Below are positions 1-64,000 of a DNA stretch of 64,000 bases, piece by piece. This stretch comes from Venatoribacter cucullus (GTDB lineage: Bacteria; Pseudomonadota; Gammaproteobacteria; Pseudomonadales; Oceanobacteraceae). Where the stretch lies: positions 558,001 to 622,000 of the forward strand of contig NZ_CP046056.1 of NCBI RefSeq assembly GCF_016132445.1, written 5' to 3'. Numbering within the stretch: position 1 is the first letter of the stretch; each line of letters begins with the position of its first letter. Below the pieces are notes generated by a model. That model did no database searches, had not been told where the DNA came from, and saw only the letters and a program-made list of their open reading frames with translations. The position numbers and the translations under genes were made by a program.

Positions 1-2
1 TT

Positions 3-374
3 ATGCTCAGTGCTTCATCATCTGATTTGATCCGCACCACCGAGTGCCGTCAGCTGCCGCAGGCTGGTGCCGTGGAAGTGCTGACGCTGGTGAATGGCAC
101 CGCGTTAGTCATTGCCGCTGACAGCCTCAGTCTGTACCGCAGCCCGCAGCAGGTGGGGGACCCATTGGGTAACGGGCTGGTGGCATCGGTGGCGGTGGCG
201 CCATTGTTGATGCCCCGGCAAGAGCGTTTTGTGCAGGAGTATCGGGCCGGTTACGTCGGTCTGTGCGATGGCCGGGTGCTGCTGATCAGCCTTAACTTTG
301 TGCAGCTGTTCGGCAGTAAAGAGGATGCGCTGCACAATCGTCATGAACAGGCCCGCCTGTCGCTGGCACATTGA
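3..374 (+). CDS. Hypothetical protein, possibly 5'-truncated by the window edge
   Basis: An open frame of 123 codons begins two bases into the window and ends at a TGA. Because nothing upstream is visible, the true start may lie outside. The protein has alternating hydrophobic stretches (LTLVNGTALVIAADSL, GRVLLISLNFVQLF), no signal peptide, no membrane segment and no motif I know. It lies on the same strand as the following reductase-like gene, 96 bp away. Function unknown; it is probably real because the codon use matches its neighbours. Confidence 0.55.
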   Translation: MLSASSSDLIRTTECRQLPQAGAVEVLTLVNGTALVIAADSLSLYRSPQQVGDPLGNGLVASVAVAPLLMPRQERFVQEYRAGYVGLCDGRVLLISLNFVQLFGSKEDALHNRHEQARLSLAH

Positions 375-470
375 TTCCTTCCGCATTCGCCTTGGTTTTT
401 CGCATTGGTTTGTTGCTGATCCGCATCGCGGTATGATGCGCGCCATATCGTTTCTTATGCGGAGTGCTGC

Positions 471-1298
471 GTGTCCATCAGCCGTTTTTACACCTATATC
501 ATTGGCGCCAACCGGCCGGTCGGGCATTTTCTCAGTCGTGCCCTGGCCGCCCAGGATCTGATGTACAAGGGCTTCGGGCTGGAAAGCCGAGAACGCATGA
601 CCGTGCTGGCGGCTGGCAAACCATTCTTTGTGCTGGTGCCGTCGCTGTTTCATCCGGACGATTACGCCCATCTGCCGTTCTGGCTGGAGCAGGCCGCCGA
701 AGAAGATGTGCCGGTGGTGTTGTTATCGTCGCTGGCGGTGTTTCCGCCCCGGGCAGACAAGGGCTGGGCTGAACAGGAAGAAACCTTTGCCCATACCGCT
801 CTGGCGGAAGACTTGCTGGCCATTGAAGCACTGACCCGGCAAAACCGTCGCCATCTTATTTTGCGTATTGGTCAGGGGTTTTCGCTGATGACTCAGGACT
901 TTGCCAACCAGCTGCTGACGTTAATTCGTGAGCAGGCGCAGCCGGCGCTGGATATGCAGCGTAAGTTCAGCCCGACACCGGCCGATGATGTCGCTGACGT
1001 GATTATTGCCATGCTCAAACAGGCGTCCTGCACCGATGACTTATGGGGCACGTACCATTTTTGCGGGGTCGAGCCGGTCTCGTCCTATGCCTTTGCGGAG
1101 GCCTTGCTGGCGGAAGCCGGGCAATACGAGGATTTGGGGGCGGTGAAGCTGACGTCGCAGGAGGGCGGGGTGATGCCGGCCATCTGGGTGCCCAGTGGCG
1201 ACGATACGCGGTTATTTTATACTTTTGGCATTAAGCCCAAGGCCTGGCGCAAAGGACTGAGCCGGTTAGTGCGGCGGTATTACCGGGCCGACGCCTGA
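471..1298 (+). CDS. RmlD-like SDR-family NAD(P)-binding protein
   Basis: 275 residues with a Rossmann-like N-terminus (YIIGANRPVGHFLSRAL, residues 8-24) in place of the usual GxxGxxG, a central strand ending VVLLSSLAVF, and the segment TYHFCGVEPVSSYAFAEALL typical of dTDP-4-dehydrorhamnose reductases (RmlD family). The start is GTG, chosen because GGAG lies 6 bases upstream. The SDR catalytic YxxxK is not evident, so it may bind a nucleotide sugar without being a classical reductase. It stands alone between a hypothetical gene and a convergent minus-strand gene, so the neighbours do not reveal a substrate. Confidence 0.65.
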   Translation: MSISRFYTYIIGANRPVGHFLSRALAAQDLMYKGFGLESRERMTVLAAGKPFFVLVPSLFHPDDYAHLPFWLEQAAEEDVPVVLLSSLAVFPPRADKGWAEQEETFAHTALAEDLLAIEALTRQNRRHLILRIGQGFSLMTQDFANQLLTLIREQAQPALDMQRKFSPTPADDVADVIIAMLKQASCTDDLWGTYHFCGVEPVSSYAFAEALLAEAGQYEDLGAVKLTSQEGGVMPAIWVPSGDDTRLFYTFGIKPKAWRKGLSRLVRRYYRADA

Positions 1299-1323
1299 AC
1301 GGTACGATTACCGCAGTCTTGGT

Positions 1324-1920
1324 TCAGCCCAGGTTCAGCGCCGAAGATTCCTGATACAGACGCATAAGTTTGTCGGTGATGATGGTGCGGATGCCTTCCC
1401 GTTCCAGCGCTGACAGGTTGGGTAGTTCTTTCAGGCGCAGTCGGTTCAGGTGCAGACAGGGCATTTTGTCGTTGAATTCGCGCAAATCACCTTTCATTAA
1501 GACCGGCAGAAAAGGGTCGCTGCTGTTGGAGCGGCGCAGAATCTGGCGGATACCTTCCTGAAACGGAATCGGCACCGAACGCACGTTTTTGTCTTTGTGC
1601 GAAATCACCAGATACAGCCCCTGTTTACCGATCAGATTGCCGGGAATAACGTGCAGGCCGGTGGATTGCACGGCATCCGGGTTCAGATGACTGAAGGTGT
1701 CGTGAAAGGCGTAGGGGTCGGGCAGGATCACCAGCTGGCGGTTGGCTTCTTCGGGAAAGAAGATGCTGTAGTTGGTATACAGCTGACGCACGGTGGATGA
1801 AAACACGCAGAAACGGTTTTCAAACTGTTTCACAAAGGACAGGGCGCGCTGATGCTGATGGATCTTTTGCAGATCCCACACCAGATCCGAATTTTGCTGG
1901 GTTTGATTCAGTGCGTTCAT
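1324..1920 (-). CDS. Conserved-looking hypothetical protein
   Basis: 198 residues when started at the ATG at 1920, which follows an AGAGGA-type ribosome site; a further 26 upstream codons are open but begin inside a palindrome and lack such a site. The protein is mixed alpha/beta, soluble, with no signal peptide, and rich in basic residues near its end (LHLNRLRLKELPNL). I do not recognise the family. Its 268-bp upstream region holds two perfect 7-1-7 palindromes, which suggests specific transcriptional control. Confidence 0.55.
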   Translation of the reverse strand: MNALNQTQQNSDLVWDLQKIHQHQRALSFVKQFENRFCVFSSTVRQLYTNYSIFFPEEANRQLVILPDPYAFHDTFSHLNPDAVQSTGLHVIPGNLIGKQGLYLVISHKDKNVRSVPIPFQEGIRQILRRSNSSDPFLPVLMKGDLREFNDKMPCLHLNRLRLKELPNLSALEREGIRTIITDKLMRLYQESSALNLG

Positions 1921-2188
1921 AAGCCTGTCCTCTTGATACTCCCGGAAGCGGCGGTATGACCGCAACCCGTCGTGTTGGTTCGCTTGCATACTATGCAAAG
2001 CCGGGTGGTTTGCCAGTCGGGTTTCTGTACTGCGTCACAAACTGACAAAATTTGTCACCCATGGGCCCGACCGGGTGCGCCAGTGCTGTCTGCTACCGGC
2101 AGGGCATTCTGCCCGGTGGGGATTTCTGATGCTGGCAGTATGGGGGTGGGGCGGCCATCTGTCTGTGACCGGTAAGACAAGTCAACCG
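1921..2188. promoter_or_regulatory. Intergenic region with two 15-bp palindromes
   Basis: No gene. TTGCATA-C-TATGCAA at 1984-1998 and TGACAAA-A-TTTGTCA at 2043-2057 are perfect inverted repeats with a single central base; their centres are 59 bp apart. Both lie 60-140 bp upstream of the minus-strand gene that starts at 1920, and downstream of holA. Dimeric-repressor operators are the simplest reading, but I cannot name a regulator. Confidence 0.45.
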
Positions 2189-3193
2189 TTAACCGGTTGG
2201 CAGTTTTACATCTGTTAACAAAACCACCAGTTCGCTTAACAAACGCCAGGGATTTTCACCGCTGCCTTTGATAGCCTGATCAACCTTTTCCGCCTGTAAT
2301 AAGGCTTGTTCCAGCTGTTGCTGGCTGAGTTTCTGCAGGGCTTTTTTGAACGGCGCCTGTTGCTTAGGCCAGATGCCCTGTTTGGTAAAGGCTTCGCTGA
2401 GTTGCTGGCCACTGAGGGGTTTTAACGCCAGCAGCTGGCGGATTTTCCGCAGCAATGCGCCCAGAATCATAATGGCTTCCACCCCTTCGGCCTGCAGGTG
2501 GTTAAGAATACGCACGGCTTCGGCCAGTTTGCCCAGCAGGCAGGCATCGGCCAGACCGAAGGCATCAAAGCGCGAGCTGTCGCCAATGGCTTGCTGTATC
2601 AGTTCTTCGCTGATGCTCTGGGTGCCGAGCAGGCGCAGTTTTTCAATTTCCTGCACGGCGGCCAGCAGGTTGCCTTCGGTTTGTTGCGCCAGCAATGCCA
2701 GCGCTGCCGGTTCGATCTGTAAGCCGGCCTGTTGCAGGCGGCGTTTCAGCCAGCCGGGAAAGTCATTGCGGTCAATCGGCCACAGCGGCAACCAGACGCC
2801 CTGTTTCTCCGCCGCCTTGACCCAGGCGGCCCGTTGCATGCTGGCATCCAGGCGCGGGCAGACGATTAACAGCAGGTTGTCAGGGTTGGGGTTGTTGATC
2901 AGTGCCAGCAGTGTGTCGCCCTTATCGGAGGGTTTGCCGTTGGGGATGCGGACTTCCAGAATGCGGCGGCTGGCAAACAGCGACATGGCGCTGGCCTCGT
3001 CGCGCAGGTGATTCCAGTCAAAACTGCCTTCGGCGTGAAACAGCTCGCGCTCGTCGATACCGGCTTTACGGGCCGCAGCGCGTATATCATCGCAGGCTTC
3101 CATAATCAGCAGCGGATCATCGCCGCTGACCAGATAGGCCGGGGCCAGCCCTTTACTGAGCGTGGCGCTGAGCTGATCCTGACGGATTTTCAC
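2189..3193 (-). CDS. holA: DNA polymerase III subunit delta
   Basis: 334 residues, close to the E. coli delta length. It opens or stabilises the sliding clamp loader complex during replication. The N-terminus (MKIRQDQLSATLSKGL-APAYLVSGDDPLLI) and the segment DNLLLIVCPRLDASMQRAAWVKAAE are characteristic of HolA; the C-terminal helical domain ends around NPWRLLSELVVLLTD. Its ATG overlaps the lptE stop by 4 bp, the classic leuS-lptE-holA arrangement, so translation is probably coupled. Confidence 0.93.
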   Translation of the reverse strand: MKIRQDQLSATLSKGLAPAYLVSGDDPLLIMEACDDIRAAARKAGIDERELFHAEGSFDWNHLRDEASAMSLFASRRILEVRIPNGKPSDKGDTLLALINNPNPDNLLLIVCPRLDASMQRAAWVKAAEKQGVWLPLWPIDRNDFPGWLKRRLQQAGLQIEPAALALLAQQTEGNLLAAVQEIEKLRLLGTQSISEELIQQAIGDSSRFDAFGLADACLLGKLAEAVRILNHLQAEGVEAIMILGALLRKIRQLLALKPLSGQQLSEAFTKQGIWPKQQAPFKKALQKLSQQQLEQALLQAEKVDQAIKGSGENPWRLLSELVVLLTDVKLPTG

Positions 3194-3753
3194 GCACCGG
3201 CTCCGTTGGCGTCTGGGCTGTCGATGGGTGTGGCGCCGGGAGTGGCGCTGGTGTCGTCAGTCTGCATTTCGCTGTCGTAATTCAGCCGCTGCAGGCGGCG
3301 TAACAGCTGCCGCACCATGTCACGCTCCAGATCGGCGCGTTGCTGCTGTTCGGAGTTGGCGGTGCCCACTACGTTGCTGACGTCGTTGCTGAGGTAACGG
3401 CGGCCGCGCAGTTCAATTAAGACAAAACCATCGCGGTCGTTGCGTTGCAGGCGGGCTTCAAGGCGGCCGTTCAGTTCGTATTCGCCGATCTGACCGCTGC
3501 TGTTGATGGACAAGGTACGGCGTTCAATTTCCAGCGCACCCACCGTCAGTACCGCCTGGGCGTCGGCGGCTTCGTCAGCCAGCACCACATCGTTAAATTC
3601 CAGTTGCAGGCGCAGTTGCTGATTAAAGCTGTTACTGGCCTGGCTTTGCAGGTGCAGTACCCGGTACTCCGGTGGCAGCGGGGTTACGCCGCGCAGCTGC
3701 CAGCCGCAGCCGGCCAGCAGGGTAACAGTCAAAATCCAGGCAACAATACGCAT
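3190..3753 (-). CDS. lptE: LPS-assembly lipoprotein LptE
   Basis: 187 residues. The protein is the outer-membrane lipoprotein that plugs LptD for delivery of lipopolysaccharide to the cell surface. A type II signal peptide ends in the lipobox LAGC, followed by GWQLRGVTPLPPEYRVLHLQS, typical of LptE. Two in-frame ATGs are possible; the second (3753) has GGGA 5 bases upstream, whereas the first (3759) overlaps that site, so I use the second. Located between leuS and holA as in most Gammaproteobacteria. Confidence 0.92.
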   Translation of the reverse strand: MRIVAWILTVTLLAGCGWQLRGVTPLPPEYRVLHLQSQASNSFNQQLRLQLEFNDVVLADEAADAQAVLTVGALEIERRTLSINSSGQIGEYELNGRLEARLQRNDRDGFVLIELRGRRYLSNDVSNVVGTANSEQQQRADLERDMVRQLLRRLQRLNYDSEMQTDDTSATPGATPIDSPDANGAGA

Positions 3754-3819
3754 AAACATCCCAATTTACATAGGCGCTTCAGAGCCCTGGCGCGGCCGGG
3801 GCCGCACCAGAGCGCCGCA

Positions 3820-6661
<2,842 letters not shown>

Positions 6662-7291
6662 ATGAAAAACATCATGGTGGCCGGGTTCGCCGTATTGTTG
6701 CTGTTAAGTGTGTCTGCACAGGCCGATGTCAACCGGATGCTGCAGGAAATGGCCGTTATTGAACGCAATACGGCGTTACTGCAGGCTGCGCTTAACGATG
6801 GTCAGGAGCGCGCCACCCTGTGTGTGCACTGTCACGGCAATGATGGCAACAGCAAGCGTGACTATATTCCCAACCTGGCGGCGCAGAACTCTGAGTATCT
6901 GTTAACCCAGTTTGAACATTTTGCCGACGGCACCCGCAGCGATTATGTGATGAGCAAGCTGGCCAAAGGCCTGTCAGAAAATGACCGCGTTGCCATTGCG
7001 CTGTTCTTTTCCAGCCAGACGGTAAAACCGCGTCAGCAACCGGAGGCCGACAGTGAGAAAGGCAAGGCGTTGTACGACAGCCTGTGTTTTGCCTGTCACG
7101 GTGTCAGCGGTCATGGCAGCAAACAGTACCCGCGTATTGCCGGCCAGCCTTATGAGTTTCTGGAAACCACGCTGATGAAATTCCTGAATAATGACCCGAC
7201 GCGGCAGAACTCGCCGATGATGTCGGTGATCCGTAACCTGAACGCCCAGCAAATTAAGGAAGTGGCCGCGCACGTCGCCAATATGCCCTGA
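6662..7291 (+). CDS. Dihaem c-type cytochrome, c4-like
   Basis: 209 residues. A Sec signal peptide (residues 1-21, ending VSAQA) is followed by two haem c sites, CVHCH at 54-58 and CFACH at 142-146, each in a c4-like half with a GxxxxSxxYPxxAGQ-type segment (KQYPRIAGQPYEF). Such proteins carry electrons in the periplasm, often to a terminal oxidase. The ATG is taken at the start of the signal peptide. It differs from the second c4-like protein at 61.6 kb and is followed after 51 bp by the oxoprolinase gene with a GGCCGCC/GGCGGCC hairpin between. Confidence 0.85.
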   Translation: MKNIMVAGFAVLLLLSVSAQADVNRMLQEMAVIERNTALLQAALNDGQERATLCVHCHGNDGNSKRDYIPNLAAQNSEYLLTQFEHFADGTRSDYVMSKLAKGLSENDRVAIALFFSSQTVKPRQQPEADSEKGKALYDSLCFACHGVSGHGSKQYPRIAGQPYEFLETTLMKFLNNDPTRQNSPMMSVIRNLNAQQIKEVAAHVANMP

Positions 7292-7342
7292 ACCGGCCGC
7301 CTTTGTTACACTGGCGGCCCGCTGAATTATGCAGGCCGCCCG

Positions 7343-10300
7343 ATGTCTTCTCTCCCTTCTGTTGGTACCGATCCCCGCTGGCAATTCTGGATTGACCGTG
7401 GCGGCACCTTCACCGATATCGTCGCCATAACCCCGGCCGGTGAACTGCTTACCCATAAACTGTTGTCAGAAAATCCGCAGCATTATGCCGATGCCGCAGT
7501 GGAAGGTATCCGGCAGTTGCAGGCGCGCTTCCCACAATTACCGGCGGACATTGCGGCGGTAAAAATGGGCACCACGGTGGCCACCAATGCGTTGCTGGAA
7601 CGCAAGGGCGCGCGCACCCTGCTGTGCATTACCAAAGGCCTGCGCGATCAGCTGGCCATCGGCTATCAGACGCGGCCGGATATTTTTGCCTTATTTACTA
7701 AACAACCGGCGCCTTTGTACGAACAGGTGGTGGAAATACCCGAGCGCGTATTGGCCGATGGTACGGTCGGCTATCCGCTGGATGAAGAAGCGGTGCTGGT
7801 GCAGTTACTGGAAGCCCGCCGGCACGGGTTTGATAGTATTGCCGTGGTGCTGATGCACAGCTGGCAATACCCGCAGCACGAACAGCGCATTGGCGCTATC
7901 GCCGCCGGGCTGGGGTTTACGCAGATTTCTTTAAGTCACCGCATCAGTCCGTTAATTAAATTGGTACCGCGTGGCGACACCACCGTGGCCGATGCTTATT
8001 TATCGCCGGTATTACGCCGTTATGTGGAGCAGGTGCAGGCGGAATTACCCCCCACCAATCTGCAGTTTATGCAGTCGCACGGCGGCCTGTGTGCTGCTGC
8101 CGACTTTCACGGTAAAGACGCCATTTTATCCGGCCCGGCCGGTGGTGTGGTCGGCATGGTGCGCACTGCACAAGCCGATGGGTTTGCACAGTTAATTGGC
8201 TTCGATATGGGCGGCACCTCCACCGATGTCAGCCATTTTTCCGGAACTTATGAGCGCAGCACTTTAACCGAAGTGAATGGCGTTAAATTGCGCGTGCCGC
8301 TGATGAATATTCACACCGTGGCGGCCGGTGGCGGTTCCATTGTGCGCTTTGACGATGGGCGCTTGCAGGTGGGTCCGGAATCCGCCGGCAGCTATCCTGG
8401 CCCGGCCTGTTACCGCCACGGCGGGCCGCTGACCATTACCGACTGCAATGTGCTGCTGGGGCGTTTGCAGCCGGAGTATTTTCCGGCCCTGTTCGGGCCG
8501 CAGCAGAATCAGCCGTTGGATGTGCTGCGGGTACAGCAATTATTTGCCCAGCTGGCGGAGCAGGTGAACGAGCAAACCGGCATTTTGTATACCCCGGAGC
8601 AACTGGCGCAGGCCTTTATTACCATTGCGGTGGAAAATATGGCGGCGGCGGTGAAAAAAATCTCGGTGCAACGCGGCTACGATATCCGCGACTATGTGCT
8701 GAACGCCTTTGGCGGCGCCGGTGCTCAGCATGCCTGTGCGGTGGCGCAGGCGTTGGGTATACAGCAGGTGTATCTGCATCCATTGGCTGGTGTGTTATCG
8801 GCCTTTGGTATTGGTTTGGCGGAACAGCGCTGGCTTGGGGATGAAGCGGTATTACAGCCGTGCGACCAGCAGGTAAGCGCAGCCGCGAAGCAGGCGTTCG
8901 AGCGCTTGTCTCAGCGCGCCACGTTAGCGTCACCGGAACAGAGTATCCGCCGCGCCTGGCTGCGCTACGACGGCAGTGATACGCCGCTGTTGGTGGCTTA
9001 TGCCGAGCCGGGGGACATGCTGGATGAATTTGCCACACAACACCGGCAACTCTTCGGCTTTGTGCACAGCGGTCGCCGCGTCTGGCTGGATGCCGTGCAA
9101 CTGGAACTGGCACAGGGGCAAACGGCCCTGCCGGCGCTGGCATTGCCCGCGCAGAGTGGTGCGCCGCTGGGGCAGGTAAGCATGCTGGTGAATGGCAAGC
9201 CGCAGCCGGTCGCGGTCTGGCAGCGCGAGCAACTGGCCGCTGGTTTTTCTGCCACCGGCCCACTGTTATTAACCGATGCCAACAGCACCATTGTGGTGGA
9301 TGCCGGTTGGCAGCTGCAGGTGCTGAACAGCGGGGCTTTGTTGCTGACCGATCAGCGTCAGGCCGCCGCAACCTCCGGTGTCGGAAATAACCCAAATAAC
9401 CGCATAGAGAACACCACCGCCGATCCGGTGCAGCTGGAAATATTTAATCATTTGTTTATGTCCGTCGCTGAACAGATGGGACTGGTGCTGGAACAAACCG
9501 CCAGCAGCGTGAACATTAAAGAGCGGCTGGATTTTTCCTGCGCCTTATTCGACACCCAGGGTGAACTGATCGCCAATGCGCCGCATATTCCGGTGCATTT
9601 AGGCTCGATGAGTGAAAGCATTAAAGTGGTGATGCACGGCCAGCCAACGATGCATCCCGGCGATGCCTTTGTACTGAATACGCCCTATAACGGCGGTACC
9701 CATTTACCCGATGTGACGGTGGTAAAACCGGTATTTATTGCACCGTTTAAACCGGGCAATAGCGCCGATTTTTATGTCGCGGCCCGTGGTCATCATGCCG
9801 ATATTGGCGGTATTACGCCCGGCTCGATGCCGGCTCACAGCCGTCATATTGAAGAAGAAGGTGTGCTGCTGGATAACCTGTTGCTGATGCGTGACGGTCA
9901 GCTGCAGCAGGCTGAAATCCGCCGCGTGTTGGCTTCCGCACGTTATCCGGCCCGCAATCCCGATCAGAATATGGCCGATTTAGCCGCACAGCTGGCCGCC
10001 TGCGAAAAAGGCGCGGCGGAATTACAACGCCTGTGTGCGCAGTACGGTTTAAATACGGTGCAGCTGCGTATGCAGCAGGTGCTGGATAATGCCGAATACA
10101 CATTGCGTAATGCATTAAAACAATTACCCTCCGGGCAATTTTTCGCACAAATGGATGATGGCACGCAGTTTAAGGTACGCATTGATGTAGATGCCGAACG
10201 CGGTTCAGCGCTGGTGGATTTTACCGGTACCCATTACCGCCCCGATCAGCCGCAGCATCCGGGCAATTTTAATGCCCCGTCCTCGGTGGTCATGGCTGCG

Positions 10301-10978
10301 GTGTTGTACAGTTTTCGTGTGCTGGTGGCGCGGCCCATGCCCTTAAATGCCGGATTTTTCCGGCCGTTAACCGTCCGTATTCCGCCGGCTTCAATCATTG
10401 CGCCGCAATACCCGGCGGCCGTGGTGTCGGGCAATGTGGAAACCGCGCAATATCTGGTCGATGTCTTAATGGGCGCGCTGGGGTTAATGGCCGGTTCGCA
10501 GGGCACCAATAATAATTTCACCTTCGGTAATGAGCGTTACCAGTATTACGAAACTCTGTGCGGTGGTACCGGCGCCTGTGCGCAGGCCGATGGCGCCAGC
10601 GCATTGCACAGCCATATGACCAATTCGCGCTTAACCGATCCGGAAATTCTGGAGCAGCGTTTTCCGGTGGTGCTGGAGAAATTTCATATTCGTCGTGGTT
10701 CCGGCGGAACAGGCCAATTCAGTGGTGGCAATGGGGTCGAGCGGCATATCCGCTTTCTGGAACCCATGCGCGCCAATATTATCAGTGGCCGGCGCAGCGT
10801 TGCACCGCATGGGCTGGCGGGTGGCCAGGCCGGTTTGGCGGGAATAAATGCAGTCTTGCGTCATACCGGCACGCTGGAACGGTTAAGTGGTTGTGCTGAT
10901 GTGGCCATGCAGGCTGGTGATGTGTTTTGCATTAACACACCCGGAGGCGGAGGTTTTGGTCCGGAAAATCCCGGATAA
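7343..10978 (+). CDS. 5-oxoprolinase, fused HyuA/HyuB type
   Basis: 1211 residues. The N-terminal half is hydantoinase/oxoprolinase A-like with an actin-fold ATP site (FWIDRGGTFTDIVA near 15; IGFDMGGTSTDVSHFSG near 285); the C-terminal half from about 690 is hydantoinase B-like (GDAFVLNTPYNGGTHLPDVTVV; GGGFGPENPG at the end). The one-chain arrangement is that of eukaryotic-type and many bacterial 5-oxoprolinases, which use ATP to open 5-oxo-L-proline to glutamate, a repair step of the glutamate/glutathione pool. Hydantoin or acetone substrates are possible for this superfamily, but the fusion favours oxoproline. Monocistronic. Confidence 0.85.
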   Translation: MSSLPSVGTDPRWQFWIDRGGTFTDIVAITPAGELLTHKLLSENPQHYADAAVEGIRQLQARFPQLPADIAAVKMGTTVATNALLERKGARTLLCITKGLRDQLAIGYQTRPDIFALFTKQPAPLYEQVVEIPERVLADGTVGYPLDEEAVLVQLLEARRHGFDSIAVVLMHSWQYPQHEQRIGAIAAGLGFTQISLSHRISPLIKLVPRGDTTVADAYLSPVLRRYVEQVQAELPPTNLQFMQSHGGLCAAADFHGKDAILSGPAGGVVGMVRTAQADGFAQLIGFDMGGTSTDVSHFSGTYERSTLTEVNGVKLRVPLMNIHTVAAGGGSIVRFDDGRLQVGPESAGSYPGPACYRHGGPLTITDCNVLLGRLQPEYFPALFGPQQNQPLDVLRVQQLFAQLAEQVNEQTGILYTPEQLAQAFITIAVENMAAAVKKISVQRGYDIRDYVLNAFGGAGAQHACAVAQALGIQQVYLHPLAGVLSAFGIGLAEQRWLGDEAVLQPCDQQVSAAAKQAFERLSQRATLASPEQSIRRAWLRYDGSDTPLLVAYAEPGDMLDEFATQHRQLFGFVHSGRRVWLDAVQLELAQGQTALPALALPAQSGAPLGQVSMLVNGKPQPVAVWQREQLAAGFSATGPLLLTDANSTIVVDAGWQLQVLNSGALLLTDQRQAAATSGVGNNPNNRIENTTADPVQLEIFNHLFMSVAEQMGLVLEQTASSVNIKERLDFSCALFDTQGELIANAPHIPVHLGSMSESIKVVMHGQPTMHPGDAFVLNTPYNGGTHLPDVTVVKPVFIAPFKPGNSADFYVAARGHHADIGGITPGSMPAHSRHIEEEGVLLDNLLLMRDGQLQQAEIRRVLASARYPARNPDQNMADLAAQLAACEKGAAELQRLCAQYGLNTVQLRMQQVLDNAEYTLRNALKQLPSGQFFAQMDDGTQFKVRIDVDAERGSALVDFTGTHYRPDQPQHPGNFNAPSSVVMAAVLYSFRVLVARPMPLNAGFFRPLTVRIPPASIIAPQYPAAVVSGNVETAQYLVDVLMGALGLMAGSQGTNNNFTFGNERYQYYETLCGGTGACAQADGASALHSHMTNSRLTDPEILEQRFPVVLEKFHIRRGSGGTGQFSGGNGVERHIRFLEPMRANIISGRRSVAPHGLAGGQAGLAGINAVLRHTGTLERLSGCADVAMQAGDVFCINTPGGGGFGPENPG

Positions 10979-11065
10979 AAAATATGAATTGGTCATTTCC
11001 AGCCAGCTTGTCGGAAAATTTGTTGCCAGAATATGAAAAAATTACAAATTACTACCGTTATTTCT

Positions 11066-11073
11066 GCCGCTAA
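11066..11073 (+). promoter_or_regulatory. Possible sigma-28 -10 element
   Basis: GCCGCTAA matches the flagellar sigma -10 consensus GCCGATAA at 7 of 8 positions, 50 bp before the Aer-like receptor start. The -35 region (CAAAT about 17 bases upstream) is poor, so this is a weak call resting mainly on the type of gene downstream. Confidence 0.3.
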
Positions 11074-11123
11074 CCCTTTTGGGGTACTAAACTGCCCGAT
11101 TGTCATCCTGCGAAAAAACACTT

Positions 11124-12677
11124 ATGCGGCGCAATCTTCCTGTTACCCAGACTGAACGGACGTTCCCGGCGGAACAGAAGCTTATTTCATCGACCGATCT
11201 GAAAGGCATTATCCGCCATTGTAACGATGACTTTGAAGCGGTGAGTGGGTATTCACGCGCCGAGTTGATTGGTCAGCCACACAATATTGTGCGCCACCCT
11301 GATATGCCACCGGCTGCCTACAAAAATATGTGGGAACACCTGAAAGCCGGGCGGCCGTGGATGGGTATTGTCAAAAACCGCTGTAAAAACGGTGATTATT
11401 ATTGGGTGCATGCCTATGTAACGCCGGTTGCAGAAAATGGCGTGGTGGTGGGGTACGAATCGGTGCGGGTTAAACCCCATGCTTCGGATGTGGCGCGGGC
11501 TACCCGCCTGTATAACCGCCTGAACCGCGGCGGCAGCCTGAAATCCTGGCGTGATCTGCGCAGCCTGATTCCGCTGTTGTTCGGTTTACCGGTGCTGGGT
11601 GGTCTGGCGTTCCTGCTGAATGATCAGGTGTGGCCGGCTTTTATTCTGGCTTCTTTAAGCGGCCTGGGTTACGCCGCTTATGCGCTGCGCGAGCAAAACC
11701 GGATTCTGAAATCGCTGCTGAAAATGATGCCGAATGCCTTCTATGATCCGCTGGCGGCCAAGGTCTTCAGCTCGGATACCTTACTTCTGGGGCAGATCAA
11801 AACCGCGGTAATCAGTCAGCAACGGCATCTGGATACGGTGCTTACCCGTATCGAAGACGCGGCCAATATTGTTTACAAAGGTGCCGATCAGGGGTTGGTA
11901 CAGGTGGAAAATACCCGCTCGGCGCTGGTCGGGCAGCAGACCGAGACAGAACAGGTGGCCACCGCCGTGCAGGAAATGTCGGCCACCATTAACGAAGTGG
12001 CCGACAGCGTACAGAATACCGCCAATCAGGCTGGCCATACCCGCGAATTGGCCGAAAGCGGCCGTGATGTGATTCATGCAACGCGCGAATCCATCGACCA
12101 TCTGGCTCAAACCGTTAATGATATCCGCGCTGCGGTGAATGAACTGGCGGGCCAGACCAAAGCCATCGCCGGCTCGGCGCAGATCATCGAGCAGATTGCT
12201 GAACAAACCAATCTGCTGGCCCTGAACGCCGCCATCGAAGCCGCCCGCGCCGGTGAACATGGCCGGGGCTTTGCGGTGGTCGCCGATGAGGTACGCAACC
12301 TGGCTGGTCGTACCCGCCAGTCGACTGCTGATATCCATAATATTGTTGATGCGCTGATGCAGCGCAGCGAAGCTTCAGTGCAGGTGGCCGGTGCCGGTGC
12401 TAAAGCGGCTGAGGCGGGGCTGGAGCGGATGCAACAGGCTGAGCAAACACTGCACGACATTGCTGCTTCGGTTGGCAGCATTGCCGAAATGGCCTTGCAG
12501 ATGGCGACTGCGGTGGAAGAGCAGGCACAGGTTTCAGAACAAATCAGTGATCAGGTGACCCGCATCTCCGGCTTGTCGGATGACAGTATGAGCAGCGGTC
12601 AGCAGTCGGCCACCGAAGTCCGCAATATCCGTCAGGTGGCAGAAGACCTGCACGATCTGGTGGTGCGTTTCCGCTGA
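11124..12677 (+). CDS. Aer-like aerotaxis receptor (PAS plus MCP domain)
   Basis: 517 residues. An N-terminal PAS domain (residues ~20-130) carries the Aer signature [21 protein letters not shown] and [14 protein letters not shown], so FAD-based redox or oxygen sensing is likely. Two hydrophobic segments (about 160-200) anchor it in the inner membrane with no periplasmic domain. The cytoplasmic signalling hairpin is [32 protein letters not shown]. The ATG start was preferred to an upstream TTG, neither having a strong ribosome site; the ATG gives a family-like N-terminus. No CheR-tethering pentapeptide at the C-terminus. Confidence 0.88.
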
Positions 12678-12810
12678 GTCACCAGAAGGATGTGAATACA
12701 ACAGATTTTTTGGGGTAGCCTGGCCGCTATGTCTGAGCACAACTGTCAGGTATTCCGGGCCTTATGCTACAATCGCCGCCATATTCGTTAACCCGCTGCG
12801 GAGACAACCT

Positions 12811-13128
12811 ATGGACATCATGCAGGTCATCAAAGATCAGATCGAACAGAACGCCATTCTGCTGTACATGAAAGGTTCACCGAACCAGCCGATGTGCGGT
12901 TTTTCTGCCCGCACCGTGCAGGCGGTGATGGATTGTGGCCAGAAATTTGCTTACGTGGATGTATTGTCGAATCCGGACGTGCGTACCAATCTGCCGGTAT
13001 ACGCTAACTGGCCGACTTTCCCGCAGCTGTGGGTAAATGGTGAACTGGTTGGCGGTTGCGATATCGTCACCGAAATGCACGCCAAAGGTGAACTGAAGCC
13101 GCTGCTGGAACAGGCGGTTTCTGCCTGA
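12811..13128 (+). CDS. grxD: Monothiol glutaredoxin, Grx4 type
   Basis: 105 residues with the monothiol active site CGFS at 29-32 (MCGFSARTVQAV) and the glutathione-binding WPTFPQLWVNGELVGGCDI segment. Proteins of this family carry [2Fe-2S] clusters bridged by two monomers and glutathione and hand them to iron-sulfur and iron-regulation partners. Single gene, with GCGGAGA upstream of the ATG and a strong terminator 10 bp after the stop. Confidence 0.95.
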   Translation: MDIMQVIKDQIEQNAILLYMKGSPNQPMCGFSARTVQAVMDCGQKFAYVDVLSNPDVRTNLPVYANWPTFPQLWVNGELVGGCDIVTEMHAKGELKPLLEQAVSA

Positions 13129-13141
13129 TCTTAAGCACCAG

Positions 13142-13168
13142 AAAAAACCCGCTGCGGCGGGTTTTTTT
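13142..13168 (+). terminator. Rho-independent terminator after grxD
   Basis: Stem ACCCGC / GCGGGT with loop TGCG, followed by seven T on the plus strand and preceded by six A, so it can also work on the minus strand. Confidence 0.9.
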
Positions 13169-13265
13169 ATGCCGGTCCGGCGCGCCCCGGGCGTTGAGTC
13201 CGGCGGCCGGTCGTGGTTCCATAGCGCGATGCTGGAATCTTATAACAACCCTGCCGGACACCCTG

Positions 13266-15878
13266 ATGAACACCGAAACTGCTGAAGCAACGCTGCCGTC
13301 TGCCGACTCTGCGGTACTGAATGCGTTGTTGCAGATTAAAAGCCGCTGGCCGGAAGCGCCACACTGCGGGCTGAACCGTCAGGGGTTGCTGGCGGCGCCG
13401 CTGCAACAGGCGCAGATGCTGTGGCTGAATGCCCCGGCCGGCTATGGCAAAAGTGTGTTGCTGGCCGATTATGCGCGTTCACAACAACAGCAGGGGGTGC
13501 CGGTACTCTGGTGCCGTATTGATAGCCAGGATCAGCCGGCGGCGCAGTTTCTGCTGCACCTGCTGGAACTGGCCGCCCGCCACTGGCCCGCTATTGAACA
13601 GACGGCGCTGGCGCACTGGTATGAAACCGGTCGCCGTGGTCACGTGGATACCGAGCAGGTGTTGCTGCTGTGGCTGGAAGCCCTGCAGCAGGGGGCTGAC
13701 CCTCTGCTGCTGTGTCTGGATGATGTGCATAACCTCAGTGATGACAGCAGCTGGCAATTACTGGTGCGCCTGCTGGAACTGTTGCCGGAGCGCGTCAGTG
13801 TGGTATTGGCCAGCCGTCACTTACCCGGCCCGCTGGGCCGTCTGCATTTACTGCCCCGGTTGCACTGGTTACCCGCCGCCACACTGGTTTTCAGCGATGA
13901 CGATACCCAACGCTTGCTGCAGCAGCATGGCATTGCCCGTGCCGCGGAGCTGGTGATGCCGTTAAGCCGCCGTCTGCAGGGCTGGCCGGCCGGTCTGGCC
14001 ATCTGGCTGGCCTGTTATCGTGCTGCCGGCCAGCCGGCGGAACCGCCGGCCTCGCTGGGCGCTGCCGAAGCCGGTGATTATCTGCAGGGTGAAGTATTAC
14101 AGCAGCAGTCAGAGGCGCTGCAGAACTTTATCGGGCTGGTAGCGGTGCTGGGCACCTTTAATGAAACCCTGTTGCGCCATTGTTGCGGCAATGACCAGTA
14201 TCACCAGCTGTTGCAGCAGGCATTGCAGCAAAACTTATTTATAACGCCGTTAACCACCGTGCCGGGCTGGTTTCAGGTGCATCCGCTGATGGCTGGTTTA
14301 CTGGCGGTGCGGCTGCCCGAATCGCAGCGTCTGCAACTGCACCGGCAGGCATTCAGCTGGCTCAGTCAGCACCGGCAACCGGTGGCAGCGTTGCAGCATG
14401 CGCTGGCAGCGGGTATGGGCGAAGAAGTGCAGGAATGGGTGGGGCGCGAAGCGGAACAGATTCTGGCTAATCTGGATATTGCCGGGCTGCTGCACTGGTT
14501 TGAACAGCTGGGGCCGGAATTACTGCAGCAGTCGCCACGCCTGATGGCCATTGCCTGCTGGGCCTTGTTACTGACGCAACAGCGTGAGCAGGCCCGTTCG
14601 TTACTGCAGTCATTATTACAGCGCGATTATGTGCAGGCCTTTGAGGCCGATGCCCTGCAGGGCTATCTGGCCCGGCTGGATGGTGATCTGGACGGCTCGG
14701 CGCTGTTGTGCCGGCGCGCACTGGAAGCCTTACCGCCGGCCCGCTTTGCTTTGCGCATTCTGATGAGTTCAACGCTGGCGCATTTGCAGCTGGCCCGGCA
14801 GGACACCGAAGATGCCCGCCACTGGAACCGCCTGACCCAGGATCTGGCGCGCCAGTATCAGGCGCCGGCGCTGGAAGCGCTGAGCCTGTTTGATTACGCC
14901 CGTATTGAACTGAACCGTGGCCATATCAGCCGCAGCAGCGCCATTATTGAACGTGGCCTGCAGTTGCTGGACGGTACATCGGAACACGCCGACCGCCTGC
15001 CGCGGGCGCGTTTGCTGCTGTATCGGGCGGTGTTGCTGTGGCTGACCGGCGACAGCGATGCGCGCCTGGAAGATGCCCTGCGCCAGGGCATTGCCGTCAG
15101 CACCGAGCTGCGAGATGTCAGCGTTTGTTACGGTTACGGCGTGGAAGCTATGCGTTGTGCCGCCCGGCAGGATTTTACCGCGGCGCTGGGGGCACTGGAT
15201 GCGGCCGAGCGTCTGATGCAGCGCTGGCAGGTCGAGCGCAGTACCTATGAGTGGCTGGCGTTGGTGAAAGTGAATATCTGGATCACCCAGGGCAAGCTGG
15301 TACGCGCCCAGCAGGGGCTGGATCAGCTGCTGCGTGGCCGCACCTTTCTGGCGTTACCACGCCCGGAATTATTTCCCATGCAACCGGGCTTTGCGTTGCT
15401 GACCCAGGCGCGGCTGTGGCTGCATAACGGTCAGGTCAATGACTGTCTGGCGTTACTGGAACAGACCCTGCGCCAGCGTACCAATCCATTGATCAGTCTG
15501 GTGCTTGGGCTGTTGCGCAGTGCGGCGTTACGGCTGCAGCAGCCCGGGGCGGATGCGCAGCAGGTTTTCAGCCAGGCGCTGCGCAGTCTGCAACGGGAAG
15601 GGCTGGCGCTGAGCCTGCCCGATTGGCTGCCGGGCCTGAGTGATGGCAGCGTCAGCCTGGACAGTGGACGCGGCCTGGCGCTGTCAGCCAATCTCAGTGA
15701 ACGCGAACTGGAGGTGCTGCGCAAAATTGCCCAGGGCTTATCCAACCAGGATATTGCCGACCAGCTGTTTATTTCGTTGCACACGGTGAAAACCCATGCC
15801 CGCAAAATCAACGTAAAGCTGGGCGCCCGCAGCCGTACGCAGGCGTTGCACCGGGCGCAGGAGCTTAATCTGCTTTAG
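13266..15878 (+). CDS. MalT-like ATP-dependent LuxR-family transcriptional regulator
   Basis: 870 residues. A STAND-type NTPase domain begins with the P-loop APAGYGKSVLL (about 56-66) and a Walker B LLCLDDVHNL; the middle is a helical TPR-like repeat region; the C-terminus is a LuxR HTH (LSERELEVLRKIAQGLSNQDIADQLFIS). This layout matches MalT/AlkS-type activators, which multimerise with ATP and an inducer. The ATG was chosen over an upstream TTG extension of low-complexity sequence. The inducer and targets are unknown; no catabolic gene is adjacent. Its last 14 bp overlap the convergent lysR gene. Confidence 0.88.
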   Translation: MNTETAEATLPSADSAVLNALLQIKSRWPEAPHCGLNRQGLLAAPLQQAQMLWLNAPAGYGKSVLLADYARSQQQQGVPVLWCRIDSQDQPAAQFLLHLLELAARHWPAIEQTALAHWYETGRRGHVDTEQVLLLWLEALQQGADPLLLCLDDVHNLSDDSSWQLLVRLLELLPERVSVVLASRHLPGPLGRLHLLPRLHWLPAATLVFSDDDTQRLLQQHGIARAAELVMPLSRRLQGWPAGLAIWLACYRAAGQPAEPPASLGAAEAGDYLQGEVLQQQSEALQNFIGLVAVLGTFNETLLRHCCGNDQYHQLLQQALQQNLFITPLTTVPGWFQVHPLMAGLLAVRLPESQRLQLHRQAFSWLSQHRQPVAALQHALAAGMGEEVQEWVGREAEQILANLDIAGLLHWFEQLGPELLQQSPRLMAIACWALLLTQQREQARSLLQSLLQRDYVQAFEADALQGYLARLDGDLDGSALLCRRALEALPPARFALRILMSSTLAHLQLARQDTEDARHWNRLTQDLARQYQAPALEALSLFDYARIELNRGHISRSSAIIERGLQLLDGTSEHADRLPRARLLLYRAVLLWLTGDSDARLEDALRQGIAVSTELRDVSVCYGYGVEAMRCAARQDFTAALGALDAAERLMQRWQVERSTYEWLALVKVNIWITQGKLVRAQQGLDQLLRGRTFLALPRPELFPMQPGFALLTQARLWLHNGQVNDCLALLEQTLRQRTNPLISLVLGLLRSAALRLQQPGADAQQVFSQALRSLQREGLALSLPDWLPGLSDGSVSLDSGRGLALSANLSERELEVLRKIAQGLSNQDIADQLFISLHTVKTHARKINVKLGARSRTQALHRAQELNLL

Positions 15879-16821
15879 GCAGGGCGGCTGGTTTGTCGCT
15901 GTCCAGCACTTCCCACGGCGGATTGGGGCGGATGCTTTCAATCACAAAATCAACAAAGCTGCGCACCTTGGCCGACAGATGCCGGTTGCTGGGGTACAGG
16001 GCGTGAATCGGGCTGGCTTCAAAGGGCCAGTCGGGCAGCACCGGAATCAGATTACCGGCCCGTACCGCCGGGGCGGCAATCAGCATCGGCAGTGGCGCAA
16101 TACCGGCACCGGCCAGGGTTAAGGAATACAGACTGGCAAAGTCGTTTACCTGCAGCCGTGCTTTTACTTGAATGGATACTTCCTGCTCATCCGGTCCGGC
16201 CATATGCCACTGTGGCCACTGGCTGGCGGTAATCAGGCTGTGATTACTGAGTTCATCCGGGTGACTGGGGGCGGCTTTACGCCGCAGGTATTCGGGGCTG
16301 GCGCACAGCATGCCGCGCACATCACCGAGATAACGGCCGATCAGTGAGGAGTCTTCCAGCTGGCCGATCCGGAAGGCGATATCGATACCGTCCTGCACCA
16401 GATCCAGACGTTGATCCGACAGCACCAGGTCAACGTTTACCTGCGGATGCAGTTCCATAAACTCGGCGATCAGGGCGGATAACACGGTGGAACCAAACAG
16501 CACCGGCGCGGTAATACGCAGGGTACCGGTGGGCGTGCTCTGCATCTGGGTAACGGCGATATTGGCTTCTTCAATTTCGCTGAGAATGCGCGCGCAGTGG
16601 TTGTAGTAAGCATTGCCGGTATCGGTCAGGCGCAGGCTGCGGGTGGTGCGCTGAATTAAGCGCACGCCTAAGCGTTCTTCCAGCTGGGTGATTTTGCGGC
16701 TGACGGTGGATTTCGGCAGGCCCAGATTGCGGGCGGCCCCGGTAAAGCTGCCGGCATCCACCACGTGGGCAAAAATAGCCATTTCATTCAGGTCAAATTC
16801 TTCACGCTTTCCGATCAGCAT
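15865..16821 (-). CDS. LysR-family transcriptional regulator
   Basis: 318 residues: winged HTH at about 12-70 (MAIFAHVVDAGSFTGAARNL, KSTVSRKITQLEERLG) and a substrate-binding-like effector domain to the end. It belongs to the group with FDLNEMAIFAHVV N-termini that often control quinone, drug or stress genes. The ATG follows GGGGA. It is read in the same direction as the TonB receptor 114 bp upstream, with a CCCCC-GCTTAAT-GGGGG hairpin in between (16844-16860), so it may be separately transcribed. Targets unknown. Confidence 0.88.
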   Translation of the reverse strand: MLIGKREEFDLNEMAIFAHVVDAGSFTGAARNLGLPKSTVSRKITQLEERLGVRLIQRTTRSLRLTDTGNAYYNHCARILSEIEEANIAVTQMQSTPTGTLRITAPVLFGSTVLSALIAEFMELHPQVNVDLVLSDQRLDLVQDGIDIAFRIGQLEDSSLIGRYLGDVRGMLCASPEYLRRKAAPSHPDELSNHSLITASQWPQWHMAGPDEQEVSIQVKARLQVNDFASLYSLTLAGAGIAPLPMLIAAPAVRAGNLIPVLPDWPFEASPIHALYPSNRHLSAKVRSFVDFVIESIRPNPPWEVLDSDKPAALPKAD

Positions 16822-16935
16822 AGCGGGGTTCCCCAGTCAGATTCCCCCGCTTAATGGGGGCAATGGCGTTATTTTAAAGTTCCAGATGGAACAATTCAGT
16901 AATTTTTTTCGCGATTAACGTCGCTGCAGGATGAA

Positions 16936-19023
16936 TTACAACCTGACTTTAATACCGAAGGACACAATAGTGGGCAGATCGTTTACGTCTTTTCTGGTGC
17001 TGTAATCCGCGCCTTCGTATTGATAACCGGTGACGTTTTTACGGGCATAGACGTTAAGAATTTCGGCGTAGAAATCCAGCTCTCGGCCATTTTTCAGCCG
17101 GAAAGTGCGGTCGGCGCGCAGGTCGAGTTTGTGGTAAACGGGCAGGCGTTCAGAGTTCAGGCTGCCATAAACCGGAGTGTATAAATCGTTGCTGTCCGGA
17201 CCAGTAACATCCGCCAGTGGTGTAATCAGCTGGCCGCTTTGCAGCCGCCATTTAAAGCCTACATCCCAGTGCTGGTTCAGTTGCCAGTTAGCCACCGCAT
17301 TAATAATAAGCGGTTGGTCATAGTTATAACTGAATTCTTCACCGGTCAGTGTATTGGTGCGGAAGGTGCGCGAATAAGCCACCGATAACCAGCCGTACCA
17401 GCGGTCGCTGAGGTTTTTATTCAGGAAAAACTCCAGTCCCCAGGTTTTACCTTCGGCATCGTTGGTGTAGGTGGGTAATGCGTTGTATTCGGCTTCGGTC
17501 AGGGTCGGGTAGCTGCTGTCTTTGGCCGGACGCGACACAATCAGGTTATCCAGTTGTTTATAGTACAGCTGAATTTTCCACAGCAGGTCATCCCGCAGCT
17601 GTTGCTCCAGCCCTAACTCAAAATGCCGGGCGGTGGGTTGTTGCAGGTCTTCGTTACCAAAGGGCGCAATATACTGACCGAAATTATCCGGCAAAATGTG
17701 GTGGTCGCCGTAAGCGGCGTTAAACCACCATTGGTCGCGGAACTGCCAGCGGCTGCGCAGGCGCGGTTCAACAAAGGATTCGCTGGTGTAATCATCGTAA
17801 GACAGTGCCAGGGCCGGGGTTAACGTCCAGTTTTGGGTTACCTGCCAGATATCGGCAATATGAGCATCGTATTCGTTAATAACGGGTTCGCCGCTGCCGG
17901 TTAATGCTTCAGTACCATCGACAAGGCGGCAGTCGGTGCGGAATTCATCACAGGGCGGGCCGGAAAAGCGGCCGGCGTAATCAATATTTTTCTGCGTATA
18001 TTCCACGCCCCATTGCAGCTCATGGGAAAAACTTAACGGCTGGTTAAACTGGCTGCGCAGATTAAAGTCGTTGACTTTGACATCGACAAAATTGGCATTG
18101 CCAATGGTGAACGCAAACTTCTGCTCCATGTGCGACAAACCAATTTTATGACTCATGCCGCTGGCATAAATCTTTTCCCAAAGTAAGCCCTGGGTATTAA
18201 AAAAGGCTTCAAAATTCAGCCCGCCGGATAAGCCCGGGTCCTGCAGTACGGCATCGGAATCCTCAGCAAATAACAAACCGGCTTTATCGCGGGAGCCCAG
18301 TATCTGAATGGCGACCTGTTCGGTGTCACTGAGGCGGAATTCGTACTTACCCTGGTAATCGTAGTATTCCGGTACAGTGGTGAATTCAAAATCTTCGTCA
18401 TCGAGGAAGTTTTCGATGTAATACTGAAATAAACTCTGGCGGGCACCGAAATAAAAACTCTGGTTTTCGTTGACCGGCTGCTCGTAAAAGAAACCGGCTT
18501 TTAACAGGCTGGCATCAATAATAATCTGCCGGCGGTCGTAATACGGCGAGCGCGATGTGGCGTCGATCACGGCGCCGGTGGCATTGTTGTATTGGGGGGA
18601 AAAGGCCGCCAGTTCGAGGCGAAAATCTTCCAGCACGTTGTCACTGATAATGCTGGAGGAATCGCTGTGAAAAATATACCCGACCGGCAGGAAATCCACG
18701 TAGTAGGCGTTGTCGTTGGGTGATGAACCACGCACGGCAGGCTCTGACCCCATGCCGTTGGTAAAAGTAACACCGGGCAGGCTGCCAATAGCGCGTAATG
18801 GGTCGTAACCGGCACCGGGAACGCGCAGCAGTTTTTTGGTGGAAATTTCCGCCAGCGGTTCCTGCTGACCACTGATCTGAACCGTATCCAGTTGCAGCGC
18901 CGCCTCAGCCGGTGCAGCGGTTGTTGCGCCCGGTGCTGCGGTTGTTGCCTCCGGGCTGGTTTCTGCGGCGGCGGCCGGAATACCGGCCAGCAATAAAAAC
19001 CCCAGGCGCTGCAATCTGTTCAT
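16936..19023 (-). CDS. TonB-dependent outer-membrane receptor
   Basis: 695 residues with a Sec signal (MNRLQRLGFLLLAGIPAAAA), an Ala/Thr-rich spacer, a plug domain (LLRVPGAGYDPLRAIGSLPGV to about residue 165) and a 22-strand-type barrel ending in SFGIKVRL. TonB box candidate: LQLDTVQIS. It lies 30 bp after the preceding periplasmic-protein gene on the same strand, so it appears to be the last member of the photolyase/cfa operon. Its ligand is unknown; nothing here indicates siderophore biosynthesis, and no iron-type operator was noticed. Confidence 0.85.
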   Translation of the reverse strand: MNRLQRLGFLLLAGIPAAAAETSPEATTAAPGATTAAPAEAALQLDTVQISGQQEPLAEISTKKLLRVPGAGYDPLRAIGSLPGVTFTNGMGSEPAVRGSSPNDNAYYVDFLPVGYIFHSDSSSIISDNVLEDFRLELAAFSPQYNNATGAVIDATSRSPYYDRRQIIIDASLLKAGFFYEQPVNENQSFYFGARQSLFQYYIENFLDDEDFEFTTVPEYYDYQGKYEFRLSDTEQVAIQILGSRDKAGLLFAEDSDAVLQDPGLSGGLNFEAFFNTQGLLWEKIYASGMSHKIGLSHMEQKFAFTIGNANFVDVKVNDFNLRSQFNQPLSFSHELQWGVEYTQKNIDYAGRFSGPPCDEFRTDCRLVDGTEALTGSGEPVINEYDAHIADIWQVTQNWTLTPALALSYDDYTSESFVEPRLRSRWQFRDQWWFNAAYGDHHILPDNFGQYIAPFGNEDLQQPTARHFELGLEQQLRDDLLWKIQLYYKQLDNLIVSRPAKDSSYPTLTEAEYNALPTYTNDAEGKTWGLEFFLNKNLSDRWYGWLSVAYSRTFRTNTLTGEEFSYNYDQPLIINAVANWQLNQHWDVGFKWRLQSGQLITPLADVTGPDSNDLYTPVYGSLNSERLPVYHKLDLRADRTFRLKNGRELDFYAEILNVYARKNVTGYQYEGADYSTRKDVNDLPTIVSFGIKVRL

Positions 19024-19053
19024 GGCGTAATCCTTGTCCGGTTGTTCTTAATG

Positions 19054-19788
19054 TCAGTTTTCAGGGTTGGGCGTAGCCTGGTCGTGATACTGGTACTGAA
19101 TAACGGCTTTAAAGGTGGTGCCGTTGTCGTCCTGAATATTGGTTAAGCCTTTATAGCGCAACAGTCGCTGGCTGGTTTTATCGTAGGTCAGTTCAATCGG
19201 GTCCAGCAGCCAGGCCAGCAGGCGTGAACTTAAGCGCATGGACAATACCAGTTCATTATTGTCGCTGGCCTGAGGTTCCAGCCGAAAGCGGATCAGATCC
19301 TGACGGGCGGCAGAAGCAAAATGAAAATCCACCCGTTTGCCTTGCTGCAGGGCCTGCCAGTGCTGGCGCACAAAATCATCAAAGCCGGCATCAATGATTA
19401 AATCATCCGGCAGGTTGCGGAAGGTTTTACGGCTGCTGTTGCCCTGCTCGGTCAGGCTCAGGGTCAGTTCATTACCCTGAAATACAGCCTGTTCGCGGTA
19501 CTCTTTGCGGGCATCGGTGAGGGTAAATTCCGGAGTGGCGGCATTCTCGCCGTAGCGGTTGGTTTTTGTCGCCAGCAGGCGGCCATTGGCGTCGTGATAT
19601 TCCACCTCGCGGCTGACCGGGCGCTGGTTTTGCAGCGTCAGACGATGACTTTCCCGGTACAGCACCAGGCTGCTGTCGTTTATATCACGGGCGGTGCCGG
19701 TGTATTCCAGCACTTCGGTCGTGGCAGCGCTGACCGGCAGCCCCTGTAACAGCGCCGGCAGCATCAGCAGGCCGAATATTTTATTCAT
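19054..19788 (-). CDS. Periplasmic protein of unknown function in the cfa operon
   Basis: 244 residues. A signal peptide ends at VSAA; the mature part is beta-rich, with repeated strand pairs (TLQNQRPVSREVEYHDANGR; QDLIRFRLEPQASDNNELVLSM; RLLRYKGLTNIQDDNG). The shape recalls lipid-binding periplasmic beta proteins but I cannot name a family. The start overlaps the DUF2878 gene stop by 4 bp, indicating translational coupling and a role tied to the upstream lipid-modification genes. Confidence 0.7.
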   Translation of the reverse strand: MNKIFGLLMLPALLQGLPVSAATTEVLEYTGTARDINDSSLVLYRESHRLTLQNQRPVSREVEYHDANGRLLATKTNRYGENAATPEFTLTDARKEYREQAVFQGNELTLSLTEQGNSSRKTFRNLPDDLIIDAGFDDFVRQHWQALQQGKRVDFHFASAARQDLIRFRLEPQASDNNELVLSMRLSSRLLAWLLDPIELTYDKTSQRLLRYKGLTNIQDDNGTTFKAVIQYQYHDQATPNPEN

Positions 19789-20282
19789 GACTTCTCCGCT
19801 TTTACGGTGATGGGGCGCAGCCGTGCCATGGAAAACATCAGCATGGCCCAGCCAATACCAATCATGATTAAGGCCGCCGGCGCGGCGTCAACGGCACCGA
19901 GTAAATCTCCGGCGTAATAGCTCCAGGGCGCTGCCGTCAGGCCCAGCAGCACCGCCAGCCAGGGTTTGCGCAGCAGCCAGTCGAGTGAATGACGCAGGGT
20001 GCAGGCAAAGGCCAGCCACAGCAGCATCAGCCACAGGGGGATCAGCGCCGAGCTGTGGCCGGGAAAGCTGAGCAGACCGGCTTTATACAGCGCGGTATCA
20101 AACAGCACGCCGGTAATGGCAAAGGCGGCAAGCAGCATCGGTTCACCAGGTTTCAGCACTTGCCAGTGCCAGACAAAAAATGCCGCACAGACCGGAATGG
20201 CCCAGCTGTTGCCGCCCACCACACAGGCGATCCAGCACAGCTGAAATCCAATTACATTAATAGGCAGGGCCAATTTCTGCAT
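19785..20282 (-). CDS. DUF2878 inner-membrane protein
   Basis: 165 residues with about five hydrophobic membrane segments (for example VIGFQLCWIACVVGGNSW, MLLAAFAITGVLFDTAL, AALIMIGIGWAMLMFSM) and the conserved W/G-rich loops of DUF2878. This family recurs next to cfa, DUF1365 and FAD-oxidoreductase genes in proteobacterial photo-oxidative stress loci. It sits 3 bp from the cfa stop and overlaps the next gene. Biochemical role unknown. Confidence 0.78.
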   Translation of the reverse strand: MQKLALPINVIGFQLCWIACVVGGNSWAIPVCAAFFVWHWQVLKPGEPMLLAAFAITGVLFDTALYKAGLLSFPGHSSALIPLWLMLLWLAFACTLRHSLDWLLRKPWLAVLLGLTAAPWSYYAGDLLGAVDAAPAALIMIGIGWAMLMFSMARLRPITVKAEKS

Positions 20283-20285
20283 GGG

Positions 20286-21542
20286 TTACTCCATCGCGCC
20301 CAGTAAAGGCTCGCGCCGGTTCTGGGGCTTGGCAAAAATAACCTGCACATCGCCGATAACGCGCTCGGCAAAACCGCCTTCGCAATAGGCAAAATAAAAG
20401 TCCCACAGGCGGATAAAGGTATCGTCATAACCCAGGGCTTTGATTTTTTCCTGGTTGTGCAGGAAGCGTTCGCGCCAGGCCGCTAATGTACGGGCGTAGT
20501 GCGGGGTAATGTCTTCCAGATGGATCATTTTCATATCGCTGGCACGGGCAAACGACTGGCTGATGGCGGTCACGCAGGGAATAAAGCTGCCGGGGAAAAT
20601 ATAACGCTTAATAAAATCCACTTCGGTTTTGGCCTGCTCGTAACGCTGGTCATCAATGGTAATGGCCTGCAACAGGGCAATGCCATCGTCTTTTAATAAA
20701 CGGCTGATGGTGGCGGTGTAGGTGTCCAGAAACTGGTGGCCAACGGCTTCGATCATTTCAATGGAAACCAGTTTGTCGTACTGGCCTTCCAGCAGACGGT
20801 AATCTTGTTTCAACAGGGTAATTTTATCCTGCAGGCCTTCTTCTTTAACCCGGCGTTCGGCCCAGGCGTACTGCTCTTCGGAAATGGTGGTGGTGGTCAC
20901 CCGGCAGCCATAATATTTGGCCGCATGAATGGCCATGCTGCCCCAGCCGGTACCAATTTCCAGCAGATGGTCGTCGGCATGCAGGCGCAGTTTCTGGCAG
21001 ATGCGATCCAGTTTGTACAGGGAGGCTTCTTCCATGCTGGCGGAGGCCGACGGAAAAATACCACTGGAATACATCATGGTGGGGTCGAGAAATAATTCGA
21101 ACATATCGTTACCCAGGTCGTAATGGGCGGCGATATTGCGGCGCGAGCCTTTTTCGGTGTTGCGGTTCAGGTAGTGGAACCCCTGCAAAAACAGTTTGCC
21201 GATATTGGCCAGACCACCATCAATGTTATCAACCACATCTTTGTTGCGCGCCAGTACGCGGATCAGCAACGGTAAATCCGGGCTGCTCCAGTCACCGGTC
21301 ATATAGGATTCACCGGCGCCCACACTGCCGCTGAGGGCGATGTTGCGATAGGCCTCGCTGTCGTGAATAACGATGCGGGCGGTAAAGCTGGTGGCATCGG
21401 TCTGACCAAATGCCTGTACTTCATTGCCTTCCTGCACCTGTACACAGCCAGTGTGCAGTTTTTCCAGCGTGCGGAATAAAGCGGAACGGCAGATTTTATC
21501 CAGCCAATGCATGGCCGGCAGGGTTGCGCTGATGGTTTTCAT
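20286..21542 (-). CDS. Cyclopropane-fatty-acyl-phospholipid synthase family methyltransferase
   Basis: 418 residues. The SAM-binding motif is [20 protein letters not shown] (about 188-207), followed by the Cfa signature [12 protein letters not shown] and [11 protein letters not shown]. The N-terminal lipid-binding half is present, so the length is typical of Cfa. In this operon context the paralogue may make methylated or furan fatty acids rather than ordinary cyclopropanes; that is inference from operons in Rhodobacter and Pseudomonas. Overlaps the DUF1365 gene by 4 bp. Confidence 0.9.
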
Positions 21543-22444
21543 TGCTGGTGCTCCTTGCCCGGTCGGGCGGGGACGGAAATTTTGTTATGGGTTGAGTAAG
21601 GCCGGTGCGGACTGGCATGGCCTGGGTGGTCATAAAACGGCGAACGTTTCAGCCACAATTTCAGAGCATTCCAGTAAATGCCCCAGACAACTTTGAACGT
21701 CATAAAGGGGTATTGCCACAACACGCGGGTCATATTGGCGCGGGTAAAAGGCAGGCGGTCTAATACCAGGGTGGCGTCGAAATCTTTGCGGTTATTTTCG
21801 TTCTGGTTCAGCGTATCCATGTGTATCCGCAGCTGCTCTGCGGGTTGCTGAATAACCCAGTGATAATTCATGGCCAGCGGATTAAAGGGCGACACATGAA
21901 AGTGTTTGCTGAAGGCGTATTCGTAAGCCTTGCCGGCAGCCAGCTGCAGCGTGCGCTGCGGCCTTACCGCGGGTGCCGGCAGCGGCTGACCGGTATGGCT
22001 GCTTAAGGTGTAATGAAAACGTTCATCCCAGGGGGTGTTGGTAATTTCCGCCAGAATACCGGCCAGTGAACCATCGGCGCGGTAGCCATAATAAAAACTG
22101 ACCGGGTTTACCACATAACCGAAATAGCGCAGGTTGGTGAGCAGTTCTACCCGCACCACGGTTTCTTCTAATTCTGCCGCAAAGGCGTTAACCACTGCCT
22201 GTTTTAACTGCGCCGCCGTTTCCTGCTGCGCCTGCTGGCCGGCAAAATAATCACTGCGGCGGAATTGCGCCCAGGACAACCAGCCCGGGCGACTGCGCCA
22301 CAGCGGATGCAACTGCATAACCGCATCGGTTTCATCCAGATCGAGCAGCACCATATACACCCGGTATTGCAGAGTGTTCTGTACCGGCGCAAAACGGCGG
22401 TGCCGTAACGTGCCGGTATAGAGAGCGCTGTGGCGGATGGTCAC
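21539..22444 (-). CDS. DUF1365 family protein
   Basis: 301 residues. Family hallmarks: [25 protein letters not shown] at the N-terminus, [16 protein letters not shown] in the middle, and [17 protein letters not shown]. The fold is unknown to me, without membrane segments, and the family almost always accompanies the FAD oxidoreductase upstream and a Cfa-like methyltransferase downstream, as it does here. It overlaps both neighbours by 4 bp, implying a shared step in fatty-acid modification. Confidence 0.88.
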
Positions 22445-23700
22445 AGCGCGACTCCCAGCGCTTCAGTAACCCGCAGGGCGCTGCGCACACCGTCTTCATG
22501 GAAACCGTTAAACCAGTAAGCGCCACAGAAATGACTGCGGTTGTGGCCGCTGATATCGCCATGACGCTGCTGCGCTGCCACGCCTTCCAGGGTAAAGACC
22601 GGATGGGCGTAGTTAAAACGACGGATGACTTTGCTGTCGTCAATATCCATGGATTTATTCAGGGTGACGCAGAAATCCACCGGTGCGTCGTCAAAGTTCT
22701 GCAGACGGTTCATGTAATAGGTGACCGCGACCGTGTCCTGAGCTTTATTGCCGATGTGGTAATTCCAGCTAGCCCAGGCTTTTTTGCGTTGCGGTAAGAT
22801 CGAGCTGTCGGTATGCAGAACCACGTCGTTATCCTGATACGGAATAGCCCCCAGAATGGCCTGCTCAGCCGTTGTTGGGTGCGCCAGCATGGCCAGTGCC
22901 TGATCGCTGTGGCAGGCAAAAATGACCTGGCTGTACTGTTCGGCGCCGCGGGCGGAATACAGCGTGACATGGTCGGCGCTGCGTTCAACCCGGTTAACAG
23001 CGGTGTTCAGATAAATCTGGCTGATGGGCAGATCTTGCTGCATACGTTCCACATAAGAGCGGGAACCACGGCTGACCACCCGCCATTGCGGCCGGTCGTC
23101 CACACTCAGCATGCCGTGGTTATTAAAAAACTGCAGAAAGAAATACAGCGGAAAATCCATCATCATGGCTTCGCTGGCTGACCAGATGGCCGCGCCCATG
23201 GGAATAATGTAGTAGCGGCGGAAATAATCGCTGTAATTTTTACGATCCAGATAATGGCTCAGTGTTTCCGCCGGGTTAACGGTGCCGGCAGCCAGTTCCG
23301 CGCGGGTTTCTTTGTTAAAGCGCAGAATGTCGCGGATCATCCACAAAAAGCGTGGATTAAAAATATTGCTGCGTTTGGCAAACAGGCTGTCCAGCGTGTG
23401 GCCGTTGTATTCCATGCCGGTTTGTTCGCACTTCACACTGAAGCTCATATCAGACGCTTCGGTGGCCACACCCAGGCGTTCCATTAATTTAATGAAATTC
23501 GGATAGGTCCAGTCGTTGTACACAATAAAACCGGTATTAACCGGGTAGATTTTACCGCCGGCTTCAACGTCGGTAGTTTGGGTATGGCCACCCAGATAAT
23601 CCCCGGCTTCATACAGATGAACATCATAACGGTCACGCAATAACCAGGCGCAGGTAAGGCCGGAAATGCCGGAACCGATAATGGCGATTTTTTCTTTCAT
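22441..23700 (-). CDS. FAD-dependent oxidoreductase (amine-oxidase fold)
   Basis: 419 residues. The dinucleotide-binding motif is [17 protein letters not shown] (5-21) with [15 protein letters not shown] for ribose and flavin contacts. It belongs to the predicted NAD/FAD-binding proteins that travel with DUF1365 and Cfa-like genes. In Rhodobacter sphaeroides related flavoproteins act on fatty acyl chains in furan fatty acid synthesis; whether this protein does the same is inference. It shares its first base with the last base of the upstream SDR gene. Confidence 0.88.
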
Positions 23701-24494
23701 CAGTGAGTGTCTCCGGAGGATGAGGTTGTATTGTTATTGCGCGCCATGGCGCGGGTGATGCGAAAACGCAAAGCGGCCGGCAGTGCGCCCAGCAGTTGCA
23801 GAATACGGGTAAAGCGTTTGGGAAAATGAATATCGAAAACCCGTTTTTCCAGCCCTTTGATAATGGCCAGGGCGGCATCCTCAGCCGTGATACGGCCGGG
23901 CATAGGGAAATCATTACGGTCGGTCAGCGGGGTTTGCACAAACCCGGGTGAAATAACCGATACATCCATGCCTTCGTGCCATAAATCAGCGCGCATGGCT
24001 TCCAGAAAATGCCGGGTAGCGGCCTTGCTGGCACCATAGGCCTGCGCCCGGGGCATGGCCAGCCAGGTGACGCTGCTGCTCATGCCGGCCAGATAGCCAC
24101 GTTCACTCTGGCGCAACCAGGGCAGTGCCGCGGCAACGGTGTACACCAGCCCCATAAAGTTGGTGTCCATGACGCGGCGGAACAGGGCGGTATCAAACTG
24201 TTTTACATCCACGTATTCGCAGGTACCGGCGTTGGCAATTAAGGTATCGATACGGCCAAACTGATCGCCGATGTAATTCGCCACCTGCTGTAGTTGTTGC
24301 TCGTTGGTAATGTCCGCTGCCTGCACCGTCACATTGCTGTAACCATTGGCCAGCGCGCTCAGGGCGTCGGCGTTGCGGGCAGTAATAATCAGATGCTTGC
24401 AGCGGCTTTGCAGGGCCGGGATCAGGGCCGCACCAATACCGCTGGAGGCACCGGTCAGCCAGATAATCTGTTCATTGAGCGGCAGTATTTTCAT
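23700..24494 (-). CDS. Short-chain dehydrogenase/reductase
   Basis: 264 residues. NAD(P) motif TGASSGIGAALIPALQ (15-30), NAG motif LIANAGT and catalytic YGASKAATRHFLEAMRADL, so an active classical SDR. Substrate unknown; position between the SnoaL-like protein and the flavoprotein suggests an acyl or lipid-derived carbonyl. The start overlaps the preceding gene by 4 bp. Confidence 0.9.
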   Translation of the reverse strand: MKILPLNEQIIWLTGASSGIGAALIPALQSRCKHLIITARNADALSALANGYSNVTVQAADITNEQQLQQVANYIGDQFGRIDTLIANAGTCEYVDVKQFDTALFRRVMDTNFMGLVYTVAAALPWLRQSERGYLAGMSSSVTWLAMPRAQAYGASKAATRHFLEAMRADLWHEGMDVSVISPGFVQTPLTDRNDFPMPGRITAEDAALAIIKGLEKRVFDIHFPKRFTRILQLLGALPAALRFRITRAMARNNNTTSSSGDTH

Positions 24495-24925
24495 TGCATA
24501 CGCTCCTTCAGTTTGCGGATGGCCCAGCCCAACAACGGCAGGTGTTCATAGAGCATGGCACCGGCATCGAAAAAATCGCGCTGGGCGGTAATTAATCCGT
24601 CTTGCCAGTGCAGTTCACTGCAGCCTTCTACAGCAACCGGCTGGCCGCTTTTAATGCGCGGATGACGGAAGGTCATGGTCCAGCGCACATTGCTGATCTG
24701 GCCTTGTTGCAGGCTGTGGTGAAATTCAAACTGAATATCTTCCACATTGCTGTACAGCGCGCTGAAGTAATCGGTCAGGTTGGGCAGGCCCTGTACCTGA
24801 TGAAAGGGATCCGTAAACTGAATGTGCGGGGCATAGCAGCTGCCCAGTAATTCATCGCAGACATTGCTGCGGTTCAGCGTATGGTACAGCTGCTGAAAGC
24901 CTTCGTTATTAACGCTGCTGGTCAT
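24491..24925 (-). CDS. SnoaL/NTF2-like protein
   Basis: 144 residues with the cone-shaped NTF2-like pattern: N-terminal helix FQQLYHTLNRSNV, HIQFTDPFHQVQGLPNLTDYFSAL, and a beta sheet ending WTMTFRHPRIKSGQPVAVEGCSEL. Such proteins bind or isomerise small hydrophobic molecules. It recurs beside SDR-FAD-DUF1365-cfa genes. It overlaps the desaturase gene by 17 bp and the SDR gene by 4 bp. Confidence 0.82.
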   Translation of the reverse strand: MTSSVNNEGFQQLYHTLNRSNVCDELLGSCYAPHIQFTDPFHQVQGLPNLTDYFSALYSNVEDIQFEFHHSLQQGQISNVRWTMTFRHPRIKSGQPVAVEGCSELHWQDGLITAQRDFFDAGAMLYEHLPLLGWAIRKLKERMQ

Positions 24926-25895
24926 GGTGATGGCTGCCTTGTTGTTGTGAACGGCCTTCTGTCAGTACATGAGCAGGAACCGGATTCAGTTCCCGCACAA
25001 TGCCGACCCAGCTCATTAATTTCAGAATCAGCCAGGTAATATCCAGCTCCCACCAGTAAAAGCCCTGGCGACAGGAAACGGCCCAGCGGTGATGATTGTT
25101 GTGCCAGCCTTCGCCCAGCGTCAGTAACGCCAGGAAGGGGTTGTTACGGCTTTCATCGTTGGTGTTAAAGCGTTTGCTGCCCCAGATATGGCCCAGTGAG
25201 TTAATGGTGACGGTGGCATGAAACAGCATGACGGTGGAAATAAAGAACCCCCAGATCACCAGCTGCACACCACTGGTATCTAACTGCGGCTGATAATGCG
25301 CCAGCAATTCGCCACCGGCGTATAACAATGCCACCAACAAGGCCGGGGCAAAGGCATCGTAACGGTCCAGCCAGCGCAGCTCCGGAAATTTGGCAAAGTC
25401 TTTAATGCGGTGCAGCTGGGTGCGGAAGGAGGCATCACAGGTAAACCAGCCGGCGTGGCTCCACCAGAACCCGCGTTGCACCGGTGAGTGTAAGTCCTGT
25501 TCGGTGTCGGCATGCTGATGATGGGCACGATGATGGGCGGCCCACCACAGTGGCCCGCGCTGGGTGGCCATATTGCCGAGCAGGGCAAAAATAAACTGCC
25601 AGAAGCGGTTGGTTTTATACGACCGGTGGGAAAAATAACGGTGATAAAACGCAGTAATGGCAAACAGGCGCAGCCAGAATAAACCTAAGCAAACCACAAT
25701 GGCGGTGGTGCTGACGTCGATAAAGAAGGCGGCCAGACAGGCCAGGTGCAGGGCAATAAACGGTAATACCCGTACCCAGTTAAATTCGGTGCTGGTCATT
25801 TCTTCATCGGCACCGGCCCAGGAGTCAAACCAGCGCAGAATATTGCGCATAAAACTTGGTGCCGGGCGGGATTCGGGCGTGGCGTTTTTATTCAT
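24909..25895 (-). CDS. Acyl-CoA/acyl-lipid desaturase (membrane di-iron)
   Basis: 328 residues. The three histidine boxes of delta-9-type desaturases are visible: HRYFSH, HRAHH and HNNHH (EGWHNNHHRW). Four membrane spans flank them. The ATG at 25895 is used because GGAGAAAG precedes it; the upstream in-frame GTG includes that site. It makes unsaturated chains that could feed the Cfa-like methyltransferase downstream. The start overlaps the photolyase stop by 8 bp. Confidence 0.9.
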   Translation of the reverse strand: MNKNATPESRPAPSFMRNILRWFDSWAGADEEMTSTEFNWVRVLPFIALHLACLAAFFIDVSTTAIVVCLGLFWLRLFAITAFYHRYFSHRSYKTNRFWQFIFALLGNMATQRGPLWWAAHHRAHHQHADTEQDLHSPVQRGFWWSHAGWFTCDASFRTQLHRIKDFAKFPELRWLDRYDAFAPALLVALLYAGGELLAHYQPQLDTSGVQLVIWGFFISTVMLFHATVTINSLGHIWGSKRFNTNDESRNNPFLALLTLGEGWHNNHHRWAVSCRQGFYWWELDITWLILKLMSWVGIVRELNPVPAHVLTEGRSQQQGSHHHDQQR

Positions 25896-27348
25896 TACTG
25901 CTTTCTCCACTGTCGGCCATAACCGGCGACAGATTCAGACTGTTTTTAAACGCATTGAGGGCACGCTGACGGGCAAACTTATGCTCGACGATGACTGGTG
26001 GATAGTGACACTGACGGCGCTGAAAAGAATCAGGCTCATGACGATTCTTTGCTGTTATAGGCAACAGTTCCGGCACATAGCGGCCAATAAATTCCCCTTG
26101 CGGGTCAAATTTCTGCGATTGGCTGGTCGGGTTGAAAATACGGAAGTAGGGAGCACCGTCGGCACCGGTGGAGGCACTCCACTGCCAGCCGCCATTGTTG
26201 GATGCCAGATCGGCATCCATAAGCCAATAATTAAAAAACGCTTCGCCTTTACGCCAGTCAATCAGCAGGTGTTTGGTTAAAAACATGGCACTGATCATGC
26301 GCAGGCGGTTGTGCATCCAGCCCTGCTCGCGCAGCTGGCGTTGCGCGGCATCGATAATGGGGTAGCCGGTACGGCCTTCGCACCAGGCGGCAAAGTCTTC
26401 TGCGTGTTCCCGCCAGGGCACCGCTTCGGTTTCCGGGCGGAAGGCTTTGTGCTTGCACAGGTCGGGAAAGGCCACCAATAAATGCCGGTAAAATTCCCGC
26501 CATACCAGTTCGTTAATCCAGCTGTCGATACCGGGCTTGCCGCCGGTTTGCAGGCCGTCGTTGAGCAGCAATGCCGTGTGCAGGCACTGGCGTGGCGACA
26601 ATAAACCGATGGCCAGATAAGGGGATAGCCGGCTGGTGGCATCCAGCGCCGGGAAATCCCGTTGCGTCTGATAGCGGCTCATCTGTTCGGCAGCAAAATT
26701 CTGCAGGCACTGGTGGGCGTGTTCTTCATCGGCCGGCCACAGCGGATCGGGCTCGGCGGTTAAGGGCGCCGGCTGTACCAGGGCGGCGGCCAGTTGTTGC
26801 AGTTCAGGCTGCGGTGACCGTGCTTGCGGGCGTGGCAGCGGAGCCTGATAAAAAGCCTCGCTGCGGTTAAACCACGCGCGTTTAAACGGGGTAAATACCT
26901 TAAAGGGCTGGCCTTGCTGGGTCAGCACTTCGCCGGGCGGGATAACGCACTGGTCATGAAACTTATGCACTTCCACCTGTTGGCGGCGGCACCAGCGGGA
27001 AAATTCAATATCACGATGACGTTCGTTGACTTCGTATTCGATATTAAAGGACACCGAGCGGATATCCAGCTGCACAATAAGACGTTGCAGACTGTTCAGG
27101 CTGCCGGCAAAGGTGCCGGCCGGAATAATCAGCAACGGAATATTCAGGGCCTGTAATTCCTGCTGCAGCGCCAGCATGGCGTTGCGCATAAAGGCGATGC
27201 GGCGTGGGCCAAGGCCATGCTTTTGCCATTGCTGCGGGCAGTCATAAACCACGGCAATAACCGGCTCAGAGGGTTGGCTGCAGGCATGCCAGAGGGCCGG
27301 GTTATCGGCACAGCGCAGGTCGTTGCGGAACCATACCAGTCGGGTCAT
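25888..27348 (-). CDS. phrB: Deoxyribodipyrimidine photolyase
   Basis: 486 residues, the size of class I CPD photolyases. N-terminal antenna-binding Rossmann domain (LVWFRNDLRCADNPAL) and C-terminal FAD-binding helical domain with WINELVWREFYRHLL, the NRLRMISAMFLTKHLLIDW segment and NNGGWQWSASTGADGAPYFRIFNP. It reverses UV pyrimidine dimers using blue light. Start overlaps the merR stop by 4 bp, linking its expression to the MerR regulator. Confidence 0.95.
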   Translation of the reverse strand: MTRLVWFRNDLRCADNPALWHACSQPSEPVIAVVYDCPQQWQKHGLGPRRIAFMRNAMLALQQELQALNIPLLIIPAGTFAGSLNSLQRLIVQLDIRSVSFNIEYEVNERHRDIEFSRWCRRQQVEVHKFHDQCVIPPGEVLTQQGQPFKVFTPFKRAWFNRSEAFYQAPLPRPQARSPQPELQQLAAALVQPAPLTAEPDPLWPADEEHAHQCLQNFAAEQMSRYQTQRDFPALDATSRLSPYLAIGLLSPRQCLHTALLLNDGLQTGGKPGIDSWINELVWREFYRHLLVAFPDLCKHKAFRPETEAVPWREHAEDFAAWCEGRTGYPIIDAAQRQLREQGWMHNRLRMISAMFLTKHLLIDWRKGEAFFNYWLMDADLASNNGGWQWSASTGADGAPYFRIFNPTSQSQKFDPQGEFIGRYVPELLPITAKNRHEPDSFQRRQCHYPPVIVEHKFARQRALNAFKNSLNLSPVMADSGESSNE

Positions 27349-28259
27349 TGTTGCTCTCCGTAGCGTTGGCCACCAGATTGTTGCTGGTAACAGACCGGTA
27401 CTTCCTGCATCCGGCTGTGGTTCTGGTTGATGTATTGACGTACCTGCTGCGATAACAGCGCGGGCATAATTTCGATCTGATTATTGCTGCTAACGTCACA
27501 AGGCACGGTACCAGAAAGACAATGCGGAAACTGCTGTTGCCATAAATATTCCTGCCACTGTTGTTGTTGCGCTGCCGGCAGTGGATGAAAGTGAATCCAT
27601 ACCTGCTGGGCGGCAATGACTTCACGGGCCAGCATCAGTTCAGCCGGCTGCAGGTTAGCAGCAAAATATTCCACCCGTATTTCAGCGGCGCCCAGGGCAC
27701 AGGCACAAGCCAGGGTATCCAGCTCGGCTTGTTTGTGGGTGGTGGCCAGTAATAATACCGGGCCACGGTTGTGACGTTGTTGCTGGGCGGCGACACAGGC
27801 CAGTTTGCGTTTCAGCAGGGCTTCAAAACATTTCAGCACCAGCGCCTGTTCGGTGCCGCTGCGTAATTGCTGCATTACCGGTTGCAGACAGCGTTCGTAA
27901 TACACCGCCAGCGGATAAGTGGCGAAGCCCTGGTTCCATAATTCATCCAGCCGCTGACTGTGCAGGTGGCGCGCTGCCTGCAGAATCTGCTGCTGCAGTT
28001 GCGGCCAGTCATCGTCATTTTGCGGGTCGGGTTGCTGGGCTTCCTGCAATAACATCCGCACCTGACGGATCGGGTAGCCCTGATCCAGCCAGTACAGAAT
28101 ATGGCGCACGTGTTCCAGATGCTGCCCGGTGTAATAACGGTGCCCTTTGGCGGTACGTTCCGGGGCAATAATGCCGTAACGCCGTTCCCAGGCGCGCAGG
28201 GTAACCGGGTTAACCCCGGTCAGGCGGGCAAATTCACGGATGGGGTAAGTGTTATTCAT
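27345..28259 (-). CDS. MerR-family regulator of the LitR/CarH type, cobalamin ligand apparently lost
   Basis: 304 residues. N-terminal MerR HTH (PIREFARLTGVNPVTLRAWERRYGI, then HRYYTGQHLEHVRHILYW). A helical region follows, then a cobalamin-domain-like Rossmann segment (VLLLATTHKQAELDTLACACALGAAEI is my alignment to it, in pieces). CarH-type photosensors have E-x-H there; I see H-x-Q, so the lower-ligand histidine seems replaced. It overlaps the genes on both sides. Probably represses or light-gates its own operon through the TGTACA boxes upstream; the signal is not evident from sequence. Confidence 0.85.
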   Translation of the reverse strand: MNNTYPIREFARLTGVNPVTLRAWERRYGIIAPERTAKGHRYYTGQHLEHVRHILYWLDQGYPIRQVRMLLQEAQQPDPQNDDDWPQLQQQILQAARHLHSQRLDELWNQGFATYPLAVYYERCLQPVMQQLRSGTEQALVLKCFEALLKRKLACVAAQQQRHNRGPVLLLATTHKQAELDTLACACALGAAEIRVEYFAANLQPAELMLAREVIAAQQVWIHFHPLPAAQQQQWQEYLWQQQFPHCLSGTVPCDVSSNNQIEIMPALLSQQVRQYINQNHSRMQEVPVCYQQQSGGQRYGEQQ

Positions 28260-29254
28260 ACCGAATTCCGTAAGCCCAGTGCATGCGGGTGCGGGTTCAG
28301 ATACACCTGCTCGACGGCGTAATGCAGTAATTCCTGATGCCGGCCCAGATGATGTTTCAGCAGCGTCAGCGGCACAATTAACGGCACAATGCCGGTGCGG
28401 TACTGGTGAATTAATTCGGTTAATTCGGCTTTGTCGTCGGCTGACAGCAGATTCTTCAAATAACCCTGCAGGTGCATCAGGGTGTTGCTGTGCATTTTCC
28501 GGGTCGCCGGATTAGTTAAGGCGGTCATTAATTGCAGAAAATATTCATCGGCAATGGCGTGCAGATCCTGGCCGCGTAAATTCGCCAGCAGCTGCCCCAT
28601 GGATTTGTAGTGTGCCTGGCTGTGCGCCATCACCAGATACTTATAGCGGGAATGAAAGGCAATCAGATCTTTCGCGCTAAAGTCGCTGGTGCGGAATTGT
28701 TGCCAGTCGTAATAGGCGAATACCCGCATCATAAAATTCTCGCGTAGGCCGGCGTCGTTTAAACGACCGGCTTCTTCAACCGGCAATAACGGATTGGCGC
28801 GGGTAACGGCATCGGCATAAATACCCCGGGCAGTTCCCTCCGGGTGCCCATTGGCCAGATAACGTTTAACCCCGAACAAACCACAGCTGGGGCTTTTCTG
28901 CATAAAAATATAACCGCACAGCTGGGTTTGCTGCTGCGCCTGAGCATTGCCGTAGGCGGCTAAGGCATCGGTCACATCAATACTGCTGTCGACGGTCCCG
29001 AGCGCCCGCACCTCGGTATCGGCCGGGGTCTGACTGACCAGGCGGATCGGCTCGCGCGGCGTGCCCATGCCGATGGCGACTTCCGGGCACAGCGACACAA
29101 AATCGAAATACTGACTGAGGGTGTCGGTACAGAAGTGCGAACGCTTGTGCGAACCGTTGTAACGGACTTCATGGCCCATCAGACAAGCACTGATACCCAC
29201 CGGGATGCGGGGAAGGGGTGTACTGCTGTGCAGAGAATGTGATTGCGGTGCCAT
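28256..29254 (-). CDS. DUF523 plus DUF1722 protein (YbgA-like)
   Basis: 332 residues. DUF523 at the N-terminus (PVGISACLMGHEVRYNG, LCPEVAIGMGTPREPIRL, KSPSCGLFGVKRY) and DUF1722 at the C-terminus (FHSRYKYLVMAHSQAHYKSMG, with HMHLQGYLK-like ending). Genes of this kind sit next to photolyases in many bacteria. Function unproven; DUF1722 has been linked to thiouracil/tRNA desulfidase-like activity for DUF523. The ATG at 29254 is used since upstream codons overlap the promoter. First gene of the 12-gene operon. Confidence 0.85.
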   Translation of the reverse strand: MAPQSHSLHSSTPLPRIPVGISACLMGHEVRYNGSHKRSHFCTDTLSQYFDFVSLCPEVAIGMGTPREPIRLVSQTPADTEVRALGTVDSSIDVTDALAAYGNAQAQQQTQLCGYIFMQKSPSCGLFGVKRYLANGHPEGTARGIYADAVTRANPLLPVEEAGRLNDAGLRENFMMRVFAYYDWQQFRTSDFSAKDLIAFHSRYKYLVMAHSQAHYKSMGQLLANLRGQDLHAIADEYFLQLMTALTNPATRKMHSNTLMHLQGYLKNLLSADDKAELTELIHQYRTGIVPLIVPLTLLKHHLGRHQELLHYAVEQVYLNPHPHALGLRNSV

Positions 29255-29255
29255 T

Positions 29256-29351
29256 TGTACAACCTGTGTATCAGTTGGTGTATAGGTTATTGTGGCGCGC
29301 AAAAGTTCTACAAGTCAACAGACTTTGTACAAAAATTTGGGGTTTTGTATA
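29256..29351 (-). promoter_or_regulatory. Promoter and TGTACA-type operator cluster of the photolyase operon
   Basis: On the minus strand TTGACT (29313-29318) and CACAAT (29289-29294) are 18 bp apart and would start transcription near 29282. Hexamers related to TGTACA lie at 29256-29261 (TGTACA), 29279-29284 (TGTATA), 29307-29312 (TCTACA, at the -35), 29326-29331 (TGTACA) and 29346-29351 (TGTATA); the last two are 20 bp apart start to start. LitR-type regulators of Pseudomonas are reported to bind paired TGTACA-like hexamers, so the MerR protein encoded in the operon is the obvious candidate. Confidence 0.6.
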
Positions 29352-29363
29352 AGGCTAAGTGAG

Positions 29364-29971
29364 CCAGCCCTGCCGGGCTGGTACGGCCGCCGCTGCCGCG
29401 GCTGGCCTATTGCGGGCTACGCCCGCGGGTATTGCAAGGGGAGGTATCCCCTTGCGAACCCCTCTGGCCCGCGTCCCAGCTGGTTCCTCGTTTACCAAAC
29501 CCAATTGAGCATACGCGGCCAAGGGGCATCCATGCCCCTGGCCACTCGTTTGGAGTCATCCAAACGATGCTATTGGCTTTGCCAAACTTCGGGCTGGAAC
29601 GAATGGGCCGAAACAACCGCAGCAACCTGAAAGTGTTTTAGCGGCCTGCGGCCGGATGTTGGCTTTTGGTTTTGCGCGCACAGCGCGCCATATTCAATAT
29701 TGCCGGCGAAGCCGCTGCGGTTTGAATCGCGCCTATAGCACGCCGAAATGAACCGGCATTGACAGGCCCGCCCGGATGGACCGGGCGAGGATCGTGGCGC
29801 ACGACGCGCCTTACGATCCGTGGCCGTCGGCAATGACGGTGAATGAGGAAGCACGTGCTATACAGCGCAAAAGCAGGGGCGTGGGGATAAGATCCCCACA
29901 TCCGGGGAGCAGGGGCGGAGCCCCGCATCAGCTGACACGCAGTGGCAGCTTAAACAGCGGCTGTAAGCCGC
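29364..29971. repeat. Non-coding island of tandem perfect hairpins
   Basis: About 600 bp with at least fourteen separate inverted repeats and no convincing gene. Clear ones, stem arms then loop: 29364-29381 (7 bp, TGCC); 29385-29407 (9 bp with a bulge, TGCC); 29411-29425 (6, TAC); 29433-29454 (9, GGTA); 29517-29543 (11 with a bulged A, TCCA); 29547-29566 (8, GTCA); 29573-29585 (5, TTT); 29642-29654 (5, TGC); 29674-29688 (6, ACA); 29769-29787 (7, ATGGA); 29789-29819 (12 with a TT bulge, ACGAC); 29824-29839 (5); 29881-29899 (8, AAG); 29912-29924 (5, GGA); 29957-29971 (6, GTA). It could be a large structured RNA, a cruciform-rich recombination or replication element, or a decayed mobile element. 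Confidence 0.75.
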
Positions 29972-29989
29972 AAAAAGCCGTCAGCGGCT
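29972..29989 (-). terminator. Terminator at the cbiX stop codon
   Basis: Read on the minus strand, AGCCG-CTGA-CGGCT is followed by TTTTT; the stem includes the last cbiX codons and its stop. A longer 7-bp pairing GGCAGCT (29944-29950) with AGCTGCC (29991-29997) encloses it. Confidence 0.65.
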
Positions 29990-30379
29990 GAGCTGCCTGA
30001 CCACCACCTGGCGGATGGCTGCCGCCACCTCCGGCTCCAGCCCGACCGGGCTGTGCAACTCGATGCTCACCACCAGGCCGGCAGCCAGTAACTCCGCCTG
30101 CAGGGCTTCCAGCATGGCCGGTACGCCTTTGCGTAAATGCCGGCCAGCGGCAAAAAACAACGGCAACACGTCGATATGGCGGTAGCCTTCCTGCACCAGC
30201 CAGCGGATCTGCTGGCACAGTTCCGGTTCGGCCAGTTCCATATAGGCCAGTTCCACCCGGGCATGGTTTTCCTGCAGTCCGCTGCGGATTTGCTGCAGCA
30301 GCTGGCCGAAGGGTTCCAGCCAGTGTGGGTCACTGCTGCCGTGGGCGAGGAGCACCGAGGCGCGGGTAAGGTTGGTCAT
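29981..30379 (-). CDS. cbiX: Short CbiX-type sirohydrochlorin cobaltochelatase
   Basis: 132 residues, the size of the single-domain CbiX-S enzymes that work as dimers and insert cobalt (or in SirB-like cases iron) into sirohydrochlorin. Metal-site histidines are His13 (VLLAHGSSDP) and His81 (FAAGRHLRKGVP). The ATG at 30379 is chosen because TGGGA precedes it by 7 bases. It is separated from every other corrinoid gene by more than 15 kb, so a siroheme ferrochelatase role cannot be excluded. Confidence 0.82.
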   Translation of the reverse strand: MTNLTRASVLLAHGSSDPHWLEPFGQLLQQIRSGLQENHARVELAYMELAEPELCQQIRWLVQEGYRHIDVLPLFFAAGRHLRKGVPAMLEALQAELLAAGLVVSIELHSPVGLEPEVAAAIRQVVVRQLSR

Positions 30380-30413
30380 AGCAGATCCCATGGCGTCAAA
30401 GTGGTTAAGAGTA

Positions 30414-31394
30414 TTAGTTCAGGGTGGTCAGCAGGCTGGTGGCGGCGCGCCGGCCACTCAGCCACGCACCTTCCAGGCTGGGGCTGTGGCACCAGTCACC
30501 ACAGACGGCCAGATTATGCTGCAGGTCGGTTAAGGCGCCCAGTGTAAGAGCTTTGGCCGGAATTGCGTAGAGCCAGCGGTGCAGCCACAGGTTGGCGGCC
30601 ACGCGCAGGTCGGCACCACTGAGGTCGGTAAAGGCTTCCAGCAGCTGTTGCTGCACCTGTTCGCGCGGGCTGTCAGCATGCTGGCGGCTCCAGTCGTGGC
30701 CGGCCTGAATCACCCAGGCTTCGCCGGCGTCGCGGCCGGGTTTGCTGTTGTTGCGGGCGATAAAGCCCAGTGGCCCTTCTTTTACAAAGACCATATCCGG
30801 CAGGTTCAGCCGCTGCGGCAGGGTCAGCAGTAATGTCCAGCAGGGCAGCATATCCACCTGTTCGCACTGTTGCTGCAGGCCGGGGCTTGAAGCCAGCAGC
30901 GGGGCGGCCTGTTGCGGCGGGGTGTTAATAATCAGCCCGGCGAACGGGCCGAAGTCGCGTTCGTCGTCGCTGCGCAGATGCCAGCCATCGGCCTGGTTGG
31001 CGGCGCTGATAATACGGGTGCTGTCGATAAACGGGTGGGCGCTGCTCAGTAGTTGGCGGCTGAGGCCGGTCATGCGCGGCATTCCCACAAAACGTTCGAT
31101 ATTGTCTCCGGTAGGCCGCAGCTGACCTTGCCGCCATTCGTGCGGCTCAGCTTGCCAGCGGGCAATCCAGCCCCTTTGTTGCCAGGTCTGCAGTTGACCC
31201 GCAAATTCAGGGCTGTGAGCACGCATAAACTGTGCCCCCATATCCCAGCTGGCATCGCCGACTTTCTTGGTGGCCATGCGGCCACCTGAGCCGCGACTCT
31301 TATCGAATAACGTGATCTGGTGTCCCGCAGCTGCTAGCACGTGCAGGGCACTCAGCCCGGCCATGCCGGCGCCGATGATCGCAATCTCCGCCAT
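30414..31394 (-). CDS. NAD/FAD-dependent oxidoreductase (renalase-like, COG3380 type)
   Basis: 326 residues beginning with a flavin motif, IAIIGAGMAGLSALHVLAAAG, an acidic/basic ribose contact LFDKSRGSGGRMATKK, and a C-terminal flavin segment AVCGDWCHSPSLEGAWLSG. The family is related to renalase-like oxidases; its bacterial substrates are poorly known. The ATG at 31394 gives the normal short N-terminus; the longer frame runs into the promoter boxes. Divergent from the acyl-CoA dehydrogenase and preceded by the same TGTACA/TGTATA motif as the photolyase operon, so probably part of the same light or redox regulon. Confidence 0.85.
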   Translation of the reverse strand: MAEIAIIGAGMAGLSALHVLAAAGHQITLFDKSRGSGGRMATKKVGDASWDMGAQFMRAHSPEFAGQLQTWQQRGWIARWQAEPHEWRQGQLRPTGDNIERFVGMPRMTGLSRQLLSSAHPFIDSTRIISAANQADGWHLRSDDERDFGPFAGLIINTPPQQAAPLLASSPGLQQQCEQVDMLPCWTLLLTLPQRLNLPDMVFVKEGPLGFIARNNSKPGRDAGEAWVIQAGHDWSRQHADSPREQVQQQLLEAFTDLSGADLRVAANLWLHRWLYAIPAKALTLGALTDLQHNLAVCGDWCHSPSLEGAWLSGRRAATSLLTTLN

Positions 31395-31420
31395 AAAAAA
31401 ATTCTCTGCCTGAAAAAAGT

Positions 31421-31515
31421 TGTACAACTTTCGCCATTGTACATAAAATTGTTGTGATGTATAAGTATTGTATAGATAACGGCAAGTCAGACTTGCCTGT
31501 TTGTTGTTGTGTACA
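31421..31515. promoter_or_regulatory. Divergent promoter region with repeated TGTACA/TGTATA boxes
   Basis: TGTACA at 31421-31426, 31438-31443 and 31510-31515; TGTATA at 31458-31463 and 31469-31474. The pair at 31438 and 31458 has the same 20-bp start-to-start spacing as at 29326/29346. On the plus strand TTGTAC (31437-31442) and TATAAG (31460-31465), 17 bp apart, could be the -35/-10 of the acyl-CoA dehydrogenase gene, overlapped by the boxes. Confidence 0.55.
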
Positions 31516-31554
31516 ACCAGCCGCTGCGCGGCTTATTTAACCGAGGAACTTTCC

Positions 31555-33324
31555 ATGAGCTATCAGGCACCGCTGCGCGAAATGCAATTCGTTCTGTACG
31601 AACTGCTGAAAGGTGATGAAATTCTGCCTTCTCTGCCCGGCTTTGAAGACGCCACCCGTGAGATTATGGATGCCATGCTCACCGAGGGCGCCAAACTGGC
31701 CCAGAACGTGATTGCCCCCACCAACGTACCCGGCGACCGTGAAGGCTGTGTGTATGATCCGGTGGCCAAAACCGTAAAAACCCCGACCGGTTTTAAAGAA
31801 GCCTATCAGCAGTTTGCTGAAGCTGGCTGGACAGCGCTGTCGGCGCCGGTGGAATACGGTGGTCAGGGCCTGCCGCACACGCTGAATACTCTGGCCGAAG
31901 AAATGATGTGCTCGGCCAACCTGTCGCTGGGCATGTATCCGGGTCTGACCCATGGCGCCGTCAATGCGCTGACCAGCTACGGTACCGATGAGCAGAAAAA
32001 CTACTACCTGCCGAAACTGATCAGCGGTGAATGGACCGGTACCATGTGTCTGACTGAGCCGCAGTGTGGTACTGACCTGGCGCTGATCCGCACCAAGGCG
32101 GAACCGCAGGCGGATGGTACTTATGCCATTACCGGCACCAAAATCTGGATCACCGGTGGTGAACACGATCTGGTAGATAACATTGTGCATCTGGTGCTGG
32201 CCAAACTGCCGGACGCGCCGGGTGGTTCCAAAGGTATTTCCCTGTTTCTGGTGCCGAAAGTGCTGCCGGACGGTAGCCGTAACACCGCCTTCTGTGGTGG
32301 TCTGGAACACAAAATGGGTATCAAAGGTTCCGCCACCTGTGTGATGAACTTTGAAGGCGCCAAGGGCACGTTAATTGGTGAGCCGCACAAAGGTCTGCAG
32401 GCCATGTTCGTAATGATGAACAGTGCCCGTCTGATGGTGGGAACCCAGGGGCTTGGTTTGGGCGAAATTGCTTATCAGGTATCGCTGGGCTTTGCCAAAG
32501 AGCGTCTGCAGAGCCGTTCGCTGAATGGCCCGCAGGCGCCGGATAAACCGGCTGACCCGATTATCGTGCACCCGGATGTCCGCCGTATGCTGCTGCGCCA
32601 GAAAGCCACCATCGAAGGGGCGCGCGCCATGGCGTACTTTGCAGCGCTGAATCTGGATATTGCCCATAAAGCGGAAGATGCTGACACCCGTGAGCGGGCG
32701 GACGATATGGTGCAGCTGCTGACGCCGGTGGTGAAAGCCTTCCTCACTGACGAAGGTTTTTTCTGCGCCAATGACGGTCTGCAGCTGATGGGCGGTTCTG
32801 GTTTTACTCAGGACTGGCCGCTGGAGCAGTACGTCCGTGATGCCCGCATCACCCGTATTTATGAAGGCACCAACGGCATTCAGGCGCTGGATCTGGTGGG
32901 ACGGAAAATGGGTCTGAACGGTGGCCGTTCGGTGAAACGCTTCTTCGGCATGCTGGAAAGCTACCTGAAGGACAACGCCGATGCGCCTTTTGCTGCGCAT
33001 GTAAAAGATGCGCTGGCTAAACTGCAGAAAGCGACCCTGTGGCTGATGCAGAACGGCATGGCCGATCGTGAGCAGGCCGGTGCGGCAGCAACGCCTTACC
33101 TGCGTTTGTTTGCCCTCACCACCGTGGCTTACTTCTGGAGCCGTATGGCGCAGATCGCTCAGCAGCAGCTGGCGGCCGGTACCAGCGAAACGGAGTACTA
33201 TGATGCCAAGGTGAAAACCGCGCAGTTCTACATGGAAAAAATTCTGCCGCAGGTAAATGGTCTGCTGACAGACATTGAAGCGGGTAAAGACAGCCTGATG
33301 CAGCTTAGCGTCAGCCAGTTCTGA
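31555..33324 (+). CDS. Acyl-CoA dehydrogenase
   Basis: 589 residues, the long FadE-like subgroup with an extra C-terminal domain. Signatures: GWTALSAPVEYGGQGLPHT, GEWTGTMCLTEPQCGTDL, GTKIWITGGEHD, and DARITRIYEGTNGIQALDLVGRK, which holds the catalytic glutamate region. It catalyses the first oxidation of fatty acyl-CoA, passing electrons to ETF. The ATG at 31555 follows GAGGAA. Divergent from the renalase-like flavoprotein and downstream of TGTACA boxes, which may tie fatty-acid oxidation to the lipid-damage response. Confidence 0.92.
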   Translation: MSYQAPLREMQFVLYELLKGDEILPSLPGFEDATREIMDAMLTEGAKLAQNVIAPTNVPGDREGCVYDPVAKTVKTPTGFKEAYQQFAEAGWTALSAPVEYGGQGLPHTLNTLAEEMMCSANLSLGMYPGLTHGAVNALTSYGTDEQKNYYLPKLISGEWTGTMCLTEPQCGTDLALIRTKAEPQADGTYAITGTKIWITGGEHDLVDNIVHLVLAKLPDAPGGSKGISLFLVPKVLPDGSRNTAFCGGLEHKMGIKGSATCVMNFEGAKGTLIGEPHKGLQAMFVMMNSARLMVGTQGLGLGEIAYQVSLGFAKERLQSRSLNGPQAPDKPADPIIVHPDVRRMLLRQKATIEGARAMAYFAALNLDIAHKAEDADTRERADDMVQLLTPVVKAFLTDEGFFCANDGLQLMGGSGFTQDWPLEQYVRDARITRIYEGTNGIQALDLVGRKMGLNGGRSVKRFFGMLESYLKDNADAPFAAHVKDALAKLQKATLWLMQNGMADREQAGAAATPYLRLFALTTVAYFWSRMAQIAQQQLAAGTSETEYYDAKVKTAQFYMEKILPQVNGLLTDIEAGKDSLMQLSVSQF

Positions 33325-33369
33325 GCCGTTTAACCAAAAGCGTCGCCAGCCGGCGGCAGGAGTGATGGT

Positions 33370-34275
33370 ATGAGTGATGCGATCCTGATTACCGGAGGAA
33401 CCGGGTTCATTGGCCAGATGCTGGTTGATCGCTGGCTGGCCGCTGGCCATCGCATTACCGTGCTGTCACGCCGGTCGGCCTGGGTGGCGCAACGTTGGCT
33501 GGGGCGGGTGCAGGCGGTCAGCAGTTTTGATGAGCTGTCAGGCCGGTTTGATGTGGTGGTTAATCTGGCCGGTGAGGGCATTGCCGACCGCCGCTGGAGT
33601 GCTGCCCGCAAACAAGCCTTGCGCCACAGTCGTATTGATCTGACTCACAATCTGGTTGCCTGGGCCAGCCGTACCGGCCAGCGCTTCCGCGCTGTGCTCA
33701 GCGGTTCCGCCATCGGTTACTACGGCAGTTTTGCCGGACTGGATGCTTACCCGCTGCACGAACAGGACAGTGCCGGACAGGATTTTGCCGCGCGTTTGTG
33801 TGCCGACTGGGAAGACGCTGCGCAACCGCTGGCGGCCTTAAGTGAGCGCTTGCTTGTCTTGCGCACCGGTGTGGTGCTGGGCCAACAGGGCGGTATGCTC
33901 AAGCGCCTGCGCCTGCCGTTTTCACTGGGGCTGGGTGGGGTAATCGGTGATGGTGAACAGGTTTTGTCCTGGATTCATGCCGATGACTACTGTAACGCAG
34001 TCGATTTTCTGCTGCAGTCCGATATAACCGGGCCGGTCAACATGACGGCTCCGCATCCGGCTAGCAATCGTGACTTTACTCATACGCTGGCACAAACGCT
34101 GCGTCGTCCGGCGCTGGCACCGTTGCCCGCCTTTGCCGCTAAGCTGTTGTTCGGTGAAATGAGTGATTTGTTGCTAAAGGGACAGCGGGTGCTGCCGTTA
34201 CAGTTGCAGGAGCAGGGGTTTGAGTTTGCCTATCCGCAATTGGCGCCGGCGTTACAGCAGCTGTTCAGCCGCTGA
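33370..34275 (+). CDS. TIGR01777-family epimerase (YfcH-like)
   Basis: 301 residues. Extended SDR with N-terminal ILITGGTGFIGQMLVDRWLAAG, the family motif VVNLAGEGIADRRWSAARKQAL, and SGSAIGYYG as catalytic Tyr region; the C-terminal DUF1731-like tail contains LLLKGQRVLPLQLQEQGFEF. Function unknown in bacteria. It follows the acyl-CoA dehydrogenase by 45 bp on the same strand and may be cotranscribed. Confidence 0.9.
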   Translation: MSDAILITGGTGFIGQMLVDRWLAAGHRITVLSRRSAWVAQRWLGRVQAVSSFDELSGRFDVVVNLAGEGIADRRWSAARKQALRHSRIDLTHNLVAWASRTGQRFRAVLSGSAIGYYGSFAGLDAYPLHEQDSAGQDFAARLCADWEDAAQPLAALSERLLVLRTGVVLGQQGGMLKRLRLPFSLGLGGVIGDGEQVLSWIHADDYCNAVDFLLQSDITGPVNMTAPHPASNRDFTHTLAQTLRRPALAPLPAFAAKLLFGEMSDLLLKGQRVLPLQLQEQGFEFAYPQLAPALQQLFSR

Positions 34276-34455
34276 TTTTTTGACGCAGAGTTGCTACTGT
34301 GCCGATTTTTCAGGGGCTTCAGTCGTTGGCATTTCTGACTGAAAAATGACAATGCTGCCTTATGTGTAGCATTCTGTTATTGCTTGTTGCGCTCGTCTTA
34401 TTCCCGGTCTACACCTATCCCTATTCAGGCCATTTGCACACAGGTTTGCCTATTC

Positions 34456-34785
34456 ATGAGCACCAGTCGCCAGACCCTTGACCAATACCTTTACGAGTTC
34501 GATCAGGGCTATGAAGTCAGCTACGTTAATTACAGCCGCGCCAGCGAGCTGGCCGATGCCCAGCTGATTATGACGCTGGAACGGGGTTGTGAGCGCAAAA
34601 CCTTTGCCTTTACTCAGCCGCAATTCTGCGATGTGGATAAAAACCTGGTCGCCAGTCACGGGGTTTATATTGCCTCGCTGAAAAGTTCGCCGTTGTCTCC
34701 GGTGCGGGTGGAAGTGGGCGATGTTGAAGGCGGTTTTGCTTACTTCACGGCCCGTACGGTACGCAACATTACTCCCACGGCCTGA
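34456..34785 (+). CDS. Hypothetical protein
   Basis: 109 residues from the ATG at 34456 (MSTSRQTLDQYLYEFDQG). Soluble, acidic N-terminus, with a beta-like ending (SPVRVEVGDVEGGFAYFTARTVRNI). No recognised family. The ribosome site is weak (AGG 12 bases upstream). A hairpin CAGCGCC-TTCAGT-GGCGCTG at 34829-34848 follows 43 bp downstream and may end its transcript before modA. Confidence 0.5.
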   Translation: MSTSRQTLDQYLYEFDQGYEVSYVNYSRASELADAQLIMTLERGCERKTFAFTQPQFCDVDKNLVASHGVYIASLKSSPLSPVRVEVGDVEGGFAYFTARTVRNITPTA

Positions 34786-34899
34786 TTCTCAAATCCAACC
34801 CGGCAATTTAACCCCGATGGGATATTTCCAGCGCCTTCAGTGGCGCTGATTCTGTCTGTTCTTTCATGCTATTGTCCGGCCCTGATCCGGAGCCTGTGC

Positions 34900-35640
34900 A
34901 TGAAATTTCCTCTTATTAATCTGTCTTTGTTGTTACTGCTGGCGTTACCCGTACGTGCCGATGTGCTGGTGGCGGTGGCGTCTAATTTTACCGCGCCGGC
35001 GCAGGCCATTGCTGCCGCTTTTGAGCAACAGACAGGGCAGCGGGTACGGCTGGCCTTTGGCGCTTCCGGCAAACTGACCGCCCAGATTGTACAGGGCGCT
35101 CCTTTTGAGATTTTCTTATCGGCTGACCAGGCCAAGCCTGAATTATTGGTCGCACAGGGGCAGGCCGTTGCTGCCAGTCGTTTTACTTACGCCATGGGCA
35201 AACTGGTGTTGTGGACGGTGCAGGACGGTGTCGAACCCTATCAGCAATTAACGCAAAACTATTCAGCCAGGCTGGCGCTGGCCGACCCGCGTCTGGCGCC
35301 TTACGGCGTGGCCGCTCAGCAAACGCTCAGTTCTTTGAACTTGCTGGAATCTACACGCCGCCAATGGGTGATGGGTGAGAATATTTCCCAGACCTGGCAA
35401 TTTGTCGCCACTGGTAATGCGCCGCTGGGGTTGGTGGCCTTGTCGCAGGTGATGGAAAACGGCCAGATCGTGCGCGGCAGTGGCTGGGTAGTACCACAGG
35501 CATTGTATCAGCCGATTCATCAGGATGCGGTCTTGCTGAAAAAAGGCGCACAGAATCCGGCGGCGCAGGCTTTTCTGCGGTATTTGCAGCAGCCGCAAGC
35601 GCAAGCCATTATGCAGCGCTTTGGTTATGGCATTGAATAA
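34900..35640 (+). CDS. modA: Molybdate ABC transporter substrate-binding protein
   Basis: 246 residues with a signal peptide (ending LPVRA) and mature start DVLVAVASNFTAPAQAIAAAFEQQTG, a ModA signature; later LAFGASGKLTAQIVQGAPFEIFLSAD in which the Ser/Ala residues bind oxyanion. Binds molybdate or tungstate in the periplasm. CGGAG precedes the ATG. First gene of modABC. No ModE-type operator was recognised upstream. Confidence 0.93.
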   Translation: MKFPLINLSLLLLLALPVRADVLVAVASNFTAPAQAIAAAFEQQTGQRVRLAFGASGKLTAQIVQGAPFEIFLSADQAKPELLVAQGQAVAASRFTYAMGKLVLWTVQDGVEPYQQLTQNYSARLALADPRLAPYGVAAQQTLSSLNLLESTRRQWVMGENISQTWQFVATGNAPLGLVALSQVMENGQIVRGSGWVVPQALYQPIHQDAVLLKKGAQNPAAQAFLRYLQQPQAQAIMQRFGYGIE

Positions 35641-35652
35641 AGGAACGCTCAT

Positions 35653-36354
35653 TTGGATTGGTTGCTGAGTGCCGATGACTGGCAGGCCATTGGCTTAACG
35701 CTGAGGCTGGCGGCATTGGTCACGCTGTTATTGTTGCTGCTCGGTACGCCGCTGGCCTGGTGGCTGGCGCGCACGCGTTCTGTTTTTCGTGGCCCGGTGT
35801 CGGCGCTGGTGGCATTGCCGCTGGTGCTGCCACCGACCGTCCTTGGTTTTTATTTATTACTTGCCATGGGGCCCAATGGGCCACTGGGTGCGGTTACTCA
35901 GGCGCTGGGCATTGGCTTATTACCCTTTACCTTTTCCGGCCTGGTAGTGGCTTCGCTGCTGTATTCGCTGCCCTTTGTGGTGCAACCCATTCAGAACGCC
36001 ATCGAGGCCATGGGCGAGCGCCCACTGGAAGCCGCTGCCACACTCGGCGCCGGGCCACTGGACCGCTTTTTTACCGTGGTGTTGCCGCAGGCTAAGCCGG
36101 GCATCTTAACCGCTGCGGTATTGGGCTTTGCGCATACCATCGGCGAGTTCGGGGTGGTGCTTATGATGGGCGGCAATATTCCCGGCGAAACCCGCCTGAT
36201 TGCGGTGCAGATATACAACCATGTGGAGGCGCTGGATTACGCCAGTGCGCACCGGTTATCGCTGCTGATGCTGACCTTTTCTTTTGTGGTGTTGTTGCTG
36301 ATGTACAGCCTGAACCGTCATAGCCGGCTTAATTTCTCGGTGGGGCGGCGATGA
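35653..36354 (+). CDS. modB: Molybdate ABC transporter permease
   Basis: 233 residues with about five membrane spans and the binding-protein-dependent permease loop [26 protein letters not shown]. ModB signature: [15 protein letters not shown]. The start is TTG, supported by AAAGGAA about 9 bases upstream and by the 12-bp distance from modA. It overlaps modC by 4 bp. Confidence 0.93.
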
Positions 36355-37418
36355 GTCAGTACTTACAGATTCAGCTCGATGGTCATTTAGGCGATTTTCA
36401 CCTGCAGCTGCAAACCCGCTTACCGGCGACGGGGGTGACGGCTGTTTTCGGACCGTCCGGGTGTGGCAAAAGCACCTTATTACGCAGCATTGCCGGCCTG
36501 AATCACATGGGAACCGTGCAGTTTGGCGACCAGATGTGGAGTGATCAGCGCACCTTCGTGCCACCGGAGCGCCGGCCGCTGGCCATGGTGTTTCAGGATG
36601 CTGGTCTGCTCTCCCATCTGACCGTGCAGGGCAATCTGGATTACGGTCTGAAGCGGGCAGCACGGCGCGGCTTAACGCCCATGAATGCCCAGCAATGCCA
36701 TGACGTCTTAGCCTTGCTGGACGTATTGCCGTTACTGAAGCGGTCGGTACAGGCGCTGTCGGGTGGCGAGCGACAGCGGGTGGCATTGGCGCGAGCCCTG
36801 ATCATTAACCCACCTTTGCTGATGCTGGACGAGCCATTGTCGGCACTGGATACGCGGCGTAAACAGGAGGTTTTGCCTTACTTGCGCCGTATCCGGGAGG
36901 TGTATCAGGGCTGTCTGTTGTACGTCAGTCATGCTCTGGATGAAGTCATTGCGCTGGCCGATCAGCTGCTGGTTCTGGATAACGGCCGTTTGCAGGCACA
37001 GGGGAGTTTGGCGGAGGTGCTGCCGGTACTGAATCTGGGCGATGACACCAGCAGCGTGCTGAATGGACAGGTAGTGGACGTCGCGGCGGATGGACTGGCA
37101 AAACTGCAGGTCGCCGAGGGCGTTGCCTTTTGGTTGCCGGCCACCGGGGTTACGCAGGGTGACCACTGTCGCCTGCGCGTATTGGCCCGCGACGTCAGTA
37201 TCAGTCTCAGCCGTGCGACCGACAGCAGCATTCTCAATATTGTGCCGGCCCGCATTCAGTTACTCACCGATACCGGCAGCGCCTGTCGGGTGCAGTTACA
37301 GCTGAACGGTGGGCAGATATTACTGGCGCAACTCACCCATCGTTCAGCAGCCCAACTGCAATTGCAGCCGGGCATGGATGTATGGGCACAGGTGAAGTCC
37401 GTTGCGCTGAGTCAGTAA
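36351..37418 (+). CDS. modC: Molybdate ABC transporter ATP-binding protein
   Basis: 355 residues. Walker [10 protein letters not shown] near 34-42, signature [15 protein letters not shown], Walker [13 protein letters not shown], and a C-terminal Mop/TOBE oxyanion-sensing domain from about 290 ([19 protein letters not shown]). Energises molybdate import and can feed back on activity through the Mop domain. ATGA overlap with modB. Confidence 0.95.
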
Positions 37419-37477
37419 AAACCATCGGCACGGTCTTATTCCGGCCACAGCTCTGGCTGCTGTATTCCAGCTCGTTT

Positions 37478-37510
37478 ACTCTCTGTGCATTCTTTTTTCA
37501 GACAGAGAGT
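37478..37510 (+). promoter_or_regulatory. Hairpin sequestering the ribosome site of the next gene
   Basis: ACTCTCTGT (37478-37486) and ACAGAGAGT (37502-37510) are perfect inverted repeats around a 15-base loop. The 3' arm contains the GAGAG Shine-Dalgarno just upstream of the ATG at 37515, so the mRNA hairpin would hide the ribosome site. No T-run follows, which argues against a terminator. Confidence 0.5.
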
Positions 37511-37514
37511 GGTT

Positions 37515-38999
37515 ATGGTTGATCAGGTGTTTGTGATTGCCGCTTACGGCATCAATATTGTGCTGGGGTTACTGGCGCTGGTGTTTCTGGGGTTGCTGCT
37601 GTGGGTAGTGGTGGCGTACCGGGTGGATGTGCGGCAAACCCGCCATACCGTGCGGCGAAATTTTCCGGTGCTGGGGCGCTTTCGCTATTCGCTGGAACAT
37701 CTGGGCGAATTTTTCCGCCAGTATTTTTTTGCCATGGACCGCGAAGAAATGCCCTTCAACCGCGCTGAGCGCACCTGGGTGTACCGGGCGGCAAAAAAAC
37801 TGAACACCACCATCGCCTTTGGCTCTACCCGCCGGCTGGATATTCCCGGCACCATTTTGTTTGTGAACAGCCCTTTTCCGGCGCTGGAGCAGGACGCAGT
37901 GCCACCCCAGCCCGTCACCTTCGGCGAATACTGCCGTTCCCCTTACACCACGTCGGCGTTAATTAATATTTCCGGCATGAGCTATGGCGCGCTGTCAAAG
38001 CCGGCGGTACAGGCGTTGTCGAAAGGCGCGGCCATGGCCGGCTGCTGGATGAATACCGGCGAAGGTGGTTTGTCGCCTTATCATCTGGAAGGCGGCTGTG
38101 ACCTGGTGCTGCAGATTGGTACGGCGAAGTACGGCGTGCGCAATGAATTCGGCGAGCTGGATGAACAGCGCCTGCACGAAATCGCCGGCCATGAGCAGGT
38201 GCGCATGATTGAAATTAAACTCAGCCAGGGCGCCAAGCCGGGTAAGGGCGGTATTTTGCCTGGCGGTAAGGTGACGCCGGATATCGCTGCTATTCGTATG
38301 ATTCCGGTCGGAGAAGACTCCATCAGCCCCAATGGCCACCCGGAAATTCGCTCGGTAGAGGATTTGCTGGATATGGTGGCCAGGGTGCGCGCGGTTACGG
38401 GTAAGCCAACGGGCTTTAAAACTGTACTGGGCGGGGTGGAGTGGATTCAGGACTTATGTCGGGCCATTCAGGCCCGGGGGCCGGAAAGTGCCCCCGATTT
38501 TATTACCCTCGATGGCGCTGAGGGCGGTACCGGAGCGGCGCCGCAGGCGTTAATGGACTATATGGGCCTGCCGCTGACGCTGGCGTTGCCGATGCTGGTA
38601 GATGTGCTGGACGAATACAGCCTGCGTCCGCGCATTCGTGTCATTGCTTCCGGCAAACTGATTACCCCGGACCGGGTGGCCTGGGCTTTGTGTGCTGGCG
38701 CCGATATGGCGGTGACGGCGCGGGGCTTTATGTTTGCGCTGGGCTGTATTCAGGCGCTGCAGTGCAATAAGAACACCTGTCCGACCGGCATCACCACCCA
38801 CAATCCACAGCTGCAACGTGGGCTGGTGGAGGCCGACAAAGCCCAACGGGTGGCTAATTTTGTTCAGACCATGGTGCAGGAAGTGGGGGTGATTGCGCAT
38901 TCCTGTGGTGTGCATGAGCCACGCAAGCTGGGGCGCCAGCATGCCCGTATCGTGCAGCCGGATGGGGAGGCGCCGTTGTTGTCGCAACGCTATGGCTGA
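37515..38999 (+). CDS. FMN-binding glutamate synthase-like protein, membrane anchored
   Basis: 494 residues. One N-terminal membrane span (INIVLGLLALVFLGLLLWVVV) precedes a GltB central-type TIM barrel: SGMSYGALSKPAVQALS, EIKLSQGAKPGKGGILPG, LDGAEGGTGAAPQA, and the iron-sulfur cysteines GCIQALQCNKNTCPTGI. There is no N-terminal glutaminase domain and no GltD partner nearby, so it cannot be a complete glutamate synthase. The substrate is unknown. Single gene; start chosen at ATG with GAGAGTGG upstream. Confidence 0.85.
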   Translation: MVDQVFVIAAYGINIVLGLLALVFLGLLLWVVVAYRVDVRQTRHTVRRNFPVLGRFRYSLEHLGEFFRQYFFAMDREEMPFNRAERTWVYRAAKKLNTTIAFGSTRRLDIPGTILFVNSPFPALEQDAVPPQPVTFGEYCRSPYTTSALINISGMSYGALSKPAVQALSKGAAMAGCWMNTGEGGLSPYHLEGGCDLVLQIGTAKYGVRNEFGELDEQRLHEIAGHEQVRMIEIKLSQGAKPGKGGILPGGKVTPDIAAIRMIPVGEDSISPNGHPEIRSVEDLLDMVARVRAVTGKPTGFKTVLGGVEWIQDLCRAIQARGPESAPDFITLDGAEGGTGAAPQALMDYMGLPLTLALPMLVDVLDEYSLRPRIRVIASGKLITPDRVAWALCAGADMAVTARGFMFALGCIQALQCNKNTCPTGITTHNPQLQRGLVEADKAQRVANFVQTMVQEVGVIAHSCGVHEPRKLGRQHARIVQPDGEAPLLSQRYG

Positions 39000-39070
39000 C
39001 GCCGGAGTAATCGGTAGAAAGTCTTATATGCATTTCCTGAATTATGAGAATAATTACTGTGAATAGTATC

Positions 39071-39097
39071 CGGGCCGTAGTCATTGTGGCCCGTTTT
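39071..39097 (+). terminator. Probable terminator after the glutamate synthase-like gene
   Basis: Stem CGGGCC / GGCCCG with an 11-base loop followed by TTTT. It separates that gene from aceE. Confidence 0.5.
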
Positions 39098-39121
39098 GAT
39101 GTATTCATAGGATAAGGTGGT

Positions 39122-39184
39122 TCTGAATAGATCGGTCAGGATTATTGCCGGCACGGATTTATTCAGAGCGACCTTGGCTATACT
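39122..39184 (+). promoter_or_regulatory. aceE upstream inverted repeat and possible -10
   Basis: TCTGAATA (39122-39129) and TATTCAGA (39160-39167) form a perfect 8-bp inverted repeat with a 30-bp gap. TATACT at 39179-39184 resembles a -10, placing transcription start about 30 bp before the aceE ATG. This is not a PdhR box (AATTGGT...ACCAATT). Confidence 0.35.
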
Positions 39185-39219
39185 CATCCTCAAACACACA
39201 GGAATCAGGAAGCTCTGCA

Positions 39220-41928
39220 ATGGAAGAAAAAACGCATTCTCAGGGTGCCGGTTTTGCACAGGACCCGGACCCGCAGGAAACCAAAGAATGGCTGGATGCC
39301 ATTCACTCTGTTATCCGCGCCGAAGGTATTGAGCGCGCCCATTTTCTGATTGAACGCATTGCTGAACGCGCCACCCGTGATGGCTTGCCGCTGCCCTATG
39401 CGCTCAACACGCCCTATCGCAATACCATTTCCCCGGAAAACGAAGCGCCGATGCCGGGCGACCTGTTTATGGAACGCCGCATCCGCTCGTTAATCCGCTG
39501 GAATGCGCTGGTGATGGTGCTGCGCGCCAATAAAGACGGCGCCGGTGATCTGGGTGGCCATATTTCCAGTTTTGCCTCCAGCGCCACTCTGTACGACGTG
39601 GGTTTTAACCATTTTTTCCGCGCTCCGGATGCTAACCGGGAAGAGTCCCCGCTTGGTGATCTGATTTATTATCAGGGCCATATTTCCCCGGGTATTTACG
39701 CCCGTTCTTTCCTGGAAGGCCGCTTTGAAGAAGCCGATTTGGAACGTTTCCGCCGTGAAGCGCTGGCGCCGGGATTATCGTCTTACCCGCACCCAAAATT
39801 AATGCCGGATTACTGGCAGTTCCCCACCGTTTCTATGGGCCTTGGCCCGCTGCAGGCCATTTATCAGGCGCATTTTATGCGCTATTTATCGGCTCGCGGG
39901 CTGGTGCCGCGTAAAGGCCGCAAGGTGTGGGCTTTCCTCGGTGATGGTGAATGTGATGAGCCGGAATCTCTGGGCGCCATTGGTCTGGCTGGCCGCGAAA
40001 AACTGGAAAACCTGATCTTTGTGGTGAACTGTAACCTGCAGCGCCTGGATGGTCCGGTGCGTGGTAACAGCAAAATTATTCAGGAGCTGGAAGGCCAGTT
40101 CCGCGGTGCCGGCTGGAACGTTATTAAAGTGGTGTGGGGCCGGCATTGGGACCCGCTGCTCGCCAAAGACCGCAGCGGTATGCTGCAGCGGCGTATGGAT
40201 GAAACCGTGGATGGCGATTATCAGAATTACAAAGCCAAGGGCGGTAAATACACCCGTGAACACTTTTTTGAAGTGTATCCCGAGCTGAAAGAGCTGATTA
40301 AAGACCTGAGCGATGAGGATATTTTCCGTCTGAACCGCGGTGGCCACGATCCGTACAAGGTGTATGCGGCTTACCACGCAGCGATGAATCACAAAGGTCA
40401 GCCCACCGTTATTCTGGCGCATACCATCAAAGGCTATGGCATGGGTGCCGAGGCCGAAGGCCAGAACCAGGCCCACCAGGTGAAAAAACTGGATCTGGAC
40501 AGCGTGCGAAAATTCCGCGACCACTTCGATATTCCGGTGCGCGACGAAGACTTACCGCATCTGCCGTTCTACCGGCCGTCGAAAGACAGCCCGGAACTCA
40601 CCTATATGCGCAAGCAGCGGGAAAAACTGGGTGGTTATTTACCGCAGCGTAATGAGCAGTGGGGTGCCTTAACCGCACCAGAACTGGATTTCTTTAAAAC
40701 CCAGCTGGAAGGCACCGGGGAGCGGGAAATTTCCACCACCATGGCCTTTGTGCGCATTATGTCGCAACTGCTGAAAGACAAAATTATGGGCGACCGTGTG
40801 GTACCCATTGTGCCGGACGAAGCCCGTACCTTTGGTATGGAAGGCCTGTTCAAACAAATCGGCATTTATTCTTCGGAAGGGCAGCAGTACGAACCGGTCG
40901 ATCAGGGCCAGTTGCTGGTGTACCGCGAAGATAAAAAAGGCCGAATTCTCGAAGAAGGCATTAACGAAGCCGGTGCCTTTGCCGCCTGGATGGCTGCTGC
41001 GAGTTCTTACAGCACCAACGGCCTGGCGATGATTCCGTTCTACATTTATTACTCCATGTTCGGTTTCCAGCGGGTTGGCGATTTAGCCTGGGCTGCTGGT
41101 GATATGCAGTGTCAGGGTTTCCTGATTGGCGCCACCTCCGGCCGTACCACTCTGAACGGTGAAGGCCTGCAGCATCAGGATGGCCACAGCCATATTCTGG
41201 CCTCTACCATCCCCAACTGCGTCAGCTATGACCCGACCTATGCCTACGAAATGGCAGTGATTGTTCAGGACGGTCTGAAGCGCATGTACGAGAAGAAAGA
41301 AAAAGTCTTCTACTACATCACCAGTCTGAACGAAAACTACCCGCACCCGGCTATGCCGGAAGGCGTGGAAGAAGGCATCCGGCGCGGTATTTACCGGCTG
41401 AAGAAATCCACCGTCAAAGCGAAAAAAGCCGCTCCGGTGCAGCTGCTGGGCAGTGGTTCCATTCTGCGGCAGGTCGAGCAGGCCGCCGCTTGGCTGGAAC
41501 AACAGGGCGTCGCCGCTGATGTCTGGAGTGTTACATCGTTCAACGAGCTGCGCCGCGATGGTCTGGCCTGTGAGCGTACCGATTACCTCACCGCCGGTGA
41601 GCAACAGCCGCTGCCTTATGTGACCCGGCAGCTGCAGGATTCTCAGGGCCCGATCATTGCCGCCACCGACCATATGAAGGCTTTTGCGGAACAGATCCGC
41701 CCCTTTATTCCGGCCGGCCGGCGTTACAAAACCCTGGGTACCGACGGCTTCGGCCGCAGCGATACCCGCGAAAGTCTGCGGCGCTTCTTTGAAGTGGATT
41801 GGCAACACGTTGCCTGGGCGGCGGGGGTGGAGCTGGCCAAAGCCGGTCAGCTGACCCCGCAACAACTGCAACAATGGCGCACCGAACTGAACATCGATGC
41901 CGCCAAACCCGATCCGCTGTATAGCTGA
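39220..41928 (+). CDS. aceE: Pyruvate dehydrogenase E1 component, homodimeric
   Basis: 902 residues, near E. coli AceE (887). ThDP motif GDGECDEPESLGAIGLAGREK through NLIFVVNCNLQRLDGPV; KGYGMGAEAEGQNQAHQVKKLD for the active-site loop. It decarboxylates pyruvate and acetylates the lipoyl groups of E2. ATG at 39220 preceded by AGGAA. The aceF start lies 10 bp downstream. No lpd (E3) gene follows, so E3 must be supplied from elsewhere. Confidence 0.95.
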   Translation: MEEKTHSQGAGFAQDPDPQETKEWLDAIHSVIRAEGIERAHFLIERIAERATRDGLPLPYALNTPYRNTISPENEAPMPGDLFMERRIRSLIRWNALVMVLRANKDGAGDLGGHISSFASSATLYDVGFNHFFRAPDANREESPLGDLIYYQGHISPGIYARSFLEGRFEEADLERFRREALAPGLSSYPHPKLMPDYWQFPTVSMGLGPLQAIYQAHFMRYLSARGLVPRKGRKVWAFLGDGECDEPESLGAIGLAGREKLENLIFVVNCNLQRLDGPVRGNSKIIQELEGQFRGAGWNVIKVVWGRHWDPLLAKDRSGMLQRRMDETVDGDYQNYKAKGGKYTREHFFEVYPELKELIKDLSDEDIFRLNRGGHDPYKVYAAYHAAMNHKGQPTVILAHTIKGYGMGAEAEGQNQAHQVKKLDLDSVRKFRDHFDIPVRDEDLPHLPFYRPSKDSPELTYMRKQREKLGGYLPQRNEQWGALTAPELDFFKTQLEGTGEREISTTMAFVRIMSQLLKDKIMGDRVVPIVPDEARTFGMEGLFKQIGIYSSEGQQYEPVDQGQLLVYREDKKGRILEEGINEAGAFAAWMAAASSYSTNGLAMIPFYIYYSMFGFQRVGDLAWAAGDMQCQGFLIGATSGRTTLNGEGLQHQDGHSHILASTIPNCVSYDPTYAYEMAVIVQDGLKRMYEKKEKVFYYITSLNENYPHPAMPEGVEEGIRRGIYRLKKSTVKAKKAAPVQLLGSGSILRQVEQAAAWLEQQGVAADVWSVTSFNELRRDGLACERTDYLTAGEQQPLPYVTRQLQDSQGPIIAATDHMKAFAEQIRPFIPAGRRYKTLGTDGFGRSDTRESLRRFFEVDWQHVAWAAGVELAKAGQLTPQQLQQWRTELNIDAAKPDPLYS

Positions 41929-41938
41929 GGAGCTGCCC

Positions 41939-43261
41939 ATGACAACATTGAAAATTCCGGATCTGGGTGGGTCCAGCCAGGTCGAGGTGATTGAACTGAT
42001 GGTGCAGGCCGGTGAACAGGTCAGCGCCGATCAGGGCGTACTGGTACTGGAAACCGATAAAGCGACCATGGAAATCCCGGCTGAACAGGCCGGGGTGATT
42101 ACCAAACTGCTGGTGAAGGTTGGCGATAAAGTCAGCACCGGCGATGCCTTTGCCGAGCTGGATGCCAGTGCAGCGGCCGCAAAACCGGCAGAAGAAAAAC
42201 CGGCAGAAGAAAAACCGGCAGAAGAAAAGCCGGCGGCTGCGCCGGCCGGAAAAACCGCAGCAGAAACAACGCCGGTGACAACCCCGGCTGCCCCCGCCAC
42301 TGCACAACCTGTGTCGTCAGCATCCGCTCCGGCGGCTGCAGACATGGCCAGCGCGAGCAGCGATGACAGCGTTCACGCCGGCCCGGCGGTGCGCAAACTG
42401 GCGCGCGAGCTGGGGGCTGATCTGGCGCAGATTAAGGGCAGCGGTAACCGCGGACGGATTCAGAAAGAAGATGTCCATGCCTTTGTAAAACAGCGTATGC
42501 AGAGTGGCGCTGCCAGCGGTGGTTCCGGCGTGCCGGCCGTGCCGGAAGTTGATTTCAGCCAGTTCGGACCGGTTCATACGCAACCGCTGAACAATGTTAA
42601 ACGGGCTACCGCCCGCGCTATGACCATTGCTAACCTCAACGTGCCACAGGTCACCCAGTTTGATCAGGCCGATATTACCGACCTGGAAGCCTACCGGGTG
42701 CAGCAGAATGCGCGCTATGCGAAACAGGGGATTAAGTTCTCACTGGTGCCTTTTGTGCTGAAGGCACTGGCGCATTGTCTGCGTGAATTTCCTACCTTCA
42801 ACGCATCGCTCAATCGCAACGGTGAAGAGCTGATTCTGAAAGACTATGTACACATCGGTGTGGCGGTGGATACACCGAAAGGCCTGTTGGTACCGGTATT
42901 GCGCGATGTGGATAAGAAGACGGTTACAGAAATTACACAGGAGTTGCAGGAAAAAGCGGTACTGGCGCGGGAAGGTAAGCTACCCTTAGCTCAGATGCAG
43001 GGCGGGTGTTGCAGCCTGTCCAGCCTGGGGGGAATCGGTGGTACCGCTTTTACCCCCATCGTAAATCCACCGGAAGTGGCTATTCTGGGCCTGTCGAAGG
43101 CCACGATGCAGCCTGTGTGGGATGGCCAGAGTTTTGTACCGAGGCTGATGTTGCCGTTGTCGCTGTCTTACGATCACCGGGTGATCGATGGCGCTGAAGC
43201 GGCGCGCTTCAGCCAGCGGTTGGTGGCCTGCCTGCAGGATCTGCGGGAAATTATAATGTAG
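41939..43261 (+). CDS. aceF: Pyruvate dehydrogenase E2 (dihydrolipoamide acetyltransferase)
   Basis: 440 residues with a single lipoyl domain (lipoyl Lys41 in ETDKATME), whereas E. coli AceF has three. A flexible Ala/Pro/Glu linker contains AEEKP repeated three times, encoded by a 15-bp tandem repeat at 42182-42226. Next come the E3/E1-binding domain (AGPAVRKLARELGADLAQIKG, about 145-180) and the catalytic domain with His413 in DHRVIDG. Cotranscribed with aceE; GGAG lies before the ATG. Confidence 0.95.
   Translation: MTTLKIPDLGGSSQVEVIELMVQAGEQVSADQGVLVLETDKATMEIPAEQAGVITKLLVKVGDKVSTGDAFAELDASAAAAKPAEEKPAEEKPAEEKPAAAPAGKTAAETTPVTTPAAPATAQPVSSASAPAAADMASASSDDSVHAGPAVRKLARELGADLAQIKGSGNRGRIQKEDVHAFVKQRMQSGAASGGSGVPAVPEVDFSQFGPVHTQPLNNVKRATARAMTIANLNVPQVTQFDQADITDLEAYRVQQNARYAKQGIKFSLVPFVLKALAHCLREFPTFNASLNRNGEELILKDYVHIGVAVDTPKGLLVPVLRDVDKKTVTEITQELQEKAVLAREGKLPLAQMQGGCCSLSSLGGIGGTAFTPIVNPPEVAILGLSKATMQPVWDGQSFVPRLMLPLSLSYDHRVIDGAEAARFSQRLVACLQDLREIIM
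42182..42226 (+). repeat. 15-bp tandem repeat in aceF linker, three copies
   Basis: AAACCGGCAGAAGAA is repeated three times, in frame, coding for the Lys-Pro-Ala-Glu-Glu linker. Copy number could vary between strains without breaking the frame. Confidence 0.85.
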
Positions 43262-43275
43262 CCCGGGGTGAAAGC

Positions 43276-43313
43276 CCTGCCCGGCCTCATGTTGCCGGGC
43301 AGGCAGCCGATAC
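43276..43313 (+). promoter_or_regulatory. Hairpin after aceF overlapping a sigma-28-like promoter
   Basis: CCTGCCCGGC (43276-43285) and GCCGGGCAGG (43294-43303) form a perfect 10-bp stem without a T-run. TCATG (43287-43291) and GCCGATA (43306-43312), 14 bp apart, resemble a flagellar sigma promoter for the chemoreceptor that starts at 43350. The loop and 3' arm of the hairpin therefore share bases with the promoter. Confidence 0.45.
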
Positions 43314-43349
43314 CCCTTATAACAAGCATAATATCGGGGTTGGGAGTTT

Positions 43350-45368
43350 ATGCTCAAAGCAGTAATGTGGCCGGCAATCCGGTTCATGGGTCAGTTGAAT
43401 TACGCCGCCAAGTTCGGCCTGATCAGCTTCCTTTTCATGGTGCCGTTAATGGTACTCAGCGGTCAGGTGTTCCTGGCGGCGTCTGATTCTCTGGAAAAAA
43501 CCAAAGAAGAGCTGAGTGGTCTGCAAGCCACCCGTCAGCTGTTCGCCTTTGCCCATCAGCTGGAATTGTTCCGCAACCTGGGGGCCGTTGCGACGCACAA
43601 AAGCGATGCCGACCTGCAACAGCAGGTCGCGCCGATGATGACGGCGCTGACTGAGCAGTTGTCACAGCTCAAGTCGTCGGCCGCCAGCGCCGAGTTGCAA
43701 CAACTGATTGCCGATTGGGAAAGCCGTTTTGCCAGCCGGCTGCAAATCAGTGGCGAACACCGTCAGCCAACCCTGAATGACCAATACCGTTATTACCAGA
43801 TGGCCATTGATGAGGTGTATCTGCTGATTCGTCAGTACACTCAGGAAACCGGCGTGGCGCTGGATTCTGACCGGGATATTCAGCGTTTGGTGAATATTCT
43901 GATGTCCATGCAGACCCTGCATAAAACTTTTGGTATTGGTCACAGCTCCGGTGTGTTCGCCTTTATTGAGCAATATCTGCAGTCCACCACCTATGACATG
44001 GTGAACGGTGTTTACGACCAGTTGGTAACGGCTGAGCCGGACGTTCAGCTGGTGGTAAGCAATGCTGAAATTATCGGCGATGCGGCTCTGGTCGCCTCGA
44101 CCCGTGAGGCGGAACAAAACCTGGTGGCCCTGCGCAATAAAATCGATGAGGACATCATTGCCTCGGCACAGGTAGAAGGCAGCTGGCAGGAATTTGATGC
44201 CTATTTTATGCAGCAGCTGGACGCCTTACTGGCGGTAGAAAATCAGGTGTTTCCGTTAATTGAATATCGCCTTACTCAACGCCTGAATGAACAACAGAAC
44301 CGTATTACGTTACTGGCCACGGTGTTGCTGGTGGCGCTGACCATTATTGTGTATCTGTACCTCGCCTTTTTTATGTCCATTCGTTACACCATTAAGCGTT
44401 TTTCAGCGACCGCCCGCGATATTGCCCGGGGCGACCTGACCCAGGAAATCCGCTTTAATGGCCGTGATGAAATGGGCCAGCTGCGTGATGCCTTTAACGA
44501 AATGATCACCAATATCCGCGCCACCTTAAGTGCGGTGAAAGACAGTTCAGAATCGGTCAGCAGCAACGTTAATGAAGTAGAAAGCATTGCTAACCGCAGT
44601 CGTAAAGCGGTGCAGGATCAGCTGGAACAAACCAATCAGGTGTCCAGCATTATCCGTAATGTGGCAGAACATGCCGGCAGTGTTACCCGTCTGGCCGAAG
44701 AAGCTGAACAGGCGGCTCACACCGGCCATGAAAAATCGGATGAAGCGGCGCGGGTGATTACCAACGTGATGGGCGAAATTGGTCGTTTATCCAATGAGAT
44801 GTCCAACTCCATGGAAGCGGTTAACCGGTTGGCGGAAAACTCATCCAGCATCAGCAGTATTCTGGCCACGATTAAAGGTATTGCCGAACAAACCAACCTG
44901 CTGGCGCTTAACGCTGCGATTGAAGCAGCCCGGGCCGGTGAACAGGGGCGTGGTTTTGCGGTGGTTGCGGATGAAGTACGTACACTGGCCAGCCGTACCC
45001 AAAAATCGGCCAGTGAAATTGAAGGGCTGATCAGTGATGTGCAGAAGAATATCGTCAGTGCGGTGGAAACCATGGAAGTAAACCGCTCGATGGTGGAAAA
45101 AACCGTGGCCAACTCTGGTCAGGTGAATACCACACTGCATGAAATTCAGACCAGTATGGGCGATATTCAGCATAAAACCGCCGATATTGTTACCACCGCC
45201 AACGAACAGCGCCGCAATGCCATGGATCTGGAAAATAACCTGGAAGTTATCCGTGAAAATGGCCAACAGACTTCGGCTAACGCCGAAGGAACGGTGCAGG
45301 CGGTACGTCAGACGCAGGCCATTACCGATGCGCTGTCACAGCGGGTAGCCGCCTTTAAGGTGCATTAA
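43350..45368 (+). CDS. Methyl-accepting chemotaxis protein
   Basis: 672 residues. Membrane spans at about 25-45 and 322-345 bracket a ~275-residue helical periplasmic sensor ([25 protein letters not shown]..., similar in character to nitrate-sensor or 4-helix types). HAMP at about 347-400 ([29 protein letters not shown]), and the signalling tip [33 protein letters not shown]. Ligand unknown. GGGAG precedes the ATG. Confidence 0.9.
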
Positions 45369-45397
45369 TGTATTGTTAATGCCGCCGTCGCGCAGAC

Positions 45398-45427
45398 AAA
45401 AAAGCCACGCAATTGCGTGGCTTTTTT
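45398..45427. terminator. Bidirectional terminator
   Basis: A-run, GCCACGC-AATT-GCGTGGC, T-run: a fully palindromic 30-bp element that serves the chemoreceptor on the plus strand and the cobalamin adenosyltransferase on the minus strand. Confidence 0.92.
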
Positions 45428-45449
45428 GTGGCTGCAATAGCAGAAAAAA

Positions 45450-46004
45450 TTACTGCTTATGCCGGCTTTGCCACAGCACCTCAGTGCCACCATCACGGCG
45501 TGCCAGCACCCGCGCCAGCACAAATAACAGATCCGATAAACGGTTCAGATATTTCAGGCCGGTTTCATGTACGGCTTCCTGCTGCAGCAGTGCCACATAG
45601 GTACGCTCAGCACGACGGGCAACGGCACGGGCCATGTGGCAGTGCGCAGCCGCAACGCTGCCACCGGGCAGAATAAAATCTTTCAGCGGCGGCAGGCTTT
45701 CGTTCCAGTGCACTAGATGCTGCTCCAGCTCGCTGAGCATGACTTCATTCAGCAAGGTGTAACCCGGCATCGCCATTTCCCCGCCCAGATCAAACAAATC
45801 GTGCTGTACCTGGCTTAATAAGGGTTGCAGCTCATCCTGTCCGGTCAGGCTGGCGCGCAGCACCCCCACCCAGGAATTCAGCTCGTCAATATCGCCCAGA
45901 GTGGCAATGCGCAGGCAGCTTTTACTGACCCGGGAACCGTCGCCCAGACCGGTTTCACCGCGGTCGCCGGTTTTGGTGGAAATTTTGGAAAGACGGTTGC
46001 CCAT
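45450..46004 (-). CDS. PduO-type cob(I)alamin adenosyltransferase
   Basis: 184 residues with family motifs KISTKTGDRGETGLGDGSRVSK (in pieces: TGDRGETGLGDG binds ATP), GDIDELNSWVG and RAVARRAERTYVAL. It attaches 5'-deoxyadenosine to cobalt of cob(I)alamin, giving coenzyme B12. It is unrelated to the CobA/CobO fold although it does the same chemistry. It sits 18 bp downstream of the btuB-like receptor and so probably shares its riboswitch-controlled transcript: uptake followed by adenosylation. Confidence 0.92.
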   Translation of the reverse strand: MGNRLSKISTKTGDRGETGLGDGSRVSKSCLRIATLGDIDELNSWVGVLRASLTGQDELQPLLSQVQHDLFDLGGEMAMPGYTLLNEVMLSELEQHLVHWNESLPPLKDFILPGGSVAAAHCHMARAVARRAERTYVALLQQEAVHETGLKYLNRLSDLLFVLARVLARRDGGTEVLWQSRHKQ

Positions 46005-46022
46005 ACAGTTTATTCCTTATCT

Positions 46023-47960
46023 TCAGAATTCAGCGCGGATGCCAGCATACCATGTGCGGGTGAAGTTAACGGGGTAAATGGCATCATCCCTAATCCATAG
46101 GCCGTTGCTCTGATCAAACAGATTCTGTACCTGAACATAGGCACTCAGCTTGCCGAACTGATGCTGATAGCTGATGTCCGTACTGTTAAAGGCTTTTTGC
46201 TTCTGCTTGAAATTATTAGCAAAGTCCTCGGCTGCCAGAGCTTTGCTGCGCCAAATCTGGTTGATGCTGAATGAGCCACGTTCGCTGGCCTGGTAATTTA
46301 CCCCCAGGGTTGCGCTGTGTTCAGATACCCCGGGTAAATCTTTGCCATTAAAGGCGCCGGTACCGCTGTCTTCGCGGTCAATAATGGCGCGTGTCCAGCT
46401 GTAATTCAGACGAACGGCAAGCTGTTCGCTGGCCTGATACTGGTTCTGCAATTCAGCACCGTATTTGTGCGATTCATCGATATTGGTGTTGCTGAAAGTT
46501 TGCGGATTGTAGTAAATCTCATCCGTCAGATCCGTATAAAAAATAACGGCCTTAAGTTTATTGCGGCTGTGCAGATGGTTCAGGCCGAGGTTAACTGTGC
46601 GTGACTCGGCCGGTTTGATAAAACCATTGAAGCCGGTACCTATAAAGTTCCAGCTGCTGTCATACAGCTGAGTAAAAAACCGGTCAATGTCGGGTGCCTG
46701 AAAGCCCTGGTTCAGGTTGGCAAAGACGGTTAGTTGTGCAGAAATTTTCTGGTTAATACCCAGATCCCAGGCCGTCAGATAATGATTGTCCTGCAACAGC
46801 GTGACGCTACTACGGTATTGATAGTCAGCCTTCTCACGCCGCCAGCCGGCGCTGATGCGGGTGTCCTGCAGGCGGTATTCAGCCTGAATATAAGCAGCAC
46901 TGTTTTCTTTGGTTGTGGTATCAGTAGCACTGCTGCGCTCGCCATCAAAGAGTTGAACGCCGGTGAGTACCTGAAGGTTGTTTTGTTGCCAGGCAATGGA
47001 ATAATCACCGGAGCGGTAATCATATTCTGATAGCCAGCCACTGGAATATTCTGAATCTTTTTTCTCAATAAAGTAATCAGCATTCAAACGCAGATTGTCG
47101 TTGATCTGAAGGCTGGTGCCTACACGACTCACATCGACAGTAAAGGTTTGACCGGTGTAGGTTTTACCAGCGTTTTGTTCTGGATTGTTATTAAATTGAG
47201 GCAGAGTCAGTGTGTCTCCATAGGTGGTATCCAGCCACGAGCGTTCCTTACCGGCACGGATCTCAACCCCAGACATGGGAAACAGCTTTAAATCCGCTGC
47301 TACGTTGTTGCTATCGGAATCATCTTTTTCGCCGGTAATGTCCTGGTCGCGGAAACCGTCACTGCGACCGTTTTCGGCGAGCAGCTGCAGGGTAAATTGC
47401 TCTTCGGTAATGCCGGCGCTGACGCTGGTCGATGAATAACCGTGGCTGCCGGCGGCAATATTCAGTGCGCCACCGGTCTGGTCTTTGGTCACAATATTAA
47501 TAATGCCGGCCATGGCACCATCACCTTGCGCCACCGAGCCGCTGCCTTTAATAATTTCAATCCGTTCAATGCTTAATAATGGCACGCTGCTGAGCAGCTG
47601 AGGTACGGTGTCGACGTTGTTCAGGCGGCGACCATTTACCGTTACTACGATATTCTGATGGCCAGAGCCAACACCATAACCACGCATATCCAGTAATTGT
47701 GCAAAGGGGTTGCCGTACGAGGGTAATACGGTCACAGAGCTGTAGCGATTCAGGTAATCGTACAGGTCAATGGCACCGGAACGGGTAATGTCATCGGCAT
47801 GATGAATTTCCGCCGCATAAGTGGCCAGCATATCGGGCTGAGCGATGCGGTTACCGGTTACCACCACCGGTGCTAATTCGCTATTTTCTGTGCTGGCAGA
47901 ATGGGCCGTCGCAGCGATAAAAATGCTGCTTAAGGACAGCAAAAGAGAGATTTTTTTCAT
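46023..47960 (-). CDS. btuB: TonB-dependent cobalamin receptor, BtuB-like
   Basis: 645 residues: signal peptide ending AHSA, a TonB box region (ELAPVVVTGNR), plug (QLLDMRGYGVGSGHQNIVVTVNG, GSVAQGDGAMAGIINIVTK) and a barrel ending in the outer-membrane signature Phe (WYAGIRAEF). It imports cobalamin or cobinamide across the outer membrane. Specificity is assigned from the cobalamin riboswitch upstream and the adenosyltransferase downstream. A MITE-like element lies in its leader. Confidence 0.85.
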   Translation of the reverse strand: MKKISLLLSLSSIFIAATAHSASTENSELAPVVVTGNRIAQPDMLATYAAEIHHADDITRSGAIDLYDYLNRYSSVTVLPSYGNPFAQLLDMRGYGVGSGHQNIVVTVNGRRLNNVDTVPQLLSSVPLLSIERIEIIKGSGSVAQGDGAMAGIINIVTKDQTGGALNIAAGSHGYSSTSVSAGITEEQFTLQLLAENGRSDGFRDQDITGEKDDSDSNNVAADLKLFPMSGVEIRAGKERSWLDTTYGDTLTLPQFNNNPEQNAGKTYTGQTFTVDVSRVGTSLQINDNLRLNADYFIEKKDSEYSSGWLSEYDYRSGDYSIAWQQNNLQVLTGVQLFDGERSSATDTTTKENSAAYIQAEYRLQDTRISAGWRREKADYQYRSSVTLLQDNHYLTAWDLGINQKISAQLTVFANLNQGFQAPDIDRFFTQLYDSSWNFIGTGFNGFIKPAESRTVNLGLNHLHSRNKLKAVIFYTDLTDEIYYNPQTFSNTNIDESHKYGAELQNQYQASEQLAVRLNYSWTRAIIDREDSGTGAFNGKDLPGVSEHSATLGVNYQASERGSFSINQIWRSKALAAEDFANNFKQKQKAFNSTDISYQHQFGKLSAYVQVQNLFDQSNGLWIRDDAIYPVNFTRTWYAGIRAEF

Positions 47961-48056
47961 AGTAATCCGAATGGTAAAAAGACCAATCGGCGGATTCAGG
48001 AGGGAGCGGGCAGCAAAAAATTACCCGGCACCCGCATCGCCCACCGCAATACGTTG

Positions 48057-48326
48057 CTTGGGAGCCTCTGAATAACTCTGCACAGCTCTGCGCGAGTCTT
48101 TCCGGGCTGTAGAGCAAGGCGGCGAACGCCGAGAATGGCGAGCCCTTTTCAAGTTCGCCAACGTCGCTATACGGTCCGGAAAGCCGCGCCCTACGGGGAT
48201 GGAAGGAAAACCCCGACTCGGTGTCGCCGGGTTTTGCCAGAACCCGCGATGCCTGCAACCCGGCTTCGTGATTCAGAACTTTCCTGCCATCCAGAGCGGG
48301 CACTGAGTTATTCAGAGGCTCCCTTG
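48057..48326. mobile_element. 262-bp MITE-like element with 18-bp TIRs and CTTG target duplication
   Basis: GGAGCCTCTGAATAACTC at 48061-48078 is repeated as its exact reverse complement at 48305-48322. CTTG flanks both sides (48057-48060 and 48323-48326), consistent with a 4-bp target site duplication. The interior encodes no transposase; it includes subterminal CTTTCCGG (48099-48106) and CCGGAAAG (48175-48182) and an AAAACCC...GGGTTTT hairpin. A non-autonomous element moved by a transposase supplied elsewhere is the best reading. A 140-codon frame through it is not taken as a gene. Confidence 0.85.
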
Positions 48327-48330
48327 ATTA

Positions 48331-48530
48331 TTCAGGCCGGTCTCCGGGCTGACGACCTGATTCCGGGCTTACGCCGGAACCGCTGCTAACGCCTTCCCAT
48401 ACTTTATTAAGCACAGTGGCATCTGGTTAGCAGTGCGGTTGATCACCGTTGCGGGGGCAGCGCTGGATTGGCCTTGTGGCGCACCAGTCTTCCCGTTTAA
48501 CTTGCTCCGCAAAAAGGGAACAAGCACCTG
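48331..48530 (-). promoter_or_regulatory. Cobalamin riboswitch upstream of btuB
   Basis: Read on the minus strand the conserved parts appear in order: GGTGCTTGTTCCC near the 5' end, TTAAACGGGAAG-CTGGTG, GCTGCCCCCGCAACGGTGA, the GGGAAGGCG segment, and the 3' B12-box core GCCCGGAGACCGGCC (+ strand 48337-48351). It binds adenosylcobalamin and represses downstream expression. The distance to the btuB ATG is about 370 bp, enlarged by the inserted MITE-like element. Confidence 0.92.
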
Positions 48531-48589
48531 AAGCCGCGCAGGGTAATGGCAGGGGATAACAGGGTCAAGGGCAGGGGAAATAATACCGC

Positions 48590-48624
48590 TGAAATTTCCG
48601 CATGCAGATCACGCGGAAATTTCA
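48590..48624. repeat. 12-bp perfect inverted repeat at the panE stop
   Basis: TGAAATTTCCGC (48590-48601) and GCGGAAATTTCA (48613-48624) surround an 11-base loop that contains the panE stop codon. There is no T-run, so it may be a processing or protective hairpin, or an operator, rather than an intrinsic terminator. It lies just upstream of the riboswitch. Confidence 0.5.
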
Positions 48625-49490
48625 TGCAGCTGCTGGTACAACGCTGTGGTTAACGGCAGGGCATAATTTTTTTCTGCCGCGATTTTTAATAAATACCCGC
48701 AAATATAGGGTAATTCGGTTGGCCGGTTATGCAGCACATCCTGCAGTGTGGATGACTGATTGGCGGCGGTCGCGGCGGCCACTTGCTGCACCCGCTCAAC
48801 CAGCCCGGCGGCTTCCGGCCAGCCTAAACAGGCATACAACCCGGCAATCTCTGTGCTGAGCGCGTCCAGCTGCTGCCGGTAAAGCGGGTTCTGCAGTAAT
48901 TCACCATTGTGGCAGCGCAATTGTGCGGTCAGCGGATTAATCACCGCATTAATGGCCAGCTTGGTCCGAAGCTGGCTGGCAATATTATTCACTATGCGGG
49001 TATGAGGTGGAGTAACCACCGCATGGTCGGCGTCCGTTATTTCTGTGCCCCAGCGGCCAATCAGGTTGTCGCCCTGGCCGGCATACACCACGCGGTCGTC
49101 AGCGCGGTAAGCGCCTTCGGTGCTCATACCGGCCCATAGCTGGCAGGGCAGTTGTTGTTCTTGCAGCCAGTCGGCCAGCTGTTGCTGCTGCCCCATGCCG
49201 TTCTGCACTAACAGAATATTCTTCACCGCTGTTAAATGGTTGCGCCAGGGAGTCAGTGCCGTCTGGGTGGCTGCGGCTTTGGTACAGATCACCAGCCAGT
49301 CCAGCGCTTCACCTTGCCAACAGGGCAGTGTCTGTTGCCAGAGTTGTTGCTGTACCTGCACTTTCAGGTTGCACGCGCTGTGCTGATCACGGGGCAGAGC
49401 GACCAGCGGCAGGTCACGCCAATGCCAGGCCAGCACCGAGCCGAGCGAGCCAAGACCAAGAATGCCGATGCGGAGCGGGGGCTGGGTCAT
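48609..49490 (-). CDS. panE: 2-dehydropantoate 2-reductase
   Basis: 293 residues from the ATG at 49490. NADP motif IGILGLGSLGSVLAWHWR (about 7-24), VLVKN-equivalent LLVQNGMGQQQQL, and the catalytic Lys region RTKLAINAVINPLTAQL followed by the C-terminal ketopantoate reductase helices. Reduces ketopantoate to pantoate for CoA. The open frame extends 72 codons further upstream, but those residues are unrelated to the family and precede the family-typical GxGxxG start. Upstream of the riboswitch on the same strand. Confidence 0.87.
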   Translation of the reverse strand: MTQPPLRIGILGLGSLGSVLAWHWRDLPLVALPRDQHSACNLKVQVQQQLWQQTLPCWQGEALDWLVICTKAAATQTALTPWRNHLTAVKNILLVQNGMGQQQQLADWLQEQQLPCQLWAGMSTEGAYRADDRVVYAGQGDNLIGRWGTEITDADHAVVTPPHTRIVNNIASQLRTKLAINAVINPLTAQLRCHNGELLQNPLYRQQLDALSTEIAGLYACLGWPEAAGLVERVQQVAAATAANQSSTLQDVLHNRPTELPYICGYLLKIAAEKNYALPLTTALYQQLHEISA

Positions 49491-49560
49491 CAGAAGGGGT
49501 TTACCGGGTGCAGAACAAATAAAAGACGGGCCTGTGGAACAAACAATAGGCCCGTCTGGC

Positions 49561-50508
49561 TCAGGCTTCCGCGTTGCTGTAAGCCGGTGCAGGTTGCCAG
49601 CGGCGTAACAGTTGGCTGCGGACGTTGTCGGTATGGTCAGCGGGTAAATTACGCAACCAGAGTTCCAGCCGTACTTCGTCTTCATCAACGCGCTTGGCCA
49701 GCTCATCCAGCGCCACGCCCCGTTCGCGCAGTAACCACACCACCAGCGGCATTAAGTGGTGGAAACGACGGCGCTGGGTCGGGTCACGCAGGTCGGCAAC
49801 GCTTAAGCCAAACTGTTCGGCCACCAGTTGGCAGGCATCGGCGAACAGGCGATTAACATCGTCTGCGGTATACGCCGATTGCACCAGGGCTTCCTGTTTC
49901 AGATGCCGGTTAATAAAGGCATCGCGGGCCAGCGCCTGATAGAGCGGGTGGTTGCCGTGGCGCAGGTCGAGTTTCTCTCCCACCGGTTGTTGCATAACCG
50001 CTTCGTAATGCTGGCTGCGGTTGCGGCGGCTGTGGGCCAGTAAATTGAGCATGGATTCAGTATCAATCCAGGCCGGCGGCTGCGGTTCGCGGTACCAGCG
50101 GTCGCTGCTCCAGGGCCACAGGCTGGCATCGGCGACTTTGCCGCTGTAACGCGGCCAGTCGTGCAGTTGCAATACCAGCGGCGCCAGATAGGCCTGTTCA
50201 TCCACTAACAGTACGGTGCTTTGTTCCGCCAGCACCTGACGGCGCTTATTCCAGCAGCGTTCATGCAGGTTATCGAAGGCCGTGTGGATATCGTCCATCA
50301 CTTCGCTCCAGTCGCGCTGGCAGCGCAGCACCAACCGGACCGAGTGGCTGTCGAATACATAGGCCAGCAGGCGAGTGCCGGGCAGGGTGGCCAGGGCTTT
50401 CAGGGCGTATTCGTATTCAAATACCGACTGAAAAATGGCTTGTTCTTTCGCTCCGGTCAGCGCGAAGTAGTACACTCCGGCTCCGTGCAGGGTCATTTTG
50501 GTTTCCAT
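49561..50508 (-). CDS. Degenerate Y1/IS200-type transposase-like protein
   Basis: 315 residues. Several segments align by eye with REP-associated (RAYT-like) Y1 transposases: GVYYFALTGAKEQAIFQ at the start, AYVFDSHSVRLVLR where active enzymes have the HUH pair (xHVHLLL), and WPWSSDRWYREPQPPAWID for the conserved PWSS...PWLD. The first HUH histidine is kept but the second is Arg, and the catalytic Tyr of YIxxNP appears to be Leu (LQLHDWP). The C-terminal third (FADACQLVAEQFGLSVADL...) resembles the DnaA C-terminal HTH. Likely catalytically dead and domesticated; no terminal repeats were seen around it. Confidence 0.6.
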   Translation of the reverse strand: METKMTLHGAGVYYFALTGAKEQAIFQSVFEYEYALKALATLPGTRLLAYVFDSHSVRLVLRCQRDWSEVMDDIHTAFDNLHERCWNKRRQVLAEQSTVLLVDEQAYLAPLVLQLHDWPRYSGKVADASLWPWSSDRWYREPQPPAWIDTESMLNLLAHSRRNRSQHYEAVMQQPVGEKLDLRHGNHPLYQALARDAFINRHLKQEALVQSAYTADDVNRLFADACQLVAEQFGLSVADLRDPTQRRRFHHLMPLVVWLLRERGVALDELAKRVDEDEVRLELWLRNLPADHTDNVRSQLLRRWQPAPAYSNAEA

Positions 50509-50611
50509 GACAATAATCTAGCTGACTTTGTTATAAGTTCCAGCGCCGGCAAACTTGCCCGGGTTAGCTGCACAGGGGTTAGAATACGCGCTTTTGCTGA
50601 GGAGTGAAGCA

Positions 50612-51097
50612 ATGCCTTCTTTTGATGTGGTTTCTGAAGTTGATAAACACGAAGCCCGTAACGCCGTAGAACAGGCCAGCCGCGAGCTGAGCACCCGCTT
50701 TGATTTCCGTGGGGTGGATGCCAGTTTCGAGCAGAACGATCTGGAAGTGACCATGACTGCCAACCATGAATTTCAGATTGAGCAGATGAAATCCATGCTC
50801 ACCGGCGCCATGACCAAGCGTGGCATTAAGGTGAACTGTCTGGAGTACAGCAAGCCGGAAGGTACCGGCAAACTGGTGCGGGTGAAGGCCAAAATGCGTC
50901 AGGGCATCGACAGCGACCTGGCCCGTAAAATGGTGAAGCTGATCAAAGACAGCAAGCTGAAAGTACAGGTACAGGTGCAGGGCGATACCTTGCGCGTACA
51001 GGGCAAAAGCCGGGACGATCTGCAGGGCGCCATGCAACTGCTGCGTACCGATGAAAGCATTGATATGCCCCTGGCGTTCAAGAACTTCAAAGATTGA
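50612..51097 (+). CDS. yajQ: YajQ-family nucleotide-binding protein
   Basis: 161 residues, the standard length. N-terminus MPSFDVVSEVDKHEARNAV, conserved STRFDFRG and SLARKIVK-like LARKMVKLIKDSKLKVQ and VQGDTLRVQGKSRDDLQ. Members bind cyclic di-GMP or RNA; in Xanthomonas a relative is a c-di-GMP-responsive regulator of transcription. GAGGAG precedes the ATG. The next gene starts within its stop codon. Confidence 0.95.
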   Translation: MPSFDVVSEVDKHEARNAVEQASRELSTRFDFRGVDASFEQNDLEVTMTANHEFQIEQMKSMLTGAMTKRGIKVNCLEYSKPEGTGKLVRVKAKMRQGIDSDLARKMVKLIKDSKLKVQVQVQGDTLRVQGKSRDDLQGAMQLLRTDESIDMPLAFKNFKD

Positions 51098-52503
51098 ACG
51101 TCTACCCGCCACTGCCACCGGCGCTGCTGCGCTGGTGGGCTGATGTCCGGCGCATTTATCTGCGCAAACCGGTGCTGGTCATTGCCCTCCTGGGCTTCAG
51201 CGCCGGGTTACCCTTTTTGCTGGTGTTTTCCACTTTGTCGGCCTGGTTGTTTGATGCCGGGGTGGAGCGTACCGCCATTGGTTTTTTTGCCTGGGTCGGC
51301 ATTACCTATTCCGTAAAAGTGTTCTGGGCGCCGGTGGTGGATCGTTTTGCGCTGCCCGTTTTGTCGCACCTCGGGCAACGGCGCGGCTGGATTCTGGCCG
51401 GTCAGCTCGGCATCATCGCCGGGCTGGTGCTAATGAGTATGAGCAACCCTGCCTCGTCGCTGCTGGTGATTGCGTTGGCGGCGGTGCTGGTGGCGTTCTG
51501 TTCCTCCACCCAGGATGTGGCGGTGGATGCTCTGCGCATTGAATCGGCTGAGGATGAGCTGCAGGGTATGTTGTCAGCGGCTTATATTTTTGGCTATCGG
51601 GCCGCTCTGCTGGTCGCCGGTGCCGGCGCCCTTTACATCGCCGAGTTTGGCAGCTGGGCGCTGGCGTATTTATGCATGGCAGGTCTGATGGGGCTGGGCG
51701 TGGCAGCGGTGCTGTGGGCCGATGAGCCGCAACGGGTCAGCGCTGAACAGCGGGACCAGAATGAAATAATTCTGATTGACCAGATTATGGGCCGGCCGAT
51801 GCAGATGGCGCAGCGGCCAGGCTGGCAACGCTGGTTGCTGGGTGCGGTGGTGTGCCCGGTGCTGGAGTTTTTTCAGCGTAACGGCAAGTTTGCGCTGCTG
51901 ATCCTGAGCTTTATTGCCTTGTTCCGCCTCAGCGATATCACCATGGGCATGATGGCCAACCCCTTTTATCTGGATCTGGGGTACAGCAAAGCCGATATCG
52001 CCAGCGTGGCCAAAGTCTTTGGCTTTTTTATGACCATTTTCGGCTCGGCGCTGTGCGGTGTGCTGGTGGTAAGACACGGCATTATGCAGCCGCTGTTACT
52101 GGGCGCGATTATGGTGGCGGGCACCAATCTGCTGTTTGCCTTACTGGCGGTGCTGGGCAGTAACGGGGTGACCCCCCCCATATACGGGCTGGCGCTGGTG
52201 ATTGGTGCCGATAACCTCAGCGGCGGCATTGCCAGCACGGCCTTTGTGGCGTATTTGTCCAGCCTGGCCAATCGCAGTTACACCGCCACCCAATACGCAC
52301 TGTTCAGTTCACTGATGACCCTGCCGGGTAAATTTATCAGTGGGTTTTCCGGCTGGGTGATCGACAGCAGTGGTTACATGGAATTTTTTCTGCTGGCGGC
52401 GGCACTGGGCATTCCGGCCATCGTGCTGGTGCTGGTGTTGATGCGGCATGCCCGCCATGAGCCACCGGCCGTCGAGGCCAAGAACCCGCTGTCAGCGCCC
52501 TGA
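51094..52503 (+). CDS. AmpG-like muropeptide MFS permease
   Basis: 469 residues with 12 or more membrane spans. AmpG-type features: KPVLVIALLGFSAGLPFLLVFSTLSAWL at the N-terminus (in halves), FWAPVVDRF, QDVAVDALRIE, and ASTAFVAYLSSLANRSYTATQYALFSSL. It probably imports anhydro-muropeptides for cell-wall recycling. The start is TTG, overlapping the yajQ stop (TTGA). The last 12 bp overlap the convergent sugar-kinase gene. Confidence 0.85.
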   Translation: MNVYPPLPPALLRWWADVRRIYLRKPVLVIALLGFSAGLPFLLVFSTLSAWLFDAGVERTAIGFFAWVGITYSVKVFWAPVVDRFALPVLSHLGQRRGWILAGQLGIIAGLVLMSMSNPASSLLVIALAAVLVAFCSSTQDVAVDALRIESAEDELQGMLSAAYIFGYRAALLVAGAGALYIAEFGSWALAYLCMAGLMGLGVAAVLWADEPQRVSAEQRDQNEIILIDQIMGRPMQMAQRPGWQRWLLGAVVCPVLEFFQRNGKFALLILSFIALFRLSDITMGMMANPFYLDLGYSKADIASVAKVFGFFMTIFGSALCGVLVVRHGIMQPLLLGAIMVAGTNLLFALLAVLGSNGVTPPIYGLALVIGADNLSGGIASTAFVAYLSSLANRSYTATQYALFSSLMTLPGKFISGFSGWVIDSSGYMEFFLLAAALGIPAIVLVLVLMRHARHEPPAVEAKNPLSAP

Positions 52504-53409
52504 TCGGTTAACGGCTGCGCCCAGCCAGGCGGCACCGCGCACACCGCTGGAATCACCGTGCACCGATTGTTTCAGTGGCGTACAGACGGTGTCGGAAAAC
52601 ACATAGTCGCCCCACAGTCGCGGTACTTCGGTGCAGAGGCCGGGCAGGTTGGAGACACCGCCGCCGAGCACAATGACGTGCGGGTCCATCAGGTTAATCA
52701 CCGCCGCCAGCGCTTTAGCCAGTCGCCGGTAATAGCGTTGCAGCACCTCCAGTGCCTGCGCTTCACCCCGCGTGGCCCGTTCGGCCCATTCCGGTGCGGA
52801 TAAATCCAGGCCGGTTTCCTGCAACGCTTGCTGGCGCATTCCCGGCCCCGATAACAAGGTTTCCAGGCAGCCGTGCTGGCCGCAGTAACAGGGCGCTTCG
52901 CCATCCTCTGCGTTGCGCCACGGCAGCGGGTTGTGCCCCCATTCGCCGGCAATGGCGTTGGGGCCGCCGAGCAGCTGGCCATTTACCACCCAGCCACCGC
53001 CGCAGCCGGTACCGATAATCACGGCAAACACGGTTTTATAACCGGCGCCGGCGCCATCGGTGGCTTCCGATAGGGCCAGACAATCGGCATCGTTGGCCAG
53101 AATCACGCGCTGGCTAAGCGCCCGTTGCAGATCGCCCTGCAGATCGCGCCCGATCAGACAGGTGGTGTTGGCGTTTTTGATTAAACCGGTGGCCGGACTG
53201 ACCGCACCGGGAATGCCGATGCCGAGGGTGAAATCGTTGGTATTCAGTTCACTGGCGGCGTTGTGCACCAGTGCGGTGATGTTGGCAACAATGGCGTCGT
53301 AGGAATGGGATGGGGTGGCGTTGCGGTGGCGTAACAGGGGTTCGCCGGACTCGTTCAGAACAATAATTTCGGTTTTGGTGCCGCCCAGATCAATGCCGAA
53401 TTGCAGCAT
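52492..53409 (-). CDS. ROK-family sugar kinase
   Basis: 305 residues. ATP motif FGIDLGGTKTEIIVL (4-18), sugar site GIPGAVSP and GEWGHNPLPW, and the ROK zinc motif CYCGQHGCLETLLSG. Length and motif spacing fit fructokinase (Mak) or N-acetylglucosamine kinase (NagK). The convergent AmpG-like permease makes a cell-wall recycling role (GlcNAc) attractive, but sequence alone does not decide. Confidence 0.85.
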   Translation of the reverse strand: MLQFGIDLGGTKTEIIVLNESGEPLLRHRNATPSHSYDAIVANITALVHNAASELNTNDFTLGIGIPGAVSPATGLIKNANTTCLIGRDLQGDLQRALSQRVILANDADCLALSEATDGAGAGYKTVFAVIIGTGCGGGWVVNGQLLGGPNAIAGEWGHNPLPWRNAEDGEAPCYCGQHGCLETLLSGPGMRQQALQETGLDLSAPEWAERATRGEAQALEVLQRYYRRLAKALAAVINLMDPHVIVLGGGVSNLPGLCTEVPRLWGDYVFSDTVCTPLKQSVHGDSSGVRGAAWLGAAVNRSGR

Positions 53410-53460
53410 AATGGTGTCCGCAAAAATGGAAGAAACGGGCGGCAGTGTAGCAGAGTTGAT

Positions 53461-53811
53461 TCAGGAACCGACCGGGTGGCTGTAGCTGCGGATCATGCTT
53501 TGCAGCATCGACGAGCTTTCGACCAGCCGGCAGCCGTTGCCATACAGGCTGGGGGTGATTTTGTCGCTCCACACCACTTCAACCACGCCCTGGCCGGTGC
53601 GGCGGTTGTCGATATTGGGCGGAATATCCACCAGATCCAGCTGCAGCCGGGTACCTGGGGCCAGGTAATCGTAGGAAGAAATCATCAGGCCCTGTTCGGA
53701 ACAGTCGACCAGCAGACCCAGGTATTCCTTATTTTGTTGTTCGAATACACTGACGCTGCTTTTCAGCGTCCAGCGCGGGTGCATACGTTGATCAATAACG
53801 GATGTGCTCAT
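53461..53811 (-). CDS. PilZ-domain protein
   Basis: 116 residues. Compact PilZ fold with a c-di-GMP-binding R-x3-R-like start (HPRWTLKSSVSVF) and DCSEQGLMISS (D/NxSxxG motif). One arginine of the canonical RxxxR is not obvious, so affinity may be altered. The ATG at 53811 follows GGAGAAA. Divergent from cobU. It is the second possible c-di-GMP receptor in this part of the window, after YajQ. Confidence 0.8.
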   Translation of the reverse strand: MSTSVIDQRMHPRWTLKSSVSVFEQQNKEYLGLLVDCSEQGLMISSYDYLAPGTRLQLDLVDIPPNIDNRRTGQGVVEVVWSDKITPSLYGNGCRLVESSSMLQSMIRSYSHPVGS

Positions 53812-53885
53812 AATGATTTCTCCACACAAACGGCTAAAACAACCACATTACTCCGCAGTGTAGCGCCGCCACAGGAACAAAGGCT

Positions 53886-54449
53886 ATGACAGAAATGACG
53901 AACCTGGCGGTTACGCCGGCCATTCACCTGATTCTGGGCGCCGCCCGCAGTGGTAAAAGCCGCTACGCCGAGCAACAGGCCAGCCTGCTGGAACAGCAAA
54001 GCGCCGCCACGGTGGTGTATATTGCCACCGCCCAGGCCCATGACGGCGAAATGCAGCAACGTATCGATCAGCATCGTGATCAGCGCCCGGCGCACTGGCC
54101 GACTCTGGAAGAACCGCTGCAGCTGGCGGCCTGTTTGCAGCGGGCGCAACAGCAGTACCCCGGCTCAGCGTTGCTGGTGGATTGCCTGACCCTGTGGGTG
54201 ACCAACTGTTTGTTACACAGTGACCCTGATTACTGGGTGCGCGAGCGCGAGGCATTACTGACGCTGTTGCCAGAGCTACAGCAACCGCTGTTGCTGGTGA
54301 GTAATGAAGTGGGCTGGGGCATTGTCCCCATGGGCGAACTGAGCCGTCGTTTTGTGGATGAAAGCGGCCGTCTGCATCAGGCCATTGCCGCGCAGGCGCA
54401 GGCGGTGACGCTGGTGGTGGCGGGGATACCGGTGGAAGTTAAACGCTAG
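53886..54449 (+). CDS. cobU: Adenosylcobinamide kinase/guanylyltransferase
   Basis: 187 residues. P-loop HLILGAARSGKSRYAE (about 15-30), TIATAQ-type VVYIATAQAHDGEMQQRI with the guanylylated histidine region DQHRDQRP, and VSNEVGWGIVPMGELSRRF. It phosphorylates adenosylcobinamide and adds GMP to make the activated intermediate for CobS. First of the cob genes; separated from cobT by 119 bp with a hairpin and short tandem repeats. Confidence 0.95.
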   Translation: MTEMTNLAVTPAIHLILGAARSGKSRYAEQQASLLEQQSAATVVYIATAQAHDGEMQQRIDQHRDQRPAHWPTLEEPLQLAACLQRAQQQYPGSALLVDCLTLWVTNCLLHSDPDYWVREREALLTLLPELQQPLLLVSNEVGWGIVPMGELSRRFVDESGRLHQAIAAQAQAVTLVVAGIPVEVKR

Positions 54450-54458
54450 ACGTTTAAC
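54438..54458 (+). repeat. Hairpin at the cobU stop
   Basis: GTTAAACG-CTAGA-CGTTTAAC: an 8-bp stem that includes the cobU stop codon (TAG in the loop). No T-run, so at most a weak terminator. Confidence 0.5.
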
Positions 54459-54530
54459 GGGAGACGGGAGACGCTCGCCTTGGGAATTTGCTGCCGGGCA
54501 CGCTGAACCCTCAACCCCGAACCCTCAACC
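54459..54530. repeat. Short tandem repeats between cobU and cobT
   Basis: GGGAGAC occurs twice in tandem at 54459-54472. GAACCCTCAACCCC at 54505-54518 is followed by a second partial copy, GAACCCTCAACC, at 54519-54530. There is no coding potential here. Confidence 0.7.
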
Positions 54531-54568
54531 TGATCCGCATTATTTATTGATCTGATTTAAGGAACCGC

Positions 54569-55615
54569 ATGACCATTCAAGCCTGGTGGCAGCAACCCGC
54601 CGCCGCCGTTTCCGAATCCTTCCGCCAGCAGGCGCTGGCGCGCCAGAATCAGCTGACCAAGCCGCCGGGTGCGCTGGGGCAGCTGGAGCAGGTTGCCGTG
54701 CAGCTGGCGGCTCTGCAGCAGCGCGTAAAACCTGCTGTTCAGAACCCGCAGCTGGTGGTATTCGCCGGCGATCATGGCGTGGTAGCGCAAGGGGTATCGG
54801 CGTTTCCGCAGGCGGTGACGGTGGCCATGCTCAGTAATTTTGTTGCTGGCGGTGCCGCAGTAGCGGTGCTGGCACGGTTGCACGGCATCGGTTTAAGCGT
54901 GGTTAATTGCGGGACCGTCACGCCCTGTGAGCATCTGGCCGGTGTTATTCAGTGCCCGGTGATGCCGGGCACGCAGGATTTTTCTCAGCAGCCCGCCATG
55001 AGCCCGGCGCAGGCGCAACAGGCGTTACGCATTGGTGCAGAACAGGTAGAGCGCCTGCACGCAGAAGGGTGTGATCTGTTTATGGCCGGCGAAATGGGCA
55101 TTGGTAATACCTCGGCAGCCAGTTGTCTGGCGGCACTGCTGTTGCAGCAGGATGTCGTCGCACTCACTGGCCCTGGCACCGGCGTGCAGGGCGCCGCCCT
55201 CAGCCACAAACAACAGGTGCTGGCGGCCAGTGTGGCGCGGGCGCAACCGCTGGTAAGTTCGCCTTTGCAGGCACTGGAACAGGTTGGCGGGCTGGAACTG
55301 GCGGCCATGTGCGGTGCCTTTATGCGTGCTGCGCAGTTGGGTATTCCGGTGCTGGTGGATGGTTTTATCGCCACTGCCTCGGCCTTGTTGGCGGTGCAGC
55401 TGAACCCCGGCGTACGCGAGTGGCTGCTGTTCGGCCATCGCTCGGCTGAACCCGGCCATGCGGCGTTGCTGCAGGCCTTAGCAGCTGAGCCGCTCATTCA
55501 ATTAGGCATGCGGCTGGGCGAAGGCTCGGGCGCGGCGGTTGCCTATGGCGTGGTGCAGCAGGCACTGGCCCTGCATAACGGCATGGCCACCTTTGCTGAA
55601 GCAGGCATCGGCTGA
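54569..55615 (+). CDS. cobT: Nicotinate-nucleotide--dimethylbenzimidazole phosphoribosyltransferase
   Basis: 348 residues. CobT signatures: LTKPPGALGQLEQVAVQLA, VFAGDHGVVAQGVSAFPQAVT, GEMGIGNTSAASCL and the C-terminal RLGEGSGAAVAYGVVQQAL, which holds the catalytic Glu. It activates the lower ligand base as alpha-ribazole phosphate. The stop codon shares a base with the cobC start. Confidence 0.95.
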   Translation: MTIQAWWQQPAAAVSESFRQQALARQNQLTKPPGALGQLEQVAVQLAALQQRVKPAVQNPQLVVFAGDHGVVAQGVSAFPQAVTVAMLSNFVAGGAAVAVLARLHGIGLSVVNCGTVTPCEHLAGVIQCPVMPGTQDFSQQPAMSPAQAQQALRIGAEQVERLHAEGCDLFMAGEMGIGNTSAASCLAALLLQQDVVALTGPGTGVQGAALSHKQQVLAASVARAQPLVSSPLQALEQVGGLELAAMCGAFMRAAQLGIPVLVDGFIATASALLAVQLNPGVREWLLFGHRSAEPGHAALLQALAAEPLIQLGMRLGEGSGAAVAYGVVQQALALHNGMATFAEAGIG

Positions 55616-56238
55616 TGCAGACGCGCATCGATATTATCCGCCACGGCGAACCGGAGGGCGGCAACGTCTTCCGCGGCCGCACCGATCATGCCTTAACCGG
55701 GTTGGGGCAGTGGCAGTTTGATCAGCGCATTGCCCGTCATCGCAGCGCCTGGCAGCGCGTGATCAGCTCGCCGCTGCAGCGGTGCCGGCAATCGGCGCAG
55801 ACGCTGGCGCAGCAGCTGCAGATTCCGCTGCACATCGATGAGCGCTGGACCGAGATTGATTACGGCGATTGGGAAAACCAGCCAGTGGATTCCATCATGA
55901 ACGACCCGGCGCAGGATGCCCGTGCCTTGTGGGAAGACCCGCTGAATTTCTGTGCTCCTAATGGCGAGCCGGTTGTCGTCTTGCAGCAGCGTGTACTGGC
56001 CGGCTGGCACAGTCTGCTCACTGACTATGCCGGTGAGCATCTGCTGGTGGTGTGCCACGGCGGTGTGATGCGTGTGTTGGCGCAGCAGCTGCTGCAACTG
56101 GCCCCCCAGGCCATGAACCGACTGGCGGTTCCTTATGCCGGCTTGCTGCGTTTCCGTATTGATCACAGCGAGTATCAGGGTCAGCCGCAGCAGTGGATTA
56201 CGCTGGAACATCTGGATGGAAACGACCTGACACCATGA
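55615..56238 (+). CDS. cobC: Alpha-ribazole-5'-phosphate phosphatase, histidine phosphatase family
   Basis: 207 residues. Catalytic RHGE motif near the N-terminus (IDIIRHGEPEGG), SSPLQRCRQSAQTLAQ and VVCHGGVMRVLAQQLL with the second histidine. Its place between cobT and cobS supports removal of the 5'-phosphate in nucleotide-loop assembly; other histidine phosphatases share the fold. Confidence 0.88.
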   Translation: MQTRIDIIRHGEPEGGNVFRGRTDHALTGLGQWQFDQRIARHRSAWQRVISSPLQRCRQSAQTLAQQLQIPLHIDERWTEIDYGDWENQPVDSIMNDPAQDARALWEDPLNFCAPNGEPVVVLQQRVLAGWHSLLTDYAGEHLLVVCHGGVMRVLAQQLLQLAPQAMNRLAVPYAGLLRFRIDHSEYQGQPQQWITLEHLDGNDLTP

Positions 56239-57029
56239 AACAGCACTTCAGCACACACGTCTGGGCCTTCTGGTACGCGCTGGCGTTGTTAAGCCGGGTG
56301 CCGGTGCCTTATTTGCAACGTACTGACCGCGATGTTGCCGCCACTTCATTGCTGTATTACCCCGTGGTGGGCGCCTTGCTCGGCTTGTTATTACTGGGCT
56401 TTACCCTGTTGTGCGGCTGGTGGAATCCGCAGCTGTCGCTGTTGCTGCTGGCGGCGTTACTGCTGTTGCTGTGGACAGGCTTTACCGGCGCCCTGCATCT
56501 GGACGGCTTAGCCGACAGCGCCGACGCCTGGGTGGGGGGGTTAGGCGACCGTGAGCGCACGCTGGCGATTATGAAAGATCCACAAAGCGGCCCGATGGGC
56601 GTGACTGCGGTGGTGCTGGCGTTGCTGCTGAAACTGGCGGCGATATTCGCGTTGCTGGAACAGACGCGCAGCGACAGTGGCTGGAATATTACGCTGCTGG
56701 CGGCCGGCTTATTGTTGGTCCCCATGCTGGCACGCGCGTCGGTGCTGGGGCTGCTGGCCACTACGCCATACGTCCGCAGCGGCGGCATGGCCAGCGATCT
56801 GGTCGCCGGTGCCACGCCGCTGCGGCTGGTGCTCTGGGGGCTGGCGCTGGCCGCGCTGGCATTACTGCTGGTGCCAGCGCAGGGGTTATTTCTGCTGGCG
56901 CTGTGGCTGACGCTGGTGTTGCTAGTGCGGCAACAGCTGCTGAAACGGCTGGGGGGCTGTACCGGCGACACCCTGGGCGCCGGTATTGAACTGCAGGAGG
57001 CGTTACTGCTGGCCGCGCTGGCTTTATAA
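56235..57029 (+). CDS. cobS: Adenosylcobinamide-GDP ribazoletransferase
   Basis: 264 residues, polytopic inner-membrane enzyme that joins adenosylcobinamide-GDP and alpha-ribazole to cobalamin. Hallmark LHLDGLADSADAWVGGLGDRERTLAIMKD (in two parts) with the DGLAD Mg site and PQSGPMGVTAVV. The start is chosen at the ATGA overlap with cobC. Confidence 0.94.
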   Translation: MKQHFSTHVWAFWYALALLSRVPVPYLQRTDRDVAATSLLYYPVVGALLGLLLLGFTLLCGWWNPQLSLLLLAALLLLLWTGFTGALHLDGLADSADAWVGGLGDRERTLAIMKDPQSGPMGVTAVVLALLLKLAAIFALLEQTRSDSGWNITLLAAGLLLVPMLARASVLGLLATTPYVRSGGMASDLVAGATPLRLVLWGLALAALALLLVPAQGLFLLALWLTLVLLVRQQLLKRLGGCTGDTLGAGIELQEALLLAALAL

Positions 57030-57041
57030 CGGCTGGGGCAA

Positions 57042-57440
57042 TCAGTCGTACATGCTGGTAATCACGTCGATGGAGGGCTTCAGCGTCGCGCGCCAGGTCT
57101 GCTCCAGGGTGGGTGAAAATTGCGGGTCGTGGCGGTACAGGGTTTCCATCAGGGCGTCCAGCCACAGGCTGTAATACGACGGGTGAATATTCATTTTTGC
57201 TTTGCTGTGGCTTTCACCCAATGCGCGGATTTTGCTGTCGGACATACCGCGCGCGTGCATTACCAGCCACATGATGCCGCCGCGTAATAAACCGCGCTGC
57301 GATTCCATATTGGTGTTGGCAAACATGGCGCGGATATCCGCCGATTTACCCATAAAAATCGTATAGAAATCTTCGAAAAAAGCCGGGTTGTTGCAGCTGC
57401 GGCCATAGCTTTGAAACACAATATCGGGATTGCCCATCAT
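57042..57440 (-). CDS. Single-domain globin-like protein
   Basis: 132 residues. Globin pattern: FFEDFYTIFMGKSADIRAMF (B-C-CD helices), RGLLRGGIMWLVMHARG (E helix) and LGESHSKAKMNIHPSYYSLWLDALM, where His of GESHS is the likely proximal ligand (F8) and the G/H helices follow. It binds haem and perhaps O2 or NO. It is on the opposite strand, inserted between cobS and cbiB in the B12 cluster; its divergent promoter region is shared with cbiB. The exact ATG of an ATGATG pair is uncertain. Confidence 0.78.
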   Translation of the reverse strand: MMGNPDIVFQSYGRSCNNPAFFEDFYTIFMGKSADIRAMFANTNMESQRGLLRGGIMWLVMHARGMSDSKIRALGESHSKAKMNIHPSYYSLWLDALMETLYRHDPQFSPTLEQTWRATLKPSIDVITSMYD

Positions 57441-57650
57441 CGGTTCTCTGTGGGTTTTTTGCGGGGGGATTAACAAGGCGGCGCAGGGTAAGGATTTTTG
57501 GCCACTATGGCAAAGGGACTTTTGTGGTGAATTGGTTAACGCTGGCGCGATTATTTTAACGCTGACGTAATTGGTTGACTCGTATTCTGTTTCAGCGATG
57601 ACGCCATACATCTGGTACACTCGGCGCCGGAAAAAATCAGCGGCCATTGT

Positions 57651-58637
57651 ATGACAAGCACTCCGGATTCCAGTCTTTTTCCCGGTTATTTCCCGGAACT
57701 TTTGCCGCTGTTGCTGCTGGCGGCGTTATTGCTCGACCGCTGGCTGGGCGAACCGGCGCGTTTTCATCCGCTGGTGGGGTTTGGCAACTGGGTGGCCTGG
57801 CTGGAACGTCGTTTAAATCGGACAACAGAGCGACCGCTGGCCGGACGTATATTGGGTGTGCTGGCGTTATTACTGGCGTTATCCCCCTTGCTGGTTATTG
57901 CTGTGGTGCTGCTGTGGCTGTACCAGCAAACGCCGGTGTTATTCTGGCTGGCGCATATCGTGATTCTGTATTTCTGCATCGGCTGGCAAAGTCTGCAACA
58001 ACATGTGCAGGCGGTAGCGCAGGCCTTACAAGCGGATGATTTACCTCTGGCGCGGGAAAAACTGAGTTGGATGGTCAGCCGCGATACGGCGCAATTATCG
58101 GATTCTGAGGTGGCGCAGGCGAGCCTTGAAAGTCTGCTGGAAAATTCCCTCGATGCTTTATTCGCCACGCTGTTCTGGTTTTGCCTTGGTGGCGCGCTGG
58201 CGGCTTTAATGCACCGCTGGGTGAATACGCTGGATGCCATGTGGGGCTATAAAAATAGCCGTTTCCGTTATTTTGGCTGGGCCGCCGCGCGGCTGGACGA
58301 TGCGCTGGCCTATATTCCGGCGCGCTTAACGGCGCTGAGTTTTGTGCTGCTGGGCCGGTATAAGAAACAGGCGTTAACGTGCTGGCGGCAACAGGCAGCG
58401 GCCTGCGCCAGCCCCAACGGTGGCCCGGTGATGACCGCTGGGGCTGGTGCCTTAAATATCCGCCTCAGTGAACGCGCCTGTTACCACGGTGAATGGAAAA
58501 TAAAACCGCCGATGGGCTCGGGTAACGCCGCTACCGTTGCCGATATTCAGCCGGTCTTTCAGTTAATTCGACGGGTGTTGTGGCTGTGGTTGCTGGTGAT
58601 TTTTATCGCCGTTATCGGGTGGAAAATGTTCGCATGA
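57651..58637 (+). CDS. cbiB: Adenosylcobinamide-phosphate synthase
   Basis: 328 residues with four to five membrane spans. Family motifs: ALLLDRWLGEPARFHPLVGFGNW, SWMVSRDTAQLSDSEVAQASLESLLEN, and SPNGGPVMTAGAGALNIRL. It condenses aminopropanol phosphate (or ethanolamine phosphate) with adenosylcobyric acid. The ATGA overlap with the next gene indicates an operon cbiB-cobD-btuF. Confidence 0.94.
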   Translation: MTSTPDSSLFPGYFPELLPLLLLAALLLDRWLGEPARFHPLVGFGNWVAWLERRLNRTTERPLAGRILGVLALLLALSPLLVIAVVLLWLYQQTPVLFWLAHIVILYFCIGWQSLQQHVQAVAQALQADDLPLAREKLSWMVSRDTAQLSDSEVAQASLESLLENSLDALFATLFWFCLGGALAALMHRWVNTLDAMWGYKNSRFRYFGWAAARLDDALAYIPARLTALSFVLLGRYKKQALTCWRQQAAACASPNGGPVMTAGAGALNIRLSERACYHGEWKIKPPMGSGNAATVADIQPVFQLIRRVLWLWLLVIFIAVIGWKMFA

Positions 58638-59665
58638 GTCTGATCTTATTACCCGGTACAACGCCACCGGTGCACGGTGCCGATTTAACCAACGCGTTGC
58701 AGCAATACGGCGGTGAGCCGGAACACTGGCTGGATTTATCGGCCGCGATCAGCCCCTACAGTTGGTGGGCCGAGCGCGGCTTAATGCCGGCGGCCAACAG
58801 TCTGCGCAATTTACCGCAGCCGGTGGCGGAATTAGCACAGGCCTGTGTGCAGTATTACGGCCATGCCGCGTTGCCGGTGCCGGGTTCGCAGGCGGCTATT
58901 CAGACGCTGCCACGTTGTTTTTCCCACGCCCGCGTGTGGGTGCAGGCCGATACCTACGCCGAGCATGCGTTCAGTTGGCAACAGGCCGGCCACAATGTGC
59001 AGGAATTAACGCTGGCGGACATACGGGCCGCGTTTCATAAGGGTACCGCACTGCCGGATCTGTTAATTCTGGTGAATCCTGCTAATCCCAGTGGCGAGTG
59101 TTTAGCGGCGGATGAAGTGCAACAATGGACGGCGCAATTACAGCAGCTGGGCGGTTATATGCTGGTGGATGAAGCCTTTATGGACTGCACGCCCGAACAC
59201 AGCATTCTGAATATTCCGCTGGCGGCTAACCGCATGGTGCTGCGCTCACTGGGTAAATTTTTCGGACTGGCCGGGTTACGTTGTGGGTTTGTGATTGCGG
59301 CTGAGTCGGTGCAACAGCGACTTCAGCAACAACTGGGGCCCTGGGCGGTGAACAGTCTGGCGCTCAGCATCGCCTCGCAGGCACTGCGTGACGAAGCCTG
59401 GCAGCAACAACAGCGGCTGCGGTTACTGCGGATGCAGGAACAGGTGCTGGATACCTGCCGTTTGCTGCAATTACCGGTGCTGGGCAGCACGCCGTTGTTT
59501 GTGACGTTTCAGGGCGAAAAAACACAGATCATGCACACCCAACTGGCGCAGCAGAAAATATGGAGCCGGTATTTTCCACGCCAGCAATGGTTACGGTTGG
59601 GCATGCCCGATCCGCAACAATGGCCGCGTTTATACAGCGCCTTAAAAACGCTGAGGGAGTTATGA
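58634..59665 (+). CDS. cobD: L-threonine-O-3-phosphate decarboxylase, PLP-dependent
   Basis: 343 residues, aminotransferase fold class I. Features: HGADLTNALQQYGGEPEHWLDLSAAISPYSW, ILVNPANPSGECL, and the PLP lysine in RSLGKFFGLAGLRCGF. It gives (R)-1-amino-2-propanol phosphate for CbiB. Overlaps cbiB and btuF by 4 bp. Confidence 0.92.
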   Translation: MSLILLPGTTPPVHGADLTNALQQYGGEPEHWLDLSAAISPYSWWAERGLMPAANSLRNLPQPVAELAQACVQYYGHAALPVPGSQAAIQTLPRCFSHARVWVQADTYAEHAFSWQQAGHNVQELTLADIRAAFHKGTALPDLLILVNPANPSGECLAADEVQQWTAQLQQLGGYMLVDEAFMDCTPEHSILNIPLAANRMVLRSLGKFFGLAGLRCGFVIAAESVQQRLQQQLGPWAVNSLALSIASQALRDEAWQQQQRLRLLRMQEQVLDTCRLLQLPVLGSTPLFVTFQGEKTQIMHTQLAQQKIWSRYFPRQQWLRLGMPDPQQWPRLYSALKTLREL

Positions 59666-60534
59666 TGAAAATAGTTTGGTGTTTAACGCTGTTTTTTTTC
59701 AGCGCATCAGTACAGGCATTAACGCTCACCGACGATAGCGGTCAGGCTGTGCGTTTGTCGGCGCCGGCCCAGCGCATTATTACCTTAACGCCGCACGCCA
59801 CTGAGCTGATGTTTGCGGTGGGAGCCGGTCAGCAGGTTGTCGGCGCGGTGGATTATTCCGATTACCCGGCCGATGCGGAAAAAATCCCCCGTGTCGGCGG
59901 TTATTCCGGTCTGAATATTGAAGCTATTCTGGCGTTGCAGCCGGATCTGATTATTTACTGGCCGGAGGGCAATCCGGCGCGGGAAATACAGCGCTTAAAA
60001 CAGCTAAAAATGCCGCTGTACGCTTCCGATCCCAACAGTTTTGCGGATATTGCCAGAAGCCTGGAACATTATGGTGAAATCAGCGGTAATGTTGCCAAGG
60101 GGCAACAAGCCGCTACGCAATTCCGTCAGCGGCTGAATGCGTTGCAGCAGCGCTATGCCGGTGCCGGGAAATTGCGGGTGTTTTATCAGGTCTGGCATCA
60201 GCCACTGGTAACGCAAAGTGGCGATACCTTTATTTCCCGCGTACTGGAATTGTGTGGTGGTGAGAATATTTTTGCCGACCTGCCCATGCGTTCACCCCAA
60301 ATCAGTGAAGAAGCGGTACTGGCAGAAAATCCTGACGTCATTATTGCCAGTGGCATGGCGGCTGAGCGCCCGGAATGGCTGGATCACTGGCGGCGTTATC
60401 CACATCTGAACGCGGTAAAACATAACCATCTTTACCATGTGCATCCCGATTTATTACATCGGCCGACCCCCAGGTTGCTGGATGGTGCTGAGCAGGTTTG
60501 TGCGTTATTGCATAGAGTGCGACAGAAGCCGTAA
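59662..60534 (+). CDS. btuF: Cobalamin-binding periplasmic protein, BtuF-like
   Basis: 290 residues. Signal peptide ending ASVQA, then RIITLTPHATELMFAVGAGQQVVGAVDYSDYPADAEKIPRVGGY, a BtuF/type III substrate-binding pattern (two lobes joined by a helix), and VFYQVWHQPLVTQSGDTFISRVLELCGGENIF. Delivers B12 or cobinamide to an inner-membrane BtuCD. No btuC or btuD is in the window. The first ATG of ATGATG is used, following GAGGGA. Confidence 0.88.
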   Translation: MMKIVWCLTLFFFSASVQALTLTDDSGQAVRLSAPAQRIITLTPHATELMFAVGAGQQVVGAVDYSDYPADAEKIPRVGGYSGLNIEAILALQPDLIIYWPEGNPAREIQRLKQLKMPLYASDPNSFADIARSLEHYGEISGNVAKGQQAATQFRQRLNALQQRYAGAGKLRVFYQVWHQPLVTQSGDTFISRVLELCGGENIFADLPMRSPQISEEAVLAENPDVIIASGMAAERPEWLDHWRRYPHLNAVKHNHLYHVHPDLLHRPTPRLLDGAEQVCALLHRVRQKP

Positions 60535-60555
60535 GGTTTTTGCCCATAAGGATGT

Positions 60556-60592
60556 AAAAATCCCGCCCGGTTTTTACCGGGCGGGATTTTTT
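60556..60592. terminator. Bidirectional terminator between btuF and tsdA
   Basis: ATCCCGCCCGG-TTTTTA-CCGGGCGGGAT (11-bp stem) with an A-run before and a T-run after it. Confidence 0.93.
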
Positions 60593-60617
60593 ATGGGCTT
60601 ATTTAACGGTGCCGATT

Positions 60618-61607
60618 TTATTCAAAACTGCGGGGTCTCAGCAGTTCTGGTTTCAGAATGGGTTTTGAGCCGGTGTTATCGTGCTGGCCCAGAATTTTTC
60701 CATTCCGCTCAGTTCCGTACATAGAAAATTTATGGAAATTCAGGAATTTCTCCCGGGTTTCCTTGGCATTACCGGTATAGCGTGGGTCTTGCGGGCGCTC
60801 TTGCGAGTTAATGTATAACGCTACATCCCAGGCTTCTTTATCGGACAAACGGCCCGGCTGACCCAGTGGCATATTGTTTTTAATAAAGGAAGCGGCAGTG
60901 AATACCCGGATCATACCGGCGCCCCAGTTGTAAGAGTTATCCCCCCACAGTGCCGGGAATACCACTTTACCATCGACTTTTTTACCGGCGCCGTCAGCGC
61001 CATGACAAACCTGGCAGTTTTCGGTGTACACCTGCTGGCCTTTTTCATAGCTGATGTCTTTCGGCATCTGGTTGCCCAACGAGTTAAAGCCACGGCCGGC
61101 AATATTGCTGTCATACACCTTGGCACCTTTAGCCATGTACTGGTGGTAAGAGGTAATGGCCAGCATATCGTCACTGCCATAGGCGGGTGGGATGCCGTTC
61201 ATTGAGAACGAGAAACAGCCGACAATACGCTCTTCCAGTGAATTCACATGGCCGTTTTTGCCACGGAAATCGGGCAAGGTGGTGGCGGCTGGCCAGACTG
61301 GGCCGGACCAGGCCATACGGCCTTCGCCCATGTGGCAGGATTTACAGCTCATGTCGTTAAAGACATATTTGCCGCGGTATTTCTGGGTATCCATAAACAT
61401 ATCGCGGCCTTTCAGAATCACTTTGCGCAATTCCGGATGCAGACTTTTATCGGCATTAATATCGTCAACCGTGGGGGCTTTGTGGACATACTGGCCTTCT
61501 TTAAACGCCGGCAGGATAACGCCATGCGGCTGTGCCAATGCGCCCACAGAGAACCCGGTAATGGCCACAGTACCCACAGCGATGGTGATTTTTTTCAGTG
61601 CGTTCAT
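60618..61607 (-). CDS. tsdA: Dihaem cytochrome, thiosulfate dehydrogenase TsdA-like
   Basis: 329 residues. Signal peptide ending GALA; haem sites CKSCH (88-92) and CQVCH (198-202). Cys131 in RIVGCFSFSMNG lies about 40 residues after the first haem, where TsdA has its unusual distal cysteine ligand; NMPLG (Met246) may ligate haem 2. TsdA joins two thiosulfates to tetrathionate in the periplasm. It follows the tsdB-like gene by 12 bp, as in known tsdBA pairs. Confidence 0.8.
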   Translation of the reverse strand: MNALKKITIAVGTVAITGFSVGALAQPHGVILPAFKEGQYVHKAPTVDDINADKSLHPELRKVILKGRDMFMDTQKYRGKYVFNDMSCKSCHMGEGRMAWSGPVWPAATTLPDFRGKNGHVNSLEERIVGCFSFSMNGIPPAYGSDDMLAITSYHQYMAKGAKVYDSNIAGRGFNSLGNQMPKDISYEKGQQVYTENCQVCHGADGAGKKVDGKVVFPALWGDNSYNWGAGMIRVFTAASFIKNNMPLGQPGRLSDKEAWDVALYINSQERPQDPRYTGNAKETREKFLNFHKFSMYGTERNGKILGQHDNTGSKPILKPELLRPRSFE

Positions 61608-61619
61608 AACAGGTTCTCC

Positions 61620-62270
61620 TTATTGCTGCGCAGCAGGTTGGCTGGCCAGATAAGCAGCAACGGCGTCAATTTGTTCATTGCTCAGGCGTTTGGCGATGTT
61701 TTCCATCAGCTGTATCGGGTCGGATTTACGCTGACCCTGTTGCCAGGCCTGAAGTTGCTGCTTGATGTAGCTGGCGTGCTGACCAGCAATACCGGGAAAG
61801 TTTTCATCCACGCCCTGATTGGCAGGGCCATGGCAGCTGGCGCAGGGAGGCAGGTAATCATCCCACTGGCCCATTTCGGCTAAGCGTTTACCCAATGCCA
61901 GCTGTTCGGCGCTGGCGGTGGTAGGCGCCGGTGCTGGTGCCGGCAGGCGGGCAAAATGAGCCGCCAGATCGCGGAGATCCTGTTCTTTAAAGTTATCGAC
62001 GTTCATGCTCATCACCGGGTTCACCCGGGTGCCATTCTGATACGCCTGCAAACTACGGAAAATATAGCCTTCATCCTGACCGGCAATTACCGGAAAGGCA
62101 CCAGCGGCGTTGCCTTCACCGTTCATACCATGACAGGCCATACAGGGGGCGCCGCTGCCATCACCCTGCATAGACAATTGTTGGCCGCGTTCGGCATTGC
62201 CGGCGGCCAGCACCGGGAGGCTGAGTGCAGCGGAGCAAAGTGCCGCCAGCAGAGTGGGGTTGCGTTTCAT
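61620..62270 (-). CDS. tsdB: Dihaem c4-type cytochrome, TsdB-like
   Basis: 216 residues. Signal peptide ending VLAAG, haem sites CMACH (43-47) and CASCH (143-147), each followed by a c4 half with IAGQ-x-YI (VIAGQDEGYI, GIAGQHASYI), joined by an Ala/Pro linker. Likely electron acceptor for TsdA. The pair is transcribed away from the porin-like gene. Confidence 0.82.
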   Translation of the reverse strand: MKRNPTLLAALCSAALSLPVLAAGNAERGQQLSMQGDGSGAPCMACHGMNGEGNAAGAFPVIAGQDEGYIFRSLQAYQNGTRVNPVMSMNVDNFKEQDLRDLAAHFARLPAPAPAPTTASAEQLALGKRLAEMGQWDDYLPPCASCHGPANQGVDENFPGIAGQHASYIKQQLQAWQQGQRKSDPIQLMENIAKRLSNEQIDAVAAYLASQPAAQQ

Positions 62271-62388
62271 CGGTTGATCCTACCTGTTTGGATTTATAAC
62301 TTTATAAGTATATAACTTAGTCTATTATTGATGTTAGCGCAGATTGAACTTTTGGCGAGTTCTGACTTTCCCTGTATCAGGAGTGAAT
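62271..62388. promoter_or_regulatory. Divergent AT-rich promoter region with ACTT/AAGT repeats
   Basis: TATAACTT occurs at 62295-62302 and again at 62311-62318, 16 bp apart. Between them AAGT half-sites make two overlapping palindromes, ACTT-TAT-AAGT (62299-62309) and AAGT-ATATA-ACTT (62306-62318). The position between tsdB and the porin-like gene suggests one operator controlling both. Confidence 0.45.
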
Positions 62389-63402
62389 GTGATTTCCATA
62401 AATCTACCAAAAAAGCCGCTGATTCTGGCGTTTGCAACGGCGATGATGCCAATAACCAGCGTGGCTGAAACAATCTTTTCCAGCCAGATTTTTGCCAATT
62501 TCAGCAATATTCAGGTAGACCAAAGTCGTACCGATGCTGAAGGCTGGCAACCGGATTTAAAGCGTTTTTATCTGGATGCTGAGCATAAATTCAGTGATCG
62601 CTGGAAATTAAAAGTCACCACCGATGTGCAGTGGCAACGGCAGCAGGATCCGACCGATTTATGGTTCCGCCATGCCTATGCGCAATATTCCTTTGGCAGC
62701 GGTAATAATCAGTACCTGAAAATCGGCACCGCTGAACTGCCCTGGATTGATTACGTGGCCCCGCGGGTCGGTTACCGTTATGTAGATCCGAGTCTGACGC
62801 CGAAAAACAGATTTGCCGGCCCCACCGACCCGGGCCTGCATTATGGCTATAAAGGCCGGCAATTTTCTTTTGGTGTGGCAGCGGTTACCGGCAGTGGTTT
62901 TCAGCGCCCAACCTTAGGCGATAGGCTGGATATTGAGATGATGGGGGTCTGGCATATTCTGCCGGGGCTGGATTTGGCCGCCGGCTACTATGAAGGTACC
63001 CGTGCGCAGGATAAAGATGATAAGCCCAGATTGCACACTGCCCGCCGCCACAATGTGGCGTTAAGTTACCGGATTAAAACCATGCGTCTGGGAGCGGAAT
63101 ACGCCCGCAATGACAACTGGAATCAGGTCAGTAAAGTGCCTGAAGACAGCAGTCATGGCTGGAGTGTGTGGGGCAGCTATGTCTTTAAACCTGGTTATTC
63201 CGTATTTGGTCGTTACGAACAAACCGATCCCAGCAATAAGCTGAACCCGGCTAATGAAAATGATTACCTGCAGTTGGGTGTCGACTGGAAAGCGACGTCT
63301 TATGTGACGGTAGCGCTGGTCGGTAAACAAAGCACGGCGAGAACAGCGTTGAAAGAAACCGAAACCAATGAAGTGGGTATCTGGACGCAGTGGGATTTCT
63401 GA
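62389..63402 (+). CDS. Outer-membrane porin-like beta-barrel
   Basis: 337 residues from a GTG start, selected because CAGGAG lies 5 bases upstream. Signal peptide ending ITSVAE; then a series of amphipathic strands (KFSDRWKLKVTTDVQWQRQQ, YGYKGRQFSFGVAAVTGSG, SYVTVALVGKQ) ending in the C-terminal signature aromatic IWTQWDF. Channel or phosphate/anion-type porin; divergent from tsdBA, so thiosulfate or another anion is a plausible cargo by context only. Confidence 0.75.
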   Translation: MISINLPKKPLILAFATAMMPITSVAETIFSSQIFANFSNIQVDQSRTDAEGWQPDLKRFYLDAEHKFSDRWKLKVTTDVQWQRQQDPTDLWFRHAYAQYSFGSGNNQYLKIGTAELPWIDYVAPRVGYRYVDPSLTPKNRFAGPTDPGLHYGYKGRQFSFGVAAVTGSGFQRPTLGDRLDIEMMGVWHILPGLDLAAGYYEGTRAQDKDDKPRLHTARRHNVALSYRIKTMRLGAEYARNDNWNQVSKVPEDSSHGWSVWGSYVFKPGYSVFGRYEQTDPSNKLNPANENDYLQLGVDWKATSYVTVALVGKQSTARTALKETETNEVGIWTQWDF

Positions 63403-63434
63403 TTTTTCTGTTATAGAAATCTTTTTCAGATAAT

Positions 63435-63468
63435 AAAAAATGGCGCCTGATCAGGGCGCCATTTTTTT
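63435..63468. terminator. Bidirectional terminator between porin-like gene and dps
   Basis: ATGGCGCC-TGATCAG-GGCGCCAT with six A before and seven T after. Confidence 0.92.
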
Positions 63469-63493
63469 ATGCGTTAACGCTGTTAATACGGCA

Positions 63494-63970
63494 TTACTCT
63501 TCCAGCAATGCCCGCAGCATCCACGCCGTTTGCTCGTGCACGGTGAGGCGCTGGGTTAATAAATCCGCGGTCGGTTCATCGCTGGCTTCGTCCACCAGTT
63601 TGAATAATCCGCGCGCGGTACGGGCGGTGGCTTCGTGGCCATCGGCCAGAATGCGGATCATCTCTTTGGCTTTCGGCGGTGTCACCGGCGCATCGGGCAG
63701 CGAGGTTAATTGCGCAAATTGCGCGTACGAACCCGGTGCCATATGCCCCAGCGAACGGATGCGTTCGGCAATCGGATCAACCGCATTCCACAGCTCGGTG
63801 TACTGGGTCATAAACATGGCGTGCAGGCTGTTGAACATTGGCCCGGTGACGTTCCAGTGAAAGTTATGGGTGGTTAAGTACAGGGTGTAGGTGTCGGCCA
63901 GCAGACGGCCTAAGCCGGCACTGATCTGTTCACGGTGTTCGGCACTGATGCCAATATTCACGTTGCTCAT
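63494..63970 (-). CDS. dps: Dps-family DNA-binding ferritin-like protein
   Basis: 158 residues. Dps ferroxidase residues are visible: His in LTTHNFHWNVTGPMFNSLHAMF, then Asp/Glu in ELWNAVDPIAERIRSLG. The twelve-subunit shell oxidises iron with peroxide and guards DNA. Short N-terminal tail, no Lys-rich extension, so DNA binding may be weak. GAGTGACC precedes the ATG. Confidence 0.93.
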   Translation of the reverse strand: MSNVNIGISAEHREQISAGLGRLLADTYTLYLTTHNFHWNVTGPMFNSLHAMFMTQYTELWNAVDPIAERIRSLGHMAPGSYAQFAQLTSLPDAPVTPPKAKEMIRILADGHEATARTARGLFKLVDEASDEPTADLLTQRLTVHEQTAWMLRALLEE

Positions 63971-64000
63971 AGGTCACTCCTGTGTGTTTCTGTTATGAAA

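Follow-up and report, generated by a model that had tools for sequence, protein, structure and literature searches.

The window analyzed here, a stretch of 64,000 nucleotides, contains a hairpin-rich island that is bordered on one side by the cbiX stop codon and on the other by the promoter region for a DUF523-DUF1722 (2-thiour_desulf) protein. An earlier note on this DNA, made from the letters alone, had placed the island at 29364..29971 between cbiX and a photolyase promoter. These coordinates were right to about 10 bp (the island ends at about 29978), and so was cbiX as a neighbor; on the other side, however, the next gene is the DUF523-DUF1722 gene, with MerR-like and photolyase ORFs lying beyond it on the minus strand (by eye). 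The features of the locus are as follows:

28256..29302, minus strand: DUF523-DUF1722 gene, flanking (PF04463, PF08349); coordinates are those of the longest ORF, and the true start may lie further in
29364..29978, no strand: whole island, one copy of a dispersed repeat (from fold, genome search, and hairpin count)
29364..29455, no strand: left array of end hairpins (29364-29381, 29389-29402, 29412-29426, and 29434-29455)
29490..29587, minus strand: left arm, "F" type, a stem and then a three-way junction
29522-29539 and 29546-29567: hairpins of the F arm, the former with the loop AUGGAU on the minus strand
29599..29728, no strand: variable middle, with a T-rich tract and small hairpins (29642-29654 and 29674-29688)
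29729..29868, plus strand: right arm, "H" type, a long stem with an internal loop and a three-way junction
29769-29787 and 29789-29819: hairpins of the H arm, the former with the loop AUGGA on the plus strand, the latter nested
29881..29971, no strand: right array of end hairpins (29881-29899, 29912-29924, and 29957-29971)
29981..30391, minus strand: cbiX, flanking (PF01903); the island begins right behind its stop codon

With hairpins defined by a perfect arm of at least 5 bp and a loop of 3 to 6 bases, 15 non-overlapping hairpins were counted in the island, covering 245 of 608 bases, compared to a mean of 3.0 (standard deviation, 1.6; maximum, 9) in 200 dinucleotide shuffles of the same sequence. 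None of 209 window tiles of 608 bp, some of which overlap the island, reached 15 hairpins (highest count, 13). Folded as RNA, the island gave −323 kcal/mol (z score, −9.03), and none of 20 shuffles was equally stable; a comparison of minimum free energy with shuffled sequence had been proposed in the earlier note. No gene-like ORF was found in the island: those of at least 60 amino acids that overlap it reach at most 112. The description in that note of at least 14 tandem perfect hairpins, each different in sequence, and of only short, implausible peptides is borne out by these counts; of its range of 5 to 12 bp for the hairpin arms, the lower end held, but the perfect arms found span 5 to 9 bp. 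A scan of 29250-30050 for terminators detected one site versus 1.4 in shuffles, which is no excess.

Repetition of the whole island is a feature visible only on genome search. Against its own genome (2,827,114 bases, one contig), the island yielded 130 matches at an E value of ≤1, its own included. These were merged to 30 sites, with about eight stray matches of 17 to 30 bp left out of the count; two of the strays (L058 and L059) gave nothing at an E value of ≤1e-3. At least one arm was present at 28 of the 30 sites, and two sites had end hairpins only. The larger matches, roughly 70 to 99% identical block by block, are pieced together from modules, some of which are inverted. Complete copies have a common plan (by eye) of end hairpins, arm, variable middle, arm, and end hairpins; as read from an alignment of 10 copies, conservation is highest in the arms and lowest in the middle. 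In other copies, the left-end and right-end sequences match each other on opposite strands. The sequence TGTACGCCAGCCC has nine exact matches in the genome, none of them more than about 30 bp from the end of an island. Two islands bear it exactly at both ends, inverted, and a third has one end with one mismatch. When one mismatch was allowed, 31 matches were detected versus 3 for the reversed control, for a pattern chosen from island ends and with several of the 22 one-mismatch matches lying away from islands. Terminal inverted repeats (TIRs) occur in this genome as TGTACGCCAGCCC and in elements of sister species, described below, as IS4-type ends. The copies are dispersed and carry no transposase inside, as do MITEs. 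No target duplications (TSDs) were seen around the copies of this genome (by eye), and the window copy had no match in plasmid records.

Several variations on the common plan were observed. In five copies (L034, L041, L049, L050, and L054), a hairpin-rich insert of ∼75 bp lies within the AUGGAU loop of the F arm, lengthening 5 of the 20 F arms in this genome. A similar insert occurs in another arm of a congener element (L070); in both cases, hairpins are nested in hairpin loops. Another insert (TTACTCGCTTCGCTCGCCCTTCGGG...), located between base stem and arm, is shared by L033, L035, L042, L048, L049, and L052. In L041, L050, L052, and L053, the middle contains long runs of a 6- to 7-base unit (TTTTGG type), a sign of slippage, and the islands at L037, L046, and L047 have REP-like units (GTAGGAGCGGGCCATGCCCGCG, GTGACAAAAATGTCAC, and variants) next to or within them. 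The window genome, at 2.83 Mb, has many repeats; its congeners (G001 to G008) measure 3.9 to 4.4 Mb.

The neighborhood from cbiX to the DUF523-DUF1722 gene is kept in all eight other genomes of the genus that were searched. In all eight, the cbiX spacer lacks a match to the island and measures 96 to 507 bp, compared to 678 bp here. The island is an insertion at the cbiX spacer. Gene contexts of the 30 sites, assigned from greedy longest ORFs, were convergent in 16 cases, tandem in 14, and divergent in none, so that every site lies behind at least one gene. As a yardstick, the 21 window spacers longer than 50 bp comprise 4 convergent, 14 tandem, and 3 divergent ones; relative to these, the convergent excess has a P value of 0.02 and the divergent deficit a P value of 0.064.

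Five of eight congeners and none of 46 genomes from other genera had DNA matches to the window copy (E value of ≤1e-4; 10 candidates scored per genome), and all of the matches fall within 29839-29943 of that copy. Most of the 12 matching congener loci are hairpin islands (by eye), with L061 ambiguous. One congener element (L068) was matched in all nine genomes of the genus, window genome included, at an E value of ≤1e-5. Homologues, which the earlier note had suggested searching for, thus exist both dispersed in the same genome and in congeners. In sister species, elements of 567 to 569 bp have TAATGCTGTTCACTTAA at one end and its reverse at the other. Among 10 TIR-bounded candidates from these species, five have a direct repeat of 11 to 12 bp at their ends: four hairpin elements of 567 to 569 bp (one with one mismatch) and one insertion sequence (IS) of 1,423 bp. 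The remaining five, including the second copy of the IS (L133), gave no TSD. At three hairpin elements (L064, L068, and L081) and at the IS copy L132, both flanks together read as one intrinsic terminator (by eye); the flanks of L062 gave no clear terminator. IS4-type ends, duplications, and terminator targets are thus shown for some sister-species copies.

The IS, found in genome G007, has CAATGCTGTTCACTTAAG ends and encodes a 444-amino-acid protein with Nterm_IS4 (PF13006) and DDE_Tnp_1 (PF01609) domains. Copy L132 interrupts an intrinsic terminator (by eye) and is flanked by a direct repeat of 11 bp; none was seen at copy L133. The ends of this IS probably resemble those of Escherichia coli IS4. 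At an E value of ≤1e-30, the IS4 transposase was detected in one of the nine genomes, with both copies in G007. At this threshold it was not found, and with it no related autonomous IS, in the window genome or in the genomes with TIR-bearing hairpin elements, where drafts may lack it. Matches to IS4-type ends in the window genome numbered five versus four for the reversed control, as expected by chance, and the ends of its copies (TGTACGCCAGCCC...) differ from the IS4-type ends.

No Rfam family exceeded its cutoff in the window. The best match in the island was to TwoAYGGAY (RF01731; gathering cutoff, 43 bits) at 29509-29571 on the minus strand, with 32.1 bits against the cutoff of 43; the right arm was absent from the Rfam matches of the window. 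At 10 congener loci, eight RF01731 matches were found at an E value of ≤0.05, three of them over the cutoff (48.0, 45.2, and 45.1 bits). At an E value of ≤0.01, all nine genomes of the genus had matches, compared to none of 14 controls, and the cutoff was exceeded at 30 places in four of the nine. Only three matches at this E value were detected among the 49 arms of the window genome, the best at 39.8 bits and none over the cutoff. Judged by score, sister-species copies pass 43 bits and the window copy fails; judged by loops, none of the 49 window-genome arms shows the two AYGGAY loops of the family, each having at most one ANGGA loop. An alignment places the right arm alongside congener arms with RF01731 matches. 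In it, the window genome and the sister species have arms with shared base stems and internal-loop sequence, while the other stem letters differ on both sides (row L120_2311 of this alignment is a false pick of the pattern). On this alignment, the window arms appear related to TwoAYGGAY through homologous congener arms. The earlier note knew of no described family with this pattern, a statement that is wrong for the core of the element, given the congener arms over the TwoAYGGAY cutoff.

In a sample of the class, 23 of 369 gammaproteobacteria had RF01731 matches at an E value of ≤0.001, 15 of them over the cutoff; under the stricter filters of this sample, the window genome had no match at that E value. 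A deeper search of the same 23 genomes gave 1 to 36 matches each, with 17 over the cutoff. Hairpin islands were also seen at several RF01731 loci of other lineages (by eye). In another gammaproteobacterial family (L279, L281, L283, L302, L303, and L306), large TTTTCTTG..CAAGAAAA hairpins lie on either side of the arms, and some loci have TTTTCGCACGCC/GGCGTGCGAAA ends, possibly belonging to another TIR-bounded element.

We compared the orientations of neighboring arms. Among 246 RF01731 matches listed in 28 gammaproteobacterial genomes (for the genus, all those at an E value of ≤0.01), at least 33 pairs of neighbors lie less than 600 bp apart, and 32 of these listed pairs are arranged minus then plus at distances of 79 to 263 bp, with one opposite. 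The pairs come from 10 of the 28 genomes and from four genera; the other 18 genomes have no pair among the matches listed. In the window genome, 20 of 22 neighboring arms are likewise minus then plus, and both exceptions fall at L037, one of them being a double call of an F arm that the 49-arm set leaves out. Dispersal, insertion at the window site, and pairing of the arms are all matters of direct observation in this genome.

The motif GGGGCGCAGGGGC..GCCCCGC was considered as a marker of the family and rejected. Among the 80 of 117 stretches listed, it also occurs in Streptomyces, Clostridia, and others. It is no marker because all 15 motif-bearing genomes tried from outside Thalassolituus are without a TwoAYGGAY match; the three Thalassolituus genomes match. 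Hairpin-rich intergenic islands with this motif were seen in genomes without a TwoAYGGAY match from Clostridia MAGs (L137, L144, and L151) and Streptomyces (L140, L143, and L162).

Across 55 distinct ANGGAY hairpins (27 from the class, 23 from the genus, and 5 from the window genome), 356 of 440 cells are Watson-Crick pairs, compared to 178.3 in shuffles (maximum, 205), a share that is inflated because only hairpins above a set level of pairing were included. In 162 cells, both sides of the stem had changed, versus 49.0 in shuffles (maximum, 67). The compensatory stem changes that the earlier note asked for therefore exist, and its suggestion that hairpin density reflects selection for structure agrees with the conserved fold of arms whose stems vary on both sides, in hairpins picked for pairing. 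Of the 49 window-genome arms, 31 carry ANGGA within a sense-strand hairpin loop and 2 within one on the other strand; 18 arms lack an ANGGA loop, and no arm contains two. These loops are also present in other gammaproteobacteria. Among stem mismatches, G-T and A-C numbered 51 and 50 overall, and 17 and 21 in the inner 7 bp, a set containing some hairpins expected by chance (each shuffled replicate of one strand gave 11.6). Broken down by set, with 7 of 38 listed class and genus arms dropped for an incomplete locus, the counts were 12 and 16 in the genus, 13 and 18 in the class, and 25 and 10 in the window genome, whose lean comes from closely related copies, the sense of some of which was chosen by motif. 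Since the two kinds of mismatch are about equal overall, these counts do not show selection at the RNA level.

CsrA, which binds ANGGA loops, is encoded in all nine genomes of the genus. TwoAYGGAY and RsmY belong to a common Rfam clan, CL00106 (Rfam table), and abstracts from the CsrA literature refer to GGA motifs. Binding of CsrA by the arms is a plausible prediction from these sequences.

Among known systems, TwoAYGGAY resembles the arms in its three-way junction and its two hairpins with AYGGAY loops, and sister-species arms pass its cutoff; it differs in that the arms of the window genome stay below it. A tandem-GA stem is reported in the passages of PMC4333381 on the family. By eye, a TGAA/TGAA internal loop is present in the window-genome arms, including the right arm of the island, and in those of one congener subfamily; in another congener subfamily this stretch is paired. 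The table row for TwoAYGGAY in PMC2864571 reads "RNA? y, cis-reg n" and names the human gut, gammaproteobacteria, and Clostridiales. The passages on TwoAYGGAY in five papers (PMC4333381, PMC2864571, PMC11701678, PMC7657543, and PMC11661157) mention no pairing, repeats, transposition, TIRs, or TSDs, which is weak evidence, as subscription papers and supplements mostly lie outside this set. MITEs offer a second likeness: QMITE1/2 of Coxiella burnetii, as described in passages of PMC5896051, lack a transposase, have TIRs, direct repeats, about 50 copies, and a stable fold, and are in part transcribed. The hairpin elements likewise carry no transposase and have TIRs, a stable fold, and, in four elements of sister species, direct repeats. 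QMITE2 differs in measuring 150 to 190 bp with a GTAG REP, and those passages name no TwoAYGGAY arms. Terminator-like MITEs are named as a possibility in a passage of a review (PMC10969869). The GTAG- and CGTC-tagged REPs and BIMEs treated in the main text of PMC3733652, units of 20 to 40 bp that are RAYT-linked or without a known transposase, are similar in forming palindromic pairs of opposite orientation, mostly behind genes, between convergent or tandem genes; neither "TwoAYGGAY" nor "Thalassolituus" occurs in that main text. Lastly, the IS4-family IS of G007 shares TIR ends (CAATGCTGTTCACTTAAG) and the 11-bp direct repeat at L132 with the hairpin elements, but it carries a transposase and they carry none.

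We consider the island to be, probably, a non-autonomous, MITE-like, terminator-seeking mobile repeat with paired TwoAYGGAY-type arms. At its core would be two arms with three-way junctions, placed back to back on opposite strands and enclosed by inverted arrays of small hairpins. Such an element would spread as DNA, with transposase supplied in trans. For some sister-species copies, the terminal repeats and the 11- to 12-bp target duplications point to an IS4-type enzyme, and a similar transposase may have moved the copies of this genome. The element would insert, without harm, into intrinsic terminators or directly after stop codons; its own end hairpins may replace the lost terminator, to which the terminator scan of the window lends no support. 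The arms would be maintained by selection or gene conversion. Because A(N)GGA loops are kept on one strand, the likeliest function of the arms would be binding of CsrA/RsmA by read-through transcripts. Of the readings offered in the earlier note, a mobile element and a constrained structure are supported together, the former by dispersed copies, the site empty in 8 of 8 congeners, and the terminal repeats and target duplications of sister species. An origin of replication or transfer, or an integration site, found no support: the window copy has no match in plasmid records, nor a congener element in plasmid or phage records.

Two alternatives share much of this explanation. A DNA-only parasite, in which a transposase or replication would use the hairpins as cruciform or single-strand signals, and the likeness to TwoAYGGAY would reflect DNA structure rather than RNA function, has the mobile part in common with our explanation and differs in the role of the arms. 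The absence of an overall G-U excess in the stems, the exchange and inversion of modules, the extra hairpins nested in loops, and the TIRs and TSDs of sister species all fit such a parasite, and a recognizer of single-strand DNA could equally account for the loops. The strand specificity of ANGGA (31 of 49 arms on the sense strand versus 2 of 49 on the other), its recurrence in other gammaproteobacteria, and the lean of the window-genome set to G-T (25 versus 10) argue against it, and we regard it as possible but somewhat doubtful. A stronger form of our explanation, a mobile CsrA/RsmA sponge in which each copy adds decoy sites to read-through transcripts and so tunes the Csr regulon, strikes us as rather unlikely. 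It would be in keeping with the clan shared with RsmY, with CsrA in nine of nine genomes and the retention of ANGGA loops, and with the proposal, in the passages of PMC4333381, that TwoAYGGAY binds CsrA. It accords poorly with the 18 of 49 arms that have no ANGGA loop and the lack of any arm with two, with the missing overall wobble signature, and with the 5 F arms, out of 20, whose AUGGAU loop is lengthened by an insert.

The island could also be a functional cluster of bidirectional terminators, of host origin and merely duplicated, given that all 30 sites follow one or more genes, with no divergent pair among them, and that other copies show a hairpin plus TTTTT (by eye). However, the site is empty in eight of eight congeners, the scan found one terminator-like site against 1.4 in shuffles, and the island is far larger than such a role needs, which makes this origin quite improbable. 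Least probable, with hardly any weight in our judgment, is a REP/BIME-type array moved by a RAYT (Y1) transposase. Its intergenic position behind genes and its paired inverted units are like those of the REPs in the main text of PMC3733652, but the arms measure about 100 to 140 bp with three-way junctions, compared to hairpins of 20 to 40 bp, and elements of sister species have DDE-type ends and direct repeats of 11 to 12 bp. It is this TSD in sister species that makes the REP/RAYT reading unlikely.

A mobile repeat with paired TwoAYGGAY-type arms suggests that the TwoAYGGAY RNA family travels inside mobile DNA. The family was listed in 2010 (table of PMC2864571) and is still called "relatively unexplored" in a passage from 2025 (PMC11661157). 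Its members occur as divergent pairs in multicopy, terminator-seeking repeats and behave like parts of mobile DNA rather than single regulatory genes, which changes what needs explaining. The CsrA-binding proposal made for the family in passages of PMC4333381 is here placed in a mobile context. The many natural copies and mutants, with lost ANGGA loops and loop inserts, provide material to test that proposal. It is a distinctly unlikely extension that, across Gammaproteobacteria, TwoAYGGAY is the back-to-back cargo of widespread terminator-seeking mobile elements acting as CsrA decoys. If this were true, transposition itself would rewire a global posttranscriptional regulator.
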